NCBI GenBank assembly: GCA_903844845.1
Contig: CAIMVG010000018.1
Span: forward strand, 1-64,000
DNA length: 64,000 nt
Reading direction: 5' to 3'
DNA from: an uncultured Dehalococcoidia bacterium
Lineage (GTDB): Bacteria; Chloroflexota; Dehalococcoidia; Dehalococcoidales; UBA1222
Positions 1 to 64,000 of this stretch are shown here, piece by piece. Positions within the stretch are counted from its first letter, which is position 1. Each line of letters opens with the position of its first letter. The notes beneath the pieces are model-generated. The model was not told the DNA's origin and ran no database searches. It was given only the letters and a program-made list of their open reading frames with translations. Made by a program: the position numbers and the translations under genes.

Positions 1-518
1 TAGACGAATTCAGCCGTCTCGACCTGTACATCCTTGGGTATGTCGATAAGCACGGGGCCCGGCCGACCGGTGCGCGCCAGGTAGAAAGCTTCTTTGACGG
101 TTTTTGCCATGTCGGCGGGGTCGGTCACCATGTAGTTATGCTTGGTGATGGGCAGCGTGATGCCCGTGATATCGATTTCCTGGAAAGCATCTTTGCCGAT
201 GAACGGCCGTCCGACCTGCCCGGTTATCGCCACCATGGGGGTGGAATCCAGGTAGGCGTCGGCGATACCTGTGACCAGATTGGTCGCTCCCGGGCCGGAT
301 GTGGCGAAACATACGCCGACCTTGCCGGTGGCGCGGGCGTAGCCCTGGGCGGCGTGGGCGGCGCCTTGCTCGTGCCCTGTCAGGATGTGCCGCAGTTGCG
401 GGTATTGCGTCAAAGTATCGTACAAAGGCAATATCTGCCCGCCGAGGATGCCGAAGATCGTATCGACGCCCTCTTTGAGCAGGCTTTCACATACTATCTG
501 CGCGCCGGTTATTTTCAT
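1..518 (-). CDS. ilvB: Acetolactate synthase large subunit, N-terminal part (runs off left edge)
   Basis: Condenses two pyruvates, or pyruvate with 2-oxobutyrate, using thiamine diphosphate, the first shared step of valine, leucine and isoleucine synthesis. About 172 residues are visible, starting [20 protein letters not shown], followed by the FGILGG stretch and the [17 protein letters not shown] segment that carries the catalytic glutamate of TPP-dependent carboligases. The ATG lies 7 nt after the ilvD stop, and the AGGAG ribosome site overlaps that stop, so the two genes are translationally linked. The rest of the gene, and probably ilvN, lie outside the window. Close TPP enzymes are possible, but the ilvD neighbour supports acetolactate synthase. 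Confidence 0.93.
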
Positions 519-525
519 ATTACTC

Positions 526-2190
526 CTAAGACAGCACGGCGCCGTGCGCTGCAGAAGTCACCTTTTCCACGTAGCGGGCCAGGTAACCGGAGGTTACCCG
601 CGGTTTGAAAGCGGGGACCTGCGCCAGGCGCTGCGCCATGTCCTCTGCGGACAACAGAACATTCAATTTACAGTTCGGGATATCGACGTCTATGATATCC
701 CCCTCTTTGATGGCGGCGATAGGGCCGCGTAGGGCAGCTTCGGGGGCCACGTGCCCGATGGAGGCGCCCCGTGAGGCACCGGAGAAGCGGCCGTCGGTGA
801 TGAGGGCTACTTCTTTATCCATGCCCATGCCGGCCAGCAGCGAGGTAGGGGTCAGCATCTCGCGCATACCGGGTCCGCCTTTGGGCCCTTCGTAGCGGAT
901 TACCACGACGTCTCCACTTTTGATGAAGCCCGTCATTATGGCTGTCGTGGCCTCGTCCTCGGAGTCGAAAACGCGGGCGGGGCCTTTGTGTACCATCATC
1001 TCGGGAGCCACGGCGGAACGCTTTACCACCGCCCCCTCGGGTGCGATATTGCCGAAGAGAACTGCCAGTCCGCCTTTGGCGGAGTAGGCCGTTTTCTCCG
1101 AACGTATGACGTCGTGATCCTCGACCGCAGCATGGTTGACGATATCGGCCAGCGTTCTGCCGGAGACCGTCTTGCAGTTGATGTTAAGATGCGTCTGTAA
1201 TTCTTTCATGACGGCGGAGATGCCGCCTGCGCGGTCGAGGTCTTCGATATGATATTCGCCGGCAGGGCGTATCTTTGCCAGGCAGGGGGTGTCCTCGCTG
1301 ATGGCATTGATGCGCTCCAGTGAAAATTCTACGCCCGCTTCATGCGCGATGGCCATGAGATGCAGGACTGAATTCGTGCTTCCGCCGAGCGCCATGTCCA
1401 CCGTGAAAGCGTTTTCCAGGGATTTATCATTGATGATGTCTTTGGGCCGGGTGTTAGCCGCCAGCAGCTTCATGACCTGCTCGCCTGCCTGCCACGCCAG
1501 TTTCCATCGGCGCTCGTCCACGGCGGGGATAGTCCCGTTGCCGGGAAGCGCCATGCCCAGCGCCTCGTTAATGCAGTTCATGGTATTGGCCGTGAACATG
1601 CCTGCACACGAACCGCAGCCGGGGCAGGCCGCGTCTACCAGGCATTCCAGTTCAGGCTCGCTCATCTGGTTGTTCAGGACTTTGCCCACACCTTCGAACA
1701 CCGAATTGAGGTCGACTTTCTGGATGCCGTTTTTGGTTTCGAGCCTTCCGGCCAGCATCGGCCCGCCCGAAACGAAGATCGAGGGGATATTCAGCCTTGC
1801 GGCAGCCATCAGCATGCCGGGCACGACTTTGTCGCAATTGGGGATGAAGACCAGCGCGTCGAACTGGTGGGCCTGTGCCATGATTTCGACGGTATCGGCG
1901 ATGAGTTCGCGTGAGGGGAGGCTGTATTTCATGCCGTCGTGGTTCATGGCGATGCCGTCGCAGACGGCGATGGTGTTAAATTCAAAGGGCACGCCGCCGG
2001 CATGGCGGACACCTTCTTTGACTGCCTGTGCCAGTTCGCGCAGGTGGATGTGGCCGGGGACGATTTCAGCGAAGCTGTTGACTACTCCAATGAAGGGGCG
2101 CTGCAGCTCTTCGGGTTTTACCCCGACGGCGCGCAGAAGTGAGCGGTGTGGGGCACGCTCGATACCTTTTTTTACGGCTTCGCTCTTCAT
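526..2190 (-). CDS. ilvD: Dihydroxy-acid dehydratase
   Basis: Dehydrates 2,3-dihydroxy-isovalerate and its methylvalerate homologue to the 2-oxo acids in branched-chain amino acid synthesis; a cytoplasmic Fe-S enzyme. The 554-residue product has the expected full length. Visible family marks are [13 protein letters not shown] and [18 protein letters not shown] (cluster cysteines), [10 protein letters not shown], and the C-terminal [23 protein letters not shown] chose the ATG at 2190 because GGAGA sits just upstream; the frame is open to a GTG at 2250, but that would place the start inside the leader hairpin. First gene of ilvD-ilvB, with its own promoter and an attenuator-like hairpin in the leader. 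Confidence 0.96.
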
Positions 2191-2203
2191 GGTGGTCTCC
2201 CGC

Positions 2204-2233
2204 AAAAATAAAAAAACCGCCGTTGTGGGGCGG
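2204..2233 (-). terminator. Attenuator-like terminator in the ilvD leader
   Basis: On the minus strand a CCGCC/GGCGG stem with a 7-nt loop is followed by seven T, one A and five T. It lies between the promoter and ilvD, ending about 13 nt before the start codon, so it would stop transcription before the operon unless prevented. A GTGGG in the leader (about 2245-2250) can pair with CCCAC covering the loop and one stem base, a possible competing structure. No leader peptide rich in Ile, Leu or Val codons was found. Confidence 0.6.
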
Positions 2234-2264
2234 ATATTTCCAAAACCCACTCAAAGGAACTTCT

Positions 2265-2294
2265 AAAATATCACAGGCACGCTTGGAGTGTCAA
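2265..2294 (-). promoter_or_regulatory. Promoter of ilvD-ilvB
   Basis: A consensus -35 TTGACA (2289-2294) and a -10 TATTTT (2265-2270) are 18 bp apart on the minus strand. Transcription would begin near 2258, giving a leader of about 70 nt that contains the attenuator hairpin. Confidence 0.65.
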
Positions 2295-2355
2295 GAAAAT
2301 CAGGTATGGCCACCGGTTATTCCGTGGGTTTTCGTTTCGGGAGTCGATGCTATGC

Positions 2356-2790
2356 TCAAGGGTTCACAACTATATCAAACGACTCCTGCTGTTGGGGTGG
2401 CTTGCTGGGTACGTATAATGTGATCTGGAATGCGCCGGTTTTCAGAGCTTTAAAAAGAAACGCATTCGGTCCAAAGGGATTGGTTTCATCGCCTGTTCCT
2501 TGGACCGTTTTAGTTTCCACTAATGAGAATGAACTTAGGTCGTTGTTCTGCCACCCCCAGCCAAAAAGAGGGGCAGGTTGAAGTATGATCGCGAAAGTTT
2601 CGTTTATACGGGTATTTATTTTGCTGTTTGAGTCTTTGTAAACCGGCACGCCCGGCCAGGGATCGGGATTTTGCACCGCTGTTGAAGTTGCTATTGTAGT
2701 TGTGGTGTATGTTGGCGTTACTGAACATCCTGCACAGGCAATAGATATTGCCATGCTCAAGATCAATGTTGATAGAATCTTTGTTTTCAC
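2356..2790 (-). CDS. Small lipoprotein, possible chagasin-like (I42) inhibitor domain
   Basis: 144 residues. The N-terminus has a charged start, a hydrophobic stretch and ACAGC, compatible with a lipoprotein signal with the lipid-modified cysteine near residue 19-22. A Thr-rich linker follows. The remaining ~95 residues keep the order of motifs of chagasin-type cysteine protease inhibitors: PAPLFGWGW where the family has NPTTGYxW, a GTG loop, FLFKALKTGAFQITLYV, and a final FDIVV strand. The third inhibitory motif (RPW) is replaced by PSKPP, so the family assignment is tentative and inhibitory activity is doubtful. It would sit on the outer face of the membrane. Monocistronic in appearance. 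Confidence 0.6.
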   Translation of the reverse strand: MKTKILSTLILSMAISIACAGCSVTPTYTTTTIATSTAVQNPDPWPGVPVYKDSNSKINTRINETFAIILQPAPLFGWGWQNNDLSSFSLVETKTVQGTGDETNPFGPNAFLFKALKTGAFQITLYVPSKPPQQQESFDIVVNP

Positions 2791-3030
2791 TATATTTACC
2801 TCGGATTATTTGGCCTATTCATCGTGGTTGTATTCAAGAACATCAACCCGGGTCAACGCTCTGTTACTATACAACGCAAATCTGTCTATTTGGGTACTTT
2901 CAGTAACGTAATGAGCTATAAAAGACCGGCGAAGGTTGAAGGTGGCCCGAGTTTGTATGGGGGAATGATGGATGAGTGACGTTGAAGTCTACAAAAAAGA
3001 AATAGAAACTGGTTCACCGGGGAACCGCTA

Positions 3031-3615
3031 TTAGTCTTCGACGGCTGAAACGATTTGTTGTTTGTTGATCGCCGCGAAAGGGCCGGTTCTAAATAATTGG
3101 CTGCCAAGCGTTATGTTCACATCTGTCATGGGCAGGAAAAAAGCCCCATCGTTCAAGACATCTGATGTCTGCTGGTTCTTGGCTTGGAATAAATTCCCGG
3201 TGATGACATACTTCTGGACTTCCACGCTCAATTTCATCGGGGTTTTTGAAACGAAGGGATAAACTTTCGCATCCTTCCGGGCGCCGACCCCCCTTCCGAG
3301 GTTCTCATCCGAGGCTAAGACAAATAATATCAGGTCTTTTTTTAACCAGATAGTTCTTCGCTGTGCGCTCTCGGAGTCCTTGGTGGTCGATTCTTTGATC
3401 TGGATAAACTCTATTTTTCTATTTTGCAGTCCCGCGTTAGGGGTATTGAACATATCCAGGATACGCATTCCGTCGGGGCATGAGATAGTGCCGGTAATTA
3501 CTTGAGTTTGTGTAAAGAAATCGAGTTCAACCAGCTCACAGGACTGAAAAAGCGACAGGTCGCGAGAAGTCTGTGGATGTTGGATTTTATAGGCAATAGT
3601 AGTATCTATGCTCAT
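3031..3615 (-). CDS. Hypothetical protein with two repeated modules
   Basis: 194 residues with no signal peptide or membrane segment; I do not recognise a characterised family. It appears built from two copies of one module: residues ~29-106 and ~126-193 share VITG near the start, a DxxN turn, an F-x(3-6)-(E/D)-(F/V) strand, and a last strand of the pattern L/I-x-K-x(2)-I-x-F/A-V. The first copy ends KKDLILFVLASDE and the second NKQQIVSAVED. This suggests a small all-beta module used as an intramolecular pair. The ATG at 3615 follows an AT-rich upstream region. Function unknown. Confidence 0.6.
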   Translation of the reverse strand: MSIDTTIAYKIQHPQTSRDLSLFQSCELVELDFFTQTQVITGTISCPDGMRILDMFNTPNAGLQNRKIEFIQIKESTTKDSESAQRRTIWLKKDLILFVLASDENLGRGVGARKDAKVYPFVSKTPMKLSVEVQKYVITGNLFQAKNQQTSDVLNDGAFFLPMTDVNITLGSQLFRTGPFAAINKQQIVSAVED

Positions 3616-3933
3616 ATTGAACTTTAAACTCTTCGTTATACAATATTACGTAACTGACTACACTGATATACTGAGAGTATCACACGCAGAAAAATAAAAT
3701 CAATATAGTTTTGTGTGAAGTTGGTTTGATTTTAACACTTTATAACGACCTCACTTCGCCAATATTATATTTCTGATTGAACTAGCTTCGAGCCGGGCTG
3801 CTTGCGGGGCGTTGGAATATAGTGCGTTTCTTCGCGATAAGTGGGCTGAGGAATAAAATTGTAAGAAATTTGGTAATAGCCAGGCTAAATTCCAAAAGCA
3901 ATATGCGCGCGTTAAACAAAAGAAGGTTCTTTT
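3616..3933. other. AT-rich intergenic region
   Basis: 318 bases without a convincing gene. It must hold the start signals for the minus-strand gene at 3615; a TATAAC hexamer at 3635-3640 (minus strand) may be its -10, without a good -35. Base composition is clearly richer in A and T than the biosynthetic operons to either side. Nothing else recognisable. Confidence 0.3.
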
Positions 3934-4452
3934 TCAACTCATGTCGGTCTTTACTTTGCGGGCAAACTCCTCTGCCATTTCCAGGTCACGCCCATTCGGT
4001 CTGCCCTTGTTGAGTCCGCCAAATGATTTAAGAAAACTATTCGTGTTTAATCCCGGGCAACCAAACTCGCCGATGATAGTGTAGCCTCTCGATAATAATT
4101 TGCCCCTCAGTTGGGAATGATTCAACTCGAGGGCTTTGTTGTTGAAGGCGAAACCAGGAACACCGCAGGTTGAAAACAAAAATACTTTCTTTTTATTACC
4201 CGCCGGTAGCCGATCAGCAAGATTCAATAGTGAATTGTGGTGTTTCCCATCGTATATCCCGGAGCCGAATCCCAGGAGATCATACTGTTGGATCTGTTCC
4301 AACTGCAATTGTTCCGGACCCACTATTTGTGCCCATAAAACTTTTCCAATGGCCCTGGCAACCAGCTCTGTGTTTCGATGATGATATGAATGAACTATCA
4401 GCAAGGTTTGCACTGGTAACGATATCGGGTTCTTCTCCTTAGCATCATCCAT
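3934..4452 (-). CDS. Flavodoxin-like protein
   Basis: 172 residues. LLIVHSYHHRNTELVARAIG corresponds to the FMN phosphate-binding loop at the start of flavodoxins (S/T-rich loop after the first strand), although the usual TxTGNT is altered to SYHHRNT. GFGSGIYDGKHH and FLFSTCG match the second and third flavin-contact regions. The final region (FGCPGLNTNSF, then GRPNGRDLEMAEEFARKV) resembles flavodoxins of strict anaerobes. Likely a cytoplasmic electron carrier or flavin reductase subunit; partner unknown. Start ATG 4452 has AAGGAAGG upstream. A second, more typical flavodoxin occurs at 59153-59602. Confidence 0.75.
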   Translation of the reverse strand: MDDAKEKNPISLPVQTLLIVHSYHHRNTELVARAIGKVLWAQIVGPEQLQLEQIQQYDLLGFGSGIYDGKHHNSLLNLADRLPAGNKKKVFLFSTCGVPGFAFNNKALELNHSQLRGKLLSRGYTIIGEFGCPGLNTNSFLKSFGGLNKGRPNGRDLEMAEEFARKVKTDMS

Positions 4453-4510
4453 CGTCTGACCTTCCTTTGTGCTTAAAGGTATACGTAGTTTTATTCAACT
4501 TGGTGAATTA

Positions 4511-4705
4511 TCAGTTAGATACGACGATGTCCCCCTTGGCTAAATAACTATGATCATCCTGGTGATAAATCAACCCATACTGCCAATCAGCTGAGGTGGC
4601 AAGACTATTAAGTGTTTCATTCTTGATACTGAACGTGCTGAAAAATGGACCGATAACATATTCACGCGGAAGTTGAACACCGCTTCCAGACCGGTGGAGC
4701 CTCAC
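4511..4705 (-). CDS. Small hypothetical reading frame, possibly the second half of a broken gene
   Basis: 64 residues beginning with GTG. Its start overlaps the stop of the frame at 4702-4860 by 4 nt (GTGA), either a coupled pair of tiny genes or a single gene split by a +1/-1 frameshift. No family recognised; it ends YLAKGDIVVSN. No signal peptide or membrane segment. It lies in the accessory stretch that also contains an integrase remnant, which favours decay. Confidence 0.3.
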   Translation of the reverse strand: MRLHRSGSGVQLPREYVIGPFFSTFSIKNETLNSLATSADWQYGLIYHQDDHSYLAKGDIVVSN

Positions 4706-4860
4706 CTTTTCAGAATTGCCAGACTTCCCTGCATCGTGGATAGTGAATCACACTGCGGGTTTTGGATCAACAGACGATTCAACATCTGAACAATATCCGA
4801 ATCACGATCATCAACGCCCTTTATTTGTAAGAATATGGCCGTGAATTTATTCCGGGGCAT
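4702..4860 (-). CDS. Very short hypothetical reading frame (52 residues)
   Basis: Starts MPRNKFTAIFLQIKG at the ATG at 4858-4860 and ends in TGA at 4702-4704, inside the start codon of the next frame. Residues after the start (DDRDSDIVQMLNRLLIQNP) look like ordinary protein rather than noise. It may be a small gene coupled to the next one or the first half of a frameshifted gene. No function can be given. Confidence 0.3.
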   Translation of the reverse strand: MPRNKFTAIFLQIKGVDDRDSDIVQMLNRLLIQNPQCDSLSTMQGSLAILKR

Positions 4861-4931
4861 TAAGCCTATTAATATTTGCTAACCCAACTACCCTTTTTAA
4901 ATCTAACTCAACTTTGTCTTGGAAATTTGTT

Positions 4932-5570
4932 TTAGCCTTTCCATAACTCAGTAAATGGCACCGCGTGAACAACAATTGAAACGGCATCCTCGTAGGTGAA
5001 GTGCTCCGTGTTAATAACTAGATCGTAATCTAAAGGATCTTCCTGATTCGCTCCAAAATATCTTTTTATAAATTCGTGTCGGCTATCGTCGATGCGAGAT
5101 ATCTGGGCCTCGGCGCATTCCCGGTCTAATTGAAGAGTTTCCATCACGCGTTCTACCCTTAATTCTAATGGGGCAATCGTTAAAATATGGAAGCTCTCAG
5201 GATAGCCTTTTAATATATATTGGCTTCCTCGCCCTTGGATCACTACAAGCTGCCTCGCTGCAAGTTCGGTGATGATAGATTCCAGCCCCGATAGATAAAG
5301 CGCGTCATCCAATTGCATTTCCCATGTAGGAAGGTAAGGGCCTTTTTCTAAAGACAATCCGCTGCGCCCCAAGGCTTCTGCGATTCGCCCCATCAAACTG
5401 CCCGGTGGCATTTCTTTAGCAGCGATTTCTTGATCTGGATAGTTGAGTCTTTCGGCAACTTTTGCGATGATTTCCCGGTCAATAAAATCGGCATGAAGTG
5501 ATTCCGCAATCAGCTTGCCAATTTCCGGAGCTCCGCTCCCGAACTGGCCTCGAATAGTCACAACAGGCAT
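4932..5570 (-). CDS. Cytidylate kinase-like P-loop protein
   Basis: 212 residues from the ATG at 5570, chosen for its AGGAGG ribosome site about 7 nt upstream. The N-terminus MPVVTIRGQFGSGAPEIGKL is the altered P-loop of the cytidylate-kinase-like family (AAA_26 type), followed by DFIDREII as in those proteins. QGRGSQYIL and RVERVM ... DDSRHEFIKRYFG match the later conserved blocks, including the lid-like arginines. These proteins are usually of unknown substrate; the true CMP kinase is typically encoded elsewhere. Cytoplasmic. Its upstream side abuts the integrase remnant. Confidence 0.8.
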   Translation of the reverse strand: MPVVTIRGQFGSGAPEIGKLIAESLHADFIDREIIAKVAERLNYPDQEIAAKEMPPGSLMGRIAEALGRSGLSLEKGPYLPTWEMQLDDALYLSGLESIITELAARQLVVIQGRGSQYILKGYPESFHILTIAPLELRVERVMETLQLDRECAEAQISRIDDSRHEFIKRYFGANQEDPLDYDLVINTEHFTYEDAVSIVVHAVPFTELWKG

Positions 5571-5675
5571 TTTGAAACCTCCTATGAACCCATTTAACTT
5601 TATCAAATTGCACCGATCGCAACAATCCTTTTGGGCCACGTATTCGGGGGCTCAGATAAAATCACTCAAGTTTAA

Positions 5676-5911
5676 GTTGGAATTTGGTTTAGTTTGCCAG
5701 GTGCAAATTGTTTGGAGTTGCATACGTTCAGGAGGAAGTTTGCCTCGAATTTGCATAGGAAAGGGGTGGACATAGAGCATATTGTGAGGTTGGGGCGATG
5801 GGAGACGTTGGATATGGTGGCGAGGTATACCGGAGTGTGAAGTTTGAGGATAGCCTGAAGGTGCATCAGGGGGATGAGGGTGGTAATAGGGATAACGGGT
5901 TAGCAAAATAG
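5676..5911 (+). pseudogene. Remnant of a tyrosine recombinase (integrase), C-terminal end with a frameshift
   Basis: Reading the plus strand from just after a stop at 5673 gives a peptide containing HTFRRKFASNLHRKG, then VRLGRWETLDMVARYT. These are the C-terminal signature of tyrosine recombinases: the H-x-x-R box (5721-5732), the LGxxxxxx segment and the catalytic tyrosine (5826-5828). The frame then hits TGA at 5838, but adding one C at about 5831 restores YTRSVKFEDSLKVHQ up to a TAG at 5909-5911. So only the last ~75 residues remain, with one single-base deletion; the N-terminal and first catalytic parts are absent. It marks an old mobile-element insertion in this accessory stretch. Confidence 0.7.
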
Positions 5912-5943
5912 ATAATTTTAGGTTTATTTATGGGCACTGTGTT

Positions 5944-6276
5944 CTAGAATACTTTTCCGCCAAGTGGGACTTTCTTTGTTGGAGACAACAGGACTATATC
6001 ACCTTTCCCATCCGGCAAACCCAATATCAATACTTCTGAGATAAATGGCCCGATTTGCTTAGGCGGGAAATTCACAACCGCGATCACGGACTTTCCGACC
6101 AGTTCTTCTTTGGTGTAGTGTTTCGTAATTTGTGCAGACGATTTTTTAATGCCCAATCCTGTTCCAAAATCTATTATCAGCCTGTACGCAGCTTTGCGGG
6201 CTTGAGGAAAATCCTCTGCTTTAATGATTTCGCCAACCCTAATATCTATATTTTCGAAATCCTTATAATTTATCAC
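5944..6276 (-). CDS. csaA: CsaA-like tRNA-binding domain protein
   Basis: 110 residues from the GTG at 6276, giving the same length and register as Bacillus CsaA. It is a single tRNA-binding (EMAP/OB-fold) domain: DFENIDIRVGEIIKAEDFP, YRLIIDFG, KKSSAQIT, VIAVVNFPPKQIG, SEVLILG and DIVLLSPTKKVPLG all correspond to conserved CsaA blocks. Known members bind tRNA-like RNA and show chaperone-like, export-related activity. A TTG at 6312 in the same frame is an alternative start, but neither has a clear ribosome site. Cytoplasmic. Confidence 0.85.
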   Translation of the reverse strand: MINYKDFENIDIRVGEIIKAEDFPQARKAAYRLIIDFGTGLGIKKSSAQITKHYTKEELVGKSVIAVVNFPPKQIGPFISEVLILGLPDGKGDIVLLSPTKKVPLGGKVF

Positions 6277-6350
6277 GTCCAATTTATATATCAAGCACTG
6301 GCTTCGTTGCAAGTGTTGCGCTGGTTGCTACCAAGAATCCCAATGATGCC

Positions 6351-6659
6351 TTAGGATTTGATCATCACCAATAGCATCTTAAATCGTTTTATGGCACGTA
6401 AAGCATGCGGCTTCCCTGCAGGCATCACAATCATTTCCCCTTGTTTGACCATGATGGTCTCGCCATGGATAGTCACTTCAGTCTCCCCGTCAAGCACCTG
6501 GACCATCGCATCGAACGGGGCCGTATGCTCGCTCAATCCCTGCCCGGCATCGAAAGCAAACAACGTCACCGTACCGGCTTTTGTGTCGAGTAGGGTTCTA
6601 CTGACAACCGCATCTTTCTGGTATTCAACTGCATGTATAAGATCAAACGGCTGTTCCAT
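6351..6659 (-). CDS. Small cupin-domain protein
   Basis: 102 residues forming one cupin barrel. Motif 1 is partly kept: GLSEHTAPFDAMVQVLDGE carries a His and the usual Gly but lacks a second metal histidine in HxH. Motif 2 is MIVMPAGKPHAL, with P-x-G-x-x-H. Such proteins bind a metal or small ligand; the substrate is unknown. AGGTG lies 5 nt before the ATG. It overlaps the end of the upstream cysteine-rich gene by 17 nt and follows the YgbA-like gene, so the three probably form one unit. Confidence 0.8.
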   Translation of the reverse strand: MEQPFDLIHAVEYQKDAVVSRTLLDTKAGTVTLFAFDAGQGLSEHTAPFDAMVQVLDGETEVTIHGETIMVKQGEMIVMPAGKPHALRAIKRFKMLLVMIKS

Positions 6660-6954
6660 CTCTCACCTCTTTTACATCGTTGTATTTCAAGACTATTTCA
6701 GAACAAAATGACAGTGAAGCAAACGTCAGACTCCATGGAGTTCCTTCCATCTTGCCTCCCCCAAACACTGATGTGCCTGAAGCGCACCAGTCCATGCATG
6801 AGGGTATTTTATCGCGGTAAACCGGCTCTCCGCACTTCTGGCATTTTGTTTTCATCTCGTCGGAAAAGACTTCAACTTCCGCGGTGCAATTTGGGCATTT
6901 ATGGAGCAAGACACGCAGATTGCGGAAATCTTGACCTGTACACTTGCCGGTCAT
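6643..6954 (-). CDS. Cysteine-rich putative zinc-binding protein
   Basis: 103 residues from the ATG at 6954, which comes 1 nt after the upstream stop; an ATG at 6969 is possible but lies inside the upstream gene. It starts MTGKCTGQDFRNL, then has C-P-N-C and C-Q-K-C pairs (a zinc ribbon) and a later SCMDWCASG motif. I recognise the arrangement from small anaerobe proteins of unknown function that sit beside cupin genes; no role can be assigned. The last ~35 residues look less conserved and overlap the cupin start. Confidence 0.65.
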   Translation of the reverse strand: MTGKCTGQDFRNLRVLLHKCPNCTAEVEVFSDEMKTKCQKCGEPVYRDKIPSCMDWCASGTSVFGGGKMEGTPWSLTFASLSFCSEIVLKYNDVKEVRDGTAV

Positions 6955-6955
6955 C

Positions 6956-7330
6956 TTAAACCCCACCATACCTATTTCTTTCTTTGATTGTTTTTCTATT
7001 CGGATTTATCGAATTTTGCCTGCGCCCGTCCAACAGATGGGCAATTGCCGCCAGCGGATGCTTGTATAACATATGGGGGCCTGCGTAGCGCATGATTTTT
7101 CTTATCTTCTGTCGACTTATCGGATTATAACAATGCACCGGGCATTTGGCGCACGTGGTTTTACCTTCTTGAAAAGGGCACTTCTCAAGACGAAGATCGG
7201 CATATTCTTTCAGACTGGAACATTCAGTGCAAAGTATTTCACGTGCACCATCATGCTTGTGGCAATAAATGCCAATCATCGCACCGACAGTTTTACTTTC
7301 CCGTTCAATCCTGAGGTTGAACTCGATCAT
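6956..7330 (-). CDS. YgbA-like (nitrous oxide-stimulated promoter family) protein
   Basis: 124 residues. The core matches the E. coli YgbA family: RERESKTV-type start, MIGIYCHKHDG, LCTECSSLKEYADLRLEKCPFQEGK, CAKCPVHCYNP, and KIMRYAGPHMLYKHPLAAIAHLLDGRR. Cysteines are in the C-x2-C, C-x5-C and C-x2-C-x3-C patterns expected for a metal or cluster site. In enterobacteria the gene is under nitrosative-stress control; its exact biochemical role is not settled. It overlaps the following gene's start closely (stop TAA, 1 nt, ATG), indicating coupling. Confidence 0.85.
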   Translation of the reverse strand: MIEFNLRIERESKTVGAMIGIYCHKHDGAREILCTECSSLKEYADLRLEKCPFQEGKTTCAKCPVHCYNPISRQKIRKIMRYAGPHMLYKHPLAAIAHLLDGRRQNSINPNRKTIKERNRYGGV

Positions 7331-7457
7331 ATAATTATTCGAGCATTCTTGATTAAAATCCTATCACTACAAATAATGATACGTGACGATCCGGGACGCA
7401 TATGTGATAAATGTCATTCGGTCGAATAAAAACCGGTATGTTCAAAAGATCAGCTTT

Positions 7458-7829
7458 CTATTTCCAGAACCCATCATAGCTGAACACCAAACTCACCCCC
7501 CCGCACTTCGGGCATCCATAATGGTTGCCCGCCATGGGCATCGCCAGCGTGCGTTCGGAATACGCCGAAGGATGGTAACTTCTCCGTTGTGGGAATTTGT
7601 GCTTTTCCTCAAACATGATGAAGTCCAGAAATTTATGGTCCATCTCACCGAAGAATATCGGCCGTTTTCCGCAACCGGGGCATCGAGGGTGATGGTAGTC
7701 TTGGACGAGAAATTCACGGCATTCTTCGCAAGCCGCGGGGAGAAGATAGGCGCCGGTGGATTGGAAACCTTGGAGGATTTCGATATAGAAACCGCATGGG
7801 CACGAGGCATGTAATATTTGACCACTCAT
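7458..7829 (-). CDS. Zinc-ribbon protein of unknown function
   Basis: 123 residues with four cysteine pairs: C-P-C near residue 10, C-E-E-C at ~34, C-P-G-C at ~50 and C-P-K-C at ~105. Two would form one or two zinc ribbons. The centre, FFGEMDHKFLDFIMFEEKHKFP, is helical and charged. No enzyme motif, signal peptide or membrane segment. I do not recognise a named family. The ATG at 7829 has no strong ribosome site. Confidence 0.6.
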   Translation of the reverse strand: MSGQILHASCPCGFYIEILQGFQSTGAYLLPAACEECREFLVQDYHHPRCPGCGKRPIFFGEMDHKFLDFIMFEEKHKFPQRRSYHPSAYSERTLAMPMAGNHYGCPKCGGVSLVFSYDGFWK

Positions 7830-7924
7830 TTATATATAATAGCACAAATGTTCTATAGCAGGAAAGTCTAGTTGGTCAAAATACGGGTGGCTCGCCGCCG
7901 TGCGGAGAACAAATTTACATATAG

Positions 7925-7953
7925 TTTACACCTGCGTTACTTCAGGTTAATAA
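7925..7953 (+). promoter_or_regulatory. Promoter of the small membrane protein gene
   Basis: TTTACA (7925-7930), a 17-bp spacer and TAATAA (7948-7953) precede the gene at 7996, whose AAGGAG ribosome site lies about 8 nt before its ATG. The leader would be about 36 nt. Confidence 0.5.
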
Positions 7954-7995
7954 TTCAGGTGTATCATCTTTTCAATAACATAAAAGGAGAACGAT

Positions 7996-8328
7996 ATGAA
8001 CAAAACCTGGAAACCCACCACTTCTGGAATACTCTCAATCATCTCCGGGGCTTTGGGAATGATTTTTGGATTGATTGTCTTCGGCAGGGCCCATGACGCT
8101 ATCCGTGCAACACGGCAAGCAGGGCTCCATTTAATAGGATTATTTCTCTTTGTGATGGGTGCGATGGCCATTCTTGGAGGGATTTTCGCTCTTTTAAGAA
8201 AGGTCTGGGGAGTGGCCCTTGCCGGCGGGATTTGCGCGATATTTTCCCCAGGCTGGGTTTTGGGCATCTTGTCGGTGATATTTGTTTCGATCTCGAAAGG
8301 GGAGTTTGGAAAGACGACTGCCAGCTAA
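7996..8328 (+). CDS. Small integral membrane protein
   Basis: 110 residues with three probable membrane segments: ~10-32 (GILSIISGALGMIFGLIVFG), ~44-66 (LIGLFLFVMGAMAILGGIFALL) and ~70-98 (WGVALAGGICAIFSPGWVLGILSVIFVSI). A short charged tail, KGEFGKTTAS, follows. The Gly-rich helix pattern resembles DUF4064-type small membrane proteins, which have no assigned role. It has its own promoter and a good ribosome site and faces a lipoprotein gene on the other strand. Confidence 0.7.
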   Translation: MNKTWKPTTSGILSIISGALGMIFGLIVFGRAHDAIRATRQAGLHLIGLFLFVMGAMAILGGIFALLRKVWGVALAGGICAIFSPGWVLGILSVIFVSISKGEFGKTTAS

Positions 8329-8353
8329 CGCAGTGAAACTTTCGAGTCTTCAA

Positions 8354-8779
8354 TCAATGACTGGCGGCGTACGCCCTCCAGTCGTTTGCTTGCTGTAAAT
8401 AGTCCTGGTAGAGAGCCATCTGATCGTTGTAGGCCTGAACGTAGAAGTTGGCCATAGATGGCTCCCTTTGTGACTTGTCTAGATCGTCCGTGGCAGTAGC
8501 CCGCGCATCATCTGCCAGACCCTGGTAATACTGGACTTGTTTGAGGGCCTCATCGTGAGTGTAAGTGCCCGTGATAGTGCTAACCGGCGTAGCGATTGAA
8601 GACGTCTTGATCGTTGTCTGTGAAGAGGTTGCCGCCGAAGAAGTAATCGCGTTTGAGGTTGGCACCCCTGGGATCGCGGTTTTGGACGATGTCGTCAGAG
8701 TCGACCTGGAACATCCAGGTAAAGAAAGCAGCAAAATCACGAAAACTATGAATGATATCGTGCTTAGTCTGTGTTTCAT
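8354..8779 (-). CDS. Small lipoprotein, helical C-terminal domain
   Basis: 141 residues. MKHRLSTISFIVFVILLLSLPGC is a lipoprotein signal with the modified cysteine at residue 23. A Ser/Thr-rich linker (residues ~24-70) follows, then a charged helical region with aromatic residues (DEALKQVQYYQGLADDARA, then MANFYVQAYNDQMALYQDYL) that may form a helical hairpin. Expected to sit on the outer face of the membrane. No family recognised. Confidence 0.65.
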   Translation of the reverse strand: MKHRLSTISFIVFVILLLSLPGCSRSTLTTSSKTAIPGVPTSNAITSSAATSSQTTIKTSSIATPVSTITGTYTHDEALKQVQYYQGLADDARATATDDLDKSQREPSMANFYVQAYNDQMALYQDYLQQANDWRAYAASH

Positions 8780-8962
8780 ATCATCCCCCTTTTTTGCGGG
8801 AATATCGTAACAGGTTGGTCCTTAAATAGCCGTACATGACAAGTTCTATATTCAGTATCGAAATAGATGGCGTATTAAAAATAATAGCATTTATTCCCGG
8901 GCTATATGATGTTCGCCGCATTCTCTTTTTTTGAAGGGATGGCGGCTTAAGGAGTTGCTCTA

Positions 8963-9397
8963 TCAGTATTTTTCGATTTCAGTTATCTTGTCCAGTCGGT
9001 TCTGGTGCCTCCCGCCTTCATAAGCCACCGCCAGAAAAGCCCGGGTTATTTCAAGCGGTTCTGAAGCCGTCTCGACGCCCAGGCACAGGATATTGGCGTT
9101 ATTGTGCTGTCTTGCCCGTCCTGCCATGAAGGTGTTGCAGCAAAGGGCCGCGCGTATCCCTTTAACCTTGTTGGCGGCGATGCTCATGCCGATGCCCGTC
9201 CCGCAGATGAGGACGCCGAAAACGGCTTGCCCGCGTAGTACTTCAACGCAAACGGTTCGGGCGATGTCGGGGTAATCGACGCTATTGGTATCAAATGCTC
9301 CCATGTCTCTCGTTTCATGGCCGATTTCAGCCAGAAGTTGGATTATATCTTCTTTTAATTTGAGACCGCGATGGTCGGAACCGACTGCAATTTTCAT
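8963..9397 (-). CDS. rpiB: Ribose-5-phosphate isomerase B
   Basis: 144 residues, the normal RpiB length. Interconverts ribose 5-phosphate and ribulose 5-phosphate in the non-oxidative pentose phosphate pathway and for PRPP supply. The visible active-site marks are the N-terminal GSDHRG, the cysteine in CGTGIGMSIAANK, RAALC, RQHNNANILCLG and the C-terminal GGRHQNR arginine and histidine. It starts 6 nt after tsaC, a gene pair also seen in other bacteria. A second RpiB domain exists in the fusion at 33240-34316. Confidence 0.94.
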   Translation of the reverse strand: MKIAVGSDHRGLKLKEDIIQLLAEIGHETRDMGAFDTNSVDYPDIARTVCVEVLRGQAVFGVLICGTGIGMSIAANKVKGIRAALCCNTFMAGRARQHNNANILCLGVETASEPLEITRAFLAVAYEGGRHQNRLDKITEIEKY

Positions 9398-9403
9398 AAC
9401 TAT

Positions 9404-10027
9404 TTAGAATAAACGGCAGAATCTCTCGATATCGGCCCGTGAAATGGCGCCCTGTCGTAAGATCTTCGGTTTGTCCGTGCTCATGTCCACGATTGTGGAC
9501 TCGAAGCCCCCCGGGGTCCTTCCCGCGTCGATGATAAGCTCGACCCGGTCGCCTACCTGCTCCATCACATCAAGTGCCGTGACGGGGCTGGGTTTGGAAT
9601 GGACGTTGGCGCTGGTGCCCACCAGCGGTACGCCGCTCTGTTTTACTATCTCGATGGCAACCTGATGGGCGGCTACGCGGACGGCGACAGTCTGCCCCCC
9701 TGCAGTAACTATATCGGAGACGAAAGGTGTTTTCTTGAAGACCAGCGTCAGCGCTCCGGGCCAGAACTCTTTCATTAAGATTTCTGCGGTTTCGGATACT
9801 TCGAGGGCCACCAGCCGGACGTCTTGCGAAGATGCGAGGAGGATTGGCAGGGCCATATTTAGCGGACGCTGTTTGATATCGTAGACTTTTCTTACGCATT
9901 CGATATCGTTTATCGGCGCTCCGAGGGCATAAACGGTGTCGGTCGGGAATGACACAGGCCGCCCGCTTTTGAGCAGAGAAACTCCCTGTTTAATTGCTTC
10001 TGGCGAGGCTTTTTGCAGAGGATGCAA
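9404..10027 (-). CDS. tsaC: Threonylcarbamoyl-AMP synthase (Sua5/YrdC family)
   Basis: Makes threonylcarbamoyl-AMP from threonine, bicarbonate and ATP, the first step of the t6A modification at position 37 of ANN-decoding tRNAs. The 207 residues form a single YrdC domain: GRPVSFPTDTVYALGA, then VYDIKQRPLNMALPILL (the KxR nucleotide site), VAVRVAAH, PLVGTSAN and STIVDMS. There is no C-terminal Sua5 domain, so this is the short TsaC type. Followed closely by rpiB. Transcribed away from guaA. Confidence 0.93.
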   Translation of the reverse strand: MHPLQKASPEAIKQGVSLLKSGRPVSFPTDTVYALGAPINDIECVRKVYDIKQRPLNMALPILLASSQDVRLVALEVSETAEILMKEFWPGALTLVFKKTPFVSDIVTAGGQTVAVRVAAHQVAIEIVKQSGVPLVGTSANVHSKPSPVTALDVMEQVGDRVELIIDAGRTPGGFESTIVDMSTDKPKILRQGAISRADIERFCRLF

Positions 10028-10092
10028 GCGTAAAATACTCTCCGGATTACTTGACCGTCAGTATATCATAATGTTAATCTACACGGTAAAAT

Positions 10093-11778
10093 ATGGAAGA
10101 AAATATTAGCCCGGCACCGCCCGAAGATACACATCGCGTCCGCACCAGCGGGGACCTTGAAGTCTCAGCTTATCTGGAGATCGCCAAGGAAAAAGGCGGC
10201 CACCAGCCTGTCACGGCAGGCCCGGCTGTATCCGGCGCTGAACGCGAAGCCATCATCGTCATCGATTTCGGTTCGCAGTACAGCCTCCTGATAGCCAGGA
10301 GGGTGAGGGAACTGCACGTATACTGCGAACTCGTTTCCTTCGACGCGCCCTGGGAAAAAATCGCCGCGCTCAACCCCAAAGGTTTTATCCTTTCCGGCGG
10401 GCCGTCCAGCGTTTATGAACCCAACGCACCTATGGCGCCGTCGTATATCTACGAGAAACATGTTCCCGTGTTGGGTATCTGCTACGGCATGCAGGTGTTA
10501 GCCAAACAACTCGGCGGCAGGGTTGCCCCCGGCCTTAAGAAAGAATACGGGCATGCCGTACTTCACATCGGCGATACCCATTCGCCGCTTTTTGCTGAAC
10601 TTCCCGAGTCCTCGCCGGTATGGATGAGCCACGGGGACCGTATCGAAGAGATGCCCCCGGGCTTCAAGCCGCTGGCTTATACCGAAAATTCCCCTGTGGC
10701 AGTCATGGGGAACGAAGACAATATCTTCGGGTTGCAGTGCCATCCCGAAGTGGCCCACAGTCTCTATGGTTCTACCATACTTAAGAATTTCGTGTTCAAA
10801 GTTTGCCGGTGCCAGGGCAACTGGACCATGGGTAACTTCATCACAGAAAGCCTGGTACGCATCAAGGAACAGGTAGGGGACCGCAAAGTCATCAGCGCGA
10901 TTTCCGGCGGCGTGGATTCCTCAGTCGTCTCAACCCTGATACACAGGGCCATCGGCGACCGTCTCACCTGCATCTTCGTCAACAACGGCCTGCTGCGGAG
11001 ACAGGAAGCTGATCGCACCCTGGAGGTCTTCCGCAATAATCTTCATATGAACATCATTTATGTCGAGGCTACCGACCGCTTCCTGGGTAGGCTGGCCGGC
11101 GTTACCGACCCCGAGACCAAGCGCAAGGCCATCGGCACGGAATTTATTAAAGTATTCGAAGAAGAGGCTGCCAAGCTGGGAAAAACGGATTTCCTGGCCC
11201 AGGGCACCCTGTATCCCGACGTGATCGAGAGCACCTCTTCCACCAGCACTGCCTCCGCCAAGATTAAAACGCATCACAACGTCGGCGGGCTGCCTTCGCA
11301 TATGACACTTAAACTTATCGAACCCCTGCGGTTCCTCTTCAAAGATGAGGTCCGCCAGGTCGGCCTGGAACTCGGCCTTCCCGAAGAGATGGTCTGGAGA
11401 CAGCCATTCCCCGGCCCCGGCCTGGCCATCCGCATCATCGGAGAGGTAACCCGCGAAAAACTTGATATCCTCAAAGCGGCTGACTGGATCGTCATGAACG
11501 AGATAAAAAAAGCCAACCTATACCGGCAGCTATGGCAGAGCTTCGCCATACTTACCGACGTAAAAAGCGTGGGGGTCATGGGCGATTTCCGGACCTATGG
11601 ATATCTCGTCGCCATACGCGCAGTGACCAGCAACGATGCCATGACCGCCGATTGGGCCCGCCTGCCTTACGACCTTTTAGCCAACATCTCTTCACGCATC
11701 GTCAACGAGGTGCCCGGGGTCAACCGGGTTGTTTACGATATAACCTCCAAACCCCCCGGCACCATCGAGTGGGAATAA
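10093..11778 (+). CDS. guaA: GMP synthase (glutamine-hydrolysing)
   Basis: Converts XMP to GMP using glutamine and ATP. Domains in order: a ~50-residue N-terminal extension of no known function; class I glutamine amidotransferase from ~52 ([36 protein letters not shown] with the catalytic Cys, QCHPEVAHS with catalytic His and Glu); the ATP pyrophosphatase domain with the PP-loop [11 protein letters not shown]; and the dimerisation domain ([25 protein letters not shown] end). The extension has no alternative ATG, GTG or TTG before the conserved core, so ATG 10093 is used although no clear ribosome site precedes it. Followed by a small gene with a strong ribosome site. Confidence 0.95.
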
Positions 11779-11791
11779 GGAGGCACTCCTT

Positions 11792-12106
11792 ATGGTCATT
11801 ATGGGTAAAGGGCGCACCTTCGAGCCCGAGACCTGCAGCGGAGCTTTGCGCGGCGCGTTGGCCAAATCGGCAGGAAGAGCTTCGGCGGAGGAACTTTTCG
11901 GCGTTGTGAAACGCTCGGGGCACTGGACCGATGACAATATCTGGCAGGAGATGCTTTCTCATACCGTTAACCTGCCCCCCTCCTACCACCACTACGCGAC
12001 CGTCACCCCGGCCCAACGTTTCCTGTTCCTTCGCGAGGACGGTAATTACGAGATGTACGACCCCGCCTGGCACGGGCGATTCGCAATGGGCAAACGGGCG
12101 ATATAA
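11792..12106 (+). CDS. Conserved-looking hypothetical protein
   Basis: 104 residues. The AAGGAGG site just before it and the short gap after guaA support a real gene co-transcribed with guaA. The first half (GALRGALAKSAGRASAEELFGVVKRSGHWTDDNIWQEMLSH) looks helical, like a small winged-helix or DNA-binding domain; the second half carries NLPPSYHHY, RFLFLREDGNYEMYDP, a short beta region with aromatic residues. I know no function. Frame and composition match surrounding genes. Confidence 0.6.
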   Translation: MVIMGKGRTFEPETCSGALRGALAKSAGRASAEELFGVVKRSGHWTDDNIWQEMLSHTVNLPPSYHHYATVTPAQRFLFLREDGNYEMYDPAWHGRFAMGKRAI

Positions 12107-12236
12107 TTCCGGGGGCAGTTTACGGACGGCATTTAAAGAAATATATCCCTTTTTCCGCTTGTGGCGATCGCGCTGGATTATTGCTAGCATTATGTAATGT
12201 TATTGTGCCTGAGGCGGGTCCCGTTTTCTTTTATAG

Positions 12237-12307
12237 TGTCGGCTTGATATGGGGCGATGTCGGAATGAGCGTAAACGGTGTCGGAAACGGGTCATATCGG
12301 GTATAAT
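12237..12307 (+). promoter_or_regulatory. purD operon promoter with three TGTCGG repeats at 21-bp spacing
   Basis: TGTCGG occurs at 12237-12242, 12258-12263 and 12279-12284, each exactly 21 bp from the next. A perfect -10 TATAAT lies at 12302-12307, and the third repeat occupies the place of the -35 box (17-bp spacer). There is no consensus -35, as is usual for an activator-dependent promoter. The phased repeats suggest a protein binding side by side on one helix face. Regulator unknown. Confidence 0.55.
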
Positions 12308-12365
12308 GTTCGAGTAAATTTTAATCGGCTCTCAATAAAATAGAAAATAAATAATTATTATCCTG

Positions 12366-12390
12366 CCCCCTTCCAAAAAGGGGGTATTTT
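12366..12390 (+). promoter_or_regulatory. Leader hairpin before purD
   Basis: A 7-bp stem CCCCCTT/AAGGGGG (12366-12372 and 12378-12384) with a 5-nt loop is followed by TATTTT. It lies downstream of the purD promoter, so it is in the untranslated leader. CTGCCC just before the stem can alternatively pair with GGGCAG next to the purD start codon. It may be a weak terminator or attenuator, or may affect ribosome access. Confidence 0.4.
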
Positions 12391-12417
12391 AATGATAAAA
12401 TTGATAAAGGGCAGAAT

Positions 12418-13674
12418 ATGAAAATACTTGTAATCGGAAGCGGGGCCCGCGAACATGCCATCGTCTGGAAGTTGCTTCAGGATCCGTGTGTCGAAGAGAT
12501 ATTCGTCGCACCGGGTAATGCAGGGACTGCCGGCATAGCTTCGAACCTGCCCATCTCGATAACCGATATACCGGCGCTCGTTAACGCGGCCCGACAAAAC
12601 AAAGTGGCATTCACCTTTGTCGGTCCTGAAATCCCTCTGGCGGCAGGCATAGTGGACCAATTCCAGTTCGCCGGTCTTCCTATATTCGGCCCAACCCGCG
12701 CTGCTTCCCGTATCGAAGCCAGCAAGGTATTTTCAAAAGACCTGATGCATAAATACAAGATTCCAACGGCGTCCAGCCGGGCTTTCAGTTCGTTCGAAGC
12801 GGCATCGAAGTATATTAATACTTTAGAGGCGCCAATCGTAATAAAAGCCGACGGCCTGGCCGCGGGAAAAGGGGTAGTCATCGCGCAAACCGCTGAAGAG
12901 GCCCTTATGGCTTTGAAATCGATGATGCAGGACAAAGAATTCGGGGCTTCTGGCGAACAAGTCGTCATCGAGGAATACCTCACCGGGCGCGAGATGAGCG
13001 TTTTCGCTTTTACCGACGGGTATTCGATTTCCAGCCCCGTCACTGCCTGCGATTACAAACGCGTTTTTGACGCTAACCAGGGGCCGAATACCGGCGGGAT
13101 GGGCAGTTTTTCACCGCCGGAGTTCTACAACGATGAACTCGGCGAACGCGCTATGCGCGAGGTAATGCGGCCGACCATCAAAGCCCTTGACGCCGAAGCT
13201 TCCCGATATTCAGGGGTGCTTTACGGTGGTTTGATGCTCACGCCGGACGGGCTCAAGACCATAGAATTCAATTGCCGGCTGGGTGACCCTGAAACGCAGG
13301 TCATCATGCCTCGCCTCGAAACTAGCCTGGCCGATATCTCTCTCGCCGTTATTGAACGTCGCCTGGAAAAACTGAATATCAAATGGTCTCAAGAACCCTG
13401 CGCCGGGGTGGTCATGGCCTCCGGCGGCTACCCCGGTCATTACGAAACAGGTTTGCCGGTCTCGGGTCTCGGTGACCTTGATAAAGATGTAGTGGTTTTT
13501 CATGCCGGGACCAAACTGGACACTAACGGGGATGTCGTCACCGCTGGTGGCAGGGTCCTTACCGTTGCGGCAAAAGGCGAATCGCTGGTTCAGGCAAGGC
13601 AAAAAGTTTATAATAATATTTCGCGCATCAGCTTCAAAGGCGCGCATTACCGTAAAGATATCGCACTTTATTAA
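12418..13674 (+). CDS. purD: Phosphoribosylamine-glycine ligase (GAR synthetase)
   Basis: Joins phosphoribosylamine and glycine with ATP, step 2 of purine synthesis. The 418 residues show the standard four-part GARS: N-domain starting KILVIGSGAREHAIVWKL; the GNAGTAGIA turn; the ATP-grasp region (VIKADGLAAGKGVVIA, VVIEEYLTGREMSVFAFTDG, DANQGPNTGGMGSFSPPE); the metal site in EFNCRLGDPETQ; and a C-domain ending FKGAHYRKDIAL. First gene of purDEBC, AAAGGG upstream of the ATG, 18 nt before purE. Confidence 0.96.
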   Translation: MKILVIGSGAREHAIVWKLLQDPCVEEIFVAPGNAGTAGIASNLPISITDIPALVNAARQNKVAFTFVGPEIPLAAGIVDQFQFAGLPIFGPTRAASRIEASKVFSKDLMHKYKIPTASSRAFSSFEAASKYINTLEAPIVIKADGLAAGKGVVIAQTAEEALMALKSMMQDKEFGASGEQVVIEEYLTGREMSVFAFTDGYSISSPVTACDYKRVFDANQGPNTGGMGSFSPPEFYNDELGERAMREVMRPTIKALDAEASRYSGVLYGGLMLTPDGLKTIEFNCRLGDPETQVIMPRLETSLADISLAVIERRLEKLNIKWSQEPCAGVVMASGGYPGHYETGLPVSGLGDLDKDVVVFHAGTKLDTNGDVVTAGGRVLTVAAKGESLVQARQKVYNNISRISFKGAHYRKDIALY

Positions 13675-13692
13675 TATTTTGCGAGGTGAATT

Positions 13693-14151
13693 ATGCCCCT
13701 TGTAGCAGTAGTGATGGGTTCAAAATCTGATAGCGACGCAGTTCAGCCTTGCCTGGATACGCTTGCCAAACTGGGGATCGAATACCAGGTAGATGTTATC
13801 TCCGCACACCGTACACCTGAGAAGGCCCGGCTGTTCGGACAGGGGGCCCGGGAACGCGGCATCGAAGTGATAATAGCCGCAGCGGGGGGGGCGGCCCACC
13901 TGCCGGGCGTACTCGCCAGCTGGACGACCCTACCGGTCATCGGCGTTCCCATCGCTTCGAGCGAACTAAAGGGTGTAGACGCGCTTTATGCCATAGTGCA
14001 GATGCCGGCAGGAATCCCGGTCGCAGCGGTTGCCATCGGTACTGCGGGGGCAAAGAATGCCGCGTTCCTGGCTGCCGAGATACTCGGCTTGAAACACGAT
14101 AAAATACGCGCAGCTTATGATAAATATCGCCTTGAAATGGCCGCAGGATAA
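13693..14151 (+). CDS. purE: N5-carboxyaminoimidazole ribonucleotide mutase
   Basis: 152 residues, normal for class I PurE. Moves the carboxyl group from N5 to C4 of the imidazole ring (N5-CAIR to CAIR). Visible marks: VVMGSKSDSD at the start, EYQVDVISAHRTPEKA (with the catalytic His), IIAAAGGAAHLPGV, PVIGVPI and the later MPAGIPVAAVAIG. A purK partner is not in this window, so the source of N5-CAIR is unseen. GAGGTG ribosome site; 12 nt before purB. Confidence 0.95.
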   Translation: MPLVAVVMGSKSDSDAVQPCLDTLAKLGIEYQVDVISAHRTPEKARLFGQGARERGIEVIIAAAGGAAHLPGVLASWTTLPVIGVPIASSELKGVDALYAIVQMPAGIPVAAVAIGTAGAKNAAFLAAEILGLKHDKIRAAYDKYRLEMAAG

Positions 14152-14163
14152 GGGAGACCGGGG

Positions 14164-15519
14164 ATGATAGATCGCTACAGCCGCCCTGAAATGAAACGCG
14201 TTTGGTCGGAAGATAATAAATTCAACAAATGGCTGGATGTCGAGATCGCAGTCTGCGACGCGTGGGCAGAATTAGGCCGCATACCCAAAGCTTCTCTTTC
14301 GAAGATCAAACTTGCGCGATGTAATCCGAAAAAGATGCAAGAGATACTGGCGGAGACCCATCACGACATGACAGCTTTTCTAGGATCTATTTCGGAGAGT
14401 GTAGGTCCCGACTCGCGGTACATCCATCTCGGGCTCACTTCCAATGATGTGATGGACACGGCCCTCAGCATGCAATTGGTTGAAGCATCACGCATCCTGA
14501 GCCAGGATTTGAAGGGCCTGGTAACGGCGATCGCCGTACTTGCAATCAAACACAAATACACCATCATGATAGGGCGCACCCATGGCATACACGCAGAACC
14601 CACAACTTTCGGGCTTAAACTTGCGCTGTGGATGGAAGAAGTTCAGAGAAACCGGCGTCGCCTTGACGAGGCTGCCACGGTCATCGCTTTCGGCAAGATT
14701 TCCGGAGCCGTCGGCACGTATGCCACAGTTCCCCCTGAAATCGAGGAAATGGCCTGTGCCAAACTCGGGCTTTCCCCCGCGCCTATCTCCAACCAGATAC
14801 TTCAGCGCGACCGCCATGCCCAATTCGTAACTACACTAGCGATAATCGCAGCTTCGCTCGAAAAATTCGCCACAGAGATAAGGCTTCTACAGAAAACGGA
14901 ATCACGCGAGGTAGAAGAGCCGTTTCAGGAAGGGCAGACGGGTTCTTCTGCCATGCCTCACAAGCGAAATCCCGAGCTTTGCGAAAGGGTCTGCGGGATG
15001 GCCCGCCTGATGCGGGGTTACGCTCTTACCTCTATGGAGGATGTGGCCCTGTGGCATGAACGCGATATCAGCCACTCATCCGCGGAGCGTATCATCCTTC
15101 CCGACGCCTGCCTTCTGTTGGATTACAGCCTCTCTATCTTCACATCCGTCATAAACGGGTTGAACGTATATCCCAAAAATATGAAGAAAGACCTTGAACT
15201 CACAAAAGGGCTGGTGTTTTCCCAGCGCGTCATGCTGGCGCTTATCGATAAAGGCATCTCCCGGCAGGAATCATACAAGTTTGTTCAACGAAATGCGATG
15301 GAGAGTTGGCGCACGGGTAAGAAATTCCTGACTCTGCTGGAAGCCGACCAAGAACTCATGAAGCGCATCTCCAAAGAGGAATTGGAAACAATATTCGATT
15401 ACAAGTATTATCTGGCACATGTCGACACTATTTTCCAGCGGCTGGGATTGACCGCAACCCAGTGGAAGGTGAAACCTGGTAGCGAAGAGAAAACCAGACT
15501 TGCCCCGGGAGCTATATAA
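14164..15519 (+). CDS. purB: Adenylosuccinate lyase
   Basis: Cleaves SAICAR to AICAR and adenylosuccinate to AMP, both releasing fumarate. 451 residues with the fumarase/aspartase-superfamily plan: MIDRYSRPEMKRVWSEDNKF start, TSNDVMDTA, the GRTHGIHAEP catalytic block, and the signature loop TGSSAMPHKRNPELCE with the active-site serine. GGGAGACCGGGG lies before the ATG. It ends 1 nt before the purC ATG, so the two are coupled. Confidence 0.96.
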   Translation: MIDRYSRPEMKRVWSEDNKFNKWLDVEIAVCDAWAELGRIPKASLSKIKLARCNPKKMQEILAETHHDMTAFLGSISESVGPDSRYIHLGLTSNDVMDTALSMQLVEASRILSQDLKGLVTAIAVLAIKHKYTIMIGRTHGIHAEPTTFGLKLALWMEEVQRNRRRLDEAATVIAFGKISGAVGTYATVPPEIEEMACAKLGLSPAPISNQILQRDRHAQFVTTLAIIAASLEKFATEIRLLQKTESREVEEPFQEGQTGSSAMPHKRNPELCERVCGMARLMRGYALTSMEDVALWHERDISHSSAERIILPDACLLLDYSLSIFTSVINGLNVYPKNMKKDLELTKGLVFSQRVMLALIDKGISRQESYKFVQRNAMESWRTGKKFLTLLEADQELMKRISKEELETIFDYKYYLAHVDTIFQRLGLTATQWKVKPGSEEKTRLAPGAI

Positions 15520-15520
15520 A

Positions 15521-16438
15521 ATGGGCCAACAAACCGGCGTTTTGCTTAAATCTGAACTTGATCTCCCTGCTTTCATCAGCGGTAAGGTTAGGGATACATA
15601 TCTTCTGGGAGACCACCTTTTAATCGTGGTAACAGACCGTATCTCGGCCTTTGATGTTATTCTCCCTTGCGGGATACCTAACAAGGGCAAGGTACTGAAC
15701 CAGATATCGGGCTTCTGGTTCGATAAAACCAAACACATCGTGACCAACCATGTTGTTGAGATGGTCACCACGAAAACCGACCTCAACAAGTACCTGCCAA
15801 AAGGCTCCAAAAAGGAGTTTCCCGGCTATCTCGTTGACCGCTCAATGGTGGTTAAAAAAGCCCGGCGGTTATCCGTCGAATGTGTCGTCAGAGGATATTT
15901 AGCCGGTTCGGGCTGGTCCGAGTACAAAAAGCAGGGTACCGTTTGCGGTGTAAACCTGCCGAAAGGCCTTGTAGAAAGTCAGAAGCTGCCGGAGCCTATC
16001 TTCACCCCCACTACAAAAGCCGACGCGGGCCATGACATGCCGATGACCATGGCTGAGATGTGCAGCCTTTTCGGAAACGAACTCGCAGGGAAGCTTAAAG
16101 AAACCTGCCTGAAGGTTTACGACTACGCAAGGGATTGTGCAGCCACTCGCGGTTTCATCATCGCAGATACCAAGATGGAATTCGGTATTGCTGATGGTAA
16201 TCTGATTATTATCGATGAACTTCTAACGCCGGATTCAAGCCGGTTCTGGGATACCGAACGCTACAAACCGGGTCAGGCACAGGACAGCTTCGATAAACAG
16301 CCCGTCCGCGACTGGCTGGAAACGACGGGATGGAACAAGGCTCCCCCCGCTCCCATGCTCCCCTCAGACGTTATAGAAAGTACTTCGAAACGGTACGCGA
16401 CGGCGTTTGAGAGACTGACAGGACAAAAATTGAAATAG
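15521..16438 (+). CDS. purC: SAICAR synthetase
   Basis: Couples CAIR and aspartate with ATP. 305 residues from the ATG at 15521, directly after the purB stop; an in-frame TTG at 15500 inside purB is less likely. Family marks: SGKVRDTYLLGDHLLIVVTDRISAFDV, a glycine-rich ATP loop region, VECVVRGYLAGSGWSEYK, KADAGHD, IADTKMEFG and LLTPDSSRFW, with a C-terminal LETTGWNK region. The length and GSGW segment fit the longer PurC type of about 300 residues. Last gene of the purDEBC operon, followed by a strong terminator. Confidence 0.95.
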   Translation: MGQQTGVLLKSELDLPAFISGKVRDTYLLGDHLLIVVTDRISAFDVILPCGIPNKGKVLNQISGFWFDKTKHIVTNHVVEMVTTKTDLNKYLPKGSKKEFPGYLVDRSMVVKKARRLSVECVVRGYLAGSGWSEYKKQGTVCGVNLPKGLVESQKLPEPIFTPTTKADAGHDMPMTMAEMCSLFGNELAGKLKETCLKVYDYARDCAATRGFIIADTKMEFGIADGNLIIIDELLTPDSSRFWDTERYKPGQAQDSFDKQPVRDWLETTGWNKAPPAPMLPSDVIESTSKRYATAFERLTGQKLK

Positions 16439-16456
16439 TTTTACCGAAGGATATAA

Positions 16457-16490
16457 AAAGGGCGGGTTCAAAACCCGCCCTTTATTTTTT
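16457..16490. terminator. Bidirectional terminator between purC and hisB
   Basis: A 12-bp stem (AAAGGGCGGGTT with AACCCGCCCTTT) with a 3-nt loop is followed on the plus strand by TTTATTTTTT and on the minus strand by CTTTTTATAT. It ends both the converging pur and his operons. Confidence 0.9.
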
Positions 16491-16506
16491 GATAAGTGTA
16501 TGACTG

Positions 16507-17097
16507 CTAACTTTCCATCCATTCTTTGGTGGATGGCAATTCAGAAGGGTTGCGTTCGTCGATACGTGTTGCCCTGTCCAGTGCCTTACCCAGCGCCTTG
16601 AACAGTGCCTCGGCGCGGTGGTGATCGTTTGTCCCGTAAACGGTCCAGGCGTGCAGGTTCATGCGGGATTCAGAAGCAAAAGTCTCAAGGAAATGCCGGA
16701 TCAAATCACTCGGAAAACCCATCATGTCATTTTCTGAGAAAGACAGATCCAAAACGCTGTACCCCCGCCCGCTTATATCTATGGCCACCATTGAGAGCGC
16801 CTCGTCCATAGGGACGGTGGCGTCAGCCATTCGAGTGATACCCCGCCGGTCTCCGAGTGCTTCAAGGAACGCCCTCCCAAGGCATATGGCAACGTCTTCC
16901 ACCAGATGATGGGGGTCGTCGCCGGTTCCCGAAACGCTAATATCAAACGCACCGTGCCTCGCAAGCTGTGAAAGAAGGTGGTCGAACATGCGTATGCCTG
17001 TGGTCGTTTCATATTTGCCAGTACCGTCCACATTAAGTTTTAGACTGATGCTGGTTTCCTTGGTTTCGCGTTTTATCGAAGCTGTTCGGTTAGGCAT
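16507..17097 (-). CDS. hisB: Imidazoleglycerol-phosphate dehydratase
   Basis: Dehydrates imidazole glycerol phosphate to imidazole acetol phosphate, step 6 of histidine synthesis. 196 residues, a monofunctional HisB without phosphatase domain. The manganese-binding repeats are HHLVED in the first half and DHHRAEA in the second, with [12 protein letters not shown] and [11 protein letters not shown] as expected. GGGAGG lies 7 nt before the ATG and 1 codon after hisC. Last gene of the operon. Confidence 0.96.
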
Positions 17098-17103
17098 TTT
17101 GTT

Positions 17104-18204
17104 CTACCTCCCGGCCTTTTTAAGGGCGTCTATCAAAATATCGTCTTCGCCTGGCTTGCCGACGCTGAACCGGATGCAATTCATGAGTCGCGGTTCTGAA
17201 TAATAACGTACCAGGATACCCTGGTCTTCCAGTTCTTGCTGGAGTTGGCGGGCATTTCCCTCCAGCACATCGCACAATATGAAATTGGATTTAGAAGGAT
17301 AAACTTTTAGCCAATTGATCTTCGTGAGTTCATCGGCAAACCTGCTTCGCTCAGTGACGATTTTCTTTACGTTGCCCATTAGATAATCGATGTCCTTGAG
17401 GGATTCTCGTACCGCCACGAGAGCCGCCACGTTGACGTTATAAGGGTCACGGATACCGTGGAGGTAATTTGCTATGGCCGGAGGGAATATCCCGTATCCG
17501 ACGCGCAGTCCTGCCAGACCCGACCATTTACTGAAAGTCCGAAGCACCATAAGATTCGGATAGTCTTTCATTAGGGGGACAGCCGATTCACCGGTAAATT
17601 CGTAATATGCCTCGTCGACCACAAGCGGAAGTCCGGTTTCCAGCAGTGAAATCATGTTCTGGCTGGAAGTCAGCGTGCCGGTCGGGTTGTTGGGGTTAGC
17701 CAAAAAAATGAGTTTCGTTTTTGAGGTAATGGCGTATTTGACGGCAATCGTATCGACCCGAAAATCGGCATCTCTCGGCACTTCAACCATCGTCGCGCCA
17801 TTCAGTTCACCGTAAAAACGGTACATGGCAAAACTGGGTACCAGATTGATGATTTCTTCCCCCGGCGCGGCGAACAGCTTGATGATAAGGTCGATCAACT
17901 GGTCGCTGCCAGCTCCGGCGACGATCTGTTCGCAGGGCATGCCAACGTATTTAGCAAGCATATCCCGAAGTTCTGTCTGAGCTGCGTCTGGGTAAATATG
18001 GTAGCTATCCAATGAAGACAAGGCCTTGCCCACCTTGGGCGAAGGGCCGTAGTTATTTTCATTGGCGTCTAATTTGACGACTTTATTTACAGGGATACCC
18101 AGCTTCTGCGAGATGGTTTCCGAGGATTTGCACGCCGAATATCCGCGGAACCTTGTCATTTCAGGCCGCGCCATCAATTCGATGCCTTTTTCATCCTTGG
18201 TCAT
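17104..18204 (-). CDS. hisC: Histidinol-phosphate aminotransferase
   Basis: PLP-dependent transamination of imidazole acetol phosphate to histidinol phosphate. 366 residues. The PLP lysine is in RTFSKWSGLAGLRVGYGI; upstream blocks are KLDANENNYGPSP, GAGSDQLIDLI, FLANPNNPTGT and VVDEAYYEF, and the C-terminal RYYSEPRLMNCIRFSVG binds the substrate phosphate. GAGG lies 7 nt before the ATG, formed partly by the hisD stop region. Part of hisZGDCB. Confidence 0.95.
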   Translation of the reverse strand: MTKDEKGIELMARPEMTRFRGYSACKSSETISQKLGIPVNKVVKLDANENNYGPSPKVGKALSSLDSYHIYPDAAQTELRDMLAKYVGMPCEQIVAGAGSDQLIDLIIKLFAAPGEEIINLVPSFAMYRFYGELNGATMVEVPRDADFRVDTIAVKYAITSKTKLIFLANPNNPTGTLTSSQNMISLLETGLPLVVDEAYYEFTGESAVPLMKDYPNLMVLRTFSKWSGLAGLRVGYGIFPPAIANYLHGIRDPYNVNVAALVAVRESLKDIDYLMGNVKKIVTERSRFADELTKINWLKVYPSKSNFILCDVLEGNARQLQQELEDQGILVRYYSEPRLMNCIRFSVGKPGEDDILIDALKKAGR

Positions 18205-18213
18205 GCTAAGACC

Positions 18214-19542
18214 TCACTTTTTTCTTGATTCACAAGGCAATCTTACAGCTTCGGCGTGGGCAGAAAGGCCCTCTGCTTCTGCCAGAATAGCCGCCACCGG
18301 TCCGTACCTGTTCATCATACGATCATCCACGTTCACAACATTCATGAGGCGCACGAAATCCGTAGTATTCAACGGTGATGCGAAGCGGGCGGTCCCGCCT
18401 GTGGGCAGAGCATGACTTGGTCCTGCAACATAGTCTCCCATCACGACAGTGGGGTGTGTCCCCATGAATACGCATCCGGCGCTATTTATCTCGCGCGCGA
18501 TACTAGAGGAATCTGCGGCGTAGATGCAGAGATGTTCCGGGGCATAGAGGTTAGCAAGTGTTACAGCCTGATCAATGCTTTCAACGACACATATGATTCC
18601 ACGGCTGGCAAGGGATTCATTTATCACGGCCTTACGGGACAGATCTCCGGAACGCACATCAAGTTGCTTCAGCACGGCGGAGGAAAGTTCAGCTGACGTA
18701 GTTATCAATATTGACTGTGCCATGCCATCATGTTCCGCTTGCGCCAGCATATCGCATGCGCACCAGGAAGCATTGGCTTTTGCATCAGCAATCACCACGA
18801 CTTCGCTCGGACCCTGTAACCCATCGATATCTACCGACCCGTAAACATGTTTCTTGGCAAGCATTACGAAGATATTACCGGGGCCGCAGATCTTATCTAC
18901 TGCGGGTACCGATTCGGTACCGAAGGCCATGGCGGCTATCGCCTGGGCACCCCCGGCGGTGAACACGCGGTCTACCCCGGCGACCGAAGCCGCGGCCAGC
19001 GTCATATCGGGGATCCTACCGTTTTTAGCGGGCGGTGTGCAGACGATGATTTCGCCCACTCCTGCAGATCTTGCGGGGATGGCGGTCATCAGTACCGAAG
19101 ACGGGTAGCTTGCGGTGCCGCCGGGAACGTACAAACCCACCTTTGCGAGCACCCTGGCAACGGTTCCCGGGGCCATTTTTTTTACACCCGAACTGAAGGC
19201 TTTGAACTGGTTATCATGGAATTCTGTTATTCGGCCCGCCGCGGTTTCGATAGCCGACAACAATTCGAGCGGTACCCTTTTCTTTGCCGCGAGTATCTCT
19301 TTCGGCGAAACCTCGATAGCCGCAAGTTCTACATGGTCGATCATTCTGGCATAGTCTATCAGCGCCCTATCTCCGTTGAGTCGCACTTCTTCAATTATCT
19401 TCGCCACGGCCATCGCAGGGTCTTCCGTGTCGAACATTTTTTTCAGGCTGGCTGCAAGGTTTGCCGAAATGGCATACGATTGCGGCGTAACTCTTCGCGA
19501 TAGTGCCTGTTTTGCCGCATCAAATCCGTTTATTATTCTCAT
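18214..19542 (-). CDS. hisD: Histidinol dehydrogenase
   Basis: Oxidises histidinol to histidine in two NAD-dependent steps, using zinc. 442 residues from the ATG at 19542, which overlaps the hisG stop by 4 nt (ATGA); an in-frame ORF extends further upstream but inside hisG. Family blocks: VGLYVPGGTASYPSSVLM, AGGAQAIAAMAFGT, DKICGPGNIFV, GPSEVVVIAD, QAEHDGMAQSILIT, and the late zinc region NAPEHL-equivalent NLYAPEHLCIY, GPSHALPTGGTARF. Confidence 0.96.
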   Translation of the reverse strand: MRIINGFDAAKQALSRRVTPQSYAISANLAASLKKMFDTEDPAMAVAKIIEEVRLNGDRALIDYARMIDHVELAAIEVSPKEILAAKKRVPLELLSAIETAAGRITEFHDNQFKAFSSGVKKMAPGTVARVLAKVGLYVPGGTASYPSSVLMTAIPARSAGVGEIIVCTPPAKNGRIPDMTLAAASVAGVDRVFTAGGAQAIAAMAFGTESVPAVDKICGPGNIFVMLAKKHVYGSVDIDGLQGPSEVVVIADAKANASWCACDMLAQAEHDGMAQSILITTSAELSSAVLKQLDVRSGDLSRKAVINESLASRGIICVVESIDQAVTLANLYAPEHLCIYAADSSSIAREINSAGCVFMGTHPTVVMGDYVAGPSHALPTGGTARFASPLNTTDFVRLMNVVNVDDRMMNRYGPVAAILAEAEGLSAHAEAVRLPCESRKK

Positions 19543-20957
19543 GGCATCGTTTCCATCGTTTGTTTCAACCGCGCTACAAATGCCGATATCCGTTCGCCTT
19601 GTATTCTGTTTTCCCGCAAGCGGGTATTTCCGATCACACATGCTGTCGATTCGAAAAGTGTTTCTATTATCTTGAGATTATTTTTCACGAGTGTTGAACC
19701 GGTTTCGGTATTTTCGATAAGGACGTCGGCATCCTCTGGTATGAAAGCTTCGGTGGCTCCCCATGTGGGTATTATTCGGCAAGCGCCAAGCTGGTTGACC
19801 CTGGCATAGTTATCTGCGATATTAACATATTCGGCGGCGATCCTGCACGGGCTCCCTGCTTTTTTACGGAATTTCTGGAGTTCTTCGCTGGTGTTCACGG
19901 GGACTTCGTTGGCTACAACCGCAACGATACGTACTTTGCCGTACTTCAGATCCAGCAGTTCGCCAACCGGGCTTTGGGGAAACTGGTGATGGTGATCAAT
20001 CAGCCAGTCCCTTCCTGTTATGGCCAGGTCGAAGTTTCCATTAGATATTTGAAGCGGCATATCCTGAGGCCGTATCACTTTTATGAAGAACCCGTCCAGA
20101 GAAATATTCGGCCTGCGGTTGCCCGTTGAAGAAGGGTAATCATCTATATTTATCCCCGCAGCGTCCAAGATACGCCTTACGTGAGTCTGCTGGTGCCCAT
20201 CGGGCAGTGCCAACCTCACCACAGAAAGATCGGCCGGGGGTAGGTCGGCTTGAACCTGGGTTATTGACCCGGGTAAAGAACTAGTGAAAAATTCTATCGA
20301 GGCTGCGTCCCCGATGACGGAATTAAGCGATGCTAGCAACGGCGAGAGGTCCTTCGAACGCAGGCTCTCTTTATTTACTATAAGGCAAGCCCGGGACTCT
20401 ACAATTTTGCCCAGCAATTGGAGCCCCAGTGATTCTATCTCTTTGGGGTCTTTGCGGGACAGGAGTACGATCTCGGCATTTTCAGGAGGATATGCCTCCG
20501 CAGAACCCCATAACGGATAGACGGCGAAACGGCGCAGCCTCAGCCTTAAGGCAAGTGCTTCGGCAAGATTGGGATATTCTCCGGCGATTCGCACAACTTC
20601 ACCCCTGGCAGAGAGGGTCCCACCTGTGAACGAACCCGGGGTCGTGGCGGCGTACACGGAACCTTCTCCGAAACCGAGTTCACGCAATTTGACGATGGAA
20701 CTGGACGGGAACTTGACCATCTGTTCACTGAACCAGTCCAACCCGCAGATACCGATGTCGTAATTTCCCACAGCTACCTGTATGGGGATGTCTTTTTCCT
20801 GGAACATCTTTGCGGCCAGTCCGCTCATGGTGCTGGATTTCAGCCGGTAAACCCGGGTCTTTTCATTGTAATCATCAAGGCCCCAGCCGGCCTTCTCCAG
20901 CAAAGGTGCAATTTGCGAAAGGAGCCTGCCCTTAGGAAGCGCTATTCTGAAGGTCAT
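19539..20957 (-). CDS. hisG: Tandem-duplicated ATP phosphoribosyltransferase (short HisG x2)
   Basis: First step of histidine synthesis: ATP plus PRPP to phosphoribosyl-ATP. Short HisG is about 210 residues; this protein has 472 and contains two HisG modules. Module 1 (~1-225) starts RIALPKGRLLSQIAPLLEKA and has GNYDIGICGLDWF and GSAEAYPPENAEIVLL, but where the PRPP loop should be it reads SRKDPKEI. Module 2 (~246-472) starts RLALPDGHQQ, has GNFDLAITGRDWL, GATEAFIPEDADVLIENTETGSTL, i.e. an intact PRPP loop (ETGSTL, 418-423). It follows hisZ with no gap and overlaps hisD. The halves probably form a built-in heterodimer with one catalytic PRPP site per chain; that is inference. Confidence 0.9.
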   Translation of the reverse strand: MTFRIALPKGRLLSQIAPLLEKAGWGLDDYNEKTRVYRLKSSTMSGLAAKMFQEKDIPIQVAVGNYDIGICGLDWFSEQMVKFPSSSIVKLRELGFGEGSVYAATTPGSFTGGTLSARGEVVRIAGEYPNLAEALALRLRLRRFAVYPLWGSAEAYPPENAEIVLLSRKDPKEIESLGLQLLGKIVESRACLIVNKESLRSKDLSPLLASLNSVIGDAASIEFFTSSLPGSITQVQADLPPADLSVVRLALPDGHQQTHVRRILDAAGINIDDYPSSTGNRRPNISLDGFFIKVIRPQDMPLQISNGNFDLAITGRDWLIDHHHQFPQSPVGELLDLKYGKVRIVAVVANEVPVNTSEELQKFRKKAGSPCRIAAEYVNIADNYARVNQLGACRIIPTWGATEAFIPEDADVLIENTETGSTLVKNNLKIIETLFESTACVIGNTRLRENRIQGERISAFVARLKQTMETMP

Positions 20958-22196
20958 CTATCCGCAACCTATGGTTGCAAACGCTTCTATTGCGCTCTCG
21001 CATTCACTGGTTTCACGTTTGCCGCAATTGAACACGTTAAATCTCGGGACTCCGCTCCGTACAGTAACTTTCCATCCGCATTCTTCGTCAGGTTGTCCCG
21101 GCGCGGCAAAAGTGACGACGCACCCGGCACGACGTAAAAGATCGGCGGCTTCTGTTGCATCTTTCATGACCGCTGGTTCGATATCCATGCTCACTCGCTG
21201 GGACACGCCGATATAAAGGCCGTCTATATTGATAAGGGCAGCAAGCCGGTCGATATATAGGGCGAACCCGCCCGCGGGAACGTCCTTGCCGCTCATCATG
21301 CCCACGAGCCGGTCATAACGGCCGCCCCCGCCAACGTTCACGCCTTCTGCGAAGAGACGGAAAATAAATCCGGTGTAATATTCGAACCCTTTACCCGAAG
21401 TAAAATCAATCTCGTAATTCAACCCCATCGCTTCCACAACGTCGATGGTTGCTATGAACTCTTCAAGGGACGACTGTATCTCCGGGATGCCGGCGGCGAA
21501 CAGGGCCCGCATGTTTTTAAGGAAACCCGACGAAGTGCCCTTGGTTCCCAGCAGCAGTTTCAAGGCTTCCACGGCCTGAGGCTTTTCAGCTTCGAGTGAG
21601 TCGAGCGCCGTCATGTTACCGTCCAATATGCGGTCAAAGATGTCGTTCTGTTCAGCATGGCTCAAGCCGAGGCTTGACAGGATACCGCGTATCAACCCGG
21701 CATGGGAGAGTTTTAACTCCAGCCGATTCAACCCCATCTTCTTTACGGCGTCGCATGCGAAACTTACAAGTTCGGCGTCTGCCAGCGCAGAACCAGGGCC
21801 GATCAATTCGGCGCCGCACTGCCAGCGTTCACGTGGCTTGATACCGGTTTCTTCGAAGATAAAGGAATTTGTCACATAGGAAAAGCGGGCTGTAGAAGCT
21901 TCCGATCCCATGGTTTCCGTGTACAACCTGACAACCGGTATGGTTGCATCAGGTTTAAGAACGACGCGTTCTCCGCTCCATCCATCCCAATCGAGGAATG
22001 AGTAAACCCGGCGCAGCATCCCGGGAGTCAACGTTCCGGCCGAGGTGAAGAGGTGCAGGTACTCGAGTGTGGGGGTCCGGACCTCGTAATAACCGTAACA
22101 CCTGGAGACATCCTGAAATGCAGTTTCCACGCTGCGGAAACGAAGCATTTCTTCCCGGGTGAGATCGCGGCATCCCTTGCATCTTTGAATCTGCAT
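20958..22196 (-). CDS. hisZ: ATP phosphoribosyltransferase regulatory subunit
   Basis: Histidyl-tRNA synthetase paralogue that combines with short HisG to make an active, histidine-sensitive enzyme. 412 residues with class II synthetase core: GCRDLTREEMLRFR, YYEVRTPTLEYLHLF, the motif 2-like RFSYVTNSFIFEE and QCGAELIG, and motif 3-like GGGGRYDRLVG. The HisRS histidine-binding blocks are partly kept (FEYYTGFIFR) but several synthetase residues are changed, and the his operon context decides the call. The C-terminal ~90 residues have a fold-like pattern (DLLRRAGCVVTFAA). First gene of the operon; stop TAG directly abuts the hisG ATG. Confidence 0.92.
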   Translation of the reverse strand: MQIQRCKGCRDLTREEMLRFRSVETAFQDVSRCYGYYEVRTPTLEYLHLFTSAGTLTPGMLRRVYSFLDWDGWSGERVVLKPDATIPVVRLYTETMGSEASTARFSYVTNSFIFEETGIKPRERWQCGAELIGPGSALADAELVSFACDAVKKMGLNRLELKLSHAGLIRGILSSLGLSHAEQNDIFDRILDGNMTALDSLEAEKPQAVEALKLLLGTKGTSSGFLKNMRALFAAGIPEIQSSLEEFIATIDVVEAMGLNYEIDFTSGKGFEYYTGFIFRLFAEGVNVGGGGRYDRLVGMMSGKDVPAGGFALYIDRLAALINIDGLYIGVSQRVSMDIEPAVMKDATEAADLLRRAGCVVTFAAPGQPDEECGWKVTVRSGVPRFNVFNCGKRETSECESAIEAFATIGCG

Positions 22197-22234
22197 ATAT
22201 TAATCCTGTTCGTTCCTTTTGATGGTGATGGACA

Positions 22235-22264
22235 ATTCTACACTACTAGCTTCGGGAGGTTCAA
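22235..22264 (-). promoter_or_regulatory. Promoter of the hisZGDCB operon
   Basis: TTGAAC (22259-22264) and TAGAAT (22235-22240), 18 bp apart on the minus strand, with a leader of about 33 nt. No his leader peptide or attenuator is visible. Its -35 almost touches that of the divergent promoter at 22269-22297. Confidence 0.6.
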
Positions 22265-22268
22265 CATC

Positions 22269-22297
22269 TTGCACCGGATGTGGCATGTGGTTATACT
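22269..22297 (+). promoter_or_regulatory. Promoter of nfeD-slipin
   Basis: TTGCAC (22269-22274), a 17-bp spacer and TATACT (22292-22297); transcription would start near 22304, about 30 nt before the nfeD ATG. Confidence 0.6.
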
Positions 22298-22334
22298 TAA
22301 AAACTGACCCGAAATTTGAACAATCGCGCCTACC

Positions 22335-22955
22335 ATGGAGATTGAATTGGACAGCTTGCGGACAGCTTTGAGCAATCCGAACCTGGCGTTTTTGTTGTTC
22401 ATGCTCTCGATACTGGGCATCTCGATAGAGATACTCACGCCCGGGTTGATATTGCCGAGTACGTTCGGGATCATTTCAGGGATATTCGCATTCCTGGCTC
22501 TCAGTTCACTTCCCGTCAACCCCGTAGGGATCTTTTTGATACTTCTGTCCCTCGGGTTTTTTATTACAGAGGCTTTTGTTCGGACGAAAGGGCTGGTTAC
22601 GTCACTAGGCATAATCTCTATCGCGATCGGATCGATATTCCTGTTCAGGGGAGGCGCGGACAATCGTGCGAATCCGTTACTTATGGCAGGGGTCGTGGCC
22701 GTTATGGCGTCGATCCTGGTATTTATTGCCAATCGTGTCGTCACTGCCCAACGCCGCAAGATACTGACAGGCCGGGAGGGGTTTAAAGGCAGCACCGCTA
22801 TCGTAAGAACCTCCCTTGTCCCCGAGGGTCTGGTGTTATTCCAGGGAGAATTATGGAAAGCGACACTTGACACGGGCAGCGCCGTCCCTGGTGAGCTAGT
22901 CATCATTGAAGCCCTTGATGGCTTGAAATTATCTGTTACAAAGAAAAGGGGGTAA
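22335..22955 (+). CDS. nfeD: NfeD-type membrane protein
   Basis: 206 residues, the short NfeD type without the ClpP-like protease domain. It has about four membrane segments between residues 17 and 135 (LAFLLFMLSILGISIEILTPG is the typical first one, with its TPG turn), then a C-terminal OB-fold (GREGFKGSTAIVRT, GLVLFQGELWKAT, PGELVIIEALDGLKLSV). NfeD proteins work with stomatin-type proteins in membrane-domain organisation. The next gene, 6 nt on, is that partner. ATG 22335 is taken; a TTG at 22350 is also possible because GGAG sits before it. Confidence 0.9.
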   Translation: MEIELDSLRTALSNPNLAFLLFMLSILGISIEILTPGLILPSTFGIISGIFAFLALSSLPVNPVGIFLILLSLGFFITEAFVRTKGLVTSLGIISIAIGSIFLFRGGADNRANPLLMAGVVAVMASILVFIANRVVTAQRRKILTGREGFKGSTAIVRTSLVPEGLVLFQGELWKATLDTGSAVPGELVIIEALDGLKLSVTKKRG

Positions 22956-22961
22956 GCTTAA

Positions 22962-23765
22962 ATGGCACCAATCATTGCAGTTCTTATCGTCATATTTGTT
23001 ATCGCTATCCTGTCCATGTCGATCAAGGTGGTCAACGAATACGAACGGGGTGTGATTTTCAGGCTGGGCAGGCTTATGGGAGCTAAAGGCCCCGGGTTTT
23101 TCATGATCATCCCGTTTATCGACCGCATGGTTAAGATAGACCTTCGCGTGGTCACGCTGGATGTCCCCTCACAGGATGTCATCACCCGCGATAATGTTAC
23201 GGTGCGGGTCAGCGCCGTTGTTTATTTCCGCGTTATCAATCCCGAAGCCTCGGTGGTGAAGGTCATCAACCACATACAGGCCACTTCGCAAATCTCGCAG
23301 ACCACACTGCGCAATGTGCTCGGGCAGCATGAACTCGACGAACTCCTGTCCCAGAGGGAAAAATTGAACCAGAACCTGCAAACCATAATCGATGAACAAA
23401 CAGACCCCTGGGGTGTCAAAGTCAGTATCGTAGAAATCAAAGACGTCGAATTGCCGGAAGGTATGCGCCGTTCTATGGCCGCCCAGGCTGAAGCAGAGCG
23501 CGTACGCCGGGCCAAGATAATCCATGCCGAAGGCGAGATGCAGGCCTCTGCCAAACTACTTGAAGCCGGCAAGATAATCGCACAGGAACCGGTGACCTTG
23601 CAGTTGCGTTACCTGCAAACATTGACTGAGATCGCAACTGAAAAGACTAACACACTGATATTCCCGGTCCCGATCGACCTCATTTCGATGTTCCTTCCAA
23701 AAAACAAAACAGAAGCCTGCAAGACCGAAGAGGTTGCGGAAGTAAAGACAAAACCCGCCAAATAG
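22962..23765 (+). CDS. Slipin / stomatin-like SPFH protein
   Basis: 267 residues. An N-terminal membrane anchor (APIIAVLIVIFVIAILSMSI) is followed by the SPFH domain: VNEYERGVIFRLGRLMGAKGPGFFMIIPFIDRM, LDVPSQDVITRDNVTVRVSAVVYFRV, TLRNVLGQHELDELLSQRE. The C-terminus has the helical EAERVRRAKIIHAEGEMQAS oligomerisation segment. Forms large ring-like assemblies on the membrane with NfeD. AAGGGGGT precedes the ATG. Converges with birA with 1 base between stops. Confidence 0.93.
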   Translation: MAPIIAVLIVIFVIAILSMSIKVVNEYERGVIFRLGRLMGAKGPGFFMIIPFIDRMVKIDLRVVTLDVPSQDVITRDNVTVRVSAVVYFRVINPEASVVKVINHIQATSQISQTTLRNVLGQHELDELLSQREKLNQNLQTIIDEQTDPWGVKVSIVEIKDVELPEGMRRSMAAQAEAERVRRAKIIHAEGEMQASAKLLEAGKIIAQEPVTLQLRYLQTLTEIATEKTNTLIFPVPIDLISMFLPKNKTEACKTEEVAEVKTKPAK

Positions 23766-23766
23766 C

Positions 23767-24576
23767 TCAAGGGAAAAGTACGCCGGGGAAATAGCTCTGG
23801 GTTCTCAGAGTTACGTCCCCGGCGGGGATAATTTTGAGGTCCCCATTTTCAAGCCTCAGTCTCAAGCACCCCTCGGTGTCCACCGATTCAGCCAGCCCAT
23901 CAAACGTTTGAGTGGTTGTTTTGACGGTTACTTGTTGCCCCAGTGTTATCAGCGCTTCTGACCATTCGGCGAGTTGCGATTCCCCTTCAGCCATCTTCGC
24001 ATATCGCCTTTCGAAATTTTCAAGAAGACTGCACAATAGGTCAATGCGCAATAATGTTTTACCGCTCGCCGCGTTTAGGCTCGTTCCGGTTTCCGCGATT
24101 TCCGGGTATGCATCCGGTTCGATGTTAATATTGACACCGATACCTACTACAGCATATGTACCCTTGGAAGGCGACTCCCCGGAAACAGCCAGTATGCCGC
24201 ACACCTTTTTCCCGCCGATAAGAACGTCGTTCGGCCATTTAATGCATGCTGGTGTCCCGCTGACTTCTTTTATGGAATCAAGAACTGCCAAACTGGCAAG
24301 CATGGTGAGAGAGTTAAGGGCAGCTTTAGATGGATAAAGTATGATGGAGACATAAATACCGCCCTTGGGGGAAATCCAAACCCTGTCAAATCGGCCTTTC
24401 CCATGTTCCTGTGCCCCTGCAACTACGACTGTACCGTTCGGGGTATCGCGACGGACCTGTTCGAGCGCCGTTTCCATTGTCGAGCTTACCTTTGTACGGT
24501 AAACCAGAGTTTGTCCTATCTCGCGAGTATTGAGGCGCGACAGTATTATTTTGGACGACAAATCGTCTCTGGTCAT
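23767..24576 (-). CDS. birA: Biotin-[acetyl-CoA-carboxylase] ligase (no HTH domain)
   Basis: Attaches biotin to the lysine of carrier proteins through biotinyl-AMP. 269 residues: catalytic domain to about 220 and a small C-terminal SH3-like domain. Marks: SSTMETALEQ, GKGRFDRVWISPKGGIYVSI (the GRGRxGRxW block with G-K-G-R-F-D-R, so changed at two places), CIKWPNDVLIGGKKVCGIL and VGIGVNIN. There is no N-terminal winged helix, so it is a class I ligase that does not repress genes. It is the third gene after the HD-GYP regulator and PilT, 22 nt downstream. Confidence 0.93.
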   Translation of the reverse strand: MTRDDLSSKIILSRLNTREIGQTLVYRTKVSSTMETALEQVRRDTPNGTVVVAGAQEHGKGRFDRVWISPKGGIYVSIILYPSKAALNSLTMLASLAVLDSIKEVSGTPACIKWPNDVLIGGKKVCGILAVSGESPSKGTYAVVGIGVNINIEPDAYPEIAETGTSLNAASGKTLLRIDLLCSLLENFERRYAKMAEGESQLAEWSEALITLGQQVTVKTTTQTFDGLAESVDTEGCLRLRLENGDLKIIPAGDVTLRTQSYFPGVLFP

Positions 24577-24598
24577 AACTGGATCAAGGATTTACCGA

Positions 24599-25684
24599 TT
24601 AAATCGTCTGCCGGGCTTTGTATTCAAATTGGATAAGTTTCTGCAGCCTGTCAGGATGGCTGCTGTGCGAAAGGGCTTCTTCGGGCGTGACGCTCTTCAT
24701 GCGCACCAGGCCTGCCAGGCACTGGTCGAGGGTCTGCATGCCTTCGTTTGCGTTGAGCTGCATCACGTTGTTTAGTTCGTATGTTTTTCCGTCGCGCATG
24801 AGGTTTCTGACAGCTGTGTTGGCAATCATGACCTCAAACGCGGGGACGCGTCCGTGTCCGACTGCTTTCGGCAGCAGCGTCTGGGACAAAACGGCAATCA
24901 GGGTTTGAGAGAACTGCAGCCGGATCTGGGGCTGCTGGTCGGAAGGGTACATGTCGATGATGCGGTCCACCGTCTGAGCCGCGTCGATGGTGTGCAGTGT
25001 GCCCATCACAAGATGGCCGGTTTCAGCCGCCCGAAGCGCCGTCGAAACAGTTGGCAGGTCTCGCATTTCCCCCACCACTATAACGTCGGGGTCGTGGCGC
25101 AAGGCGTGTATGAGGGCGATATCGAACGAAAGCGTGTCGTCTCCAAGGTCGCGTTGGGCGATAAGGCATTTCCGGTTGCGATGCAGGTATTCGATTGGAT
25201 TTTCAATAGTGATGACGTTGCGTGCGGCGTTTGCATTCAAGTAATCAAGCATTGAAGCCATGGTTGTGGATTTACCGCTTCCAGTGGGGCCCGTGACGAG
25301 TATCATACCCCTGGGTTTCATGATCAGTTCCTTGCATATTTGAGGCAATCCCAACTGCTCGATTGTGGCCACCTCGGTCGGGACTACGCGGAAACAAATG
25401 CTTATCGTACCGCGCTGTCTCATAACGCTGACACGAAAACGGGCCAGCCCCTGAACGCCGTAAGCGAAATCAAGCTCCAGGTCTTGTGAAAAGGCCTTCT
25501 GGCGTTCAGACGAAGCAATTGTGCCAAGCACATCTTCGAGGTCCGCGCCGCTCAACGGGGGTAGGTCCTCCTGGATTTTCAGCTCTCCGTCTATACGCAG
25601 CACCGGGGGGCTGGGGACCCTGAGGTGGAGGTCTGAGGCATTGCTGGTTACAACCCTCTTCAACAATTCATTGATCTCTATCAT
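24599..25684 (-). CDS. pilT: Type IV pilus retraction ATPase, PilT family (copy 1)
   Basis: Hexameric motor that disassembles pili at the inner membrane. 361 residues: N-terminal PAS-like domain (ASDLHLRVPSPPVLRIDGEL), Walker A GPTGSGKSTTMASML, Asp box (VITIENPIEYLH), Walker B RHDPDVIVVGEMRDL, His box TGHLVMGTLHT and the helix DRIIDMYPSDQQPQIR. The C-terminus lacks the AIRNLIRE signature, having instead VRNLMRDGKTYELNNVMQ. Start overlaps the stop of the HD-GYP regulator (ATGA), so signalling and retraction are coupled. Confidence 0.92.
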   Translation of the reverse strand: MIEINELLKRVVTSNASDLHLRVPSPPVLRIDGELKIQEDLPPLSGADLEDVLGTIASSERQKAFSQDLELDFAYGVQGLARFRVSVMRQRGTISICFRVVPTEVATIEQLGLPQICKELIMKPRGMILVTGPTGSGKSTTMASMLDYLNANAARNVITIENPIEYLHRNRKCLIAQRDLGDDTLSFDIALIHALRHDPDVIVVGEMRDLPTVSTALRAAETGHLVMGTLHTIDAAQTVDRIIDMYPSDQQPQIRLQFSQTLIAVLSQTLLPKAVGHGRVPAFEVMIANTAVRNLMRDGKTYELNNVMQLNANEGMQTLDQCLAGLVRMKSVTPEEALSHSSHPDRLQKLIQFEYKARQTI

Positions 25685-26760
25685 TTAAAAACCTCGAATC
25701 CGGGTTGCGTTGTATTCGATATCACGGAGGCCATACCTTCTCTGGAGAGCACGAATGCATCCACCACATCCGGGTTGAACTGGAGCCCTCGGCTGCGTTC
25801 AATTTCCTCGAATGCTGCACCTGTTCCCATCCAAGCACGGTACGGGCGTTTTGATGTCATAGCGTCGAAGGCATCGCAAACACTCAAGATAGAGGCGCCG
25901 ATCGGGATGTCGTTGCCGCGGATCCCGTCCGGATATCCTTTTCCGTCGAAGCGTTCATGGTGGCTGCGGACCATCTGCATCAACTCCCTGTCGTCCACAA
26001 CGGGGGCCAGGATGTGCTCCCCGATCTGGCAGTGTTGTTTGACCTCAGTATATTCAGTCGGGGTCAGGACCCCGGGTTTGTTAAGAACAAGTTCGGTCAC
26101 ACCGATCTTACCGATATCGTGTATCAAACCGGCCAGTTTAATCTTTTCCTGGGTTTGTTTTGAGAGCCCCATGTTTTCCGCGATTATCGCCGCCATCCCG
26201 CCTACCCGCTGGGAGTGCCCGATAGTGTAGCCATCTTTGGCCTCCAGTGCATGGGCCAGGGCTTCGATCGCATGCAGAAACGACTCCTTGATGGCCAGGG
26301 CTTGCGCCGCTACTTTCTGTTCCAAATTATTTTGATAATCACGATTTTCAAGTATGAGTCGGCGTTTTTCAAGCGCCCGTTGCACACTTATATTGACCTC
26401 GCCGAGGTTGAAGGGCTTGACCACATAATCGTAGGCTCCATTTTTCATACATTCGATGGCCGCGGAAGCGTCGTTAACGGCTGTGCACATGATAACCGCA
26501 GTGTCAGGGTAGTTTGCAATGATTTCCGGGAGATAAACTTCGCCGGATTTCCCGGGCATGCGGATATCCATCAATACCAGGCTGATAGGGTAATCCCGGA
26601 GAAGTGCCGCAGCTTGGTCTGTATCAGCGGCCTCATAAATCGTGTACGGCCCCGGTGATAGCCCTAGTTTGAGCAGCTTTCGGATGACTGCTTCATCGTC
26701 CACTACCAGGATGGAGCCCGGATTAGGATTCTCGGTGATATTCATATTAATTTGCGGCAC
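25681..26760 (-). CDS. Response regulator with HD-GYP domain
   Basis: 359 residues: receiver ~16-130 (SILVVDDEAVIRKLL, LVLMDIRMPGKSGEVYL with the phospho-acceptor Asp, and CTAVND), a coiled linker ~140-165, and an HD-GYP c-di-GMP phosphodiesterase domain. The catalytic marks are intact: LIHDIGKIGVTELVL and HHERFDGKGYPDGIRGNDIP, with VCDAFDAMTSKRPYR after. No sensor kinase is adjacent. Operon with pilT copy 1 and birA suggests control of pilus retraction or surface behaviour through c-di-GMP. ATG 26760 is used; ATG 26745 is possible. Confidence 0.9.
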   Translation of the reverse strand: MPQINMNITENPNPGSILVVDDEAVIRKLLKLGLSPGPYTIYEAADTDQAAALLRDYPISLVLMDIRMPGKSGEVYLPEIIANYPDTAVIMCTAVNDASAAIECMKNGAYDYVVKPFNLGEVNISVQRALEKRRLILENRDYQNNLEQKVAAQALAIKESFLHAIEALAHALEAKDGYTIGHSQRVGGMAAIIAENMGLSKQTQEKIKLAGLIHDIGKIGVTELVLNKPGVLTPTEYTEVKQHCQIGEHILAPVVDDRELMQMVRSHHERFDGKGYPDGIRGNDIPIGASILSVCDAFDAMTSKRPYRAWMGTGAAFEEIERSRGLQFNPDVVDAFVLSREGMASVISNTTQPGFEVFK

Positions 26761-26945
26761 CCCACGGTTATAATATTATACCATTATTATCCCCATAAGG
26801 CCTTTTTGTACCGAAATAGTGGCCGATTTTATCTACATTCTACATACTAAACCATACTAAACCTGATTATATAATCGTCTGATATTGTAAATCTATGCCT
26901 CATTAGTAGTATTTCGGAACCTGAAAAACACACCTTAGTACTGGT

Positions 26946-26974
26946 TTGACAATAATAGACAGGGACACTACCAT
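26946..26974 (+). promoter_or_regulatory. Promoter of the homocysteine module
   Basis: TTGACA (26946-26951), a 17-bp spacer and TACCAT (26969-26974), with a leader of about 45 nt. The 10-mer CCTTAGTACT (26933-26942) lies directly upstream of the -35 and recurs in the promoter of the HTH gene at 53647. Confidence 0.55.
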
Positions 26975-27025
26975 AGAAACATTAGTTTGCAGGCCAAGCC
27001 AGCCTGTAATCTGGAGAGCTATCTG

Positions 27026-28225
27026 ATGACTAAGACCGTTGCAGAAATCAACGAAAAAATCAAATCAGGTAAAGCCGTGGTGGCGACCGCCGAAGAAATT
27101 ATAGGTATCGCCCGGGAAAAAGGGCTTGCGCGTACCGCCAGGGATGTAGACGTGGTAACCACAGGCACCTTCGGGCCCATGTGTTCATCAGGGGTGTATC
27201 TGAACCTCGGGCACTCTAAGCCGCGTATCAAACTCGGTGGAGGCCGGGCGTCATTGAATGATGTCCCTGCGTACACAGGTTTTGCCGCGGCTGACCTGAT
27301 GATAGGGGCAAACGCGCTGCCGGACGACGACCCTCGTAACAGGGTCCATCCGGGTGAATTCAATTACGGCGGGGGGCACGTCATAGAAGAACTGGTTGCC
27401 GGAAAAGATGTACGCCTGGTGGCCAGTGCATACGGCACCGATTGCTATCCGCGCAAGCAATTGGAAACCCTCATCAATATCAAGGATGTTAACGAAGCCG
27501 TCATGTTCAATCCCCGCAACGCTTACCAGAATTACAATGTGGCTGTCAACGCTTCCGATAAAACGATTTATACCTATATGGGGATACTCAAGCCGCGCAT
27601 GAGCAATGCAAATTTTTGCAGCGCCGGCCAGCTTTCCCCGTTATTGAACGACCCGGAATACAAAACGATCGGGATCGGCACTCGTATATTTCTCGGCGGG
27701 GGTACCGGCTACGTGGCCTGGAACGGCACACAGCATAATCCGTCTGTTCCCCGTACGGAACAAGGCGTCCCCAAAAGGGGTGCAGGAACGCTGGCCGTTA
27801 TCGGTGACCTCAAGGAGATGGATCCCCGGTGGGTCGTGGGTATCAGTATGCTCGGGTACGGCGTAACCCTGGCTGTCGGCATCGGAGTCCCCATCCCGAT
27901 ACTGGACGAAAAAGTACTGGAGAAAACGCTGGTTACGGATGCCGATATTCTGGCGCCAGTCGTAGATTATTCTAAAACCTATCCCCAGCGGGAACCCGAC
28001 GTTTTGGCCGAGGTCAGCTATGCGGATCTTAAAACGGGCTCATTCAAACTTCTTGGTAAAGATGTCGCTTGTGCATCCCTTTCGAGTTATTCGAGGGCAA
28101 TCGAGATAGCCGCTACCCTCAAAGATTGGATCTCTTCGGGGCGTTTTATGTTAACCGAGCCCGTTGCGCACCTTCCCGGCCCGGATGCGGGTATTGTTTT
28201 TAAACCGCTCAACGAACGTCGCTAG
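27026..28225 (+). CDS. Homocysteine biosynthesis protein (COG1900/DUF39 type)
   Basis: 399 residues from ATG 27026, chosen for the GGAGAG site 9 nt upstream. In Methanosarcina acetivorans the relative MA1821 is needed, with its Fe-S partner, for turning aspartate semialdehyde and sulfide into homocysteine. Visible blocks: TTGTFGPMCSSGVYLNLGHS, FAAADLMIGANALPDDDPRN, YGTDCYPRKQLET (the conserved cysteine expected to carry sulfane sulfur), MNPRNAYQNYNVAVN-type segment, and GGGTGYVAWNGTQH. The methanogen protein has C-terminal CBS domains; here the end is shorter. First of three genes in the module. Confidence 0.88.
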   Translation: MTKTVAEINEKIKSGKAVVATAEEIIGIAREKGLARTARDVDVVTTGTFGPMCSSGVYLNLGHSKPRIKLGGGRASLNDVPAYTGFAAADLMIGANALPDDDPRNRVHPGEFNYGGGHVIEELVAGKDVRLVASAYGTDCYPRKQLETLINIKDVNEAVMFNPRNAYQNYNVAVNASDKTIYTYMGILKPRMSNANFCSAGQLSPLLNDPEYKTIGIGTRIFLGGGTGYVAWNGTQHNPSVPRTEQGVPKRGAGTLAVIGDLKEMDPRWVVGISMLGYGVTLAVGIGVPIPILDEKVLEKTLVTDADILAPVVDYSKTYPQREPDVLAEVSYADLKTGSFKLLGKDVACASLSSYSRAIEIAATLKDWISSGRFMLTEPVAHLPGPDAGIVFKPLNERR

Positions 28226-28235
28226 AGGTATTGGC

Positions 28236-28646
28236 ATGAAGATATCAAGAAAACTGGTTTTGCATTTCCCCCCTCGGATCGTAGAACAGCCGGTCATCAA
28301 TAATCTTATAAAGGATTATGACCTGAGTTTCAACATCCTGAAAGCCTCGATTATCCCGAACCAGGAGGGATACGTGGTGCTGGAGCTTAGCGGCGAACAG
28401 GATAAATATGATTCCGGAATCAAATATATAACCTCGGCAGGTGTCAAGATAGAATCGCTGAGTCATAGCGTGCTGCGCAATGAAGACCGCTGCACCCAGT
28501 GCGGGGTGTGCGTAAGCGTTTGTCCTACGAAGGCTTTTATATTGGATCAGAAAACACGCCTTGTCGTGTTTGACAATAATAGATGCGTGGCCTGCGGGCT
28601 CTGCATCAAAGCCTGCCCGCCCAGGGCCATGGAACTCCATTTTTAG
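28236..28646 (+). CDS. NIL-domain / 4Fe-4S ferredoxin protein of the homocysteine module
   Basis: 136 residues from ATG 28236 (GAGG upstream). Residues 1-75 form an NIL domain (KLVLHFPPRIVEQPVINNLIKDYDLSFNIL), and 80-136 hold two 4Fe-4S clusters: CTQCGVCVSVCPTKAF and CVACGLCIKACPPRAM. This is the architecture of MA1822, the partner of the COG1900 protein in sulfide incorporation. Likely supplies electrons or handles sulfur at the COG1900 enzyme. 10 nt after the first gene, 2 nt before the third. Confidence 0.9.
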   Translation: MKISRKLVLHFPPRIVEQPVINNLIKDYDLSFNILKASIIPNQEGYVVLELSGEQDKYDSGIKYITSAGVKIESLSHSVLRNEDRCTQCGVCVSVCPTKAFILDQKTRLVVFDNNRCVACGLCIKACPPRAMELHF

Positions 28647-28648
28647 CT

Positions 28649-29389
28649 ATGTTCCAGCCGCGCGATTACCGACTGTGGGTCAACACCCCCGAATTGGTAG
28701 CCTATTCGCTAACCATCAAAGAAACCGATCTCTATATACGCACGACCGCACACTTCTACAACGCCGCTTTTCAAGCTGTTAAAGAACACCGTAAGGCCCT
28801 CGAGGCATATATCTCTTTACATCCGTTTTTCGCCGCCTCGTTTGAGGCGGTCGAAGTTGAGCAAAGCGCCCCTTTGATCGTCCGTGAGATGGCATGCGCG
28901 GCCGCTGCAGCCGGGGTTGGGCCGATGGCGGCGGTAGCGGGGGCGATTTCACAACTGGTAGGTCAGGAATTATCTCGCCTGTCTCATGAAGTTATCGTTG
29001 AAAACGGGGGAGATAATTATTTGCGATCATCCAAAGAACGTGTAGTGGCAATTTATGCAGGGGCCTCTCCTCTCAGCGGAAAAGTCGGATTGCGATTTAT
29101 GCCATGCGACATGCCATTGGGCATTTGCACGTCCTCAGGTACCGTGGGGCCTTCGATAAGCCTTGGAAAGGCTGATGCAGCAATAGTTGTTTCACCGTCA
29201 GCTGCCCTGGCGGATGCGGCGGCGACAGCGGTGGGCAATGCGGTCAAGTCGGCAGACGATATTCCCGCAGCACTTGAAATCGCGCGTGGTATCAAGGGTG
29301 TAACGGGGGCGGTAGTCATCATAGGCGACCGGATCGGCGCATGGGGAAAACTGGAAATCTGCCGGTTGGAAATAGATCAGGACGCGTGA
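28649..29389 (+). CDS. UPF0280 (COG2122) protein, sulfide assimilation helper
   Basis: 246 residues from the ATG at 28649, 2 nt after the previous stop. Core blocks: VKETDLYIR-like start, ACAAAAAGVGPMAAVAGAISQLVG, VENGGDNYL, SPLSGKVGLRFMP, LGICTSSGTVGPSIS, ADAAIVVSPSAALADAAATAVGN. The fold is related to ApbE. In M. acetivorans the member MA1715 improves sulfide use for homocysteine synthesis. Its presence makes the complete three-protein set here. It converges on the LysR gene. Confidence 0.88.
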   Translation: MFQPRDYRLWVNTPELVAYSLTIKETDLYIRTTAHFYNAAFQAVKEHRKALEAYISLHPFFAASFEAVEVEQSAPLIVREMACAAAAAGVGPMAAVAGAISQLVGQELSRLSHEVIVENGGDNYLRSSKERVVAIYAGASPLSGKVGLRFMPCDMPLGICTSSGTVGPSISLGKADAAIVVSPSAALADAAATAVGNAVKSADDIPAALEIARGIKGVTGAVVIIGDRIGAWGKLEICRLEIDQDA

Positions 29390-29402
29390 TGCGGATATCC
29401 TG

Positions 29403-30305
29403 CTAGTTGACCGTCACTTTTTCACGGATGAAGTCAACAAATTCCTGGATCAGCCTCGTCGCCAGTCTTTCCGTATAGAAGATACAGTAGAAATTTCGTT
29501 TCATTTGCAAGTCGCTCAATGGGACTTGGCATACCGTTCCGACCTCAAGGCTCTTCCTGATAGCCAGGTTCGAAACAAAAGCTATACCGGCATGTGCTTC
29601 TACCGCAGAAACGATCGCCTGGCTGCTGCCGAGGGTGAGCCGCGGTTTCAGGCGGTTGACGTTAAGCCCCTCTTTGGCCATCAGGGCTTCCATGCTCCTC
29701 TGTGTCCCTGACGTTGACTCTCGGAATATCAGTGCCTCCTCTTCGATTTCAGTGAAGGCTACCTGTTTTTGATGGGCAAAAGGATGCTCAGGGAAAACGG
29801 TAAGGACGATTTCGTCTTCGGCCATTTTGAAGGACTCAAAACCCTGCCCTTTGGGAGGCGCCGAACCGCAAAAGCCTACTTCATATTTACCGTCTTTCAC
29901 GCCCGAAATCACCGAGGCGGAATCCTCGATGACGACACGTGCTTTTACGGCAGGATTCTGGTTTAGAAATTCACCCACCAGAACCGGCATGATGTATTCA
30001 CCGGGCGTCGTGCTGGCGGCTATGAGGAGTTCTCCCCCGACTTCGTCGCGCAGTTTGCCGAGGTCCTGCAGAAGCGCAGCTTCTTCCCCGTCGACGGCCG
30101 TGGCGAATTCCAGCAGCCTGCGCCCGGCGTCGGTCAATGTGATTTTCTTCTGATTGCGGTTTATAAGTCGGGCGCCAAGGTCGTGTTCAAGTTTTTGTAT
30201 CTGGAATGAAACGGCCGGCTGGCTTATGGAGAATTTCTTGGCGACTGCCGAAAAGCTCCCCAGTTTAATGAGTTCAAGGTAAGTTTTGAGATAATCCAGA
30301 TTCAT
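29403..30305 (-). CDS. LysR-type transcriptional regulator
   Basis: 300 residues. N-terminal winged HTH (LKTYLELIKLGSFSAVAKKFSISQPAVSFQIQKLEHDLGARLI), then a periplasmic-binding-protein-like effector domain (LIAASTTPGEYIMPVLVGEFL; FRESTSGTQRSMEALM; LGSSQAIVSAVEAHAGIAFV). It resembles CysL/CbbR types that respond to sulfur or carbon metabolites. Placed tail-to-tail with the homocysteine genes and head-to-head with transketolase, so it could control tkt from the shared intergenic region; effector unknown. ATG 30305. Confidence 0.9.
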   Translation of the reverse strand: MNLDYLKTYLELIKLGSFSAVAKKFSISQPAVSFQIQKLEHDLGARLINRNQKKITLTDAGRRLLEFATAVDGEEAALLQDLGKLRDEVGGELLIAASTTPGEYIMPVLVGEFLNQNPAVKARVVIEDSASVISGVKDGKYEVGFCGSAPPKGQGFESFKMAEDEIVLTVFPEHPFAHQKQVAFTEIEEEALIFRESTSGTQRSMEALMAKEGLNVNRLKPRLTLGSSQAIVSAVEAHAGIAFVSNLAIRKSLEVGTVCQVPLSDLQMKRNFYCIFYTERLATRLIQEFVDFIREKVTVN

Positions 30306-30508
30306 GCTTTTCCCCCTAAACCCGGCGTTGAGTTATTGTAAGCCATTGTCAGTCGTTCATCAAGAGACTCGGGAGAGGTTCGCGTCCTTCAAGGCAACGG
30401 GGATTTTGGGAGTACTGCATCCGTAAGGGAGAACTGCTTTTATAATAAATCATAGAGAAACAGGTTGCGGTGCTTGGTTTTAGGCATCCGGTGCGCCTGT
30501 CGTGCGAT

Positions 30509-30537
30509 TTGAAAAAGTATTCTCGGTAGGATAGAAT
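30509..30537 (+). promoter_or_regulatory. Promoter of transketolase
   Basis: TTGAAA (30509-30514), a 17-bp spacer and TAGAAT (30532-30537), with a leader of about 24 nt. It sits in the LysR-tkt divergent region, a usual place for LysR binding. Confidence 0.6.
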
Positions 30538-30567
30538 TTGCTATCTTTAGCGGCGGGAGTTGATATA

Positions 30568-32574
30568 GTGCAAGATTTTGAAGAACTCTGTGTCAACACC
30601 ATTCGCTTCCTGGCGGTCGATGCGGTCGAAAAAGCCAATTCCGGTCATCCGGGCGCTCCGATGGGCATGGCCGCCATGGCTTATTCGTTATGGGATCATT
30701 TCCTCAGGCATGACCCATCCCACCCTGACTGGGCGGACCGTGATCGTTTCATTCTTTCCGCCGGACATGCTTCTGCGCTCCTTTATTCCTTGCTTTTTCT
30801 GACGGGCTACGGCCTGTCTCTCGACGAGCTCAAGACGTTCCGCCAGTGGGGCAGCCGGACTCCTGGGCATCCTGAGAAAGGCGTAACTCCCGGGGTGGAA
30901 GCTACCACCGGCCCTCTCGGGCAAGGTGTCGCTAATGCTGTCGGAATGGCCGCCGCGGAGCGCCATTTAGCGGCAATCTACAACAAACCTGGATTTGAAA
31001 TCGTTAACCATTTCACCTATGCCATATGTTCCGACGGCGACCTGATGGAAGGCGTATCGTCGGAAGCGGCTTCTCTTGCGGGGACCCTTAAACTGGGCAA
31101 GCTCATTTGCCTGTATGACGATAACAATATCTCCATCGAGGGCAACACGGACATCAGTTTCACCGAAGACGTCGGTCAGCGCTTCAGGGCCTACGGATGG
31201 AATGTTATTGGGCCCGTGGACGGAATGAAAATCGCCGCCGTTGACCGTGCACTGGAAGCCGCCCGGGCGGATTCTTCCCGTCCCACCCTTATCATCTGTT
31301 CCACGGTAATCGGTTACGGCGCGCCGAACAAAGCCGGAACAAGTAACGCTCACGGGGAGCCGCTCGGAAAAGAAGAGACACTTTTGGCCAAGCAGACTCT
31401 TGGTTGGAATTATTCCGAGCCTTTCACAGTGCCCGGTGAGGTGCTTGAACATTTCCGTAAAGCCTTGGGCCGGGGCGCAAAGGAACAGGCTGAATGGAAC
31501 GCATCGTTCAAAGCTTACGAGCAGGCTTTTCCGAAGGAAGCCGAACAGTTTAAAGCCGGGGCAGCAGGGAACCTTCCCCGGGGTTGGTCAGGGGGTCTGG
31601 AAAACATATTTAACGCGGGTATGAAACCTATAGCCACGCGCGAAGCATCCGGTCTTATCATAAATGCGATCGGTGCTGAAGTCCCGTATCTTATGGGAGG
31701 GTCCGCCGACCTGGCCCCATCGACCAAAACCCTGATAAAGGGCGGCGGGGATTTTTCTGCAGCCGATTATTCGGGACGCAACCTTCATTTCGGGGTCCGC
31801 GAACATGCGATGGGTGCTATATCGAACGGTATGGCTTTGCACGGAGGGATCATCCCCTATACGGCAACCTTCCTGATTTTTTCCGATTATATGCGCCCTC
31901 CCGTGCGGCTTGCAGCTTTAAATGGTGACCGGGTGATTTTTCTGTTCACCCATGATTCCATCGGTCTTGGGGAAGACGGACCGACCCACCAGCCGGTCGA
32001 ACAGGTTCTAGGGTTGCGTTCGGTCCCCAACCTCACGACTATACGGCCGGCCGATGCCACTGAAACGGTTGAAGCCTGGAAGCTGGCTCTTGAAAAAAAC
32101 AACGGGCCTACGGCCCTGGTGCTCACGCGGCAGTCACTCCCCATACTGGACCGGAATCTTCTGGCGGCTTCGGAAGGCGTCAAACGGGGCGGATATATTC
32201 TCTGGGAATCTGCGAATAACCCGGAAGCCGTCATTATCGCTGCGGGGTCCGAGGTTCATATCGCGCTGGAAGCCGGCAAGATGCTCAAAGACAAGGGCAT
32301 CTCCTCAAGGGTCGTGTCATTGCCCTCATGGGAGATTTTCGAAGCCCAGGACGAAGAGTATCGGCAGGCGGTGATTTCTGCGGGATGCAGGGCAAGGGTA
32401 TCCATCGAAGCGGGGTCCACAATCGGCTGGCGCCGTTACGTCGGTGAGTCAGGCGTGACTATCGGGATCGATCATTTCGGCGCGTCGGCACCGGGTAAAG
32501 TTCTTTACGAAAAGTTAGGGATTACAGCCCAGGCCGTGGTTGCCTCAGTCGTCAGGCTCCTGGATGCCGAATGA
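30568..32574 (+). CDS. tkt: Transketolase
   Basis: TPP enzyme of the non-oxidative pentose phosphate pathway. 668 residues from the GTG at 30568, chosen for GGGAG 9 nt upstream and for the family length; a TTG at 30538 lies at the expected transcription start. Marks: [44 protein letters not shown], the TPP motif [14 protein letters not shown]...[39 protein letters not shown], and [19 protein letters not shown]. Its last 30 nt overlap rpe on the other strand. Confidence 0.95.
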
Positions 32575-33243
32575 AGCCTTGTTCTCTTCCCAACCGAGTT
32601 TCGCAAGCCGCGTAAGTTCATGGAAGCTGGCTGCCGGGTCGGGTTGTGAAAACACCGCGCTTCCGACGCATATTTCGTTTACTCCGCAGCGGGATACTTC
32701 GGTAACATTGGAGGATTTTATGCCTCCGTCGATTCCAATACTGGTTTCAGGGTACGAGCGCCTGAACAAACTGATTTTACCCAGCACTTCGGGGATAAAT
32801 TTCGCGCCGTAAAATCCCGGGTGGACCGAGAGGAAAAGCACAGAATCGAGCTGTTTGACCAGGTTTGGTTCCAGCTCTGAAATCCGGGTTTCCGGGTTGA
32901 TCGCCAGTCCCGCTTGCATATCCATACTTTTGATTTTTATTATTACTTCTGCCGCCATGTTCTTCACGGCTTCATAGTGCACGACTATGCGTTTCGCTCC
33001 TGCTGAATGGAATTCATTCAGGTACCTCTCGGGGTTGCAAACCATAAGGTGGGCTTCCCATTCTGTATTCATACCGGAAGTGCCGATGTCCCGGGCGGTA
33101 ACGCTCAGTGAGGGAACGAATCTTCCGTCCATAACGTCTATCTGGACCCAATCTGTAAATTCAGCCGCCAGTTTCAACATTGAAACCAGGGCAGCAGGAT
33201 CTTCTGTCAGAACGGCCGGGACGATGCGGTTTATCGGTTTCAT
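32545..33243 (-). CDS. rpe: Ribulose-phosphate 3-epimerase
   Basis: 232 residues from ATG 33243, which overlaps the previous stop by 4 nt. Interconverts ribulose 5-phosphate and xylulose 5-phosphate. TIM-barrel marks: [13 protein letters not shown] at strand 1 (the usual SILSAD is altered), [61 protein letters not shown] (metal and catalytic residues), [12 protein letters not shown] and VGSAVF. Metal ligands H, D, H, D are present. Terminal gene of the RpiB-cyclase operon. Confidence 0.93.
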
Positions 33244-34316
33244 AACGTTCTCAGGACAATCCGTGCCGGCGCTCCGTCGGTATTTTCCAGGTTGAGGGGC
33301 AGGCATATTAACTCAAAATCGCTTTCTGGCACCCCGCTCAGGTCCACTCCTTCAACGATGACTGCCCCGGCCGCCAGAAGCACTCTGTGGACAGGGTAAT
33401 AAGTGGTATCGAAGACGTCGATGGACAGGTAATCCACAGCTACGAACCTGACGCCTTTTTCTACAAGGTATTTTGCCCCGTCTTCGGTAAGGGATATATA
33501 TTCTTTTCTGAAACTGATGTCATTTATGAAATCTGAATTTCTGGTGCGCAGTAAAAGGCGGCTGACCCCCTCGAGCGGCATCTTCATGAGTTCATTGCGC
33601 CCGATGTGCGCCTTTCCGTCGTACCGGCATACCCTTGCGATTCCCATAAGCTCGGCCAAATCTATATGGTCGACACTTGGACCGCCCGCTAGTATGTGCG
33701 AAGGGGCATCGATATGGGTGCCGCTGTGGGCGCTGAGATCGAGGCGAGTCAGGCTCTCAACTCCGTCGAATTGAACCTTATTGAACGAGACCTTCTGATC
33801 GCCAGGCCAGGAGAGCATCCCTGGTTTGATTCTTTGTGTTATGTCATATGTTTGGCCGCGTGTCAACTTCATTTTTCGCTCGATTTCGAGTACCTGTTCG
33901 ATACGCCGTTCATGCCGCCCTCCCTCGAAAGGTGTGGAAAGCCAAAGGCGCACCATTTCCTCGGCGAGTCGGTGCCCGGTTATCCACCCGCCCAATACCA
34001 ATATATTGGCGTCGTTGTGGGCGCGACTCATGCGAGCGGTAAACTCGTCCCAGCACAACGCTGCGCGAATACCCGGCACCTTGTTGGCAGCCATGGCGTC
34101 ACCCTGGCCGGTGCCGCAGAAGATTATACCGCGGGTGCATTCGCCGGAAGCGATCTTTTGAGCGGCCGCCACGGTATATTTCGGATAATCTACGGGCTCT
34201 TTGTCGAAGGTCCCAATGTCTTCCAAATCGTAACCCAGGCTTTCGATGAACGATTTGAGATAGCATTTAAGATCGAATCCGGCATGATCGCTGGAAACCA
34301 CAAGGCGTTCTTTCAT
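33240..34316 (-). CDS. RpiB domain fused to a cyclase (kynurenine formamidase-like) domain
   Basis: 358 residues with two domains. Residues 1-148 are a complete RpiB: SSDHAGFDLKCYL, FCGTGQGDAMAANK (catalytic Cys 67), RAALCWDEF, RAHNDANILVLGG and GGRHERR. Residues ~150-358 are a cyclase/kynurenine formamidase-like domain, with YDITQRIKPGMLSWPGDQ and the metal motif SAHSGTHIDAPSHI (His197, His201, Asp203, His207). Joined in frame, no sign of a sequencing break. The start ATG 34316 has no strong ribosome site. The isomerase role fits the tkt-rpe neighbourhood; the cyclase substrate is unknown. Confidence 0.88.
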   Translation of the reverse strand: MKERLVVSSDHAGFDLKCYLKSFIESLGYDLEDIGTFDKEPVDYPKYTVAAAQKIASGECTRGIIFCGTGQGDAMAANKVPGIRAALCWDEFTARMSRAHNDANILVLGGWITGHRLAEEMVRLWLSTPFEGGRHERRIEQVLEIERKMKLTRGQTYDITQRIKPGMLSWPGDQKVSFNKVQFDGVESLTRLDLSAHSGTHIDAPSHILAGGPSVDHIDLAELMGIARVCRYDGKAHIGRNELMKMPLEGVSRLLLRTRNSDFINDISFRKEYISLTEDGAKYLVEKGVRFVAVDYLSIDVFDTTYYPVHRVLLAAGAVIVEGVDLSGVPESDFELICLPLNLENTDGAPARIVLRTL

Positions 34317-34359
34317 AGTGTTGTACTATACTGAAAATACCCGTAATGAAGTTTGCCTG

Positions 34360-36876
34360 TTATTCTTCTTTTTTTTGTTCTTGTGTTCTTGGATCGGAAA
34401 GAAGCCGTTTGCGCATTAATTTGCAGAAAATCTCTACCAGTTCGGGATCAAATTGGGTTCCGGCACATCTCTTAAGCTCGGTGAGGGCATCCTCCAGTGT
34501 AAACTGGGTCCTGTAAGACCTCGGGGAAGTCATAGCGTCGTATGCGTCGGCAATTGAAAGAATGCGCGCCTCGATGGGGATATTTGTACCTTTGAGTCCG
34601 TCGGGATATCCGCTGCCGTCGAAATGCTCGTGATGGTGAAGGATGGCCGGCAAGCAATTGTTCAGGTCTGCGACATGCTTAAGTATTTCCACGCCAAGTT
34701 CCGGGTGCGTGCGTATAGGGCTCCATTCTTCGCCTGTAAGGGCAGACTGTTTCGTAAGGATAGAATCAGGTACGCCTACTTTGCCTATATCATGCAGCAG
34801 CCCTGCAGCACGAAGCAGGCCGACCCGGTCGTTGGGCATATCAAGTTCTTCAGCCATTAAAACGGCGTATTCACTGACCTTACGTGAATGCCCGTATGTA
34901 TAATTGTCTTTTGCGTCAACTGTCGCGGCGAGTGCATAGATGATACTCAACGCGTTGGGATTGGTATCCAGTTCTATCCCTCTAAAGCTGGTCCCTGTCT
35001 CCACCACTTCTGAAGAAAGGCAGGTACGGTTTCGCCCCAATTGCTTGGCTTTGTACATCGCCGCGTCTGCCTTCCGGATGATTTCCTCTTTTATTACCCC
35101 GTCATTCGGCCAGTTTGCCACACCGATGCTCATGGTTATCGGCATCGTCCTGGACCCGCTCTTTGAGTCGATAGTTTTACGCATGCGTTCTGCCACCTTG
35201 TAGGCGTCGTCCATGCGGGCTTCAGGTAAAATAACAGCGAATTCCTCACCGCCATAGCGGAAAGCCATGTCGATTCCCCGGACGGAACTCTGGAGATAAT
35301 GTCCTACGCGGCGCAATACCTGGTCGCCGGCAAGGTGACCGTAGATATCGTTGAAGGATTTGAAGAGGTCTATATCCATCAGTATCAATGAAAAGGTAGT
35401 CCCGAAACGGGAGCCGCGTGCGATTTCCTGTTCGAGACGTTCATGGAAATGCCTGTGATTATAAAGCCCTGTCAGTTCATCGGTATTGGCGCGTATGTTT
35501 GCTCTGGTAAAAAGTTGCGCATTCTCAACTATGACCCCGGCCTGGTTGGCCATGGCACGTATCAGTTCGAGGTCTTCGTGGGAATAAGGACGGTCGGAAG
35601 TCTTTTGCCCCAATGCCAGGACGCAGATTAGGCGGTCGCGGCTTTTCAGCGGATAGAGTATCCCGATGCTGCTGTTTGTCAGTTGCTCTCGTTCGGCTTG
35701 CCAGAGTCCTTTGAACTCAGGGATATTTTCCAATTGCCTCGGGTCGAGTGCACTGTCGTTGCGGTCCAGCCATGAAATTACAAGACTGTCGGCACTCAGA
35801 GAAAACTCTTTCGCGGTGGCCTGTTCCGGCTGGATATATTTAAGAACAAACTCGCCGCTGTCGTTGTTTTGGAGGAGCATGCCGGCCCAACTGATGTTCA
35901 AGGCCTTGCATAGCGTGGGAAGCATCTCGAGCGCCAGTTCGTTCAGGTCAAGTATGTAACCCATTTTGGCGCTGAATCCCATTACGGCGTTACGGTATTC
36001 GTACGTCTGTGGATAGAAAATACGGTCAACAAGTTTCTGTACGATTAGGTGCAGTGGACGGAAAGCCGCTACTAACAGTAGGAAAACGACGGCCACCAGC
36101 ATAGCCGTGCCCAATAGATTTTGATTTGGGAACCGCATGACGATCAGGAAGGTTCCGATCGAGCCTCCGATCACCAGCATGAGCGAAACTACGTAGGATA
36201 ATCCGGTTCTTGCCACCCACTTGATGTCGAGCAGTCGATACTGTGATATGGCATAGGTGATGATTAGTGCGTTGATAAGGTTTCCGATATGGTCCAAAGG
36301 CAGATTAGAGAGGCTTTTTATATAGTTTGTATAAGTCAAAAGTACCAGCAGTGCCCACCCGACGAAAAGGTATTTGGTACGATTGTGCTCCTTTGGATTG
36401 TTAAAGGCCCTGTACCGTACCCACAGGATGCCTATTACCAGGATGCTGAAGGCCAATCCTGTAATACCGATGAACAGTTTGGCAGGTGTGTACAGCACGT
36501 AATCGGTAACGCCGTTTATTACGGAGGAAGATTCGACGACATGCCCTGTAGCCGATAGCATGGCAAGTAGTGCCAGGGCGCCGTATGCGATATACATCGG
36601 TATACCCGGGCGGCGTTCTGTATATCCCAGTGCGAAATGGTAATAGGCTACCAGTGTCCAGATTAGTGCGACGACCAGTATTTTATTCCAGAAGATTGTC
36701 TGGGAGGGTGGTGCATTAAGGTGCACCATGAAAGACGTAAAGCTCCAGAAAGCGGCGACTCCAAGATAATAGGCAAATAATTTTCCTAAACGGCTGCCCG
36801 TTCTCTGGAGCGAGAACGCCAGCAGGATGATGTATGCACAGGAAGTGATTAAGGGGATGAGCGCCAGCGTATTCAA
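34360..36876 (-). CDS. Membrane protein with GAF, GGDEF and HD-GYP domains
   Basis: 838 residues. N-terminal ~230 residues form about 7-8 membrane helices of the 7TM sensor kinase type, then a helical stretch, a GAF domain (~340-470), GGDEF (~480-640) and HD-GYP (~650-830). The cyclase site is intact (RYGGEEFAVILPEA), and RGID five residues before it is a standard RxxD inhibitory site. The HD-GYP residues are intact (LLHDIGKVGVPDSIL, HHEHFDGSGYPDGLKGTNIP). It may both make and break c-di-GMP, or one half may dominate. The TTG start at 36876 follows CCAGGAGG, 6 nt spacing. Own promoter with a dyad operator. Confidence 0.9.
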   Translation of the reverse strand: MNTLALIPLITSCAYIILLAFSLQRTGSRLGKLFAYYLGVAAFWSFTSFMVHLNAPPSQTIFWNKILVVALIWTLVAYYHFALGYTERRPGIPMYIAYGALALLAMLSATGHVVESSSVINGVTDYVLYTPAKLFIGITGLAFSILVIGILWVRYRAFNNPKEHNRTKYLFVGWALLVLLTYTNYIKSLSNLPLDHIGNLINALIITYAISQYRLLDIKWVARTGLSYVVSLMLVIGGSIGTFLIVMRFPNQNLLGTAMLVAVVFLLLVAAFRPLHLIVQKLVDRIFYPQTYEYRNAVMGFSAKMGYILDLNELALEMLPTLCKALNISWAGMLLQNNDSGEFVLKYIQPEQATAKEFSLSADSLVISWLDRNDSALDPRQLENIPEFKGLWQAEREQLTNSSIGILYPLKSRDRLICVLALGQKTSDRPYSHEDLELIRAMANQAGVIVENAQLFTRANIRANTDELTGLYNHRHFHERLEQEIARGSRFGTTFSLILMDIDLFKSFNDIYGHLAGDQVLRRVGHYLQSSVRGIDMAFRYGGEEFAVILPEARMDDAYKVAERMRKTIDSKSGSRTMPITMSIGVANWPNDGVIKEEIIRKADAAMYKAKQLGRNRTCLSSEVVETGTSFRGIELDTNPNALSIIYALAATVDAKDNYTYGHSRKVSEYAVLMAEELDMPNDRVGLLRAAGLLHDIGKVGVPDSILTKQSALTGEEWSPIRTHPELGVEILKHVADLNNCLPAILHHHEHFDGSGYPDGLKGTNIPIEARILSIADAYDAMTSPRSYRTQFTLEDALTELKRCAGTQFDPELVEIFCKLMRKRLLSDPRTQEQKKEE

Positions 36877-36917
36877 GCCAGCCTCCTGGGTCGGCGGCTT
36901 TCAGTTAACAAATATTT

Positions 36918-36975
36918 ATGGTTGCCATGCTTATTCGTGGCAACCATTATGCTTAAAAGGAGTTCGCTTTGTCAA
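36918..36975 (-). promoter_or_regulatory. Promoter and 10-bp-arm dyad before the GGDEF-HD-GYP gene
   Basis: On the minus strand TTGACA (36970-36975) and CATAAT (36946-36951) are 18 bp apart. A perfect inverted repeat, ATGGTTGCCA at 36938-36947 and TGGCAACCAT at 36918-36927, with 10 nt between arms, begins at the -10 and covers the start point and first ~20 transcribed bases. That is a typical repressor site, but the same bases could form an RNA hairpin in the leader. Confidence 0.55.
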
Positions 36976-37043
36976 CAGGATGCTAGGTTTATTTGAGTTA
37001 AATTACCACCTTTGCTTGTGAAAAATTGTCTTGAAAATCCTTC

Positions 37044-38537
37044 TCACCAGTACCTGCTGATGCTCGCTACCACCCGGTTTACAGAAGCCGATGTTTGTTC
37101 TTCCCCGGGGGCTTTCACCAGCCTGGTTATGTCTTTATAGAATGTTCTTGTTTCGTCTACCGTATAACCGAGCGATGCGAGGTAACAGGCAAAGTATTCG
37201 CCGCCCGGAAAATTTGCCGAATGCTTGATATGTTTCTCAAGGGCCAGCATCCCCTCCCGGGCTTCGTCGCTGTTCATCGTATCGTGCTTCCATATCAGCC
37301 CATGCCCTTCGACGCGGAAACGTGACTGCGCCCCATCCACCCGGGTGTTGGGTGCCATATAAAACAGAAAACTGGCATAAGTATCTGGTGCGGCTTTTTC
37401 GATGAGTTCGGCAGTGCACATTATGCTTTCACGCGTCTCCCCGGGAAAACCTACAACGACGTTGAAGTTGGTGATTATCCCGAGTTCCCTGGCGACGCGG
37501 GCGATATTGATGGAAGCTTCGGGAGCATAATTGCGGCCCATGGAGCGCAGCATCTCGGTGGAACCGGACTCGACTCCGATGTCGAGGGCCACGCACCCGG
37601 AGCGCTGCATTTTCTCTAAAAGGGCTTCGCTCAGATTGCTTATCCTGGCATACGAAGACCATTTTACCGGCATACCTTTGGAACCACAGGTTTCGTAGAT
37701 TTTGTCGCACAGTTCACCGCAGCGTTCTGGAGGCGCGGAGAAGCAGGAATCGGTGAAACGGAAAGTGTTGACTCCCAATTCCTGTACATCATATATAAGT
37801 TCTTTCACGACACTGTCAACCGAGCGATACCTTACCGGCTTGTCCCAGTAAGTTACCTCGGAACAATAGGCGCAGTTGAAAGGGCATCCCCGGCTGGTTT
37901 CCACTGGCAAGACCGGCAAACGGCGTTCAGAAGGGATTCCCATCAACTTCCAGTCAGGCCGGCCTATCTCCTCGCACTCTATCCCCTGGCGGTTTGCTGT
38001 TCTTACCGTTGTGTTGTTGTCTTTGAAGACCAATCCGGCGACGCTTGCCGCGCTCGTACCCGCATCTATTGCGCGCACCAGTTCGAGAAACGTCTGTTCG
38101 CCTTCACGCATGATTATGTAATCTAGTAAAGGTATAACTTTGAAAAGGTATTCCGCGGGCATCGACCATGAAAGTGGACCCCCGAGGACGATCACCGCAA
38201 GCGGATTATCGCGCTTGATTTTTTGGGCGATATGACCAACGTCTTCGATTCCCATGAAAGTCGAAGAAATCCCGACTATGCCGGCGTCATATCTTCGGTC
38301 TCCGTCAAGGAAACAGTCCGTGACCTGTACCTCAACACCATGTCGGGCCAGGAAAGTTGCGATGACTGCCGGGGCGACGGTGGGGATGGAAAATTGAATT
38401 GTCGATTTCCCTGCCATCTTGGAGAGAAGACTGATGGGACCGGTCGGCATCCCCATGTCGGCTAGTTGCGGCAGCCTGAGAGGCGCGAATCCCGTAACTA
38501 TCAGCACGCTGTTCTTGGTTTTGCAGGTCTTTTCCAC
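37044..38537 (-). CDS. B12-binding-type radical SAM protein
   Basis: 497 residues starting GTG with AAGGAC upstream. Domains: N-terminal cobalamin-binding-like Rossmann region (~45-145; AVIVLGGPLSWSMP and MREGEQTFLEL), radical SAM core with ETSRGCPFNCAYCSEVTYW (C-x3-C-x2-C cluster motif), the GVESGSTEMLRSMGR segment and VVVGFPGETRESI. A ~100-residue C-terminal region follows. The usual DxHxxG cobalamin motif is not visible, so cobalamin binding is unsure. Family members methylate or remodel unactivated carbons in lipids and natural products. Lies 45 nt after the GH3-type gene, probably co-transcribed. Confidence 0.85.
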   Translation of the reverse strand: MEKTCKTKNSVLIVTGFAPLRLPQLADMGMPTGPISLLSKMAGKSTIQFSIPTVAPAVIATFLARHGVEVQVTDCFLDGDRRYDAGIVGISSTFMGIEDVGHIAQKIKRDNPLAVIVLGGPLSWSMPAEYLFKVIPLLDYIIMREGEQTFLELVRAIDAGTSAASVAGLVFKDNNTTVRTANRQGIECEEIGRPDWKLMGIPSERRLPVLPVETSRGCPFNCAYCSEVTYWDKPVRYRSVDSVVKELIYDVQELGVNTFRFTDSCFSAPPERCGELCDKIYETCGSKGMPVKWSSYARISNLSEALLEKMQRSGCVALDIGVESGSTEMLRSMGRNYAPEASINIARVARELGIITNFNVVVGFPGETRESIMCTAELIEKAAPDTYASFLFYMAPNTRVDGAQSRFRVEGHGLIWKHDTMNSDEAREGMLALEKHIKHSANFPGGEYFACYLASLGYTVDETRTFYKDITRLVKAPGEEQTSASVNRVVASISRYW

Positions 38538-38582
38538 ATTATTGTCCTTAATTTTAAGATTATCTTATGCGTTTAAAGTATA

Positions 38583-40520
38583 TCAAACACTTGCTTTCGG
38601 GGCAGACTCTCTGGCTTTGACCGAGAGGGCGGTGTTCACCAGGAAATTGATAACCTCTTCTTCTGGGTTGATGTGGCTGACTTTTATATTCGTGAGACTG
38701 GCCCCGGCTGCTTTCTGGCGCAGTTCATAGGTCTTGAAAGCCCCCTTGGGCAGCAGTGTTATCATCAATGGGCGCAGTCCGGTAAAAGACTCCAACTCCG
38801 CGTAGGGCGTATCGAGCAGTTTCAGTTCGTTATGGATCGATTCCGCTACCTGGCTTAACGGCAGCTTATGGGCCTCCGCTTTCATCTCTATGTACAGGTG
38901 CAGCAGGGGTTTTTCATGCACTTCTTTCCGGGCACACCAATCGACGTATTCCAACCCGCTGTTTTCCAATGCCCGCCAGATGACCTTTTCCCCCAGCCTT
39001 GTGAAGCCTGCGATATCTATTTGGTCGTCGATGCGGGCTACGAAAACCATCTGGGGTATATCGATATTCAGTTTTTCATTACGGCGGGCGATGATTTTGA
39101 CCATGTGACCAAGGCGATAGCGCACAAAGGGGCCGCCGTGGAGGCTGGTGATAACCAGTTCGTAGTTACCGGGTTCAAGTTCGTCCATGAGCAAGGTGCG
39201 TGGTTTGAATGAAGCGTCTCTCCTGGCATGCAATACGTCTTTTTCTGGAATAAACTCGAAGAAATTCAGGTGCGGCACAAAGGTCATACCGGTGTGGTCC
39301 CAAGCTTGCATGGCGATGATAGGGGCCTCAGTGCAGCCATGGAAGTCGAGTGGGTAACAACCCCACATGTCTTTTATCTTCTCACAGAAGACATCGCCGT
39401 CAATCCCGAAAGTAACCAGGCCCTTAAGTTTCCAGAGGTCCCTGGGGAGCAGCGTGCGGTTATGTACCCGCGCATTGAGCATGCCCCTAGCAAGCCTGAT
39501 AATGGTTTTAGGATTCTTCTTAAACCATTTTCCGGTTTCGCCGCCTTTTCTGGCATGTTGGGTGAATCGTTGTCCGATAGCCACAGCAACACTTGACATA
39601 CAGATGGACATATCCAGGCCTTCGGAAAGGGCCATATCGAAACCCTTCTTGATACGATCCTCGAACGGCATACGTTCAGCTTGTTCCACCGGAGGAAGCA
39701 TGGTGAAGAGTTCATGCGGAAAGGCCCTTACTATGGTTCCGGTTGCATACGGGGGAGGCGCCATACTATAGAGCACTTTGTCATTTTTACGCAGGTTAAC
39801 TTCTCCCCGCTTGCTTGCGGCCGCCAGTATCATCATGGCAAACACCAGTGGTTCGATTTCATCAAAAGCCCGCGATGTTATCGGGGCCCAGCGGTAAGCG
39901 TACTCGCCGGAGTTGCCCGAGGTGTATTGCCATAGTAACGGTTTGCGCGGCAAAACATCCATACGCCTTTTCAAAAGGTATGGGGCATAATCGGCATAGG
40001 TAGTGAGCGGGACGCTGTCGCGGAATTCTTCGATTGTTTCCGGGTTGGCCCCGTCCATGATGCGCTGCCCGAGTTCGCATTTTCTCAGCAGTTCCACCTG
40101 CTCCATTAGCAATCGTTTCTGGATCTTCATAAAATCGGATATGCTGAGGTCGAGAAATCCGCAGCATCTTTGCCATACTTCGTCGGATTTATTCTGGGCA
40201 AACAGATCGGCTACAGTACTCATTTTGACGTCCCTCCGGTTATCAATATTCTTGAGCGTAAAATCCGTGATATATCTGGCCAAACTCTGCCAGTTGGGAA
40301 CGAGCATCGGGGTTTGTTCGCGGTAACGGGCATATCCGTCGAACATCTGGTCGAAAAAATAGCGGTCCTGGATTACCACCACAACGACATCGATCAACAT
40401 CCATACCGATGCGGCTTCCAACATGAGTTTTGACTGCGTTGCCGCAGCCAGCGAAAAAAGGGCCAACCCTAGGCCGTACACCCCGGGATGGCGAACAAGA
40501 GCATACAGGCCTCCGGTCAC
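38583..40520 (-). CDS. GH3-family adenylate-forming enzyme with fused methyltransferase-like membrane domain
   Basis: 645 residues from GTG 40520. Residues ~1-90 resemble the C-terminal half of isoprenylcysteine/phospholipid methyltransferases: LYALVRHPGVYGLG, a membrane helix, then FFDQMFDGYARYREQTPMLVP. Residues ~100-645 are a GH3-type acyl-adenylating enzyme, with YTSGNSGEYAYRW in the nucleotide loop position, DFHGCTEAP and the YELVITSLHGGPFVRYRLGHMVKI block. The reading frame stays open upstream to about 40590 and YKTYFKVGSSNELVTGG there still looks like the methyltransferase family, so the 5' part is probably missing. Likely activates a carboxylic acid for conjugation; substrate unknown. 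Confidence 0.8.
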   Translation of the reverse strand: MTGGLYALVRHPGVYGLGLALFSLAAATQSKLMLEAASVWMLIDVVVVVIQDRYFFDQMFDGYARYREQTPMLVPNWQSLARYITDFTLKNIDNRRDVKMSTVADLFAQNKSDEVWQRCCGFLDLSISDFMKIQKRLLMEQVELLRKCELGQRIMDGANPETIEEFRDSVPLTTYADYAPYLLKRRMDVLPRKPLLWQYTSGNSGEYAYRWAPITSRAFDEIEPLVFAMMILAAASKRGEVNLRKNDKVLYSMAPPPYATGTIVRAFPHELFTMLPPVEQAERMPFEDRIKKGFDMALSEGLDMSICMSSVAVAIGQRFTQHARKGGETGKWFKKNPKTIIRLARGMLNARVHNRTLLPRDLWKLKGLVTFGIDGDVFCEKIKDMWGCYPLDFHGCTEAPIIAMQAWDHTGMTFVPHLNFFEFIPEKDVLHARRDASFKPRTLLMDELEPGNYELVITSLHGGPFVRYRLGHMVKIIARRNEKLNIDIPQMVFVARIDDQIDIAGFTRLGEKVIWRALENSGLEYVDWCARKEVHEKPLLHLYIEMKAEAHKLPLSQVAESIHNELKLLDTPYAELESFTGLRPLMITLLPKGAFKTYELRQKAAGASLTNIKVSHINPEEEVINFLVNTALSVKARESAPKASV

Positions 40521-40560
40521 GAGTTCGTTGCTTGAACCTACCTTGAAGTATGTTTTATAG

Positions 40561-40668
40561 AGGGGGAGGCTGACGACTCCTTACATCACGACTGCGCTTA
40601 AAGGGGCTTATACGATCGATGCTTCAGGTATCGTATCACAGACTGCACATAGTTATCCCGGGACCTAA
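40561..40668 (+). pseudogene. Possible 3' remnant of a type IV pilin gene
   Basis: After a stop at 40558 the plus strand encodes RLTTPYITTALKGAYTID then ASGIVSQTAHSYPGT and a TAA at 40666. The pattern L-x-G-x-Y-x-I-D-x-x-G-x-V/I at a C-terminus is that of small pilins. No start codon, leader peptide or N-terminal helix is present, so only the last ~35 residues remain. It is followed 25 nt later by a strong terminator, as expected for the end of a gene. The identification rests on a short stretch. Confidence 0.5.
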
Positions 40669-40693
40669 TACCTGGTCGCTTTAAGCGATCAAA

Positions 40694-40740
40694 TAATAAA
40701 ATCTCACGGGCCTGATTTCAGGGCCCGTGAGATTTTATTA
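40694..40740. terminator. Strong 19-bp-stem terminator
   Basis: A perfect inverted repeat of 19 bp (TAATAAAATCTCACGGGCC and its complement) with a 9-nt loop, 40694-40712 and 40722-40740, followed by TGATGTTTTTTGA on the plus strand. It stands downstream of no intact gene, only the pilin-like remnant. Confidence 0.75.
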
Positions 40741-40749
40741 TGATGTTTT

Positions 40750-40778
40750 TTGACTAATATGCCGTATATACGTAGAAT
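40750..40778 (+). promoter_or_regulatory. Promoter of the HicB-like gene
   Basis: TTGACT (40750-40755), a 17-bp spacer and TAGAAT (40773-40778), close to consensus. The gene starts at 40820 with AGGAAGAG before its ATG. Confidence 0.6.
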
Positions 40779-40819
40779 GGACCCAGGGTTTACCAACGGT
40801 TGAGGATCAGGAAGAGTCA

Positions 40820-41047
40820 ATGCTTACAAAATATATTCAAGCTGCCATAGATAGTATCACCTGGAAGATTATGCCTGACGGCTCGTTCTATGCAGAGATA
40901 CCACTGCTTGGGCTCCAGATAAATACGACTCACCTTGAAGAGTGCCAATCACAAATCAGAGAGATGCTCGAAGAATACATCGTTTCATGTCTTTCGCAGA
41001 ATAAGCCGTTGCCTGAGATAGGCGGCGTACAAATCAAAATAAGATAA
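40820..41047 (+). CDS. HicB-like small protein, no toxin partner seen
   Basis: 75 residues. The layout WKIMPDGSFYAEIPLLGLQINTTHLEECQSQIREMLEEYI is that of the HicB/UPF0150 fold (partial RNase H-like antitoxin domain): a strand with DGS-YAEIP, then TLEEC-type helix. There is no C-terminal DNA-binding domain and no HicA-like gene before or after. It may be a stand-alone regulator or the remains of a toxin-antitoxin pair. It has its own promoter and ribosome site. Confidence 0.7.
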   Translation: MLTKYIQAAIDSITWKIMPDGSFYAEIPLLGLQINTTHLEECQSQIREMLEEYIVSCLSQNKPLPEIGGVQIKIR

Positions 41048-41141
41048 GTAATAAAGGTAATTTATTTTCTAGAAAAAAGCCTGAACTCAAAATCAGACCT
41101 TCGATTAATTTCCTATTCGGCTTAATGGTATCTAAATGACC

Positions 41142-42272
41142 TTATAGTAGTTGCAACCCCGTTTCTGGTTCATTGACCGCCGCCGCTGCCTGTTTTCTAC
41201 GACTTTTTACGGGAGGTGTCCCGAGCAGTTTCGCAAGTTCATCTCGGTCATTCGAATGAGCGAGAGCTGATTCTGCGGTAATCAGGCGTTTGAAATAAAG
41301 CTCCTTCAGGGCTTCGTCCATAGATATCATTCCCGCCTCGCGCCCCGTGCGGATTACGTTTGGCAATTGATATATCTTCCCGTCGCGCAGCAGGTTGGAT
41401 ACGGCGGTATTGCCCATCATAATCTCCACAGCGGCGACCCTTCCGGCTCCATCGGCCCTGACTACCAGCGTCTGACAAAGGACTGCCACCAGCAAAGAAG
41501 CCAGACGTGTTTGTGCCAGCGAACGCTCATGCAGCGGAAAGAGGTCAATGATTCTTTCCATTGCCTGCGGTGCGCTTGGGGCATGTCCCGTGCTTAAAAC
41601 AAGATGTCCTGTTTCGGCTATGGTCAAAACAGCGGCGGCCGTGTCCAGGTCGCGGATTTCACCGACCATGATGACATCGGGGTCCTGGCGCAATACATGC
41701 CTCAATGCCTCGGCAAATGAGACTGTATCTTTACCGAGTTCACGCTGGGTGATAGCGCAATTCACGTTCTTGAAAACATACTCGATAGGGTCTTCTACGG
41801 TAATGATGTGTCTGTGGTCATTAAGGTTCAAATGTTGGATCATAGCCGCGAGGGTGGTGGATTTTCCACTGCCCGTGGGCCCGGTGATGATAACGAGTCC
41901 GCGTTTGCGTAACGCCAAGGTCTTGCAAATTTCCGGCAGTCCCAATTCATCCAGTGTAGGCACAACAGGGGCCAGCAACCTTATCGCCAGGCTTATAAAA
42001 CCCTTTTGCATCGCGGCGTTGCACCTAAAGTACCCCACCCCGCTGATGGCGTAGCTAAAATCAAGCTCCTTTAACTGGTCGAAGTCTGCCCTTTCTTCCG
42101 GTGTAGTCAGTTGGGCAAATGCCACTTCAGTATCTAAGGAAGTAAGCGGGGTCTTACCATCCAAGGGCGCCAAAGTACCTTTCAAACGCATCAATGGAGG
42201 GCTGGAAACCACCATATGCAAATCTGAAGCGCTTTTTGCTTTAGCTATCTTTAAAAGGCTTACTACATCCAT
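41142..42272 (-). CDS. pilT: Type IV pilus retraction ATPase, PilT family (copy 2)
   Basis: 376 residues, second PilT of the window. Walker A GPTGSGKSTTLAAMI, Asp box (ITVEDPIEYVF), Walker B RQDPDVIMVGEIRDLDT, and a His box TGHLVLSTGHAPSAPQAMERII that differs from the usual TLHT form while keeping the His. N-terminal ASDLHMVVSSPPLMRLKG. An unusual basic and Ala-rich tail (KSRRKQAAAAVNEPETG) ends the protein. It is the last gene of the pilus operon, about 20 nt after the PilM-N gene. It may be PilU-like in role. Confidence 0.92.
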   Translation of the reverse strand: MDVVSLLKIAKAKSASDLHMVVSSPPLMRLKGTLAPLDGKTPLTSLDTEVAFAQLTTPEERADFDQLKELDFSYAISGVGYFRCNAAMQKGFISLAIRLLAPVVPTLDELGLPEICKTLALRKRGLVIITGPTGSGKSTTLAAMIQHLNLNDHRHIITVEDPIEYVFKNVNCAITQRELGKDTVSFAEALRHVLRQDPDVIMVGEIRDLDTAAAVLTIAETGHLVLSTGHAPSAPQAMERIIDLFPLHERSLAQTRLASLLVAVLCQTLVVRADGAGRVAAVEIMMGNTAVSNLLRDGKIYQLPNVIRTGREAGMISMDEALKELYFKRLITAESALAHSNDRDELAKLLGTPPVKSRRKQAAAAVNEPETGLQLL

Positions 42273-42292
42273 ATAAATTCAACTTGGGTAAC

Positions 42293-43777
42293 TTAACTTA
42301 ACACTATACTGAACCCGATTGTCCCTTCAGGTTGGACTTCAAGCGAAGTGACGTCAACTGTTTCAAAGCGTCCCCCTGCTCTTAGTGAACGCGCATATGT
42401 CAGAACTAAGACTTGCGACGAAGCTGCACCTTTTATCGTGATGCCATCTGCTGAATAACCCACATCCGTAATATTCAAGTCTTTTGGGGCATCGTTCATA
42501 ACTTCCTGAACATTTCGGTCACATTTGACAAGCGCCGTTGCAAGAGCCGTCAACTGATCGGTGAAGAGTGCTGCATTATTTTGAATAACGTCGATTTTTC
42601 CCTGAACTGTCACTGCCTGAGCAGAAAGTGTTGTTGATTCCGCGTCTTTCCCTGTAATTGAATCTTGAGTCGATTTGATGTCCGCGCGTAGTTTAACGGT
42701 TTGAGATTGAATTGAATTATACTGGGTTACTAGTGTCTTCGTTTCGTTCTTTAAAGATAAAAGCGCAGCCTCTCCGAAGGCTATGGCACCTAATACTACC
42801 ACGACACCAACAGGGATTAGCACGCGGCCTATATTAAACCCGGGTGGCTTGTAAGCTTCGGGGAGGGCATTGAAATCTATCAGGGAGTAAGCGTTGCCTG
42901 CTCCCGAAGGCAGCCTTCCTTTTACTGCTAACCCGGCATTTACCATAAATTGGGTGGGGTTGAACACCTCCGGAAAAGTTAATGGGGGGATTGGCGTTGA
43001 GACTGGATAACCGAGTTTGCCAAGGTACTGCAGGCTTTCCTCATCTCCGGCGATGTCCCCGCTTACGTAGATCTTGTTGTTCTTGTCCAGTGGTTTATCT
43101 GTGAAAGTTGAATTATAAAATGTAATAGTGCGGTTGAGTTCTTCGGTGATAGCAGGCAATCGCTCATGAAAAGACGTACTGTCGACGGGGAGAGACAAAC
43201 TGCGGATAACTACCGGTATCCGGTCGCTTAGTACTATTATGTCTACAAACGTAAGCCATGAATTTACAATAATCGCCCGAGCCTCATTAACGCACCTCGC
43301 AAGCGCCAGCGGTGCCAGGTCCATCGTCTCGGCCTTAAGCCCTGCTTTGTGGATTACATTGAGCAGGGTATCAGTAGCTTCACGGGGATATGCCACCAGG
43401 AACAAGCGCATTTCGCCTTTGGGAGAAGGCAGTAACTGATACGAATAATAAACCTGGCTTAGCGGCATCGGTAGAATCCGGCTTGCTTCGTTTCCGATGG
43501 CTTCCTGCAAGAGGTTTCTAGGCACTTCCGGTATCGATATGACCCGGAATACCGAATTAAGCCCGCTAATACCGACGGCTACTTTTGTGTCGTTCACACC
43601 TTGAAGTTTGAAAAATTCTTTTAATGACTCCGCTACTCGGTTCTCGTCAAGGATAGCGCCGCCGCTTACCAGGCCTGGATCAAGCTTGAAACTCGCCCAT
43701 TTGGCGACCTGGCTCCCGCTGGTTACCAGCAACTTGATTTCCGTGTCTTCGATATAAAGGCTTATTCTTTTAGCCAT
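42293..43777 (-). CDS. PilM-PilN fusion protein
   Basis: 494 residues. Residues 1-315 have the actin-like PilM fold (YIEDTEIKLLV, VAVGISGLNSVFRVISIPEVPR, EAIGNEASRILPMPL, NAGLAVKGRL), normally cytoplasmic. A membrane helix (~336-358, IPVGVVVVLGAIAFGEAALLSL) is followed by a coiled region and a periplasmic ferredoxin-like domain (ITDVGYSADGITIKGAASS, VTSLEVQPEGTIGFSIVL) as in PilN. The short residues before the helix, DFNALPEAYKPP, resemble the NLLP motif of PilN. So the PilM-PilN interface is made covalent. Followed by PilT; 1 nt after the PilO-like gene. Confidence 0.88.
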   Translation of the reverse strand: MAKRISLYIEDTEIKLLVTSGSQVAKWASFKLDPGLVSGGAILDENRVAESLKEFFKLQGVNDTKVAVGISGLNSVFRVISIPEVPRNLLQEAIGNEASRILPMPLSQVYYSYQLLPSPKGEMRLFLVAYPREATDTLLNVIHKAGLKAETMDLAPLALARCVNEARAIIVNSWLTFVDIIVLSDRIPVVIRSLSLPVDSTSFHERLPAITEELNRTITFYNSTFTDKPLDKNNKIYVSGDIAGDEESLQYLGKLGYPVSTPIPPLTFPEVFNPTQFMVNAGLAVKGRLPSGAGNAYSLIDFNALPEAYKPPGFNIGRVLIPVGVVVVLGAIAFGEAALLSLKNETKTLVTQYNSIQSQTVKLRADIKSTQDSITGKDAESTTLSAQAVTVQGKIDVIQNNAALFTDQLTALATALVKCDRNVQEVMNDAPKDLNITDVGYSADGITIKGAASSQVLVLTYARSLRAGGRFETVDVTSLEVQPEGTIGFSIVLS

Positions 43778-43778
43778 G

Positions 43779-45014
43779 TTATGCCCCCTTAAACGAGTAT
43801 ACGGCTACTGTAATCTGGGCTGATGGCGGTGGAACTGCTGCAGCTGCTGCCACGTTGTCTTGCTGAACTGCATCTATAGCAGCTTGCTGGGCCGCATCTA
43901 CCGCGGTTTTTAGAGCTGCATCGATGCTGGAGTCACTGACCATGGCAGCGATTTTGTCTGAAACCATTGAATTCAATTTGTCGGTTATCACTTTTGTTAT
44001 TACACCCGGAATTTCGCTCTCCGGCACCCCTTGTATTGCTAAAGTAATCTCGTCGCCGGTTTTGTTGGTGAATGAGTTGGCGAATATTGGGAGCAAGTTG
44101 CTTGTGTGGCCGATAAATAACTCACTTACTGCGCTTGAATATGTAGTAGCAATAGTACCTACCAGTGAACCGGCAAGGTTGTTCTCTATAGCTTGTGTGA
44201 TTTGATTTGACAACAGATCAGCAGTCGAAGAGCCGAACTGCGTTACGATGATATCATGTATCGTCTGGGTCATATATTCGACCGAAATTGGTGTGTAATC
44301 GTTCCCGAGCAGTTCAAGGAAGCTTTTTTCAATCAGTTCAACCCTTTTGGCCCCCACGATCGAAGCGTCTTTGTCAGCAAGCATCTTAGTCTTGATATCG
44401 GCACGCATCTGGTCTTTTACTGCCTGGGTGAGTGGGGCCGGCAAAGGCTCGGGCACAAGCGGTAATGCCATGGAAAAAGATACTGGTGTAATTGCAGCTG
44501 TCCTGAATACGGCGTTAGTGGCTATCTTATCCACAAAACCAAGGATGTCGCTGACTTTGCCGGTTACACTGATAGTGAATATATTTGTGTTAAAAGTAAA
44601 ATCAGAAGTGCTGATACTTGCGTTTGAGGCTTTGGTAGCGACTATCGTAGACATCGTAAGGTTAGATGATTTGGCAAGTCCCATCAACGTTTCATTATAT
44701 TCGATCGTTTGTGCAGTTAATGGGAACTGACTCTGTGCTTGTTTCAAAGAGTCATTGGATTGCCCTAGTGTCGTTTGGAGCAACGCGATTTTATTGTTCC
44801 ATGCCGCTACGTCAGCAACGGACTTCGCCAGTTGAGAAGACAGGTCCGCTTTTTGTTTGCTTAAGGTTATCTGGGCCGATTTTACATCATCCAAATTGTT
44901 CTTGGCCAATCTATTGGCGCTTGTGGCGCTTTTATACATCACCCCAAGTGTGGTTGCCGCGATGATTGATATCGTGATAAATATTCCGATAAAAGCGGTT
45001 CGTGTGAATTTCAT
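43779..45014 (-). CDS. PilO-like alignment protein with a large helical insertion
   Basis: 411 residues; PilO is usually about 200. The plan is an N-terminal membrane helix (~7-25), a coiled coil (~35-95) and a PilO-like periplasmic domain (~105-182: NETLMGLAKSSNLTMSTI, FTISVTGKVSDILGFVDKIAT, FRTAAITPVSFSM), then about 210 residues of mainly helical Ala/Ile/Asp-rich sequence, and a last strand AQITVAVYSFKG that would complete the domain. Its place between the PilX-like and PilM-N genes supports PilO. The insertion has no recognised relatives to me. Confidence 0.7.
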   Translation of the reverse strand: MKFTRTAFIGIFITISIIAATTLGVMYKSATSANRLAKNNLDDVKSAQITLSKQKADLSSQLAKSVADVAAWNNKIALLQTTLGQSNDSLKQAQSQFPLTAQTIEYNETLMGLAKSSNLTMSTIVATKASNASISTSDFTFNTNIFTISVTGKVSDILGFVDKIATNAVFRTAAITPVSFSMALPLVPEPLPAPLTQAVKDQMRADIKTKMLADKDASIVGAKRVELIEKSFLELLGNDYTPISVEYMTQTIHDIIVTQFGSSTADLLSNQITQAIENNLAGSLVGTIATTYSSAVSELFIGHTSNLLPIFANSFTNKTGDEITLAIQGVPESEIPGVITKVITDKLNSMVSDKIAAMVSDSSIDAALKTAVDAAQQAAIDAVQQDNVAAAAAVPPPSAQITVAVYSFKGA

Positions 45015-45074
45015 ACAACACCCCTAATCAAATATGTATGCCTTTCATCTTATTTTTAAGACTACGTTTATCGA

Positions 45075-48000
45075 TTACCTTATAAGGTATGTTATGGCTC
45101 CGCCGGTGATAGCGTCGCTCCTGAAGGAGATGATAATAAATATCAAGGTAAAACCGTCACTTCCTGTGGGTAGATTTATTTGGGCGGAGGTATCCCCGGC
45201 ATGGATAACAGGGTAGTTAACGTAAAACGTATCGATATCACCCCCGGAAGATGGCAGAGGCTGGGACTTCCAGTCCCAAACATTATCTACATTGGTAGAA
45301 ACGCTGTTGTTCAGTTTAACGCTGTTGACCTGGAATGAATCTCCGGTGATGCTGGAGTCGCCTTCGCCGACAAAAACCGTTATTTTGCTGGAGTTGGCCT
45401 CGGCCTCGATACCTTGCGGCACAAGAAATCCGCTTATTATTCCGCCGTCCACCCCGTCACCATCGAAGTCGGGATTATCTCTTTCTCCGCTGGCCCATGC
45501 TTCGGAAAATTTAAAATTGGGGTTCATTATATCGTATAGCCATAATTGATGCCCTGCTGTTTGCGGACTGGAATATATAAGGACGATTGACCAGCTGCCG
45601 TAGGTATAGTTGTATCTGGAGCTAGACCCCGGTTGGCCAGATGGGCTCGCTAACGGATACCCTGTCGACCCTCCTCCTGAAAACGTTTTCGAATACGCAG
45701 TATCTTCAGTATTGGAGGCGACGACGTGCCCGAAAGTATAGGTTGCCGCACCGCTGGCGGTAACCTGACCGGCGTTGATCCAGCTTGTTATTAAAGCTGT
45801 GGCGTCGAACATCGCGTCGTATGCCCATGTGCCGGTGTAATCGCCTCCGCCTGTTGTCGGAAGCACCTGGTACGTTGTCGCAGTAATCGTTTGAAGATTT
45901 CCGGAGGTGCTGCCGAATTTTACCCTGTTGATTTTTGCTACATTTTCCACCAGGTTGCTGATACTTCCCGGTGTCGCGTTAGTCGGATATTCCAGTGTTG
46001 GGCCTGAAATAGCTATGCTGTCAATAGTCACCGTTGATGAACTTGAAGCAGCTGTGATCTTGTAGCGCATCTTAAACGCGGCGGTCTTATAGTTTGTCGG
46101 TGACGCCGGGATAAGAAAACTGGCATAACCGTTGGCCATTGTAGAATTAAGGCATTCGGTGTCCGCGCTCCATGTACTGCCGCCATCGTTTGAGAAACTG
46201 AAATACAGATGATCGCCTGAAGTAAAAGTGTCGGTAATGCTGCTCCATGCAATGGCCACGCTTATTGCAGAATACGCAGAGAGGTTGATAGGGTTGGCCA
46301 TGGTCAGGTAACTGTTGGCTGTGGTCCCCCCTCCAACGGCTCTGAACTGATTGCTTGCAAGACTCCAGGTGGTGCCTGTCTGCGTCCATTTTGCCAGGCT
46401 GCTGCAGTCGTCAGAAAATAGAGCAGGATTGACGAATTTGATATTGTCCAGATAAATGATTTTACTCGTTGAGCTTAAGGTGGTGCAGAAGCGCATCCGG
46501 GAAGAAGCCGTTATGTCTGCGCTCGGAATGGTCACCGGCCCGTAAGTCACAAGAGAGGTGGTAAACTTCGCATCGTTCCCGGCAACCGTGGCGATGGTAG
46601 TCCATGCGGAGCCGGTCCAGACCTGGCAATACAGATAATCAGTTGCGGCTAGAGCTGTAGCTCCTCTGGCCTGGTCCCAATATAAGTTGACTGTTTTTCC
46701 GGCGTATGCGCTTAAATCGATTGAAGCGGACGTCAATGTTCCGGTAGCATCCCCGGTGCCGGTTGTTGTTCCTGTAACTTTAAACACTGGGTTACTCGAT
46801 AAGGAATAATTTGCGCTCCATTTACTGCCGTTTGTCCAGGTAGGTCCCGGAGACGCCGAGAAACTCACGCCGTTTTCGATATCCGGCGGAGAGATGGTTA
46901 TATCGCTAGCCCCATATGGATTATAACCATTCCAATCTATCCATCCGCTCCAATAAAGGTATGCCGCAGCCAGAGTCCCGTTGGAAGGGACACCTGTAAG
47001 CGGGTCAGAGGTCGTAGCGACAACAGCTGTTGTCGAATTGTAGAGTGCATCATGCATGCTGGTATTGCCGCCCAATATACTCCCGCCGGTAGCGTAATAG
47101 TCGCCGTTTACTGCACCTCCGATCGGGCGTGCATCCTGGTGGATCAACAATGAATCAATTTTCGTGGCGCTCGAGCTCACCGATGTGGAACTAAGCTGCA
47201 ATACGTGTGTAGAGGCATCCCAGGCGTAGGGTATACTTGCAACACCGCTGGTGGTTATCCACCCGACGGCCTGTGCAATCGTACTGGTTTCCTGCCCCGT
47301 TTTATCATATCTGTACCAGAAGGTGGCTTTAACTTTCATCGGGTTGTCTGAGACGTTGATGCCTGGCAGGTTTTTAAAGAGTGTATTCGCAGGAAGCGTC
47401 CATAGCACTGACGTCCCCCCGGCAAATTGGCTGATTGTCGGTGTCCCCGGATTGTAAGTTTGGCCGTTCATCTGAAAGGGGTGGGTTCCGTCTACCGGGT
47501 AATAAGAAAAACCCGGGGGCAGCCATACACCTATGGTTGTCACGTAAAGGTTTTCTCCGGATGCGGGATAATATGTCAATTCCACCTGAAATTTCCTGGC
47601 GTTGGCATCGACCATCCCTTGCGGGTCACTGCCTACAACAACGAGTTTGGCCGTTTGAATTATACCCAGGGCCTGTGTGATTTCGGTCGAAGTATCCGGG
47701 ACATTCACATTCGACACTACCCACACGTTTTTTATGGCAACTTTTACGTTACGATCATTGACTGCCGCTTTATTTGAGACGTTATAAACCCCGGTTGTGC
47801 TTGGGTAATATACACCATATTCTGTCGACGCCAGGCCGGTTTCATGCCATGGGGGATTAGCAGAAAAATCGAATTGATTATATATATTGGGAGACAAATA
47901 AATCGTGCTTAGTCGGCCGTTTTGTATCTGCCACCTTGCGTCCTGTATCCCTGCGTCTGCGGTGTAAAAGTCGTCAGCTTTCTCCTGATAAACCCGTCCG

Positions 48001-48137
48001 CTTTTATAATCGGTATTTACGTAATTCAAAAGCGGGGGTAATGTCAATGCCACTATAGCGATAAAAACCAAAACGTATACGAGGATCACACCGCTCTGAT
48101 GACGCATCAGTTTTGCCAATTGGCTATATTTCTTCAT
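45075..48137 (-). CDS. Large PilX-like minor pilin / adhesin
   Basis: 1020 residues. The N-terminus MKKYSQLAKLMRHQSGVILVYVLVFIAIVALTL is a class-III-like prepilin or PilX signal without Glu5, followed by DDFYTADAGIQDARWQIQNG, the PilX pattern. The rest is secreted, beta-rich, Ser/Thr/Gly-rich sequence with at least two jelly-roll (carbohydrate-binding or MAM-like) repeats at ~420-570 and ~575-720 that share the YLDNIKFVN and VTIDSIAISGPT endings. A third region (~750-1000) includes EDTAYSKTFSGGGSTG and WSIVLIYSSPQ. Likely a tip adhesin assembled by the pilus. Confidence 0.75.
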   Translation of the reverse strand: MKKYSQLAKLMRHQSGVILVYVLVFIAIVALTLPPLLNYVNTDYKSGRVYQEKADDFYTADAGIQDARWQIQNGRLSTIYLSPNIYNQFDFSANPPWHETGLASTEYGVYYPSTTGVYNVSNKAAVNDRNVKVAIKNVWVVSNVNVPDTSTEITQALGIIQTAKLVVVGSDPQGMVDANARKFQVELTYYPASGENLYVTTIGVWLPPGFSYYPVDGTHPFQMNGQTYNPGTPTISQFAGGTSVLWTLPANTLFKNLPGINVSDNPMKVKATFWYRYDKTGQETSTIAQAVGWITTSGVASIPYAWDASTHVLQLSSTSVSSSATKIDSLLIHQDARPIGGAVNGDYYATGGSILGGNTSMHDALYNSTTAVVATTSDPLTGVPSNGTLAAAYLYWSGWIDWNGYNPYGASDITISPPDIENGVSFSASPGPTWTNGSKWSANYSLSSNPVFKVTGTTTGTGDATGTLTSASIDLSAYAGKTVNLYWDQARGATALAATDYLYCQVWTGSAWTTIATVAGNDAKFTTSLVTYGPVTIPSADITASSRMRFCTTLSSTSKIIYLDNIKFVNPALFSDDCSSLAKWTQTGTTWSLASNQFRAVGGGTTANSYLTMANPINLSAYSAISVAIAWSSITDTFTSGDHLYFSFSNDGGSTWSADTECLNSTMANGYASFLIPASPTNYKTAAFKMRYKITAASSSSTVTIDSIAISGPTLEYPTNATPGSISNLVENVAKINRVKFGSTSGNLQTITATTYQVLPTTGGGDYTGTWAYDAMFDATALITSWINAGQVTASGAATYTFGHVVASNTEDTAYSKTFSGGGSTGYPLASPSGQPGSSSRYNYTYGSWSIVLIYSSPQTAGHQLWLYDIMNPNFKFSEAWASGERDNPDFDGDGVDGGIISGFLVPQGIEAEANSSKITVFVGEGDSSITGDSFQVNSVKLNNSVSTNVDNVWDWKSQPLPSSGGDIDTFYVNYPVIHAGDTSAQINLPTGSDGFTLIFIIISFRSDAITGGAITYLIR

Positions 48138-48673
48138 TAATTTGTCCTCTGCAGAATTTGATACTGCCTGGTTTCTGATGCTATGACTTTTCCGGCGATG
48201 GTGGCAGTCACTTTGAGGTTGTATACTCCTGGGCTTACCAAACTGAAAGACGTTTGGGTCGAGGCTGTATTTATATTTGTAGCCACGACGAAGGTTGAAA
48301 CAGCGGCTCCGTTAAGTGTCTCGCTGCGGGAGACGACGCCTGTGCTGCTTAAACTGTAGGTTACCAGGCGGGATTTACCGTCAAGGTCTATCAGGGAGCA
48401 TACTACGGGGAACCCTGTACCTGTCGGGTTATTTCCGACAGTAATGATGCGTGCTTGCTGGCAGTCTTTGCTCAGATAAAACCCTACTTGTTGAACCTGC
48501 CGCTGTACTGTGACAAGGCGCGTATTCAGCCCGTTTACCGTAAGGACTTGACCGATGATGCTGCTCAAAACCAGCACCAGGAAACCGGTTATCGCCAGCG
48601 CTATCAGTATCTCGATAAGGGTGAACCCTTTTTGAGCTTTCCTCTCGTTTTGTAACAACCGCAAAACGTTCAA
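48137..48673 (-). CDS. PulJ/PilW-like minor pilin
   Basis: 178 residues. A short leader ends in KAQKG, then FTLIEILIALAITGFLVLVLSSIIG, the prepilin peptidase site (G/F) with Glu at position 5 of the mature form and the N-terminal helix. The remainder is a small beta-rich domain with no disulfide pair recognised. Start is a TTG at 48673 overlapping the upstream stop (TTGA); a TTG 5 codons later is possible. The 48137 stop overlaps the adhesin start, showing tight coupling. Confidence 0.85.
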   Translation of the reverse strand: MNVLRLLQNERKAQKGFTLIEILIALAITGFLVLVLSSIIGQVLTVNGLNTRLVTVQRQVQQVGFYLSKDCQQARIITVGNNPTGTGFPVVCSLIDLDGKSRLVTYSLSSTGVVSRSETLNGAAVSTFVVATNINTASTQTSFSLVSPGVYNLKVTATIAGKVIASETRQYQILQRTN

Positions 48674-49080
48674 TGTAACTTATATCCTTCAACCGTTAAA
48701 ATGCTTACACTTTTATTGAGGACCGTAACTGATATTTTTTGAATACCATCATCGGAAGTAGTACCGTCATGTTTGGGGTCAAGCCGGGAGAAAGAACCTG
48801 TAACCGTCCATTGCGTGCCCATTCCAAGTGACGCCATCGTCGCTGGAGTGTATTGAGGCGGGTTATTAGCCGAGTCATAAGGTAGTGTTTTTATATATTC
48901 CAATTCGCTTCGCGCGATGCTTTCGGCTGTGGACTTAATGTCCGCGTTAAGACTGTGACGGGAAGAAAAAGCAATCGCAGTGAATAACGCCAGGCCGACC
49001 AGCCCTATCAAACCGATAGCGATCACCACTTCGAGTAATGAGAATCCCTCTTGCCTCATCCTTGTTATTCGATTATTCAT
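48670..49080 (-). CDS. PilV/GspI-like minor pilin
   Basis: 136 residues from ATG 49080, five bases after pilC. Leader MNNRITRMRQEG, then FSLLEVVIAIGLIGLVGLALFTAIAF, with the peptidase site and Glu at mature position 5. The domain after it contains SELEYIKTLPYDSANN, typical of the PilV/GspI group, and ends VSILTVEGYKLH. It forms, with the next two gene products, the minor pilin tip complex. A frame open to 49137 inside pilC is not the likely start. Confidence 0.85.
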   Translation of the reverse strand: MNNRITRMRQEGFSLLEVVIAIGLIGLVGLALFTAIAFSSRHSLNADIKSTAESIARSELEYIKTLPYDSANNPPQYTPATMASLGMGTQWTVTGSFSRLDPKHDGTTSDDGIQKISVTVLNKSVSILTVEGYKLH

Positions 49081-49084
49081 AATA

Positions 49085-50293
49085 TTATTTAACCTGTCCA
49101 TAAAGGCCGTACATGGCAGAGACCATCGTCGTTGCAAGTAAAGCTACCACTGCGCCCAGCACAACAGTCATTATAGGTTGAATCAGTCCCACTGCGGCGG
49201 CAGTCTTGTCGTCGGCTTCGACTTCGTATGTTTCGGCAACGGTTGCCAGAGTATTATCCAGGTTGCCTGTTTCTTCGCCAACCTCGACCATCTGGACCAT
49301 CAATGGCAAGAAAAACGGCCGCTTTGCCATTGGTTTTGAAAGGCCCTCTCCCCGGATAAGGTCCTTTTGCACGCCTTCGATTGACTCCGCTACGATCGTG
49401 TTGTTGGTATTCTGAACGGACAAGGCCATGATGTCCGGCAGCGGTAATCCCACTTTGAAGAGAAGCGCCATAGTACGGCAAAGCCGTGCCAACTCATTTA
49501 AATTATTGATTCTCCCGATGATGGGCATGCGAAGCATAACTCTGTCGATCTCATATTTTCCCCGGCGGGTCCTCGACACTGCAAATCCTGCTCCCGCGAG
49601 CAGTGCGGCTCCTATCAATAAATACAAACCGTTGTTCTTCAGCCAGGCGGAAGTGTCTAGCAATGTTTTTGCGGACTTTGGCAAGTTGGCTCCGAAAGCC
49701 ACATACAAAGAAGAAAATGATGGAATCACGAACTGCACCATGATCGCGATAACCACGACTGCTGCGACCAGCACCATGATTGGGTAGCTCAGCGCGCCTT
49801 TTATTTTCTTTTGAGTCAGGATTCGCTTTTCCATATAATCAGCCATCTGGCGCATGACGGTCTCCATGCTTCCGCTTTTTTCGCCAGCTGAGACAGCCCT
49901 CCAGTAAAGGGCGGGGAATACGCGAGGGTGCTTTCTCATCGCATTGGACAGGGAGGATCCGCCCCGTATATCAGCGGCGACTTCAGACAGCTTCTTTTTC
50001 AATTCTTTATCGGTAACCTGGGTTTGCAGCAATTCGAGAGAAGCTATGATGTCTGTGCCGGAACTCAGGAGCAACGCCATCTGGCGCGAAAACATGATTA
50101 CCTCTTTAGGGTTTACCTTACTGAGAGACATGTTTAGTTTTTCGGAACTTAAAAACGCTGGCTTGCTTTTTAAGCTGAGCACCTGGAAACCGCTCGCGTT
50201 CAATAGCGTGTTAGCGGCCCCTTCGTTCGATGCGTTTAGTTTTCCTTTGGTTAATCTTCTGTTTTTGTTGTAAGCAACGTATGTGTATTCCAT
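49085..50293 (-). CDS. pilC: Type IV pilus inner-membrane platform protein
   Basis: 402 residues; the polytopic GspF/PilC protein that PilB turns or pushes. N-terminal YTYVAYNKNRRLTKGKLNA, first GspF domain with FSRQMALLLSSGTDIIASLELLQ, a membrane segment around ~175-195, PSFSSLYVAFGANLP (family landmark), second GspF domain with RTMALLFKVGLPLPDIMAL and VGEETGNLDNTLATVAETYE, and a final membrane segment. Start ATG 50293; 13 nt after pilB. Confidence 0.94.
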   Translation of the reverse strand: MEYTYVAYNKNRRLTKGKLNASNEGAANTLLNASGFQVLSLKSKPAFLSSEKLNMSLSKVNPKEVIMFSRQMALLLSSGTDIIASLELLQTQVTDKELKKKLSEVAADIRGGSSLSNAMRKHPRVFPALYWRAVSAGEKSGSMETVMRQMADYMEKRILTQKKIKGALSYPIMVLVAAVVVIAIMVQFVIPSFSSLYVAFGANLPKSAKTLLDTSAWLKNNGLYLLIGAALLAGAGFAVSRTRRGKYEIDRVMLRMPIIGRINNLNELARLCRTMALLFKVGLPLPDIMALSVQNTNNTIVAESIEGVQKDLIRGEGLSKPMAKRPFFLPLMVQMVEVGEETGNLDNTLATVAETYEVEADDKTAAAVGLIQPIMTVVLGAVVALLATTMVSAMYGLYGQVK

Positions 50294-50306
50294 ATACTTC
50301 CCTCGG

Positions 50307-52400
50307 CTATTCGATTGAATAGGTCGTACGTATGATCTCCGTAGGCGTCGTAAGCCCCATCTTTACTTTCAGCATACCGTCACGTGTCATAGTTACCAAG
50401 CCTTCTTTAATGGCTTCGTTCCGGATGTCGGCCGGCGTAGCACCGCCGATGATCATGCGTCGCAGCGTGTCGCTCATTGCCAGTATTTCAAAAATACCGA
50501 TACGCCCCAGGTATCCTGTAAAAGCGCATGTTTTACAGCCGCTGGCATATGTGAACTTGGAGCGAACTTCCTTCATTTCCTTTTCATACGATAATTGTTC
50601 GGCCGGCGAAGCTTCGACGGTATGCTGGCAATCTGGGCACAGACGTCGGACCATACGCTGGGCCACTATACCGATAACACCTGAAGCGATAATGAATGGC
50701 TCGACGCCAAGGTCTATCAGTCGGTACAAGACGCCGATTGTGTCATTTGCATGGATAGAAGATAGCATGAGATGCCCGGTCAGGGCTGCCTGCACAGCGA
50801 TATTGGCAGTTTCCGCATCCCGGATCTCACCTACCAGGATAACGTCTGGGTCGAGTCGGAGGATGGAGCGTAGGCCGCTGGCAAAGGTTATCCCCGCCTG
50901 ATTGTTTACCTGGATCTGGTTGATGTCGTCGAAGCGATATTCGGCCGGGTCTTCAACGGTGATAACGTTGCGTCCCATGGTGTCCAACGAACTCAGAGAA
51001 GCGTATAGCGTGGTCGTTTTACCAGCCCCTGTCGGGCCGCTTACCAGCAACATCCCGTAGGGGACCTTAAGCAATTTTTCATATTTGACAAGGCTTTCAG
51101 GCAAGAATCCCAGGTCAGCCAGGCCGCGGGTGGCCGTGGATTTGTCAAGCAGACGCAAAACAGCCATTTCCCCGTATACGGTAGGTGAAGTGGCGACGCG
51201 GATATCTATCTTTCTGGATTTTGATTCGGTAGAAAACTGTCCGTCTTGGGCGTGGAAGTGGTCTGCGATATTTAATTCTGACAATATCTTCAGGCGCGAT
51301 ATTAAAGCTAAATGAATACTAATCGGCAGGGACATCATGTCCTGGAGTGTGCCGTCGATACGATACCGTATTCTCAGCCGTTTCTCCTGTGGTTCGATGT
51401 GTATGTCAGAAGCCCTGGCTTTTACTGCTTCGTCGATGATTAGATTGAGTGCCTGCACCAGCGGTGTGTTGGTTGCCGCATCCATGGCCAATTTGTCATC
51501 AAAAACACTGTCGGATGTCTGAATGATGGATACCTGTTTTTCGATCTCGCTATATCCTTTATAGCTGAAATCGATGGCATCGCGTACTTCCTTGCTAGTA
51601 GCAGCCATGGGTTTGATACGCTTATGTGTTTGGAACGCAAACGCTTCCAGCGCCAGGATATCGCTGGGGTCAGCCATGGCGACCACCATGGTATTACCGG
51701 TAATACTGATGGGGATAGCGTTGTAGCGTCGTGCAAGTACTTCGGGTATCATCTGCACCGCTTCAGGCGTTGCCATTTTTCTAAGTTGCGCATGGTCCCC
51801 CGTCGGTCCTGTTTTCTTTGCAGCTTCCGTAGTGTTCTCTTCAAATATAAGGATTGGTATTTCTCCGACTGTCGTGCTGCCTAATCCTAAAACCTTGATC
51901 CCTTTATTTTCGACGAAAAGCCTTGCGCGCGGGCTGAGTTCTGCGTCCTGGAGGGCGATGGCTTTGTCGTCTACCCCCGTATCGAAAGCTTTTGCCTCGA
52001 AAAATACAACTCGCTCCAGATCTATAACCTTTTCTCCGCCCAGTATGTCTATAGCCAGACTATGGGCAATGCGGTCACTCGAAGCATAAGCCAGAAGGTC
52101 AAAGGTGTATTCCACACCCGTTCTCCCGCTTATTTTGGTGTTTTCTTCTATGGTATAGCCGAGGTTCACCAGACTGTCCATTAGCGCCCTCTTGTTATCA
52201 AAGCGAAAAACCGTGGCACGAGGTTTGTGAGGGCGTATCGTCAAGAATGATTCGAGTTTCGATTCTTCGACAATTTTGATACGCAGTTTCTCAGCCATTT
52301 GGCGGCTTTCGTTGTCCAGAGGTTGACTGGCTATAAGGACTCGATCTTTGATTCCGGCGTCATAGGCATTATTGGCAAAATCGAAAATCGTCGCTGTCAC
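50307..52400 (-). CDS. pilB: Pilus assembly ATPase with an added nuclease-like N-terminal domain
   Basis: 697 residues from GTG 52400. Residues ~1-55 are the second half of a PD-(D/E)xK-like domain whose first half is in the frame upstream; ~65-175 are a complete second copy (RALMDSLVNLGYTIEE, SGRTGVEYTFDLLA, AKAFDTGVDDKAIAL, KGIKVLGLG). Next comes an MshEN domain (~205-285), then the ATPase: SGPTGAGKTTTLYAS, VEDPAEYRFDDINQ, LRLDPDVILVGEIRDAE, TGHLMLSSIHAND, and a tetracysteine zinc site (CPDC, CKTC). The motor parts are intact. The nuclease residues (D-E-x-K) are degenerate. In-frame stop at 52404-52406 separates it from the upstream frame. Confidence 0.9.
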   Translation of the reverse strand: MTATIFDFANNAYDAGIKDRVLIASQPLDNESRQMAEKLRIKIVEESKLESFLTIRPHKPRATVFRFDNKRALMDSLVNLGYTIEENTKISGRTGVEYTFDLLAYASSDRIAHSLAIDILGGEKVIDLERVVFFEAKAFDTGVDDKAIALQDAELSPRARLFVENKGIKVLGLGSTTVGEIPILIFEENTTEAAKKTGPTGDHAQLRKMATPEAVQMIPEVLARRYNAIPISITGNTMVVAMADPSDILALEAFAFQTHKRIKPMAATSKEVRDAIDFSYKGYSEIEKQVSIIQTSDSVFDDKLAMDAATNTPLVQALNLIIDEAVKARASDIHIEPQEKRLRIRYRIDGTLQDMMSLPISIHLALISRLKILSELNIADHFHAQDGQFSTESKSRKIDIRVATSPTVYGEMAVLRLLDKSTATRGLADLGFLPESLVKYEKLLKVPYGMLLVSGPTGAGKTTTLYASLSSLDTMGRNVITVEDPAEYRFDDINQIQVNNQAGITFASGLRSILRLDPDVILVGEIRDAETANIAVQAALTGHLMLSSIHANDTIGVLYRLIDLGVEPFIIASGVIGIVAQRMVRRLCPDCQHTVEASPAEQLSYEKEMKEVRSKFTYASGCKTCAFTGYLGRIGIFEILAMSDTLRRMIIGGATPADIRNEAIKEGLVTMTRDGMLKVKMGLTTPTEIIRTTYSIE

Positions 52401-52403
52401 CGA

Positions 52404-52616
52404 TTACTTGTCGCCTTCCGTTAAAATGACGAACGCCATCAAATGCATCGTGAAGCCATCGTCGTTCTGTGCCAACAAATCGAAGGCATGTTCTATTCCT
52501 GATTTGCCTATGCGGCGTGCGGAAGCAAGGACCTGGTAGCCCTGCGATTCAAGATAAGACTTAAGTCGGGCCTCCACTTGCTTCCTGGTATCTGGGACGA
52601 CGGTTTTAATGGTCAT
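52404..52616 (-). CDS. Upstream half of the PilB N-terminal domain, ended by an in-frame TAA
   Basis: 70 residues (MTIKTVVPDTRKQVEARLKS ... FVILTEGDK). The sequence QGYQVLASARRIGKSGIEHAFDLLA repeats the first half of the domain at residues ~70-110 of PilB. It is in the same frame as pilB; only TAA and one codon separate its last lysine from the GTG taken as the pilB start. So the first domain copy continues across the stop. Either it is a broken gene, or a separate chain that complements PilB, or the stop is read through. Good ATG but the ribosome site is weak. Confidence 0.7.
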   Translation of the reverse strand: MTIKTVVPDTRKQVEARLKSYLESQGYQVLASARRIGKSGIEHAFDLLAQNDDGFTMHLMAFVILTEGDK

Positions 52617-52705
52617 AAAACACTCTCAAATTTACAATTTGTATACCTTGTTTCAAATACCTCTATCGCCTGAGCCAAAAATTACATGAGTATTGTTTCG
52701 CATTA

Positions 52706-53380
52706 TCATTTATTTCCGCCCAACTGAATGAGCCCCCGCCTGATTGCCAGTACCACCGCGTGAGCGCGGTCATTCGCATTGAGCTTGCGTAAAATCGCAC
52801 TTACATGGTTTTTAATCGTTTGTTCACTAATGTTAAGGACACTGGCTATTTGTTTGTTGGTATTACCTTCAGCAACGTAAGTTAGTATCTGCGTTTCCCG
52901 CTGTGTCAACGGGGTTACTATATTTGTTCCCAGTTGGGCCATAGTCTGGAACTCATGGAGTACCTGCCGGGCCACTAGCGGCCTGTTCATCAAACTCTCG
53001 TTGATGGGATATTCCCCGCTGGAAGCCCTACGTACGATACCGATAAGTTCTTCAGAAGTGGAGTTTTTTGCAAGGCAAGCCACAGCTGAGCTCCTTATTG
53101 CATCGAAAAGTGTTTGGTCGTTTGGGTTAGGGCTCATAATGACAACGCGTGTATTTGGAAAATTGCGCGCGATGCGTGCCCCGAGTTCAAGCCCACTCTG
53201 GCTTGCGAGGTCCGAGCCCAGCAGCACTATATCGGGAAAACTCGTGTCTATGGTTGCTAAAATATCGGTGTTGGGATCACCTTCTAAAATGTCGAAATCA
53301 TGTTCCTTTAATAATGCTTGGCGCACTCCGGCTCTGAAAAAAGGTTGCTCGTCAATTACCATCACTTTGGTTTTAGCCAC
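52706..53380 (-). CDS. LuxR/NarL-type regulator with an atypical receiver domain
   Basis: 224 residues; GTG start with AAGGAGGT in front. Receiver (~4-120): MVIDEQPFF has the acidic pair and CLAKNST the lysine, but the phospho-acceptor position in PDIVLLG-SDLAS is Gly instead of Asp. The C-terminal HTH (~155-220) is complete: LTQRETQILTYVAEGNTNKQIASVLNISEQTIKNHVSAILRKL. So it probably works without phosphorylation. It lies between the HTH gene and pilB and likely controls the pilus operon. Confidence 0.85.
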   Translation of the reverse strand: MAKTKVMVIDEQPFFRAGVRQALLKEHDFDILEGDPNTDILATIDTSFPDIVLLGSDLASQSGLELGARIARNFPNTRVVIMSPNPNDQTLFDAIRSSAVACLAKNSTSEELIGIVRRASSGEYPINESLMNRPLVARQVLHEFQTMAQLGTNIVTPLTQRETQILTYVAEGNTNKQIASVLNISEQTIKNHVSAILRKLNANDRAHAVVLAIRRGLIQLGGNK

Positions 53381-53425
53381 ACCTTACCTCCTTAATCGCA
53401 ATTGAGGTCATTAGCATGCCCATTG

Positions 53426-53647
53426 TTATTTCTCAGCCTCTTTGTTCAAATTCAATGTTTGCTCACCGCTAAAAAGTGCGTCTACGTCGCCTTTTCTAAA
53501 ACGTCGATCTCCCCGTGAGCCGATACGATAGGATTTGATGGCCCCTTGATTGCTCCATCGCCTAACAGTATTGATGTGGACGTTAAGGATCCTGGCGACT
53601 TCGCTTGTCGTCAACATCGGCTCTATTTGATCGTTTTGATCGGCCAT
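53426..53647 (-). CDS. Small excisionase/MerR-type DNA-binding protein
   Basis: 73 residues with a single winged HTH: LTTSEVARILNVHINTVRRWSNQGAIKSYRIGSRGDRRFRKGDVDAL, the pattern of the excisionase family/BldC-like regulators. An acidic N-terminus and a short charged tail flank it; no sensory domain. ATG 53647 with AGAGAGG upstream. First gene of the pilus-side cluster. Its promoter carries two AGTACTAA(A)GG elements that may be its own operator. Confidence 0.82.
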   Translation of the reverse strand: MADQNDQIEPMLTTSEVARILNVHINTVRRWSNQGAIKSYRIGSRGDRRFRKGDVDALFSGEQTLNLNKEAEK

Positions 53648-54103
53648 AAATGTCCTCTCTTAAAGTTACTATAACTTACTCCTTAGTACTGTAACTCATT
53701 TTAATTGTCAACAAAAGCCCCTTTAGTACTTTGTTTTTGTGTTTAACGTAGTCATTTAGTAATATCTGATTAGGTCTAGGTATCTTTTTGGTGTGTATTT
53801 TTACAATGTTATCTAAACCAGCCTATCCTCTGTTTTAATATCCACCATTTCATGGCTTTCTTTGCAGCCGATCCGCTCGTTGCAAACGGCATTTTCTTTC
53901 AACAATTGCCTTGTCTTTAAACTCTCATTTCAGATCTGTATTAAATTTTCGTTCGTTGATGGCAGACAAAATATCGACATCATCTTTTTATCCCTATCTT
54001 TTTACCATTTCCTTCGTTATACTTTGTGCACGTGGTAACACTGCTGGGCCATCCGGCTCGACACCACTGACACCGCCTCTGGGTTGGCACAGGGAGTTCT
54101 CAG
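53648..54103. other. Intergenic region between the HTH gene and the sigma factor gene
   Basis: 456 bases, AT-rich, without a convincing gene. The left part holds the minus-strand promoter and repeated elements entered separately. The right part has a TATACT at 54018-54023 that could be a -10 for the sigma factor gene, without a good -35; no ECF-type -35/-10 pair is clear. Confidence 0.3.
53683..53730 (-). promoter_or_regulatory. Promoter of the HTH gene with two AGTACTAA repeats
   Basis: On the minus strand TTGACA (53706-53711) is 17 bp from TACTAA (53683-53688). The element AGTACTAAGG (53681-53690) covers the -10, and AGTACTAAAG (53721-53730) lies just upstream of the -35, 40 bp away. The reverse form CCTTAGTACT is identical to the 10-mer next to the homocysteine promoter. 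Confidence 0.45.
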
Positions 54104-54658
54104 GTGCAAGACGAACAAAGTCTGGTGCGAAAGGCACAAGGACGTGATCCGGAAGCCTTTGCCGAACTTTATGAAATATATTTTGACAAGATATATCGAT
54201 ATATTGCACTCAAAATCGGAGACCGGACTGAAGCTGAGGACATGACGCAACAGGTTTTTTTAAAAGCCATGAAATCGATGCCGGCGTATAAAAGTACGAA
54301 AGTGCCTTTTTCGGCATGGCTGTATCGGATAGCTCACAACCAGACCGTTGACCATTTCCGTAAGTCCGGTCGGCAGAAATCGTGTGAACTGACTGAGGAA
54401 ATAACCCCTTCTGACCCGTCTGAAAATCCGGAACGCGAAACCGAGCTCAAAATAGACATTGAAAACTTGGTTACTGCAGCGAAAAAACTTACCAAATCCC
54501 AGAGGGAAGTCATTTCGCTGCGCTTCAGCAGTGACCTTCCCATAGCAGAAGTAGCGAGAATCATGGGTAAAAGCGAGGGTGCCGTTAAAGCGCTCCAGCA
54601 TAGCGCCGTAGCGTCTCTCAAGAAAATAATGGTAATGGCTGAAACCAATGAACGATAA
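54104..54658 (+). CDS. ECF-type RNA polymerase sigma factor
   Basis: 184 residues from a GTG preceded by AGGGAG. Region 2 (~20-90: AFAELYEIYFDKIYRYIALKIGDRTEAEDMTQQVFLKAM, then WLYRIAHNQTVDHFRKSGR) and region 4 (~125-178: LTKSQREVISLRFSSDLPIAEVARIMGKSEGAVKALQHSAVASLKK) are both present. There is no region 1 or 3. It overlaps the next gene by 11 nt. That gene encodes its probable partner, so the pair is self-contained; its target genes are unknown. Confidence 0.9.
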   Translation: MQDEQSLVRKAQGRDPEAFAELYEIYFDKIYRYIALKIGDRTEAEDMTQQVFLKAMKSMPAYKSTKVPFSAWLYRIAHNQTVDHFRKSGRQKSCELTEEITPSDPSENPERETELKIDIENLVTAAKKLTKSQREVISLRFSSDLPIAEVARIMGKSEGAVKALQHSAVASLKKIMVMAETNER

Positions 54659-55688
54659 TCGGAAAAATGTTAAACAGCTGGATGACGCTCTGAATGAGTG
54701 TTTTGAGAGCATGGTGAAAGGCGAAAGCCTGGATTCCTGCCTTATTAAACATTCTGAGTTTGCATCGGAGTTGAGGCCCCTTTTGGAAACGATGCAAACT
54801 GTACGTTTGGCCGGAGCGATTTCTCCTGGACCGGCTTTCCGTGCCGCGGCCCGTTATGAATTCAGAAAAGCTCTCTATGATGATATCGCCCGCCGGACAC
54901 GGCCCGCATTATCTTTGCGCTTGGCGACGATCGCCGCCAGCCTCGGGGTATTTGTTATAACTGGTGCAGGCGGTACACTCGCAGCCTCTTCGGGCAGCAT
55001 GCCGGGGCAGCTGTTATACCAGGTGAAGCGCAATGTCGAGAACACTCAGCTTACGCTCGCTCCATCGCAATCAGCTAAAGCGCGGCTATATGCTACACTG
55101 GCGGACCGCAGGATAAGCGAGATAGTTTATACCGCTGAAGCCGGCGATGTTCAGCTTACCGAAGGCCTGACCCGGGACTTCACGAGCGACCTTGCGATGG
55201 TTTACCAAACATCAACCGTCAAGCGGGAAACAAATAACAGCGGCGATGCCACAATTTTCGCTTCTTCCGGAACCGATTCGACAAAGGGATCAAGCCTTGC
55301 CGGTACGGATTCTTCCGGAAGCAAGTTTGTGCCCCCGGCTATGACTACAACGATGGCAGCGCCGCCTTCGGCTCCTGGAATTGGTACGGTTACTTCTAGC
55401 TCATCGCCTGTGACTATGGATACGACATCAACGGTAACCCCCACAGTATCTGTAAGTGGGATGGAACCCGGCAGCATTACTCAGCCCTCTCCCAACAGCC
55501 CTCAGGGTGCTGGGAGCCCTGGTAACGTTACCGATCCCGCTCTGCTTATACTCTTGCAAAAATATTCCATTAAAAACATCGCCGAATTGACTGCGATACT
55601 CGATAAAGTGCCTTCCTCTACCAATGCTCCCCTTTTGGCCGCTCTGCAGGCGGCGACATCCGCCTACGGGGAGATTCTCGGCGAATAG
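54648..55688 (+). CDS. Membrane protein with DUF5667-type domain, probable anti-sigma partner
   Basis: 346 residues. The cytoplasmic N-terminus (~1-80) has LDDALNECFESMVKGESLDSCLIKHSEFASELRPLLE, a helical segment common in proteins encoded next to ECF factors. A membrane helix (~88-110, LRLATIAASLGVFVITGAGGTLA) is followed by the DUF5667 block (PGQLLYQVKRNVENTQLTLAPS, ARLYATLADRRISEI), then a Ser/Thr/Pro-rich outer tail. Overlaps the sigma gene, so it is translated with it. Anti-sigma activity is inferred from position. Confidence 0.82.
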   Translation: MNDNRKNVKQLDDALNECFESMVKGESLDSCLIKHSEFASELRPLLETMQTVRLAGAISPGPAFRAAARYEFRKALYDDIARRTRPALSLRLATIAASLGVFVITGAGGTLAASSGSMPGQLLYQVKRNVENTQLTLAPSQSAKARLYATLADRRISEIVYTAEAGDVQLTEGLTRDFTSDLAMVYQTSTVKRETNNSGDATIFASSGTDSTKGSSLAGTDSSGSKFVPPAMTTTMAAPPSAPGIGTVTSSSSPVTMDTTSTVTPTVSVSGMEPGSITQPSPNSPQGAGSPGNVTDPALLILLQKYSIKNIAELTAILDKVPSSTNAPLLAALQAATSAYGEILGE

Positions 55689-55827
55689 CAACGCGTGCCA
55701 TTCCGGCGCGACATCCGGGGAACGGGTGGTGGTTGTTTCCGGTCCCACCTTAGGTGTCATTATCGGACTTGATCCGACAATCCATTACCTTAACTTTGTC
55801 GCGCCGACAAACGAAAAATGTCATCCT

Positions 55828-55853
55828 GACGCGACTGCCGGGATCCAGAATCG
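55828..55853. repeat. Dispersed repeat copy 1
   Basis: A 26-bp element with the core GCCGGGATCCAGAATCG, matching about 20 of 26 bases of the copy at 58899-58924. Both copies lie in intergenic space next to CCGG-rich sequence. Confidence 0.5.
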
Positions 55854-56032
55854 ACCTGTTACTATTTCGTTTCAGCCGGTCATTCTAAACGTTTCCCCTT
55901 TCAACCATTCAATGGATAACACCAAACAACATTACCAAGCTATCGAAAAAGCTCACCTTTTACGCGACTATGTGGATGATCTCATCACGAACCCTGGAAA
56001 AACTAATATGTACCTGGCGCCTTAACAATTCA

Positions 56033-56061
56033 TTGACAGCCCTTATTCTAAGGGATAAACT
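56033..56061 (+). promoter_or_regulatory. Promoter of the coiled-coil/LemA/HtpX genes
   Basis: TTGACA (56033-56038), a 17-bp spacer and TAAACT (56056-56061). The predicted start is near 56068, inside the near-palindrome AACTAC...GTAGTT (56058-56080), a possible operator. Confidence 0.6.
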
Positions 56062-56124
56062 ACGATAAAATCGTGTAGTTATATCCGCCCGGGAATATTG
56101 GGACTGTACACAAGGAGACAGCGA

Positions 56125-57117
56125 ATGACAGAAATTGCCCCAATCCCTGGATTAACGGCGCGTCAGTATCGAGATGAAGCTATACGAAACGCGGAAGCAA
56201 TTTACGCCTCTGAGGTACAAAATGCGGAGGCGCTAAAACAAAAATCCACCATAGATGCCACCTCTGCCAGGGACGATATTGTCAGGGAGGCGCGAGAGAC
56301 ACTCGAATCATATAAAAAGCGCGCCGCAGAAGCCTCTAATAAAATAGATAAAAAACTACGCGCAGATGAAGTAAAAGCCGAGCGGGTGATTCAGGAGCAG
56401 CGGGTAATAAAAGCTGCGGATGATCGAGTGAAAGCGATTCTTAAAGTCGCGGAAACTTACAAACGCCGGATTTCTGAGGCTGGGGAAAATCGCAAACGGG
56501 CCATCCTCCGGGCCCATGAAGACGAAAAGCAAATGAAGCTGAAAGAGAAAGAAGCGGCTAAAAACCAAAAGAAAATCTCGCGCCTTTCATCAGATCCTGA
56601 ACCAAAAGCTAAAAAAACGGCTAAGAATACCTCCGTCATTAAAAACAAGTTGCAGCAATCGGAGTCTGCCATAGAACTGCACAAAAAACCCGGACGTGAT
56701 GTTAAAATTGTAAAACACGATCTGTCACCCTTGAAGGAAATCAAACCGGTGCAAAAACCTGTCGATGAAGACACCCGGAAGGATCAGAGACGGGAAGCAA
56801 AGGATATTAATGCGAAGCGAGAAGATAAATCGCCACATATTAAACGAGACGGCAATATCAAACTCGTTATTTCCAACGATAGTTCGGATGCCACTCATAT
56901 AAATAGTTTCGTGAAGAGTCTGAGCGAAATTTCCGGCATAAAAATTGTTATGGTAAGCGGAGATATTCAAGAGGGGACCCAGGTCGTAATCACCTGGGAA
57001 TCTCTGGCGGACTTATCTGCAGAGTTGAGGCAGTTGAGTATTGTAAAAGAGGTCGTGGAGCGGCATAGTGATATAATGATTACGTTGTCGCCATTGGTGG
57101 TTTTTAAAAACATATAA
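56125..57117 (+). CDS. Long coiled-coil protein of unknown function
   Basis: 330 residues from ATG 56125, AAGGAG upstream. No signal or membrane segment. Residues ~10-170 are Ala/Glu/Lys/Arg-rich heptads ([20 protein letters not shown], then [19 protein letters not shown]), a long coiled coil; 170-250 is a basic, disordered linker; the last ~80 residues form a compact domain ([44 protein letters not shown]) with alternating strands and helices. I do not recognise the family. Located 26 nt before lemA and under a shared promoter. Confidence 0.65.
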
Positions 57118-57143
57118 TTCCCAACAACACAAGGAGGAGAATC

Positions 57144-57707
57144 ATGGTTGCACTTTGGATTGTTCTCGGTATCGTCGTCCTGCTCATTTTGTTCTTTGTC
57201 GGTATTTATAATGGACTGGTTGGTTTGCGCAATCAGGTCAAGAACGCCTGGGCCCAAATAGATGTCCAACTCAAACGGCGTTATGACCTCATTCCCAACC
57301 TGGTAGAAACAGTCAAGGGTTACGCCAAGCATGAGCGTGAGGTATTCGAAAACGTTACCCAGGCGCGCGCGGCCGCACAAGGGGTTGTAACTGCCGGGCC
57401 GGCCGCCAGGGCACAGGCCGAGGGTGGGCTAAGCCAGGCTTTGGGACGCCTTTTTGCTGTTGCCGAAGCCTATCCTGATCTCAAGGCCAATCAGAACTTT
57501 CTGGCCTTGCAGGAAGAGTTGACCTCAACTGAAAACAAGATCAGTTTTTCACGGCAATTTTACAACGATACGGTCCTGCGCTATAACAACCAGACCCAGA
57601 TGTTTCCTTCGGTCATAATTGCCGGCATGGCAGGGTTCAAATCCGCTGAATTCTTCGAGGTTACCGTCCCTGAAGAAAAGAATCCTGTTAAAGTGAGTTT
57701 CACCTAG
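57144..57707 (+). CDS. lemA: LemA family protein
   Basis: 187 residues. An N-terminal membrane segment ([27 protein letters not shown]) is followed by the helical LemA bundle: [41 protein letters not shown] and [27 protein letters not shown]. LemA proteins are membrane-bound with their bundle on the outer side; the biochemical role is not settled. AGGAGGAG lies before the ATG. It is followed 19 nt later by htpX, a common pair. Confidence 0.94.
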
Positions 57708-57726
57708 AATCTGGAGCTGATATCCG

Positions 57727-58722
57727 ATGTGGGAACAGATAAGATCCAACCGGATCAGGTCGGCTGTACTGATCGTCTTCATGGGGCTGCTGCTCCTTGC
57801 GATTGGTTATGTCATTGGAGTGTATTTCCTTGGCAGCGCCCTCGGAGGGTTGTTCATCGCGGCCATCGTATGGGGCATCATGAGCCTGACGGCCTACTTC
57901 CAGGGAGATAGTATTATTCTTGGAGTTTCAGGTGCCCGTAAGCTGGAAAAAGCCGACGATCCTCGCCTTTTCGACGTAGTCGAGGAGATGTCCATCGCCG
58001 CCGGTTTGCCAAAAGCACCCGATATCTACCTCGTCAACGATCCCTCCCTCAACGCATTCTCCACGGGTCGGGATCCCAGGAAGGCTGTCGTAGCCATTAC
58101 TTCAGGCCTTAGGGATAAACTCGATCGCGATGAATTGCAGGGCGTGATGGGGCACGAGATAGGTCACATCAAGAATGGTGACGTTCTTTTTATGGCCATC
58201 GCTTCGGTGATGCTGGGTGCCATCGTCATCCTTTCGTGGTACGCCACCCGGGCTATGTTCTGGGGCGGCGGGCGCCGCAGCAATCGGGATAGCGGAGGCG
58301 GGGGAGGGGCTCAGGCGATCATCATGATACTCGGGATCATATTGCTCATCCTCGCTCCGATTTTTGCCCAGCTGATATATCTGGCGACTTCAAGGAAGCG
58401 AGAATACCTTGCAGACGCTTCCTCGGCCCTTTATACACGGTATCCTGAAGGTCTTGCTTCCGCGCTTGAAAAATTGGCGGACTCAGGAACGCCTGTTAAG
58501 GCGGCAAATCAGGCCACCGCTCCGATGTACATCGTTAATCCTTTTGGAAAGAAGCGGGCGGTAACTGACTGGATGAGCACCCATCCTCCCATCGCGGACA
58601 GGGTGCGTATCCTGCGTGCCATGGGCGGCAATTCGATGGCCGACTATGAAAAGGCTTACGAACAGTCGCATAAAGGCCAGGTGATGGTGCCGAAATCAGC
58701 CCTCGGAACAACTGATAAGTAA
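57727..58722 (+). CDS. htpX: HtpX family membrane metalloprotease
   Basis: 331 residues. Zinc protease of the inner membrane that helps remove damaged membrane proteins. The catalytic motif is GVMGHEIGHIKNGD, with the third ligand in REYLADASSALYTRYPEGLASAL. Membrane segments: two at the N-terminus (~15-60) and two around ~155-215, between which lies GGGRRSNRDSGGGGGAQ, a Gly-rich loop. The end STHPPIADRVRILRAMGG matches the family. A strong terminator follows. Confidence 0.95.
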   Translation: MWEQIRSNRIRSAVLIVFMGLLLLAIGYVIGVYFLGSALGGLFIAAIVWGIMSLTAYFQGDSIILGVSGARKLEKADDPRLFDVVEEMSIAAGLPKAPDIYLVNDPSLNAFSTGRDPRKAVVAITSGLRDKLDRDELQGVMGHEIGHIKNGDVLFMAIASVMLGAIVILSWYATRAMFWGGGRRSNRDSGGGGGAQAIIMILGIILLILAPIFAQLIYLATSRKREYLADASSALYTRYPEGLASALEKLADSGTPVKAANQATAPMYIVNPFGKKRAVTDWMSTHPPIADRVRILRAMGGNSMADYEKAYEQSHKGQVMVPKSALGTTDK

Positions 58723-58742
58723 AGGATATCTGTTAGTAAAAC

Positions 58743-58779
58743 AAAAAAGGGAGGGGCTTTTCGCCCCTCCCTTTTTTTT
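58743..58779 (+). terminator. Rho-independent terminator of htpX
   Basis: A 9-bp G+C stem (GGGAGGGGC/GCCCCTCCC) extended by A/T pairs, 5-nt loop, followed by eight T then A and TTATTTTG. Confidence 0.9.
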
Positions 58780-58898
58780 ATTATTTTGTCCTTCGGGAGT
58801 CCGTCTGGGCGGACCGGGCCTCGGACTATTCCCCGAGGTCCTTGTCCTCGAGGCTCGAGGGATTCAGAGTCGACTTCCTCACCGTACTTTGTTATACC

Positions 58899-58924
58899 GG
58901 CGCGCTAGCCGGAATCCAGAGTCG
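58899..58924. repeat. Dispersed repeat copy 2
   Basis: Core AGCCGGAATCCAGAGTCG, the relative of 55828-55853. A further partial version, GATTCAGAGTCGAC, lies at 58861. Confidence 0.5.
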
Positions 58925-59152
58925 ATAATCGAAGTAAATCGATCACCCAAGTGTTCGTTAAAACTAAAAGGGCTGGAAATCTTGCGAAATTCAAGCCCTA
59001 CACTATCACTGTAACATCCATTCGTGCTTAAGTCAAACGTGTTCCATGCCTGAATGTTAATTTTTCCGTCCCCGCATCCGGGCATGAATTGCGGGCTCCT
59101 GAGTCATTACCGTCGGTACATGTTGGTCTTTGTCTTCCGGAATAATTTTGGC

Positions 59153-59602
59153 CTATGCCTGTAACAATCCGCGCCCAAATTCCTCGGCTTTTACCAGTTC
59201 TTGTTTGGTGGGGTGCCCTCGGTGGAATATCCTGGGACCGAAATCACCTATAAAGCGGCTGAACCCCACTGCGCAGTACGAGCCCGCGAATTTCATGCCT
59301 TTTGATTCTAGGCCTTTGCGTATTACAGCTATCGTTGTTTTATCGCCGAATAGGCTTTTCGTACAGAAGGCTCCGCCTTTCTTCCCCGGAATTTCCGGCA
59401 TGTGTGAAATAAATTCCGTGACTTTCCTGTTTGGCGCTCCTCCGTGTACCGGGCTCCCGATTACGATAAGGTCATAGTTTTTCAAAGTCTCAGGATTTAC
59501 GTCTGCTAATTTCAATGCTTTTGTGCCTAATCCGGAAGCAACGGACTGGGCGATCTTCTCTGTGTTGCCGCTTTGAGAATAGTAGATGACGATAGCTTTC
59601 AT
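59153..59602 (-). CDS. Flavodoxin
   Basis: 149 residues. The FMN loop is IVIYYSQSGNTEKIAQSVAS, followed by YDLIVIGSPVHGGAPNRKVTEFISHM and KKGGAFCTKSLFG, as in small flavodoxins of anaerobes, where the cysteine may matter. Likely electron carrier for a reductase. Last gene of the phosphate operon, 15 nt after arsC, so it could supply electrons to the reductase, though ArsC normally uses thioredoxin. GGAGA ribosome site. Confidence 0.9.
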   Translation of the reverse strand: MKAIVIYYSQSGNTEKIAQSVASGLGTKALKLADVNPETLKNYDLIVIGSPVHGGAPNRKVTEFISHMPEIPGKKGGAFCTKSLFGDKTTIAVIRKGLESKGMKFAGSYCAVGFSRFIGDFGPRIFHRGHPTKQELVKAEEFGRGLLQA

Positions 59603-59617
59603 TGGTGGGTCTCCTTT

Positions 59618-60007
59618 TTAAAGTTCTTCGATGAGCTGATTTACGAGTGTTTTGATTTTGTCGCGGATCTGTCGTACCTCTTCGAGGCTCTTGCCTTCCG
59701 GGTCCGGCAGCCCCCAGTCTTCCATCGAAACCAGTCGAACCGGACAGGCGGTTTGGTCGATGCATCCCATGCTTATCACCCTGTCTGATTCTTGCATCAT
59801 CTCCAGGTTAAGCAGCGCGGGTCTGTTCTGAGAGATATCGATGCCTTCCTCGCTCATCGCTTGAATCACGATGGGATTCACGGTTGACGAAGGCTGTGTC
59901 CCGGCGGAAATTGCCCGGGCTTTGTTACCCGCCAGCTGGTTGAAAAAAGCCGCGGCCATCTGGCTGCGGCCCGAATTATGGACACAAACAAAAAGGACCT
60001 TTTTCAT
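59618..60007 (-). CDS. arsC: Arsenate reductase (thioredoxin-coupled, LMW-phosphatase type)
   Basis: 129 residues. CVHNSGRSQMAAAFFNQ carries the CX5R phosphate/arsenate loop of low-molecular-weight protein tyrosine phosphatase-type reductases. The two shuttle cysteines are in GCIDQTACP. DWGLPDPEG keeps the general-acid aspartate of the family. It reduces arsenate that enters through phosphate transporters. Follows phoU by 12 nt. ATG 60007 after AAAG-rich sequence. A protein phosphatase role is less likely because of the cysteine pair. Confidence 0.9.
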   Translation of the reverse strand: MKKVLFVCVHNSGRSQMAAAFFNQLAGNKARAISAGTQPSSTVNPIVIQAMSEEGIDISQNRPALLNLEMMQESDRVISMGCIDQTACPVRLVSMEDWGLPDPEGKSLEEVRQIRDKIKTLVNQLIEEL

Positions 60008-60019
60008 TTTAAGAAGATC

Positions 60020-60685
60020 TTAGTATTTCGAAACGCCTTCTTCTTCCACTTTGCCGGTGATTACAAAAATGGTCCTTTCACATATATTCGTTACGCGGTC
60101 CGCGCTTCGTTCGAGGTTGTGGGCCACCCAGATAAGCCGTGTTGCGCGGTTTATGGTTTGAGGGTCCGCGGCCATGTACGTTAGCAGTTCACGGAACACC
60201 TGGTCGTAAAGGTTATCTACGATGTCATCCTGATCGATCACGCGTTTTGCGGCTGCGGCGTCGCGTTTTACAAAAGCGTCGAGGGCAGCCCGGAGCATTT
60301 CCTTGGTTTTCTCCGCCATTCGGGGTACATCGATATAAGGCTTTAAAGGCGGCTCGTCGCCGATCATGATAGCGATCTTGGCGTTGCCTTCGGCGTGGTC
60401 GCCGATGCGTTCGAGGTCAACAATCATGTTAAGCACCGCCACTATTACTCGAAGGTCTCGCGCCATTGGCTGCTGTGTTGCGATAAGTTGTACGCACATT
60501 TCCTCGATGTCATAGCGCTTTTGGTTTATTGCACGATCGCCAGTAATAACCTGGCGAGCCAGGTTCAGATTTCGGTTTATGAGCGCATCCGTCGATCGGC
60601 TTATGGCTTCTTCCACCAGGCTTCCGAGGGCTAATAATTCTTCCTGCAGCGTTTGCAGATGATGTTCGAAATCTTGTCTGGGCAT
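60020..60685 (-). CDS. phoU: Phosphate transport regulator PhoU
   Basis: 221 residues from ATG 60685; the frame continues upstream to 61069 but that part lies over pstB. The protein is two three-helix PhoU repeats: MPRQDFEHHLQTLQEELLALGSLVEEAIS, QQPMARDLRVIVAVLNMIVDLERIGDHAEGNAKIA and RATRLIWVAHNLERSADRVTNICERTIF. The E/D(x)xxD metal motifs are in both. Connects Pst transport to histidine kinase signalling. Starts 11 nt after pstB. Confidence 0.94.
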   Translation of the reverse strand: MPRQDFEHHLQTLQEELLALGSLVEEAISRSTDALINRNLNLARQVITGDRAINQKRYDIEEMCVQLIATQQPMARDLRVIVAVLNMIVDLERIGDHAEGNAKIAIMIGDEPPLKPYIDVPRMAEKTKEMLRAALDAFVKRDAAAAKRVIDQDDIVDNLYDQVFRELLTYMAADPQTINRATRLIWVAHNLERSADRVTNICERTIFVITGKVEEEGVSKY

Positions 60686-60696
60686 ACTGTTCTCCC

Positions 60697-61527
60697 TTAA
60701 CCGAATCGCCCGGTGATGTAGTCTTCGGTGCGCTTGTCTTTCGGGTTTGTAAAAATCTGGTCGGTACGCCCGAATTCTATCAGGCCTCCGGCACGGTCGT
60801 CGCCCATCATCATAAATGCCGTCATGTCCGAAACCCGGCCGGCCTGCTGCATGTTGTGGGTGACTATCACTATTGTATAGTCTTTCGCCAAACCGCGCAT
60901 CAGGTCTTCGATCTTTAACGTCGCGATGGGATCGAGGGCGCTGCATGGCTCGTCCATCAGGATCACTTCCGGCTCGACGGCAAGGGCCCTTGCGATACAC
61001 AGGCGTTGTTGCTGCCCGCCCGATAGCGATGCGCCGGATTGTTTCAGTTTGTCTTTCACCTCGTCCCACAGGGCCGCCTGCCTGAGGAACTTTTCGGCGA
61101 TCTCTTCCATCTCTGTGCGCTTGCTTAATACGCTTGTCAGTCTGCGTCCTGCAACGACGTTTTCAAGAACCGACATGGTAGGAAAAGGATTTGGCTTTTG
61201 AAAAACCATCCCGATCCGTGTCCTTATGCTAACGGGATCTATCCCGGGAGTGTAGATATCTTCCCCGTCCAGCAGTACTTTTCCGCTGATCCTTGCTCCG
61301 TGTGTCACTTCATGCATCCGGTTGAAACAGCGTATCAGGGTGGATTTGCCGCATCCGGAAGGGCCTATGATGGCTGTTATGGATTTTGGTTTGATGTCCA
61401 GGTTAACGTCTTTCACGGCAAGGAAAGCGCCGTAAAAAGCCCGCAGGTTTTCAGCCTTTAGGATGTATCCCTTGTTTCCTGAAAAACTCCTTGATCCCGT
61501 CGTTTCTGTTTGTTTTGTAGTGTCCAT
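60697..61527 (-). CDS. pstB: Phosphate ABC transporter ATP-binding protein
   Basis: 276 residues. [17 protein letters not shown] start, Walker [18 protein letters not shown]-loop [18 protein letters not shown], signature [21 protein letters not shown], Walker [13 protein letters not shown], and H-loop [17 protein letters not shown]. It lacks only the HTxxDxxx end variations; a full PstB. 20 nt after pstA. The product sits at the inner membrane and drives uptake. Confidence 0.96.
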
Positions 61528-61547
61528 AGTTTTTCCTCAATATTTGG

Positions 61548-62396
61548 CTAAACCCGGCGTTTTCGGCTCAGCCAGCGCACGGCGATACTGATGATAAGTA
61601 CAAGCACCACAAGTACAAAAGCACCGGCCCAGGCCTGCTGCTGCCAGTTTTTATATGGCGATAAGGCGTATCGGTAAATCTGCAAAGGCAGTGCCCCGAT
61701 CGGGCTTCCTAATCCGCTGTACCCGAATGAATTTCCCAGTGCTGTAAAAAGGAGGGGCGCGGTCTCTCCCGAGATTCTGGCCACACCCAGCATGACACCC
61801 GTCACAATGCCCGCAAGCGCCCCCGGGACGACAACCGAGACGACTGCCCGCCAACGGGTGATTCCGAGAGCTAAAGCCGCTTCTCTCATCGAACCGGGCA
61901 CCATTCGCATTGATTCTTCAGTGGTACGCGCCACCACGGGGATCATAATAATTGCCAGTGCGGCGCCGGCAGAAAAAGCCGAATAGGAGTGCATCGGTTT
62001 AACTATGATTGCGTATGCGAATACCCCGACCACTATTGAGGGAACTCCTGCCAGGATATCGGTGGCAAAACGCACAACGGATACTGTAAAAGGCGTTCCG
62101 AATTCTGAAAGAAATATGCCTGTAAAAAGGCCGATGGGCACGGCTATTATTGATCCGAGTCCCACCAGGATAAGAGTTCCGATAATTTCGTTGTGCATTC
62201 CGCCGCCTGGCTGTCCGGCGGGTACCGCAGATCCGGTGATAAAGTCCAGGTTGATGAAAGTAAGTCCGTGCGCGATGATGTATCCGAGCATCAGGCAAAC
62301 AATGACTATCGCGATGCCCGCCCCCAGCGAATTCAGGCCCAGCATTAACAGGTTAAACCATTTTCTGGCAGATTTATGCCGCATTTTCATGCTCAA
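61548..62396 (-). CDS. pstA: Phosphate ABC transporter permease PstA
   Basis: 282 residues with about six membrane segments. It has the permease EAA-type loop (MREAALALGITRWRAVVSVVVPGALAGIVTGV) facing PstB and SGETAPLLFTALGN afterwards. The N-terminus has the usual long first helix (LNSLGAGIAIVIVCLMLGYIIAHGL). The start is a TTG at 62396 that overlaps the pstC stop, or an ATG at 62390; AAAGGA sits at a good distance from the TTG. Confidence 0.93.
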   Translation of the reverse strand: MSMKMRHKSARKWFNLLMLGLNSLGAGIAIVIVCLMLGYIIAHGLTFINLDFITGSAVPAGQPGGGMHNEIIGTLILVGLGSIIAVPIGLFTGIFLSEFGTPFTVSVVRFATDILAGVPSIVVGVFAYAIIVKPMHSYSAFSAGAALAIIMIPVVARTTEESMRMVPGSMREAALALGITRWRAVVSVVVPGALAGIVTGVMLGVARISGETAPLLFTALGNSFGYSGLGSPIGALPLQIYRYALSPYKNWQQQAWAGAFVLVVLVLIISIAVRWLSRKRRV

Positions 62397-63331
62397 TCCG
62401 CTTTTCCTTTAACGGATGTTAGTCGCCATATCAGAAGGCGGGCGATCACATTAACTGACAGGGTTATGATAAATAAAATAAGCGCCAGCTCTATCAGGCT
62501 GTTTAGCGAAAGTCCCGAGGACTCACTGAAATCGCTTGCCAGTTTGCTCGCCACGGTAGTACCGGGTGAAAACAGCGAAGCAGTGATCCGGTACCCGTTC
62601 CCGATTACCATGGTTACAGCCATGGTTTCGCCAAGCGCTCTCGCGAGGCCCAGCATGATGGCCCCTATCAATCCCGATCGTCCGTATGGTAAAACTGCTC
62701 TGCTGATCATTTCCCATCGTGTTGCCCCCAATGCCAGCATGGCTTCTCGTTGGGCGCCCGGGACGGATTTCAGAACGTCGCGCCCGAGCGAGGTGATGAT
62801 GGGGATGATCATTATCGCCAAAATGATGGCGGCTGCCATGAAACCAAATCCGAACGGAGGCCCCTGGAAAAATGGCAATGCGCCGAGGTGTGTGCCCAGC
62901 CAGCTTTCTATCGGGTTTCTCACTACCGGCACCAGTACAAAAAGTCCCCATAGCCCCACGATAACGCTCGGTATGGCGGCCAGTATTTCGATGATGAAAG
63001 AAGCTATGCTTCGGAGCCATGAGGGAGCTATTTCTGTCAGGAATATCGCCGCTCCCATGCTGATCGGTATGGCGATGACGAGGGCTAAAATCGAACTTAA
63101 TAATGTTCCGTAAACGGCGGGTAAGGCGCCGTATGCATTTTTAACGGGGTCCCAGCTCCTGCCGACTAAAAAGGAAAATCCCGATTCTTTTATGGCCGGC
63201 CATGCCTGGATGAACAGGATGATCAATATGTTTACCAGGACGGCAACTACAATCAAAGAGCATATGAGTGTGAACTTCGGAAAAATTTTGTCTCCGAGTC
63301 GAAATAAAACCCTTGTTTTACTCTTAATCAT
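62393..63331 (-). CDS. pstC: Phosphate ABC transporter permease PstC
   Basis: 312 residues with about six membrane helices, N-terminal one at ~18-40 (FTLICSLIVVAVLVNILIILFI). SGFSFLVGRSWDPVKNAYGALPAVYGTLLSS is the periplasmic block of PstC, and QREAMLALGATRWEMISRAVLPYGRSGLIGAIMLGLARALGETMAVTMV is the cytoplasmic EAA loop and following helix. First gene of the visible Pst operon; no pstS is found before it, the neighbouring gene being a PiT transporter. Confidence 0.94.
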   Translation of the reverse strand: MIKSKTRVLFRLGDKIFPKFTLICSLIVVAVLVNILIILFIQAWPAIKESGFSFLVGRSWDPVKNAYGALPAVYGTLLSSILALVIAIPISMGAAIFLTEIAPSWLRSIASFIIEILAAIPSVIVGLWGLFVLVPVVRNPIESWLGTHLGALPFFQGPPFGFGFMAAAIILAIMIIPIITSLGRDVLKSVPGAQREAMLALGATRWEMISRAVLPYGRSGLIGAIMLGLARALGETMAVTMVIGNGYRITASLFSPGTTVASKLASDFSESSGLSLNSLIELALILFIITLSVNVIARLLIWRLTSVKGKAD

Positions 63332-63448
63332 CGCTACAGTATCTCATTTTTACAATTTTTGGTTAATCCCTACTGATATTATCCCATAAAAATAAAAACA
63401 CAACCGTAACATATGGTTCTTGTCTTTTAACTGGGGCGGCGGTTGAGG

Positions 63449-64000
63449 TCAAGAAAAGAGTTTGAATAGTAAGGTAAATAAATAGCCCAATATCAGGCAG
63501 GCTGGAAAGGTAAGCAGCCAGGTTGTTACGATTTGTCGGCTGACGCCCCAGTTCACGGCTGACATTCGGCGGGTTGCACCTACCCCCATTATCGCTGTCC
63601 CGATAGTGTGGGTCGTGCTCAAAGGGATCCCAAAATGTGACGCACCCAGTATTGCAATGCTGGCGGCAGTCTCGGCGGCGAAGCCGTTTACCGGTTCAAG
63701 CCGGGTTATTTTGGTTCCCATGGTTTTGATTATTCTCCAGCCTCCAAGCCCTGTTCCGATAGCCATGACACCACCGCAAAGCAATACAACCCACATCGGG
63801 ACTGCGAAAGTCGGCAACGCCCCTCCCAGGAACAGAGCGAGCGTGAATACTCCCATAAATTTTTGTCCGTCATTGCTTCCGTGGCTGAATGCCATGAAAC
63901 CTGCTGAAAATATCTGGAGCCTGCCGAATAGCCGGTTGGCATTTGATCGGTGTGCATTGCGGAAGGCCCAATAGATAACGACCATAAGTATAAATCCGAG
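63449..64000 (-). CDS. PiT-family inorganic phosphate transporter, C-terminal part (runs off right edge)
   Basis: About 183 residues to the edge. Typical PiT landmarks: SAGFMAFSHGSNDGQKFMGVFTL, the SHGxNDGQ duplicated family motif, GLGGWRIIKTMGTKITRLEPVNGFAAETAA and GIPLSTTHTIGTAIMGVG with the STT-H motif. Membrane segments at ~27-50, 55-80, 100-125, 133-150 and the end. Imports phosphate with a proton or cation. Its stop is 117 nt from pstC; both are on the minus strand, and the gap may hold the pst promoter (TTGTGT/TAATAT, low certainty). Confidence 0.92.
   Translation of the reverse strand, partial: LGFILMVVIYWAFRNAHRSNANRLFGRLQIFSAGFMAFSHGSNDGQKFMGVFTLALFLGGALPTFAVPMWVVLLCGGVMAIGTGLGGWRIIKTMGTKITRLEPVNGFAAETAASIAILGASHFGIPLSTTHTIGTAIMGVGATRRMSAVNWGVSRQIVTTWLLTFPACLILGYLFTLLFKLFS

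Follow-up and report, generated by a model that had tools for sequence, protein, structure and literature searches.

A tandem of predicted inactive PD-(D/E)xK domains in place of MshEN_N on the PilB pilus motor of Dehalococcoidia

The window analyzed here, a 64,000-nucleotide stretch from an uncultured Dehalococcoidia bacterium, encodes a type IV pilus extension ATPase, PilB, whose N-terminus is shown by structure prediction and profile comparison to be a tandem of two PD-(D/E)xK (Mrr-type) domains, both predicted to be catalytically dead. We refer to them as iREase copies 1 and 2. As shown by alignment, the tandem occupies the position of the MshEN_N subdomain in a Dehalococcoidia clade of PilB, in which MshEN_C alone is kept. 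Judging by the orthologs, the tandem is conserved across this clade in many families and is not an oddity of the window genome. The usual view is that type IV pilus motors are regulated via MshEN, PilZ, or c-di-GMP. We consider it rather probable that the dead-nuclease tandem serves for signal input or docking and thereby controls the extension motor via protein contacts.

Domain composition of the window PilB

The window PilB is by far the strongest T2SSE match of its genome and the sole full-length PilB-type protein among six matches, the other five being shorter and far weaker. It contains the T2SSE ATPase domain and MshEN_C, and its gene lies in a pil operon; its score, 507.6 bits, is below the cut-off of 675.65 bits for the PilB equivalog (TIGR02538, NCBIfam). 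The preliminary description of this locus, made from the sequence alone, interpreted about 175 extra N-terminal residues as one and a half copies of a PD-(D/E)xK-like domain and found the missing half in a short frame upstream. The coordinates and the description of both frames proved correct (Table 1). The in-house profile places the second half of copy 1 at residues 4–48 of the PilB frame and the whole of copy 2 at residues 66–175, and it also matches the upstream frame. With the stop read through, the joined frame, with two full copies, has 769 residues.

Table 1. Features of the pilB region in the window
Feature	Position	Strand	Content and evidence
pilB ORF as read	50307..52400	-	697 aa, GTG start; second half of iREase copy 1, copy 2, MshEN_C, ATPase
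70-codon ATG frame upstream of pilB, same frame	52404..52616	-	First half of iREase copy 1; iREase profile E 1e-20
In-frame TAA ending the 70-codon frame	52404..52406	-	Private to the window genome; GAA in the nearest relative, then the same TCG codon
iREase copy 1, read through, residues 1-126	52239..52616	-	Mrr_cat E 0.0014; AlphaFold2 model
iREase copy 2, intact	51879..52217	-	AlphaFold2 pLDDT 89.6; PDB 1y88 TM 0.65
MshEN_C (ND1) subdomain	51570..51773	-	PF05157 E 1.2e-15; MshEN_N (ND0) absent
T2SSE ATPase domain of PilB	50328..51476	-	PF00437 E 2.6e-122
LuxR/NarL-type response regulator directly upstream of pilB	52706..53380	-	Pfam Response_reg and GerE; position kept in most fused loci
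HTH_17/MerR-type small regulator	53426..53647	-	Conserved beside the response regulator (synteny)
PilC (T2SSF) directly downstream of pilB	49085..50293	-	PF00482 E 4.8e-56; synteny

The two window copies resemble each other, with a local score of 96 (shuffled sequences: mean 27.7, maximum 55; z = 13), and the family profiles of copies 1 and 2 align at 99.9% probability. Read through, copy 1 scores 19.2 bits against Mrr_cat, for which the Pfam cut-off is 21, and copy 2 gives no match; related proteins are above the cut-off. The best Mrr_cat E-value among orthologous copies is 2.1e-9, and the TackOD1-linked proteins described below are clearly above the cut-off. Mrr_cat and NA-iREase1 are matched by 14 and 7 of 16 copy-1 sequences and by 14 and 8 of 19 copy-2 sequences, respectively. 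AlphaFold2 predicts the fold with confidence (pLDDT 83.8 when the two copies are modelled together, and higher for copy 2 alone). The PD-(D/E)xK proteins matched in Foldseek include AF1548 (PDB 1y88, E = 2.8e-6), MspJI, AspBHI, EndoMS, Bax1, and two CRISPR nucleases, Can2 and Cdn1; RPB5 is matched as well. PDB sequence searches with the domain profiles gave nothing useful; structure comparison alone gave matches. The nuclease-like fold suggested earlier is thus supported both by the predicted structures and by the Mrr_cat matches of the orthologs. A role of the tandem in a defense system was rejected because no PADLOC match was found; a search of plasmids with copy 1 also gave no match.

The alignment of the window PilB with solved PilBs starts only at chain residues 70–93 (87–93 in Geobacter PilB); that of a canonical Dehalococcoidia PilB starts at residues 5–25 (20–25 in Geobacter PilB). 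By alignment, the MshEN_N subdomain is not present in the window PilB, and no RLG motif is found in its N-terminus. It is mainly MshEN_N that binds c-di-GMP (PMC5013675). A 7TM-GAF-GGDEF-HD protein (34360–36876, minus strand) lies near the pil locus, and therefore c-di-GMP enzymes are encoded in the vicinity of a PilB that lacks the c-di-GMP-binding subdomain. Most fused loci, like the bare f34 loci, share the gene order HTH_17 regulator, LuxR-type response regulator, pilB, pilC, and both pilC and pilM stay near pilB. Another protein encoded in the window pil locus (45075–48137, minus strand; 1020 residues) resembles pilins at its N-terminus and matches no Pfam family at E 1e-5.

Gene architectures and phylogeny

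The iREase domain was found in 42 of 294 genomes of the class Dehalococcoidia, and in a phylum-wide sample of 400 genomes it occurs only in this class. The layouts include the fused tandem, bare PilB, and bare PilB with an upstream gene encoding a TackOD1-iREase2 protein. The fused form is also present in the genomes taken as D. mccartyi 195 (G137), D. lykanthroporepellens BL-DC-9 (G152), and Ca. D. loeffleri W (G174), the latter two being Dehalogenimonas strains. Two loci (L031 and L032) have a single iREase copy on PilB. In several clade members (L126, L127, L129, L130, L132, and L134) PilB is bare and a search for iREase gave nothing, and the module is therefore dispensable. The L116 PilB (274–3582, a frame of 1103 residues) carries four iREase copies in two tandem pairs; the fused PilBs of L120–L125 are 884–1285 residues long, their tandem and MshEN_C being separated by long linkers that are unexplained; and the L128 PilB (333–2054) may retain a remnant of one copy (residues 4–39, E = 9e-5).

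TackOD1 has been described in combination with REC domains and from type IV pilus loci of thaumarchaea (PMC5847659, PMC4858521). In Dehalococcoidia, the TackOD1-iREase2 gene is located directly upstream of a bare PilB gene in L131, L133, and L135–L137, the two frames being 3–22 nt apart. In L131 (1871–1873) and L135 (1912–1914) one stop codon and a few further codons part TackOD1-iREase2 from a PilB in the same frame, and the fused and split forms here would be about one mutation apart. Both a fused PilB and a TackOD1-iREase2 gene are present in L119 and G030; in the window genome neither TackOD1 nor TackOD1-iREase2 was found. A third form, REC-TackOD1-iREase2, is encoded in L150 (1496–3538) and L151 (1232–3376), and its L149 counterpart reaches the contig end before any REC part. 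The L151 gene adjoins those of an OmpR-type regulator and a GAF-histidine kinase; the neighbors in L149 and L150 are glycosyltransferase and epimerase genes. None of these genes for REC-TackOD1-iREase2 lies in a pil locus within the stretches read. A search for GAF in the window genome gave no lead.

In the tree of PilB cores, the PilBs associated with iREase group with their bare relatives in a single clade, separate from the canonical PilBs (SH-aLRT 99), and the split loci, together with L119, are sister to the rest. In the domain tree, which is based on 116 columns and has many weak forks, copies 1 and 2 separate whether they are carried by PilB or by TackOD1, the exception being the second copies of the L013 and L014 adaptors. 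Because this split is largely independent of the carrier protein, the tandem, the result of one old duplication, seems to have moved as a unit.

The in-frame stop codon

The window PilB is the only one with an internal stop in the class-wide search. The expectation that orthologs would have a continuous reading frame was confirmed in all other genomes where both copies are readable: continuous two-copy frames were observed at 40 other loci, with 772–1285 residues from stop to stop, one of them ending at a contig end. At the stop site, the nearest relative, a member of the same genus, reads GAA and shares the TCG codon that follows; in most of the others the codon is GAA or GAG. The upstream half of copy 1 shows no visible decay; its pN/pS of 0.29 is inside the range of 0.11–0.50 for intact gene pairs (pair L114–L117 left out). 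Since the nearest relative has GAA and the upstream half is still constrained, comparison with the relatives indicates that the TAA is a private change, either a recent nonsense mutation (GAA to TAA) or an assembly error.

If the TAA is real, translation probably restarts at the GTG at 52400, one codon past the stop, and the product would be a PilB with half of copy 1, the whole of copy 2, MshEN_C, and the ATPase domain. Recoding at the stop was rejected, as no supporting RNA structure was found at the site (z = +1.2) and every relative lacks the stop. The same two observations argue against a functional stop, that is, two chains or a read-through product made on purpose. The proximity of the GTG and the adaptors that are one stop apart from PilB in two other genomes would fit such a function, as would the constraint on the upstream half, but the latter is equally expected after a recent change or an error, and we regard a functional stop as very improbable.

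Possible role of the tandem and comparison with known systems

The preliminary description called the catalytic acid and lysine positions degenerate, and this holds for the family: [DEQ]xK is present at the expected strand in none of 102 copies, and about 90% retain the first acid (39 of 42 copies 1, 38 of 44 copies 2, and 15 of 16 TackOD1-linked copies). Because no copy has [DEQ]xK and the second acid is retained in copy 2 only (43 of 44), the domains appear to have lost catalytic activity, although copy 2 calls for slight caution. The latter conserves D42 (38/44), D60 (43/44), and K81 (42/44), as an active nuclease with the lysine shifted to the following helix might. However, the helix lysine is retained throughout all copy types, and K81 is equally conserved in the copies without the second acid, that is, copy 1 and the TackOD1-linked ones; thus, it is more likely structural, and nuclease activity of copy 2 is extremely improbable. 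The earlier suggestion that the domains bind DNA, for example during DNA uptake, is in line with a fold akin to that of DNA-cutting enzymes, but it is weakened by the loss of the catalytic motif and by the mean net charge of about −2 to −4 per copy in fused and TackOD1-linked forms alike. DNA binding is less likely because of this acidity, and we consider it improbable.

The TackOD1-iREase2 and REC-TackOD1-iREase2 proteins lend circumstantial support to the other earlier suggestion, a role in signaling. A precedent is X. citri PilZ, which binds the N-terminal domain of PilB and acts through it (PMC8389850). The association with TackOD1 and REC, this precedent, and the existence of fused and split genes point to a signaling module that would act physically on PilB through protein contacts. 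In some lineages the tandem would be supplied in trans by the TackOD1-iREase2 protein encoded beside a bare PilB; in the window lineage it would act in cis, fused to the motor. REC-TackOD1-iREase2 could receive a phosphoryl signal, but its genes lie outside the pil loci in the stretches read, those of L149 and L150 beside the glycosyltransferase and epimerase genes named above. The bare PilBs of several clade members and the absence of TackOD1-iREase2 from the window genome also argue against a signaling module. RPB5 is a dead nuclease fold that serves as a protein-contact domain. Its presence among the structural matches, the position of the tandem, equivalent to ND0, and the proximity of pilC and pilM would be consistent with a purely structural role, in which the tandem shapes the PilB hexamer or anchors PilB to PilM or PilC with no signal input. 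Such a role seems rather unlikely, given that the same tandem is found behind a receiver domain and that bare PilBs do without it. Returning to the input or docking module that we favor, a more detailed scenario, which we offer tentatively and think doubtful as a whole, is that the clade replaced c-di-GMP control of the motor by a tandem signaled via TackOD1 and a phosphorylated receiver, with lineages switching between trans and cis whenever a single stop codon is gained or lost.

In the open-access literature searched, we found no earlier description of the iREase-PilB architecture. A PilB clade across a whole bacterial class, the one that includes the pollutant-degrading Dehalococcoides and other cultured organohalide respirers, seems to rely on a different input module, one with a dead-nuclease fold. 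The fused, split, and receiver-linked versions amount to natural experiments, and the fused form in D. mccartyi 195 and Dehalogenimonas strains makes the idea testable. TackOD1, an output domain with no known function, also gains a context.

The window protein shares the ATPase domain, MshEN_C, and a pil locus with PilC, PilM, and PilT with the PilB/GspE-family extension ATPases (TIGR02538, TIGR02533). Unlike these, it has the dead-nuclease tandem for MshEN_N and scores below the equivalog cut-offs. An N-terminal input module on the motor is likewise observed in the MshEN control of MshE and Thermus PilF and in the X. citri PilB-PilZ-FimX system; these use MshEN_N or PilZ/FimX with c-di-GMP, whereas MshEN_N is absent from the window PilB. 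With Mrr_cat (PF04471) and NA-iREase1 (PF22722) of the PD-(D/E)xK superfamily the tandem has in common the fold, a profile match (for window copy 1 slightly below the cut-off), and the conserved first acid, but it lacks (D/E)xK, consists of two copies, is joined to a pilus motor or TackOD1, and has no defense-system match. Finally, TackOD1 output-domain proteins (PF18551; arCOG06883) contain a zinc ribbon that occurs together with REC and close to type IV pilus genes. In contrast to those elsewhere, the Dehalococcoidia TackOD1 carries a C-terminal iREase tandem, and the window PilB has the tandem without TackOD1.
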